Of a DNA stretch of 13,216 nt, positions 1 to 13,216 are shown piece by piece (position 1 is the first letter of the stretch; each line of letters starts with the position of its first letter). Source of the stretch: Solobacterium sp. (lineage in GTDB: Bacteria; Bacillota_I; Bacilli_A; Erysipelotrichales; Erysipelotrichaceae); the NCBI GenBank assembly GCA_017536845.1, contig JAFWCP010000458.1:1-13216 (forward strand). Direction: 5' to 3'. The position numbers were made by a program, and so were the translations under genes. Under the pieces are notes generated by a model. The model was not told the origin of the DNA. It searched no databases and saw nothing but the letters and a program-made list of their open reading frames with translations.

Positions 1-918
1 CTTATAGGATACGGTTCACATGCGAATGAAGTCGCCAAGCAGAAGCTTGAAGCTGACATTGACATGGCGCGTCAATTCCTTATAGGATACGGTTCACACC
101 GACGCTGGAATCGACACCGGAGCCAATCGAAGAACGCGTCAATTCCTTATAGGATACGGTTCACGGTGACTAGCCTGTATGTTGCCGTTGTGGGGGGGCG
201 AGCCGGTGCGTCAATTCCTTATAGGATACGGTTCACTGACCGGCACGGGCAGCTCGCTGGAGTGGCAAACTCTTTGGAGTGCGTCAATTCCTTATAGGAT
301 ACGGTTCACTTGGTATGTACGGGAGCGTGGCCAATCGCCGCGATCTATGCATGCGTCAATTCCTTATAGGATACGGTTCACTAGTCCGGAAGAATATGAA
401 CTCATTGATTACGTGTTAAATCCGTGCGTCAATTCCTTATAGGATACGGTTCACAATCTGAAGGAATTCTAGGAGAAGGAGACGGCGAGCCGTCAGCCGG
501 CGTCAATTCCTTATAGGATACGGTTCACAAGGAAACAATCCGAGAGGAGTTTGGAAAACTCCTGGACAAAGAAGCGTCAATTCCTTATAGGATACGGTTC
601 ACGTGTCGGAAAACGGCGAGTTATTCGCCGTATGGCAAACAGGGAAGCGTCAATTCCTTATAGGATACGGTTCACGAGGAATCAATAAAGTGATCCCGGC
701 TGCCAAGCAGACCGTTGCTGACGTCAAGATGCGTCAATTCCTTATAGGATACGGTTCACGAGCAGATAAAGCATGGGATAAGATCGTGGCAAAACAGGAA
801 GAAGACAATGGGTAGCGTCAATTCCTTATAGGATACGGTTCACGAGAGAGAGCAGGCAAGAAAGAGGCTTGCGGAAATTTATAACGAATGCGTCAATTCC
901 TTATAGGATACGGTTCAC
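1..918 (-). CRISPR. CRISPR array 1, 13 repeats, leader on the right
   Basis: The 29-bp repeat reads GCGTCAATTCC-TTATAGGATACGG-TTCAC on the plus strand. Repeats lie at 1-19 (cut by the window edge), 69-97, 136-164, 208-236, 281-309, 353-381, 426-454, 500-528, 574-602, 647-675, 731-759, 815-843 and 890-918. The twelve complete ones look identical. The twelve unique spacers are 49, 38, 43, 44, 43, 44, 45, 45, 44, 55, 55 and 46 nt, an unusually wide spread. The conserved leader abuts the last repeat at 918, so transcription should run leftwards and the crRNA repeat begins 5'-GTGAACCG and ends GACGC-3'. The repeat has a short TCCT-ATA-AGGA inverted repeat that could form a small hairpin. All twelve spacers are purine-rich on the plus strand (about 62% by hand count). 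The array continues beyond the left edge, so its oldest end is not seen. Short open frames across it are repeat artefacts. Confidence 0.98.
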
Positions 919-1095
919 AACAGTGTTTTCACTGCTTCGTGGAGATTATAACATCAATTTTAGTCAATTACTACCATTTTTTCGCGGTCAACCCCCGGGC
1001 TGTTGCGTGACTCGCTACACTGCACAAACCCTTATATTTCCTGGCACTGTGAGTACTTGAGTCTATATAGTGAAAAGAGGCCGTGAGGTTGACCG
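919..1095 (-). promoter_or_regulatory. CRISPR leader of array 1
   Basis: This 177-bp block abuts the last repeat of array 1 and aligns without gaps to 9728-9904 next to array 2, at about 90% identity by hand count. A block conserved only beside the same end of two arrays identifies it as the leader and fixes the polarity. It contains, going away from the array, a CAGTG-TTTT-CACTG hairpin (921-934), an extended -10 promoter (945-953), an AGTCAATTAC segment resembling the repeat start GCGTCAATT, a CGGTCAACCCCC element (985-996), and an inverted GGTTGACCG (1087-1095) that closes the conserved block. The leader should both drive crRNA transcription and direct Cas1-Cas2 integration to the adjacent repeat. 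The precise docking sequence is inferred. Confidence 0.9.
945..953 (-). promoter_or_regulatory. Extended -10 promoter for array 1
   Basis: On the minus strand the sequence reads TGTTATAAT, a perfect extended -10 element (TGn-TATAAT). It is conserved at the same distance (27 bp) from the last repeat in the array 2 leader. There is no good -35 hexamer at 17 bp, as expected for an extended -10. Transcription would start near 938, placing the CAGTG/CACTG hairpin at the 5' end of the pre-crRNA. Confidence 0.65.
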
Positions 1096-1297
1096 TTTGT
1101 AAGCGTTTACATTTGCCGTTTTTGGGCCATTTTCGCGGTCAACCCCCATTCGATCAAAAGCCTCATATTGCGCTTTCGAGTCATTATTTGCGTAAAAGCC
1201 TTCTGTATGCTACATTTTCAAAAAATACTAGTTTTCCACAGCAGAATTGTTCATCTTTAGTGTTTGATTCTCAAGGGAACAAAAAACAGGTTGACCG
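979..1297. repeat. Paired CGGTCAACC / GGTTGACCG elements
   Basis: Four copies of one 9-mer alternate in orientation: CGGTCAACC at 985-993, GGTTGACCG at 1087-1095, CGGTCAACC at 1136-1144 and GGTTGACCG at 1289-1297. The two forward copies share the 18-mer TTTTCGCGGTCAACCCCC (979-996 and 1130-1147). The first inverted pair is kept at the same spacing in the array 2 leader (9794-9802 and 9896-9904); the second pair occurs only here, between leader and RT-Cas1. They could be protein binding sites of the leader or relics of a small inserted element. The function is unknown. Confidence 0.75.
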
Positions 1298-1435
1298 ACC
1301 GTAAGAAGACAGAAAAGCAGGCTTGAATTAAGACATAAACCTGCTTGACATCTGTATATTTCTAAATGTTTTTTTGATTTTCTTATTTCAATTCTCGTAT
1401 TCTCTCCTGTCTAATTGGTAAGGAGGATCTTCACC
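1096..1435. other. Intergenic region between leader 1 and RT-Cas1
   Basis: No credible gene is seen on either strand. The stretch holds the cre-like site, the second CGGTCAACC/GGTTGACCG pair, and a 7-bp inverted repeat AAGCAGG/CCTGCTT (1315-1321 and 1340-1346, loop 18 nt). On the minus strand this repeat is followed by TTCTG and might weakly stop antisense transcription entering the leader. A TTGACA at 1345-1350 could be the RT-Cas1 -35 element, but no good -10 lies at the right spacing. A strong AAGGAGG ribosome binding site sits at 1420-1426. Confidence 0.6.
1097..1112. promoter_or_regulatory. cre-like site (possible CcpA operator)
   Basis: TTGTAAGCGTTTACAT matches every position of the Firmicute catabolite-responsive element consensus WTGNNARCGNWWWCAW. 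It lies just outside the conserved leader block, about 150 bp upstream of the array promoter and about 325 bp upstream of the RT-Cas1 start. A perfect match is expected only rarely by chance in 13 kb. Its position far from both promoters makes the regulatory role uncertain. No equivalent is seen beside array 2. Confidence 0.4.
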
Positions 1436-3358
1436 ATGATTGAAGAACTGTTTACAGACAATAACACTCGATCCGCTTTGGATTACCTGCTTAACAAGAA
1501 CAGCAGCAACACCGGCTATGACGGCATGACAATCACCCAATTGCCAAATTACCTGGAGTTAAACAAAAAGGCCTTGTTCAGCAGTATTCGTGACGGCACA
1601 TATCACCCTGGATATGTCACGCAGTTTGACCTTGTTGGCAAGAACGGCAAGACAAGGCCAATCTCCAAATTCAACACCATCGACAGATATGTCGCCCAGC
1701 TTGTCTATCAGGTCATCTACCCTGTCATTGATCCCCTGATGGGACCGGAATCTTATGCATACCAGAAGGGAAAAAGCGTATTACAGGCAGTACAGGCTTG
1801 TCGGGACCATATCCTTGATGATCACAGTCATGTTGTGCTCATTGACTTTCATGACTTCTTCGGCACCATTGACCATACCATCCTGAAAAACATCCTGGAT
1901 AAAACCATCCATGACAGCACACTGACGGAACTGGTCATGAAGATTGTCACCTGTGACGTTCTGATCAACCACCAGATTCATCACATCACCCGAGGAATCC
2001 TGCAGGGATGCAGTCTTTCCCCCATCCTCAGCAATCTCTATCTCAATGAACTTGATACATACATCAGGGATCTGCAGATACCCTTTGTCCGTTATGCCGA
2101 TGATATCAAGCTGTTTGCCAAAGATGCTGAAGAGGGAATCATCATCCTTTCTTCCATTGCTACCTTCTGTGACAAGTATCTCAAGCTCACATTGAACGAC
2201 AACAAGAGCGGAGTATTCCCTGCTCTGTCTGTACGATATTTTGACTACACCATGAAACGGGAGAAAAACAAATCCATTATCCTGAACAGGCATCACAGAG
2301 TGAGCCAGACAGGCTGGTACAGGGAATGGACACCGAATGCCTTAAGTGTGGACAACGGCAGTTTCCATATCATGGAAGACGGAATTCTGAATAAGAAAGA
2401 TCTCACTTTGCTTTTTGAAAACGAAGACATGAAACAATACTTCCCTGTAGAAGCTGTCAACGAAATGAATGTCTACGCCAACATGGTGTACTCCAACACC
2501 CTGTTTTCCCTTATGAACCAGAAAAGAGTTACCGTCAACATGTTTGATGACCATGGTTCATACATCGGTTCCTTCTTTCCCGCCTCCTCCTACTCTTCCT
2601 TTGACCTGCTTGTCCATCAGGTCAATACTTATACAGATTCAGAAAAGCGTCTTCAATATGCAAAGATCATGGAAACAGCCGGCATCAGAAACATGATGGC
2701 CGTACTGCGTTATTACCGCAAACACAAAACAGACAACAGGCTGTCAGATACCGTCTCCGAGCTGAATACGGTCATTCAGAAGATCAGCAATGCCACAAGC
2801 ATCAATGACCTGATGATGCTGGAAGCCAAAGCCAGACAGAAGTACTATTCATGCTTCAACATCATCCTGGAAGATTCAGGCTTTGTTTTCAGCAATCGTA
2901 CCAGAAGGCCTCCTCAGGACGCTGTCAACGCCATGCTCAGCTTCGGCAATACCTTCCTGTATAACCGCATCCATTCCCTGATCCAGAGAACCAGGCTGGA
3001 TGAAAGAATCTCCTTCATCCATTCTGCCACAAAGAGGACAAACAGCCTTTGTCTAGGCCTTGCTGATATCTATAAACCCATTCTCATCGACAGGACTGTC
3101 TTTACCATGATCAACCGGAAAATGCTGGATCCTGAGAATGACTTTGATCATGTATCAGACAACGGCATCTACATGACCCATGTTGCCATGGTAGAATTTG
3201 TCAAAATTCTGAAAACCAAACTGTCTACTACCGTAAAGCTCTCAGACAAGACAATCCTTGCCTACATTGCCGTCATCCGCGACGATATCAGAAAACTTGC
3301 AAGAGCCCTGGAAAATGACAACCCGGCTCTGTTTGAACCGTTTATCCAGAAGGTTTAA
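1436..3358 (+). CDS. cas1: Reverse transcriptase-Cas1 fusion protein
   Basis: The 640-residue protein joins an RT domain (about 1-300) to a complete Cas1 (about 305-640). RT motifs resemble group II intron enzymes: GKTRPI (71-76), the first catalytic aspartate in LIDFHDFF (D137), GILQGCSLSP (187-196) and YADD (220-223), so the RT looks active. The Cas1 part has the N-terminal sheet domain (GSFHIMEDGILNKKDLTLLFE region) and metal ligands E463 (MLEAKARQKYY), H529 and D544, plus the family motif RRPPQDAVNAMLSFGN (490-505). G541 stands where many Cas1 proteins have Asp in the SLALDL motif. There is no Cas6 domain at the N-terminus. Such fusions reverse-transcribe RNA so that RNA-derived sequences can be integrated as spacers. 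ATG 1436 is preferred over a TTG at 1415 because AAGGAGG lies 9 nt before it. The gene is coupled to cas2, and no effector is nearby. Confidence 0.96.
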   Translation: MIEELFTDNNTRSALDYLLNKNSSNTGYDGMTITQLPNYLELNKKALFSSIRDGTYHPGYVTQFDLVGKNGKTRPISKFNTIDRYVAQLVYQVIYPVIDPLMGPESYAYQKGKSVLQAVQACRDHILDDHSHVVLIDFHDFFGTIDHTILKNILDKTIHDSTLTELVMKIVTCDVLINHQIHHITRGILQGCSLSPILSNLYLNELDTYIRDLQIPFVRYADDIKLFAKDAEEGIIILSSIATFCDKYLKLTLNDNKSGVFPALSVRYFDYTMKREKNKSIILNRHHRVSQTGWYREWTPNALSVDNGSFHIMEDGILNKKDLTLLFENEDMKQYFPVEAVNEMNVYANMVYSNTLFSLMNQKRVTVNMFDDHGSYIGSFFPASSYSSFDLLVHQVNTYTDSEKRLQYAKIMETAGIRNMMAVLRYYRKHKTDNRLSDTVSELNTVIQKISNATSINDLMMLEAKARQKYYSCFNIILEDSGFVFSNRTRRPPQDAVNAMLSFGNTFLYNRIHSLIQRTRLDERISFIHSATKRTNSLCLGLADIYKPILIDRTVFTMINRKMLDPENDFDHVSDNGIYMTHVAMVEFVKILKTKLSTTVKLSDKTILAYIAVIRDDIRKLARALENDNPALFEPFIQKV

Positions 3359-3363
3359 CAAAG

Positions 3364-3651
3364 ATGTTTGTCATTGTATCCTATGACGTATGTAAGATCC
3401 ATGCTGCCAAAGCACTGAAGACATGCCGCAAATACCTGACGCATGTTCAGGAATCTGTTTTCGAAGGCAGTCTTTCAGAAGCACAGTTGAAACGTATGAT
3501 GAAAGAACTGGACGGAATTCTCAGCCCCACTGATGATGCCTGTACGATTTATGTCATGGAATCAACCCGTTTCTGCACAAAACAATCCATCGGAAAAGTC
3601 ACTTCTGCAGCTGAAACTGTGATTGAAAGCCGCAAAGATGAACCGGAATAA
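3364..3651 (+). CDS. cas2: Cas2, CRISPR adaptation protein
   Basis: The 95-residue protein has the usual Cas2 length and ferredoxin-like pattern: first strand MFVIVSYDV with the conserved aspartate D8, helix CRKYLTHVQESVFEG (21-35), helix with SEAQLKRMMKEL (38-49) and strand CTIYVME (60-66). Cas2 dimers bridge Cas1 dimers in the integrase complex. It starts 5 nt after the RT-Cas1 stop, and its weak AGAAGG ribosome binding site lies inside the last RT-Cas1 codons, so the two are probably co-translated. A strong terminator follows at once. This marks the end of the adaptation operon: no cas4, cas6 or effector gene comes after it. Confidence 0.95.
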   Translation: MFVIVSYDVCKIHAAKALKTCRKYLTHVQESVFEGSLSEAQLKRMMKELDGILSPTDDACTIYVMESTRFCTKQSIGKVTSAAETVIESRKDEPE

Positions 3652-3686
3652 TACCCGTGCCTGATCAGACACGGGTATTCTCTTTT
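3650..3686 (+). terminator. Rho-independent terminator after cas2
   Basis: A perfect 10-bp stem, AATACCCGTG (3650-3659) with CACGGGTATT (3670-3679), has a 10-nt loop and is followed by CTCTTTT. It begins within the cas2 stop codon. It ends the RT-Cas1/cas2 transcript before the convergent remnant genes. Confidence 0.9.
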
Positions 3687-3703
3687 ACAATTCCTGACTC
3701 TGT

Positions 3704-4209
3704 TTAGAGCTGTGATATTTGAGGACTCTCGTCCGGCTCATTCTTTGGCCACGGGAACAGTTCAGGGTCATAATAATAGCTGGTGTCTCCTTGATTCAGG
3801 TGTGTTATTGTCTTATAGCCCATTATCTGACCGTATTTATTGGTTGTCGCATTGTCCTGCAAATCTGTTCCATTTCCTTGCTGACACTTCCAATTTTTAC
3901 TACTCTTGCATGGCGTAAATCTTCCGCAAGTTTCAAAAATCCACTATCGCACCACCAGTTAAATGAACCACCAAGTAGCGGCGCCGCCTGAGTCATCCTC
4001 TGGGGAATAAACTAATTTATCACTTTCAGTTCGATAGTCATCATCAACAACAGCTTTCAGGTCCTTCACAAGACAACCTCATGTTCAACGGCAATGCCAG
4101 GAGATCGTCAAATACTAGAGATAGCCATGTATTCTCTGATCCCTTTAGTCTCTTATTTCATAGAGATGAATCATCTGATGCCAAAAACGTCAATACGCGA
4201 TTCCTGCAT
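3704..4209 (-). pseudogene. Multiply frameshifted remnant of an unknown gene
   Basis: No intact frame spans this stretch, but protein-like segments follow each other in different minus-strand frames. In order of reading they are NRVLTFLASDDSS (near 4190), IAVEHEVVL, VKDLKAVVDDDYRTES then SPEDDSGGAATWWF (about 4050-3965), NWWCDSGFLKLAEDLRHARV then VKIGSVSKEME (about 3965-3870), and NGTDLQDNATTNKYGQIMG, YKTITHLNQGDTSYYYDPEL, FPWPKNEPDESPQISQL ending at a TAA at 3704. The residue composition is that of a real soluble protein, and the frames join with little overlap, which suggests at least three small indels. A start at ATG 4209 is possible. I do not recognise the family. It lies downstream of two small genes in the same direction and may once have been in their operon. 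Confidence 0.6.
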
Positions 4210-4275
4210 TGACTATTTCCGCCAGAACATTTCATTTATCTGCTTCATCTCGATATTATATCGGTCATCTGACCA

Positions 4276-4491
4276 TCATTCATGATCCTGTATGATCTGC
4301 AAATCAACAGATACTTCTTCATCTCTCGGCCGGCAGCGGATCACCTGCACGACATCAGGACAAGGATCAGGGATGGTAATGTCATTGCCGCTGATCTGAG
4401 CTTCCAGGATATTGCCTGCTGTCTTTTTCACGACAATCTCAGCATCCTCATTCCACCTCTTCAGCAATGATTCCACCCGGGACTGATCCAC
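4276..4491 (-). CDS. Small protein of unknown function, probably shortened by a TGA
   Basis: The frame encodes 71 residues from GTG 4491 (start MDQSRVESLLKRWNEDAE). The start is supported by AAGGAGG ending a few bases before the GTG, inside the 3' end of the upstream gene, with which it overlaps by 31 bp. After the TGA at 4276-4278 the same frame stays open for 20 more codons (WSDDRYNIEM, KQINEMFWRK) to a TAG at 4213. That extension is hydrophilic and protein-like, so the original product was probably 91-92 residues and the TGA a nonsense mutation. The protein is acidic, with no membrane segment. No family is recognised. Confidence 0.55.
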   Translation of the reverse strand: MDQSRVESLLKRWNEDAEIVVKKTAGNILEAQISGNDITIPDPCPDVVQVIRCRPRDEEVSVDLQIIQDHE

Positions 4492-4841
4492 TCATCATCA
4501 CCTCCTTCCAGCTCATTCATCTTTTCCATGTTGACGATAACCTTTACTCTGTCGCCATCCAGACGGGAAACATCAATGCCTTTGCTTACGCCGAAGATGT
4601 CCTGAATCATCTTTTCATCCGATAGTTCAACACTGTCACCGATTAACGCAATCTGCCAGATGTTCTGAAACAAAGGATGCGGCTTTACGCGCATGACACA
4701 GTTCTTCAGCTTTTCCGAGATCCTTGTCGTCAGTTCCTTCAGCCTGTTATATCTCTTCAAAGAAACCCTTGTTTCCTGATGGTTCAGATAATCACGCAGC
4801 ACATCCATGCACACGCTTTCCAGTTCCGTTTCTGTCATCAT
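4461..4841 (-). CDS. Small protein of unknown function
   Basis: This 126-residue soluble protein (MMTETELESVCMDVLRDYLN start) has a helical, charged N-terminal half (about 1-45) and a mixed C-terminal half ending EGGDDEWISPGWNHC. The ribosome binding site AAAGGAGG precedes tandem ATG codons at 4841 and 4838; either may be used. Its final codons contain the ribosome binding site and start of the next gene, a tight overlap typical of co-translated pairs on accessory elements. I do not recognise the family. It is the first gene of a short minus-strand run that decays into a pseudogene, convergent with cas2. Confidence 0.65.
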   Translation of the reverse strand: MMTETELESVCMDVLRDYLNHQETRVSLKRYNRLKELTTRISEKLKNCVMRVKPHPLFQNIWQIALIGDSVELSDEKMIQDIFGVSKGIDVSRLDGDRVKVIVNMEKMNELEGGDDEWISPGWNHC

Positions 4842-4844
4842 TCT

Positions 4845-4940
4845 GAATTCCTCCTTTACTTTTTAGACAGCATTCACAGCCGGATTGAAATACCAATGAC
4901 AAAGAATTTCAGAATTCTTCCTTTACCCTGTCTAAAAAGT
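4845..4940. repeat. Nested inverted and direct repeats before the small gene pair
   Basis: A perfect 13-bp inverted repeat, ACTTTTTAGACAG (4858-4870) and CTGTCTAAAAAGT (4928-4940), is combined with a direct repeat, GAATTCCTCCTTTAC (4845-4859) and GAATTCTTCCTTTAC (4912-4926, one mismatch). The first direct copy contains the ribosome binding site of the gene starting at 4841. The arrangement could be a leader hairpin or a local duplication scar. Confidence 0.6.
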
Positions 4941-4984
4941 GCAGGAAGTCATTCCCCGCACCATTTCATACCCCCTCTTTTGAT

Positions 4985-5019
4985 AAACAGCCCGGCTGAT
5001 CCTCCCTGCCGGGCTGTTT
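4985..5019. terminator. Strong hairpin terminator, possibly bidirectional
   Basis: A 12-bp GC-rich stem, AAACAGCCCGGC (4985-4996) with GCCGGGCTGTTT (5008-5019), has an 11-nt loop. T runs are short on both strands (TTTT on plus, TTTATC on minus). It lies about 75 bp past the end of the minus-strand ABC operon and separates it from the accessory genes. Confidence 0.75.
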
Positions 5020-5068
5020 TCATTGAGACTGATACAATGACACCAAATTCTCTGTCATTCCTTTCATG

Positions 5069-5132
5069 AAAAAAGGATCCATGTCCAACGGATCAGATGA
5101 CAAAGCATCTGTGCCGCAGGATCATGGATCCT
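5069..5132 (-). terminator. Possible long-loop terminator overlapping the permease stop
   Basis: On the minus strand AGGATCCATG (inside the permease 3' end) pairs perfectly with CATGGATCCT followed by six T residues. The loop of 39 nt is long for a terminator and holds the TGA stop. It may act together with the stronger hairpin at 4985-5019. Confidence 0.35.
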
Positions 5133-7048
5133 ATGATAAGCACGGCAAGCGAAGGCAGCGTGAAATACGGCCTGGCAATAAAGTCATACCTCAGCAATGT
5201 GGATACCCCTTCCGGTAACAAGGTCAGCACCATGACCAGCAGGACGATGAATCCTGCCGCATGGATGCCCCGCATCCTGCGCCCAGCATTCATGGCAGCC
5301 AGTTCAAAAAACCTCAAAACCACCATATCCGCAATAACCTTCAATACAAGATATGCCCATAAAGGCAATGAGGAAGCAATTCCCAGGCTGTCCCGCACCG
5401 TCTGAGCCAGAGAGCCCACTTCATAATTGTTGAAAATCTTATAGGCATGGAAGCCATACACAATCCCATACATCAGAATCCCGAAGAACAGGAAATATCT
5501 TAAATGCCTTTTCAGGAAGACCTCCTTGCCTTTCTTTGTCGCATAGTACATCTTCCACAGCCCTGTCCGATAGACCGGTGATATTACAGCAATAATCCAG
5601 ATGCATACCGGTGCTAAGAACAGCACCCACCGCACATATCCGCTTAAGGAGCCATTCCTGTTGACCAGCAGTTCCAGACCGGTATTGTCCGCATAATACG
5701 AAGCACCGGCATCTTTGAGATGCTGGATTTCCGCATTCACCCTTTCCGTCATCGGCAGCTCGGCCGCAACGGTATAGAAGCGGTACAGTTCTTCCTGCTC
5801 TTCCACCGACAGCTCATCTAGCCGGGCTGACATTTCCTGTGCCTTGACAGACGCCTGCCGCATCTCTTCAAGGTCAGCTTCCAGCCTGTCCAGCATATTA
5901 CTGTCAATCGGGCCATAATACTTCTTTGCGCATGCTTCATACTGCAAGGCTTCCGCCGTCTTTGTCACTTCATAACGCATGGCATCAGACAGGCAGTAGA
6001 CAAACACTGCCAGAAGGATCACGATTCCCTTCCTTGTGCCCAAAAGATTCTTCAGCCAGTAAAGCCCCACTGTCCGGAAACGGAAGGTTCTCATTTCATT
6101 CTTCCTGTGCCTGCTTCTGGTGGGATGGTTATAGACAAGCAGGACAATGAAACACAGTACCGGTATCATACCTGCTGCTGTGACCACCTGCAGGAATGGA
6201 TAAATCCCTTCCGAATCAAGCATGGACGATGTCAGGATGGTATAGAGGTTCCAGCTCTTTAAGAAAGCAAGCGGTGATCCCATGCTCATGAACAGCTGCA
6301 CCAGATATTCGGCAATAAAGACAATGACAAAGAAGGTAAGGCTTACGCCGATGTTCCTGTTCTTCTCCAGCAGGATGACAAATTCCCAGAGGACGGCAAT
6401 GACAAGCAGAAACTTCAGCCCGCTCAGCCATATGTAATAAACAAGGATATCAGACCTGATATTGTATTGGAGATATCCGGTGACCGTCTGAATCTGTTTT
6501 GACAGGTCAGCACCGGTTACAAGCATGGCATCAATACAGGCCAGTGTATACAGGATGTAAAGGACAGATAAGATACAGGCAATGACCTGCAGCTTGATAA
6601 AAGCACGTTTCTTTTCCTGTGTCTTAGTCGCGTTGTACATCCTGCCGACATGGTTTTCATGGTCATCATGGATGATGCTGTATACAAGAACCAGGCCAGT
6701 CAGAAGATAGACAAAAGGAAAGTATTTCTGAGAATCCAGCACACCCAAGATTACCCGGTCATCCTGGAATTCCGTTTCTTCTTCCAGCAGGGAACTGACA
6801 ACTGCCATTTCCCTTTCAATCACCTTTTTCCTTTCCGCAAAGAGTTCGGAATTCACCTGGCCGCTCAGGATATCCATCCTTTTTTCCAGAACCTGGGAAT
6901 ATTCCTCCTGATACCGCAGCCTTGCACTTTCATTCCCCTCAGCATTCAGAATCTGGAATACAGACAGAAAAGAAACCACGATGAAAACAAGCACCGCAGT
7001 TAAGATAAACCGGTTGTGAAAAGCTCTGCTGAATTCCCCTTTGAACAT
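5093..7048 (-). CDS. ABC transporter permease of two similar halves
   Basis: This 651-residue integral membrane protein has about twelve hydrophobic segments. It appears to be two ABC-2 type halves in tandem. Each half has one membrane segment near its start (13-33 and 341-357), a long charged, helical external region (about 36-108 and 360-465), then a membrane cluster (about 109-305 and 471-645). The halves share a cytoplasmic motif after the second membrane segment: RMYNATKTQEKKRAFIK (136-152) and KMYYATKKGKEVFLKRH (499-515). I start it at ATG 7048 (MFKGEF), four bases past the ATPase stop with GGGG upstream. A start at 7108 would overlap the ATPase by 56 bp and add 20 unlikely residues. 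It should form the channel for the ATPase encoded just before it. The substrate is unknown; a peptide or lipid-like export role, or control of an envelope process, is possible. Confidence 0.85.
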   Translation of the reverse strand: MFKGEFSRAFHNRFILTAVLVFIVVSFLSVFQILNAEGNESARLRYQEEYSQVLEKRMDILSGQVNSELFAERKKVIEREMAVVSSLLEEETEFQDDRVILGVLDSQKYFPFVYLLTGLVLVYSIIHDDHENHVGRMYNATKTQEKKRAFIKLQVIACILSVLYILYTLACIDAMLVTGADLSKQIQTVTGYLQYNIRSDILVYYIWLSGLKFLLVIAVLWEFVILLEKNRNIGVSLTFFVIVFIAEYLVQLFMSMGSPLAFLKSWNLYTILTSSMLDSEGIYPFLQVVTAAGMIPVLCFIVLLVYNHPTRSRHRKNEMRTFRFRTVGLYWLKNLLGTRKGIVILLAVFVYCLSDAMRYEVTKTAEALQYEACAKKYYGPIDSNMLDRLEADLEEMRQASVKAQEMSARLDELSVEEQEELYRFYTVAAELPMTERVNAEIQHLKDAGASYYADNTGLELLVNRNGSLSGYVRWVLFLAPVCIWIIAVISPVYRTGLWKMYYATKKGKEVFLKRHLRYFLFFGILMYGIVYGFHAYKIFNNYEVGSLAQTVRDSLGIASSLPLWAYLVLKVIADMVVLRFFELAAMNAGRRMRGIHAAGFIVLLVMVLTLLPEGVSTLLRYDFIARPYFTLPSLAVLIIGSMILRHRCFVI

Positions 7049-7052
7049 ACCA

Positions 7053-7886
7053 TTACCCCAGCCATGCCAGATAGACGTCTTCCATTGTTGCCGGAACTTC
7101 TCTTTCATACGTCTGATCCGAGATAAAGCGGATCTGGATCTTTCCCTCAGCAGCCATGCGGTTGACGATCCTGGCTGAAGGGTCAGACTGGATCAAAGAC
7201 AGATCTTCGGTTTCATAGACATGCGTTGCCGCCATCAAAGCTTCCTGCCTTTCAACAGTCAGGACTTCCCCCTCCTTCATCATGATGATCTGGTCGGCAA
7301 TAAACTCAACATCCGAAATCACATGCGTGGCAATCAGAATAATCTTCTCCCCGGCAATATCCGCAATGATATCCCGGAAGTTTTTTCTTTCCACGGGATC
7401 CAATCCTGCTGTAGGTTCATCCAGCAAAAGGATCTGCGGATCATTCAATAATGCCTGGGCAATTAATACACGCTGCCGCATACCGCCGGAAAGACTCTCC
7501 AGCCTCCTGTTTCTGACATCCGCAAGATTCAGATTCTTTAATAATGCATGGATTTTCTTTGCCGGTTTCTTCACTTCCTTCATGGCAGCCATATAGAACA
7601 GGAATGTACGGACATTCATTTCCAATGATAACGTCTGCTGCTGAGGCATGTAGCCAAGGACTTCCCTGTATTTACTGCCAAGCTTATGGATATCCTTCCC
7701 ATTCCAGAGCACTTCTCCTTCATCATAGTCTAAAGTGGTTGTAAGGATATTCATCAAAGTAGACTTCCCAGCCCCGTTCTGACCCAGCAGGCCATAAATG
7801 CCCGGTTTCAGAACCAGGCTGAGATCTTTGATGGCACGGACTTTTCCATAGTTTTTCCGCAGATGTTCGATCTTCAATTCATTCAT
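7053..7886 (-). CDS. ABC transporter ATP-binding protein
   Basis: The 277-residue protein carries every nucleotide-binding motif: Walker A GQNGAGKST (35-43), Q-loop YMPQQQ (79-84), signature LSGGMRQR (132-139), Walker B ILLLDEP (152-158) and the switch histidine in ATHVISD (H188). The pattern is that of single-domain ABC-2 exporter ATPases. The start at ATG 7886 (MNELKIEHL) is chosen over longer frames because it lies four bases after the lipoprotein stop (TGA-CTGT-ATG). There is no strong ribosome binding site, so coupling to upstream translation is likely. The same four-base spacing recurs before the permease, so the three genes form a tight operon. The protein would energise the 651-residue permease. 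Confidence 0.95.
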   Translation of the reverse strand: MNELKIEHLRKNYGKVRAIKDLSLVLKPGIYGLLGQNGAGKSTLMNILTTTLDYDEGEVLWNGKDIHKLGSKYREVLGYMPQQQTLSLEMNVRTFLFYMAAMKEVKKPAKKIHALLKNLNLADVRNRRLESLSGGMRQRVLIAQALLNDPQILLLDEPTAGLDPVERKNFRDIIADIAGEKIILIATHVISDVEFIADQIIMMKEGEVLTVERQEALMAATHVYETEDLSLIQSDPSARIVNRMAAEGKIQIRFISDQTYEREVPATMEDVYLAWLG

Positions 7887-7890
7887 ACAG

Positions 7891-8988
7891 TCAATCCAGA
7901 TAACGACAGGCACCGGTATCACAATCACAGCTGTAATACCGGATATTCTCTCCCTCATAGCAGAAACCGATGATCTGGCCATCCGCAATTCTGACAACAG
8001 GCGAAAAATCGCTGGTCACCGTGATATTGCCGGCACTTGTCTGGCCCTTTAATGTCTTAGAAGGAACAATGGTCTTCAGTTCTTTAAAAGATCCATCATA
8101 AACCTTGTATTCCATGACCTTCTCATTGCCGGAGAAGGTGTAAACATGTTCCTCATCAAAATACACAGGAACTTCTTTTTCATCATCAAAAAGAACCTTG
8201 CCGGAAAGATCAGCCAGATAGAAATGATAGCCTTCAGGATCCCCTTCATCTTCACCATGCTCATAATAGGAAATCCTGCCATTGTTCTCAAAGATAAACT
8301 CTTTTCCCCTGAGCCATTCCAGTTCCTTTGTTTCATACTTCCCGCCAAGCTTCATGACGTACGTCCTGTTCCCATCCGCAGCATTTGTCAGGAAGTAAAC
8401 AGAGTCCCCATCCGCATGAAACCTGACAACCAGTGTATCAAGATCCTTACGGGCAGCTTCCTTGCCGTCTTTCGAATAGATATGGATAACACCGGAAGTC
8501 CCATTCTCTTCCGCAACAACCAGATACCCCTTCTGTATGACATAGTCTATTGGCTGATAATCCACTTCCAGCAAGGTTGTACGACTGTGCTTGTCAATGG
8601 ATATGGCATTGATCCTGTATCTGCTTTCCCCTTCCGTATTGGTATAGTTGGTCAGATACACCATCTGGTCCCCATAAATATAAACAGGCTGCGTGACATA
8701 CACATTCTCCGCATACTTCTCCATAGGACCTGTTTTCTGAGAAGCAGGCAAATCATCCTTGATGGACAATTCCTCAAAAAACACAGGATCCTTCATATTC
8801 TCATAATAGACAACACCATTCCGGCTGATGACAAACAATCCCTTTCCATATGCAGCAGGCTGATCAGTCATCGCCTGAAACCATGACCTCTGTGCCATGG
8901 GGCTGATTGTTGCTTCTTCTGTCTTATTTCCCGCACACCCGCTTGTCATAAGCATGCATGCCATTACAATTCCGAAAATCTTCTTCAT
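7891..8988 (-). CDS. Predicted lipoprotein, beta-rich, ABC-operon partner
   Basis: The 365-residue protein begins MKKIFGIVMACMLMTSGC. It has a basic start, a hydrophobic stretch and a lipidation cysteine C18, although Thr rather than Leu stands at -3. ATG 8988 is chosen because AAAGG lies six bases before it and the signal begins there; the frame upstream has no good start. The mature part is rich in short strands (VYFLTNAADG, KGYLVVAEENG, HVYTFSGNEKV) repeated about every 40-50 residues, suggesting a beta-propeller-like fold. The C-terminus has a cysteine cluster (CDCDTGAC). It is the first gene of the operon with the ABC ATPase and permease, so it may be a surface sensor or accessory part of that transporter. 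The family is not recognised. Confidence 0.8.
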   Translation of the reverse strand: MKKIFGIVMACMLMTSGCAGNKTEEATISPMAQRSWFQAMTDQPAAYGKGLFVISRNGVVYYENMKDPVFFEELSIKDDLPASQKTGPMEKYAENVYVTQPVYIYGDQMVYLTNYTNTEGESRYRINAISIDKHSRTTLLEVDYQPIDYVIQKGYLVVAEENGTSGVIHIYSKDGKEAARKDLDTLVVRFHADGDSVYFLTNAADGNRTYVMKLGGKYETKELEWLRGKEFIFENNGRISYYEHGEDEGDPEGYHFYLADLSGKVLFDDEKEVPVYFDEEHVYTFSGNEKVMEYKVYDGSFKELKTIVPSKTLKGQTSAGNITVTSDFSPVVRIADGQIIGFCYEGENIRYYSCDCDTGACRYLD

Positions 8989-9034
8989 TTTCTGCCTTTC
9001 TATTGCCATCCCATCCACGAGACAGACTTCCTAA

Positions 9035-9043
9035 AGTATAGCA
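9035..9043 (-). promoter_or_regulatory. Extended -10 promoter of the lipoprotein-ABC operon
   Basis: The minus strand reads TGCTATACT, an extended -10 element, about 46 bp before the lipoprotein start. No good -35 hexamer is seen at 16-18 bp. The start would be near 9028, giving a leader of about 40 nt. Confidence 0.5.
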
Positions 9044-9074
9044 GTTTTTAACGTGTGCGATATTTAAGCTTTCT

Positions 9075-9262
9075 TCAATTCTGTGTTCTTTTGAAATGGC
9101 AGTAAAAGAAGATTGGAAGGTTTTGGGATGGAGAAGGGTTTGCATATACAGGGCAATACTTTCCAATGTCATTAAGCCAACTGATCTGCCCTACATGAAT
9201 TCCTGTTCGATCATCAAATTCAAACTCAATTAAAAAGCCATAGCGAGTATGGCATATTAGAG
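9075..9262 (-). pseudogene. 3' remnant of a gene ending against array 2
   Basis: One minus-strand frame reads CHTRYGFLIEFEFDDRTGIH, VGQISWLNDIGKYCPVYANP, SPSQNLPIFFYCHFKRTQN and stops at a TGA (9075-9077). It has no start codon and runs directly into the degenerate outermost repeat of array 2. The composition is typical of a folded protein, unlike the overlapping frame that begins MTLESIAL. It is best read as the 3' end of a gene cut by whatever brought the array here. The family is not recognised. Confidence 0.45.
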
Positions 9263-9727
9263 GATTCCTTATATGGTACGGTTCACTATATGGTAGGAGA
9301 GATTATTCTGGAAGTCGTGGTTCTTGTATGTCAATTCCTTATATGGTACGGTTCACCGGCAACGGCAACGGCAACAACGGCACTGGTGGCAACGCCAACA
9401 TCGCGTCAATTCCTTATATGGTACGGTTCACATTTGGTTTCGAACTTTAATTGTCGCGTCTTTTGTTGTGCGTCAATCCCTTATATGGTACGGTTCACTT
9501 CAAAAAGCGGCTACTGCAGCAGGCCCAGCACACTGAAAAGCGTTCTGCGTCAATCCCTTATATGGTACGGTTCACGAGACGAGAAAGTTTTCCTCAGAAG
9601 ACTTTATAATCTTGAGAAAAGGCGTCAATCCCTTATATGGTACGGTTCACGGGTTTATTCTTTTACTTATGGCCTGGGGCGCTGTGTGCCCCGAAGGCGC
9701 GTCAATCCCTTATATGGTACGGTTCAC
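9258..9727 (-). CRISPR. CRISPR array 2, 7 repeats, leader on the right
   Basis: Repeats of 29 bp lie at 9258-9286 (degenerate in its first five or so bases), 9328-9356, 9403-9431, 9470-9498, 9547-9575, 9622-9650 and 9699-9727. Spacers are 41, 46, 38, 48, 46 and 48 nt. The core reads CCTTATATGGTACGG where array 1 has CCTTATAGGATACGG. The three left-hand repeats have CAATTCC; the four nearest the leader have CAATCCC, so a point change spread by copying of the leader-proximal repeat. The decayed outermost repeat and this gradient both show growth from the right. It uses the same leader as array 1 and has no cas gene of its own, so it is probably served in trans by the RT-Cas1/Cas2 pair. Confidence 0.97.
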
Positions 9728-9904
9728 AACAGTGTTTTCACTGCTTCGCGAAGATTATAACATTAATTTTAGTCAATTACTACCTCTTTTTTGCGGTCAA
9801 CCCCCGGGCTGTTGCGTGACTCGCTACACTGCACAAACCCTTATATTTCCTGACATTGTGAGTATTTGAGTCTATATTGTAGAAAGCAGTCAGGAGGTTG
9901 ACCG
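9728..9904 (-). promoter_or_regulatory. CRISPR leader of array 2
   Basis: The block aligns gap-free with the array 1 leader (919-1095), and similarity ends after the GGTTGACCG at 9896-9904. It keeps the repeat-adjacent CAGTG-TTTT-CACTG hairpin, the extended -10, CGGTCAACCCCC (9794-9805) and the invariant stretch around GGGCTGTTGCGTGACTCGC. Substitutions cluster in the distal 30 bp, suggesting that the proximal 140 bp are under constraint. Confidence 0.88.
9754..9762 (-). promoter_or_regulatory. Extended -10 promoter for array 2
   Basis: TGTTATAAT on the minus strand lies 27 bp from the last repeat, exactly as in the array 1 leader. Downstream the leader has a perfect CTTCGCGAAG palindrome (altered in leader 1) near the expected transcription start. 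Confidence 0.62.
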
Positions 9905-9943
9905 TGCTCCTGAATACGTATGATAGTCATTGTATTCGCCCAT

Positions 9944-9973
9944 AAATCAAAAGCGATGACTGCCTGCCATCGC
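9944..9973 (-). terminator. Terminator of the SH3-domain protein gene
   Basis: On the minus strand GCGATG pairs with CATCGC across a 9-nt loop, followed by TTTTGATTT, a few bases after the stop codon at 9978. It shields the array 2 leader from read-through. Confidence 0.7.
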
Positions 9974-9977
9974 CTGT

Positions 9978-10976
9978 TTATTCCTCTGTTTCCTCCTGGG
10001 TAAATACAATATCCTCTTCATTAATCCAGCCTGTATGCAGCTCATCAGACTGATTGACGGTATACTCAACATAATACCATTCACCCTCCTGTGCATACAC
10101 CTCTGCCAGCACCCTGCCGGTTAACCTGTCTTCTACCCCGCTGCTGAGATCCGGCTGGTAGTAGATGGTATCGGTAATCGATGCCTTGCCAAGGTATTGA
10201 TAGACAAGCGGATACTTTTCAAGAAACTTGTTCTTCCAGAGATCAACATGCTCCAGCACTGCCGCATATCCTGTTAACATGCCGCCTCTGACCCAGCCGG
10301 CTTTTTGCTGATAATGGCAATGGAGCCATACTTCATCCTCAACAACTACATATTTATCTACCGGAACCGTTTCCCCATCCGGGATCTGGATTACGATCTC
10401 AGACGCATACCTTAACGGCTGGTCCCGTAAAGGAAGGTAATTGCTGTCGGTTTTGACCCTCAGAGTGCACTCAATATTATGACTGCCGTCATCCTGCTCA
10501 TAACGGAAATCCTGATATGATGCATACCCTGGTATGACTTCATCATCCGCCGTACGCACATCCATGCCTGCCGCTATGAAGACTGATACATCATCCAGAT
10601 TATCAACTGTTTCCCCGGTAAACTCCCATTCATTGTTCTCATCAAGCCGATAGATGGCAAAGGACGCCGGTGAATCAGCTTCAATGCTGTGGCCGTTGAG
10701 GAGGAAGAAGTTCTCTTCTTCCGCATCAATGCCTGCTGCCCGGAAAGAAGATTCTTCATCCAGATAGATCATCCAGTACGGATATTCATAAAAAGACCGC
10801 ACTATCGTTTCGGAACTGCTTCGGACAGCCATTTCCGGCACATTCGTACGGCTGAACATTCCGTTGAGGATGGTGCAGATATAACCGATAAACAGAAGCG
10901 AAACACCGATGAAGATAATGAACATGATATCTTCTGCCGATCTCTTTTTCCGCTTCTGTTTCCCTGTATTCTTCAT
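9978..10976 (-). CDS. Membrane-anchored protein with two SH3-like domains
   Basis: The 332-residue protein has a basic N-terminus (KQKRKKR), one membrane segment (about 17-39) and a large outside part. Two SH3b-like units can be seen: about 173-236 (with WLHCHYQQKAGWVRGGML) and 264-326 (GRVLAEVYAQEGEWYYVEY then HTGWINEEDIV). The GW-type ends of these units are typical of bacterial SH3 domains, which bind cell-wall peptides. The region 50-170 has no recognised domain. The start at 10976 follows AGGAG by 8 nt, within a hairpin. It is a single-gene unit with its own terminator. A cell-envelope role is likely; the exact function is unknown. Confidence 0.8.
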   Translation of the reverse strand: MKNTGKQKRKKRSAEDIMFIIFIGVSLLFIGYICTILNGMFSRTNVPEMAVRSSSETIVRSFYEYPYWMIYLDEESSFRAAGIDAEEENFFLLNGHSIEADSPASFAIYRLDENNEWEFTGETVDNLDDVSVFIAAGMDVRTADDEVIPGYASYQDFRYEQDDGSHNIECTLRVKTDSNYLPLRDQPLRYASEIVIQIPDGETVPVDKYVVVEDEVWLHCHYQQKAGWVRGGMLTGYAAVLEHVDLWKNKFLEKYPLVYQYLGKASITDTIYYQPDLSSGVEDRLTGRVLAEVYAQEGEWYYVEYTVNQSDELHTGWINEEDIVFTQEETEE

Positions 10977-10977
10977 G

Positions 10978-11006
10978 CCTGATACTCCTGTCGGTATTGT
11001 ATCAGG
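10978..11006 (-). promoter_or_regulatory. Hairpin covering the SH3 gene ribosome binding site
   Basis: Minus-strand CCTGATAC pairs perfectly with GTATCAGG across 13 nt, and the second arm ends one base before the ATG at 10976. The AGGAG ribosome binding site straddles loop and stem, so folding would restrict translation initiation. Confidence 0.45.
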
Positions 11007-11034
11007 AATTCAAAGTGATGATTTTTAAGATTGT

Positions 11035-11589
11035 CTATTCAATCGGACGACCGGCCAGCTTTTCCAGGAATCTCTCCAGCCAGCCCGGTTTTTCATTCTG
11101 CCTTGACGGTGCCTTATACCGCATTCTTTCAGCATGAATGCCTTCTTCATCAACCTTTACCAGCATATAGGAAGGATGGGTGCCGTCACGGTTATGATAC
11201 ACAGACCCCGGATTCAGCAGGCGGATGCCCTGCTGCACCGTATCCTGATACACATGCACATGGCCGAAGAAGACCGTGTCACAGTTCTCCCTCTTCGCAT
11301 GTTCCAGCATGGCAGCATACTTGAAATACTGGATGAATTCCTTATGTCCATGACAGACCAGAATCCTGTGCCCGTTCACTTCCAGAATCATCAGCTCAGG
11401 CATATCCGCATCCGCAAGACTGTCATGATTGCCCTTTACAGCAAGATACCCTTCCAGTTACGCTGTCTGCATTTCACTGTCGCCAAGATGGATCAGATAG
11501 TCATAGTCCTGATACAGCTCTTTCAGATATGCCAGTGATTCCCGATCACCATGGCTGTCACTGACCAGCAGGATGTTTACCGGTGCCAT
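11035..11589 (-). pseudogene. YfcE-type metallophosphoesterase broken by an in-frame TAA
   Basis: From ATG 11589 the frame reads MAPVNILLVSDSHGDRESLA and keeps all metal-site motifs of the YfcE/MJ0936 phosphodiesterase family: DSH (11-13), GDSE (36-39), GNHD (53-56), VCHGH and FFGHVH. Codon 44 (11458-11460) is TAA, between MQTA and LEGYLAVKGNHD. No frame change occurs, so one base change (for example from GAA or CAA) explains it. The total length of 184 codons matches the family. The start has an AAGGAAG ribosome binding site and lies 23 bp after the AraC gene stop. Translation restarting at ATG 11403 would lack the DSH, GD and GNHD metal ligands. A sequencing error is a real alternative. Confidence 0.85.
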
Positions 11590-11612
11590 ATATCATCTTC
11601 CTTTCCTGCCCA

Positions 11613-12515
11613 TTATACCGTACCGGAAGAAATTCCTGTCCCTTCATGCTTCAGAGGGTATTGCCGGCGGGTGATGGCAGCCTGACGGTATTTCAGCGGC
11701 GATATCCCCGTCATGGCAGAAAACCTTGTGCTGAAGGAAGCATCATCCGAAAACCCTGTCCGCATGGCAATCTCATGAACCGTGAGGTCCGTGACTTCCA
11801 GATACTCCTTTGCCCGGGTAATCCGCAGGGAAAGGAGATAGTTGTACGGCGTGGTTCCCATATACTGCCGGAACAGCCGCATATAGTAAGCCTTTGACAT
11901 ATGGGCAATCTCCAGCAGAGTACTGATATCCACGTTTTCCGTACAGTGCTGACGGATGTAATCCACCGATTCCATGATCAGCTTCTGATTGCCGGATACC
12001 GATACCGCAGCTGCCAGAACCAGGTCGGTCAGGATCTGATGGATCAGAAGACTTTCTGATAAAATCATCTCCGAAGAGGTATTCTCAAGATCTTTCAGCA
12101 GTACATCAAAACGGCTCTGGACAGAAGTTCCCAGCCTTGCCGGAGTGTTCTTATGTTCCGGTATGAGCAGCTCTTCCATTGCCTTCACCCCGGCCCCGTC
12201 CACATGGACCCAATAGTGTGTCCAGATGCCGGACTGCGGGTCTGTGCTGTAGGACTGCGGCGAGCGGCAGTTGATGAACAATGCCTGCCCGGGCAGCAGC
12301 CTGACGGCTGTATTGTTCTGAACAACCATCCCACAGCCTTCAATGGTATAGAACAGCAGGTAGCTGTCTTTAAAATCACGCACGGTGTTGAAATTCACCC
12401 CGGCATAGAAGATACCCGCCTCGGTGCAGTAATACGGCTGTTTTCGTGCAAATCCCGACGGTGTTGTCCTTAGCCACAGACTCCCCTCGGCAATGTCAAG
12501 ATTGTAAACAAGCAT
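11613..12515 (-). CDS. AraC-family transcription regulator, probably of rhamnose genes
   Basis: The 300-residue protein has an N-terminal cupin-like sensor domain (about 20-105, with LLPGQALFINCRSPQSY and IWTHYWVHVDG) and the usual pair of C-terminal helix-turn-helix units: about 196-220 (STLLEIAHMSKAYYMRLFRQ) and 246-270 (HEIAMRTGFSDDASFSTRFS), ending in the family motif GISPLKYR. The start ATG 12515 is set by CGGAGG five bases upstream; the longer frame has no such site. It is divergent from rhaB with 113 bp between starts, so it likely activates rhaB in response to a rhamnose-pathway sugar, by analogy with RhaS and RhaR. The broken phosphoesterase gene follows in the same direction. Confidence 0.9.
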   Translation of the reverse strand: MLVYNLDIAEGSLWLRTTPSGFARKQPYYCTEAGIFYAGVNFNTVRDFKDSYLLFYTIEGCGMVVQNNTAVRLLPGQALFINCRSPQSYSTDPQSGIWTHYWVHVDGAGVKAMEELLIPEHKNTPARLGTSVQSRFDVLLKDLENTSSEMILSESLLIHQILTDLVLAAAVSVSGNQKLIMESVDYIRQHCTENVDISTLLEIAHMSKAYYMRLFRQYMGTTPYNYLLSLRITRAKEYLEVTDLTVHEIAMRTGFSDDASFSTRFSAMTGISPLKYRQAAITRRQYPLKHEGTGISSGTV

Positions 12516-12628
12516 ATATCCTCCGGTAGACTTTTTCAAAAAAAGCTGATACTTATCACAATGGTAACACACTTTGAAACCGCTATACTAAAGACACAGA
12601 CAAAAAGGTCTGGAAAAAGGAGAAAGAT
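12516..12628. promoter_or_regulatory. Divergent promoter region between araC-type gene and rhaB
   Basis: A TATACT at 12584-12589 is a good -10 for rhaB, but the -35 position (ATGGTA) is poor, as expected for an activator-dependent promoter. TTATCACAATGGTAA (12554-12568), an imperfect inverted repeat at the -35 position, is a candidate AraC-type operator. No clear promoter for the regulator gene was found. Confidence 0.4.
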
Positions 12629-13216
12629 ATGACCAGGTATCATCTGACTGTGGACATCGGTGCTTCTTCGGGAAGGCACATCATCGGCTTTCTGGAAGAC
12701 GGGAAAATTCATCTCAGGGAAATCTATCGTTTTGAAAACAGGCTGGTCGAAAAAGACGGCCACCTCTGCTGGGACCTGGACGGCCTTGCCGCCCACGTCA
12801 AAGAAGGCATCCGTGCATGCAGAAGGCAAGGCTATGTCCCTTCCAGCATGGGCATTGATACCTGGGCTGTGGACTTTGTCCTGTTAGACAAAGACGGCAG
12901 CAGGATCTCTGATCCGGTTGCCTACCGTGACAGCCGCACCGACGGCATCCGGGAAGAGCTGGAAGCTGACCATATCCTGTCCTTTGCGGAACACTATGAA
13001 AGAACCGGCATCCAGTATCAGAAATTCAATACCGTCTACCAGCTGCTGGCTCTGAAGAAAGAACATCCCGAACAGCTGGAAAAAGCAGAAACCCTGCTGA
13101 TGATACCGGATTACCTGCATTATCTGCTGACCGGCGTCAAGGCACAGGAATATACCAATGCCACAACCACCGCCCTGGTCAATGCCATGACAAGGCAATG
13201 GGATACAGCCCTCATC
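12629..13216 (+). CDS. rhaB: Rhamnulokinase RhaB, 5' part
   Basis: The frame is open to the window edge (196 residues seen of about 470-490 usual). It shows FGGY-kinase motifs in RhaB-specific form: phosphate-binding DIGASSGRHIIG (9-20), GIDTWAVDFVLLD (75-87), AYRDSRTDG (98-106), TGIQYQKFNTVYQL (126-139), LLMIPDYLHYLLTG (156-169) and EYTNATTTALVNA (174-186). The enzyme phosphorylates L-rhamnulose in the cytoplasm during rhamnose catabolism. ATG 12629 has AAGGAG six bases upstream. Other rha genes are expected beyond the right edge. Confidence 0.96.
   Translation, partial: MTRYHLTVDIGASSGRHIIGFLEDGKIHLREIYRFENRLVEKDGHLCWDLDGLAAHVKEGIRACRRQGYVPSSMGIDTWAVDFVLLDKDGSRISDPVAYRDSRTDGIREELEADHILSFAEHYERTGIQYQKFNTVYQLLALKKEHPEQLEKAETLLMIPDYLHYLLTGVKAQEYTNATTTALVNAMTRQWDTALI

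What the first reader, a model, noticed from the sequence alone, without database searches (positions are those of the whole stretch)
1..9727. Spacers are strand-biased: the crRNAs look antisense to coding transcripts
By hand count all 12 array 1 spacers, and 4 of 6 in array 2, are purine-rich on the plus strand. Most also read there as plausible protein, e.g. PTLESTPEPIEE (98-135), SPEEYELIDYVLNP (382-425), KETIREEFGKLLDKE (529-573), GINKVIPAAKQTVADVKM (676-730), ADKAWDKIVAKQEEDNG (760-814), EREQARKRLAEIYNE (844-889), FKKRLLQQAQHTEKRS (9499-9546) and DEKVFLRRLYNLEK (9576-9621). Since crRNA is made from the minus strand, it would pair with these mRNAs. That is what oriented capture of RNA, or selection for RNA targeting, predicts. 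An open frame in 45 nt is not significant by itself; the uniform strand bias is the stronger signal.
Basis: partly seen in the sequence, partly recalled or inferred. Interest (0 to 1): 0.85.

Follow-up and report, generated by a model that had tools for sequence, protein, structure and literature searches.

The report
Type III CRISPR spacers face mRNA
This bacterial immune memory, made by an enzyme that can copy RNA, stores nearly all its fragments in the one direction that lets the guide RNAs stick to messenger RNA; related RNA-targeting systems without that enzyme lean the same way, so the pattern reflects RNA targeting and does not by itself prove RNA capture.

Summary
All 12 array-1 spacers and 4 of 6 array-2 spacers are purine-rich on the plus strand; array 2 alone is not significant. 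A codon-frame score is stronger: 17 of 18 spacers read as coding on the plus strand (p 7.5e-5), 15-16 of 18 with other training sets. The minus strand is the crRNA strand.

It generalises. In 29 arrays (190 spacers) of RT-Cas1 relatives the estimated crRNA-antisense share is 0.96; genuine coding fragments give 0.97. Ribosome-site-plus-ATG signals agree, 20 to 1.

Best reading: the imprint of type III RNA targeting, mostly through selection. RT-directed orientation is neither shown nor excluded (RT against III-A p 0.26, against all RT-less type III p 0.027; clearer if mixed I-B/III loci are added).

No convincing protospacer was found, so orientation rests on sequence statistics. No effector gene was recognised in the window.

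The parts
1..918 (-). CRISPR array 1 (cut by the window's left end): repeats of 29 nt (GTGAACCGTATCCTATAAGGAATTGACGC in crRNA sense) and 12 whole spacers of 38-55 nt
   Evidence: 12 of 12 spacers above 50% purine and 12 of 12 with D>0 on the plus strand
919..1096 (-). leader of array 1
   Evidence: 90% identical over 207 nt (890-1096 and 9699-9905) with the copy beside array 2; flank score 132 on this side against 15 on the other
1415..3358 (+). RT-Cas1 fusion gene (ORF with TTG start at 1415; an ATG at 1436 would give 640 aa, the length of database match P0001)
   Evidence: Pfam RVT_1 76-276 and Cas_Cas1 318-597; Cas1b best in PADLOC; YADD visible in the translation
3364..3651 (+). Cas2
   Evidence: Pfam CRISPR_Cas2 1.3e-18, NCBIfam TIGR01573 over cut-off
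9264..9727 (-). CRISPR array 2: 7 repeats (variant ...CCATATAAGG[GA]ATTGACGC in crRNA sense; the outermost, at 9264-9286, degenerate) and 6 spacers of 38-48 nt
   Evidence: 4 of 6 purine-rich, 5 of 6 with D>0
9728..9905 (-). leader of array 2
   Evidence: (family D4)

Best explanation
The two arrays belong to an RT-Cas1/Cas2 adaptation module serving an RNA-targeting type III effector, most likely III-D or III-B, encoded outside this window. Such an effector works only when the crRNA is complementary to a transcript. Spacers are captured from phage RNA or DNA by RT-Cas1/Cas2, and those in the working (antisense) direction are kept, so nearly every surviving spacer reads as sense coding sequence on the strand opposite the crRNA. 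Shown here: the crRNA strand, the strand bias, its coding-frame nature, its presence in RT-bearing and RT-less type III arrays, and its near absence in type I-B arrays. Inferred: the effector of this genome, capture by the RT, and selection rather than directed insertion as the main cause.
For: share f of crRNA-antisense spacers (arrays/spacers; bootstrap by array): window 1.00 (2/18, 0.86-1.00), RT clade 0.96 (29/190, 0.91-1.00), in-clade RT-less 0.98 (5/33, 3 genomes), RT-less III-A 0.88 (14/192, 0.81-0.96), other RT-less type III 0.79 (10/206, 0.70-0.91), type I-B all 0.56 (85/2090, 0.53-0.60). Held-out coding fragments give 0.97 (8838). SD-ATG polarity, target:crRNA strand: RT 20:1, in-clade RT-less 4:0, RT-less type III 27:5, type I-B 43:53, window 0:0. 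Not purine alone: RT-clade, window and in-clade spacers with purine <=0.5 (56) have D>0 in 55%, as low-purine sense coding does (54%) and unlike antisense coding (9%). Effectors with the clade: Cas10d in L003, L006, L009; III-D RAMP subunits in L013, L014; Cas10b and Cmr3 in L002, L004; Cas10b in L015; none recognised in the one L016 protein scanned. A Cas10 domain was found somewhere in 11 of the 13 RT-Cas1 relatives' genomes (missed in G006, whose locus has Cas10d, and G012). RT-less controls scanned for Cas10 subtype in 10 loci: Cas10a in 5 of 5 of the III-A group and in L141, L144; Cas10d in L166, L170, L180. Abstract and passages of PMC7515739: RT-less type III in Thermus takes spacers from both strands without selection; the bias arises by selection.
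Against: No protospacer was found, so the strand call is statistical. No effector is recognised in the window and its genome is not held. No trend of bias with distance from the leader (rho 0.005), where slow selection might leave the newest spacers less biased. RT arrays are more biased than RT-less type III pooled (p 0.027), and low-purine spacers of RT-less type III look less sense-like (D>0 44% III-A, 31% other) than those of RT arrays (55-56%). Eleven arrays with I-B-like repeats in stretches fetched for Cas10 are nearly even (f 0.57, 275 spacers); counting them as type III lowers the RT-less share to 0.72 and makes the RT contrast strong (0 of 5000 permutations).
Confidence: 0.65

Rival explanations
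1. RT-directed orientation: RT-Cas1 takes up mRNA fragments and inserts cDNA with a fixed polarity, so crRNAs are antisense from the moment of capture.
For: Near-total bias in RT arrays (f 0.96, equal to pure coding sense) against 0.83 for RT-less type III pooled, p 0.027, and 0.72 if mixed I-B/III loci are added; no rank trend; SD-ATG regions over-represented in one RT lineage, 10 of 39 spacers against 3.7% of genomic windows.
Against: In-clade arrays without a detected RT are equally biased (0.98; p 0.56 against RT arrays) and RT-less III-A nearly so (0.88, p 0.26). The SD-ATG excess is not clear in the other RT arrays (11 of 151, p 0.15) nor against III-A (p 0.094). Passages of PMC5576922: Marinomonas RT-Cas1 without interference orients only moderately towards antisense.
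Confidence: 0.25
2. Composition-driven orientation: the integrase always puts the pyrimidine-rich strand in the crRNA sense, and coding sense follows only because mRNA is purine-rich.
For: Purine excess exists in all type III groups.
Against: Low-purine spacers are still coding-sense in the RT clade; D exceeds dinucleotide shuffles (z 4.6 on 140 RT-clade spacers).
Confidence: 0.06
3. Chance or hand-count artefact in 18 spacers.
For: Array 2 alone is not significant (purine p 0.42, D p 0.094).
Against: All 18: p 7.5e-5 for D; 28 of 29 relatives' arrays have positive mean D.
Confidence: 0.02

Closest known systems
RT-Cas1/Cas2 modules of Clostridia linked to type III-D (called clade 12 in PMC6753606; parts 1-3 of 4 read)
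   Same: Cas1 closest to type I-B Cas1; RT-Cas1 fusion of about 640 aa; Clostridia relatives next to III-D operons; repeats of about 29-30 nt
   Different: At most 37% identical to the 80 genome-collection loci kept (a capped list), 50% to the nearest different database protein; effector not in the window; clade not tested by a tree
Fusicatenibacter saccharivorans RT-Cas1-Cas2 (transcriptional recording; Schmidt 2018 recalled and cited in passages of PMC9048733, not read)
   Same: RT-Cas1 plus Cas2; that its host is a gut Clostridia species is recalled
   Different: Identity to it was not measured here; its acquisition strand data were not seen
Coding-strand bias of type III spacers (PMC8482600, abstract and passages seen)
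   Same: Direction of the bias: type III spacers match coding strands (65% on average in that paper)
   Different: Here estimated without protospacers, near 0.97 in the RT clade and 0.83 in RT-less type III; the methods differ, so the numbers are not directly comparable
Marinomonas mediterranea RT-Cas1 (III-B; PMC5576922, abstract and passages seen)
   Same: RT-Cas1 serving a type III effector that needs antisense crRNA
   Different: There new spacers were oriented only moderately; here natural spacers are oriented almost wholly

Membership tests
RT-Cas1 adaptation module | RT domain fused to Cas1, with Cas2 beside it and a CRISPR array | tested here: met
RT-Cas1 adaptation module | Intact RT active site (YxDD) | tested here: met
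   FVRYADD read in the translation; D229 invariant in the alignment of 34; meaning of the motif recalled
Clade-12 RT-Cas1 of Clostridia | Type I-B-like Cas1 | tested here: met
   Cas1b best PADLOC match; TIGR03641 best in NCBIfam but below its cut-off, 268.6 against 304.1
Clade-12 RT-Cas1 of Clostridia | RT phylogenetic placement | not tested
   no tree made
Type III CRISPR-Cas locus | Cas10 and RAMP effector subunits in this genome | not testable with these tools
   none recognised among the window proteins scanned (10 each, not every small ORF); no whole genome held; relatives have them
Type III CRISPR-Cas locus | crRNA complementary to transcripts | tested here: inconclusive
   strongly indicated by codon-frame statistics, but no protospacer was found
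RNA-derived spacers | Spacers from RNA, RT-dependent | not testable with these tools
   needs an acquisition experiment

The most novel reading that the evidence does not exclude
RT-Cas1 of this Clostridia clade captures mRNA with fixed polarity, so that practically every new spacer gives an antisense crRNA, and in at least one lineage draws preferentially on translation-start regions; natural arrays would then be strand-specific records of phage transcripts.
Probability: 0.22. Interest if true: 0.75.

Novelty: new member of a known kind. Interest (0 to 1): 0.45.

Why it matters
Spacers of RT-linked arrays rarely match known sequences (PMC5513706, passages), so their strand is hard to score. 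A codon-frame score plus start-signal polarity reads orientation from orphan spacers. It shows nearly complete crRNA-antisense orientation in an RT-Cas1 clade and a lower level in RT-less type III, which turns 'oriented RNA capture or selection?' into a clean experiment. It also cautions that strand bias in an RT-bearing array is not by itself evidence of RNA capture.

Tried and rejected
Protospacers. Window 1-9727 against phages, near mode: no match. Array 1 distant: one chance hit, E 3. Array 2 distant: 30 records, 10 rows shown, those of E 0.1 or worse and on the glycine-asparagine-like spacer at 9357-9402. Array 1 against plasmids: one hit, E 0.9; array 2 was not searched in plasmids. 116 whole spacers of relatives, of the 190 in the RT clade, pooled against phages: none at E<=0.1 (counted). 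Degenerate ten-residue patterns from 8 of the 18 window spacers in viral contigs: 0 of 8 found; they assume the plus-strand frame. Array 1 (not array 2) against 392 genomes, at most 2 candidates scored in each genome listed: two weak hits matching 28 of 46 and 33 of 49 spacer bases, in a sigma-factor-like ORF (my reading of the translation) and an 87-residue ORF, both in the same sense; judged chance.

Purine-driven orientation was considered and rejected. Cas13a as the window's effector: considered from PMC6753606, not tested.

Corrections and dropped rows. The repeat-orientation rule misread L181, L133 and L078; they were flipped by repeat homology before the final table, which raised III-A from 0.84 to 0.88 and weakened the RT contrast. 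L009 and L014 had ambiguous repeats; a degenerate far-end repeat and repeat likeness of L206/L207 to L003 support the chosen sense, while flank likeness was on both sides; leaving out L009, L014, L206, L207 gives f 0.95 on 151 spacers. L002 has an RT-Cas1 but no array was found. Three of the 29 RT arrays (L155, L210) lie elsewhere in the L005 genome; without them f is 0.96 on 161 spacers. Exact duplicates, spacers with N and arrays of fewer than two spacers were left out. Not placed in any group: L147 (2 spacers), L150 (78 spacers near a Cas10 hit, D 0.82, 2.62, -0.14), L176 (4, D 0.21), L203 (5, D 2.71). L163 and L197-L199 were fetched for Cas10 but counted as I-B by their repeats. Only 40 of 61 listed Cas10 places were fetched. 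'RT-less' means no RT found in the fetched stretch, not in the genome. L016's Cas1 lies 634 bases from a contig end, so an upstream RT could be missed. In one search Cas8b and/or Cas3b was found in 6 of 7 I-B control loci scanned; one L197 protein and the only L163 protein gave no match.

Full report
What is there. The window carries an RT-Cas1 fusion (1415-3358), Cas2 (3364-3651) and two CRISPR arrays (1-918 and 9264-9727), each with a leader on its right. Genes between Cas2 and array 2, and right of it, look chromosomal: an ABC transporter ATPase, an AraC-type regulator, a rhamnulokinase. No effector gene was recognised among the proteins scanned.

The observation. 16 of 18 spacers are purine-rich on the plus strand. 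Flipping each spacer's strand at random gives p 0.0016 for purine and 7.5e-5 for a codon-frame score D, positive for 17 of 18. D compares how well the two strands fit a codon table trained on 136 long ORFs of the window, its relatives' loci and Cas10 loci. Retraining on Bacteroidetes loci or on the RT-less Lachnospirales loci keeps the type III groups above type I-B (0.83 and 0.89 of window spacers, 0.77 and 0.83 of RT-clade spacers positive). Most of the signal is in array 1; array 2 alone is not significant.

Relatives. 80 loci were fetched with the RT-Cas1 alignment (capped list) and sorted by an RT model: 14 hold an RT, 13 of them clade relatives (L001-L012, L014), the other being L060, where RT and Cas1 are separate. 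Two further RT-Cas1 genomes came (4 of 385 genomes matched, including G009 and G014). In the order of L003 and L004, searched as 392 genomes (the handles listed are the same apart from the centre genome), the only full-length fusion listed was the centre genome's own each time. RT-less controls came from Cas10 hits.

Main table (unique spacers). Antisense share f by maximum likelihood: window 1.00; RT clade 0.96; in-clade RT-less 0.98; RT-less III-A 0.88; other RT-less type III 0.79; three arrays with other RTs 0.88 (47 spacers); I-B of Lachnospirales 0.59; other I-B 0.59; Bacteroidetes I-B 0.51. Genuine coding fragments from held-out loci give 0.97 (8838 fragments). RT clade plus window against I-B of Lachnospirales: 0 of 5000 permutations of arrays as extreme; against III-A p 0.26; against all RT-less type III p 0.027; against in-clade RT-less p 0.56. 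RT-less III-D arrays by Cas10d scan (L166, L170, L180; 55 spacers) give 0.76 (0.65-1.00). Arrays with I-B-like repeats found beside Cas10 hits (11 arrays, 275 spacers) give 0.57; pooled with the RT-less type III arrays they lower the share to 0.72, and then RT arrays stand clearly apart. Their repeats, and Cas3b in L197 and L199, suggest that I-B machinery fills them, which is why they were kept apart.

Independent polarity marker. Ribosome-binding site plus ATG occurs on the target strand 20 times and on the crRNA strand once in the RT clade (190 spacers), 4:0 in-clade RT-less, 27:5 in RT-less type III, 43:53 in I-B; the window has none. In the RT and in-clade cases 82 in-frame codons after the ATG hold no stop, while the other two frames hold 10 stops in 142. 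Because this motif is itself purine-rich, the low-purine test matters: spacers with at most 50% purine in the RT clade, window and in-clade group behave as sense coding sequence, not antisense. In RT-less type III the low-purine spacers are a mixture (44% and 31% positive).

Mechanism. Type III complexes need an antisense crRNA. The clade's effectors were type III-D or III-B in the eight loci where they were typed (L002, L003, L004, L006, L009, L013, L014, L015). RT-less type III arrays carry the same sign of bias, and published RT-less acquisition is even-handed before selection (PMC7515739, abstract and passages), so selection for working spacers can explain the sign and much of the size. 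Whether the RT adds polarity is open: natural RT arrays sit at the ceiling, but so do the 33 in-clade RT-less spacers (3 genomes), some of which may predate RT loss. In Marinomonas, passages of PMC5576922 report only moderate antisense orientation by RT-Cas1 without interference.

Known context. PMC8482600 (abstract and passages) reports 65% coding-strand matches for type III spacers and names RT-Cas1 or selection as possible causes. PMC5513706 (passages) reports that RT-linked spacers rarely match anything; antisense and purine do not occur in its main text. Searches of the held library for purine, strand bias and reading frame with CRISPR spacers and for start-signal enrichment listed no paper whose title or abstract start describes this analysis; most subscription papers are not held.

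Verdict. A real, general and nearly uniform strand bias, best explained by RNA targeting. The RT-specific part of the claim is not established: the in-clade and III-A controls speak against it, the wider pool of RT-less arrays leaves room for it.

Noticed in passing
L009, L014, L206, L207 arrays: In this AT-rich RT-Cas1 lineage 10 of 39 spacers hold a ribosome-binding site plus ATG, against 3.7% of genomic windows (p 1e-6) and 1.8 on average, at most 7, in 300 dinucleotide shuffles: spacers seem to be drawn from translation starts. Other RT arrays (11 of 151, p 0.15) and III-A (12 of 192, p 0.1) do not show it clearly.
   Followed up: partly
window 1-918 and 9264-9727: Spacers are unusually long and variable (38-55 nt, mean 45); control groups average 36-37 nt (other-RT arrays 34) and the RT clade 40; L006 and L007 arrays average 44-48 nt.
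   Followed up: no
window 983-1147: The motif CGCGGTCAACCCCC occurs twice in and just beyond leader 1, with the opposite-sense GAGGTTGACCG between the copies; leader 2 has one similar copy (TGCGGTCAACCCCC) and the same opposite-sense motif (read).
   Followed up: no
L013, L015, L016: Cas1 proteins scoring like the RT-Cas1 clade (L013, L015) or near it (L016) without a detected RT domain; possible RT losses and natural controls for RT function.
   Followed up: partly
window 11035-11403: YfcE-like phosphodiesterase open frame matches only the C-terminal half of the family model; possibly a frameshift or truncation.
   Followed up: no
L004 3857-4192: A second RT-like open frame (103 bits) lies downstream of the intact RT-Cas1, between arrays, suggesting local duplication.
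   Followed up: no
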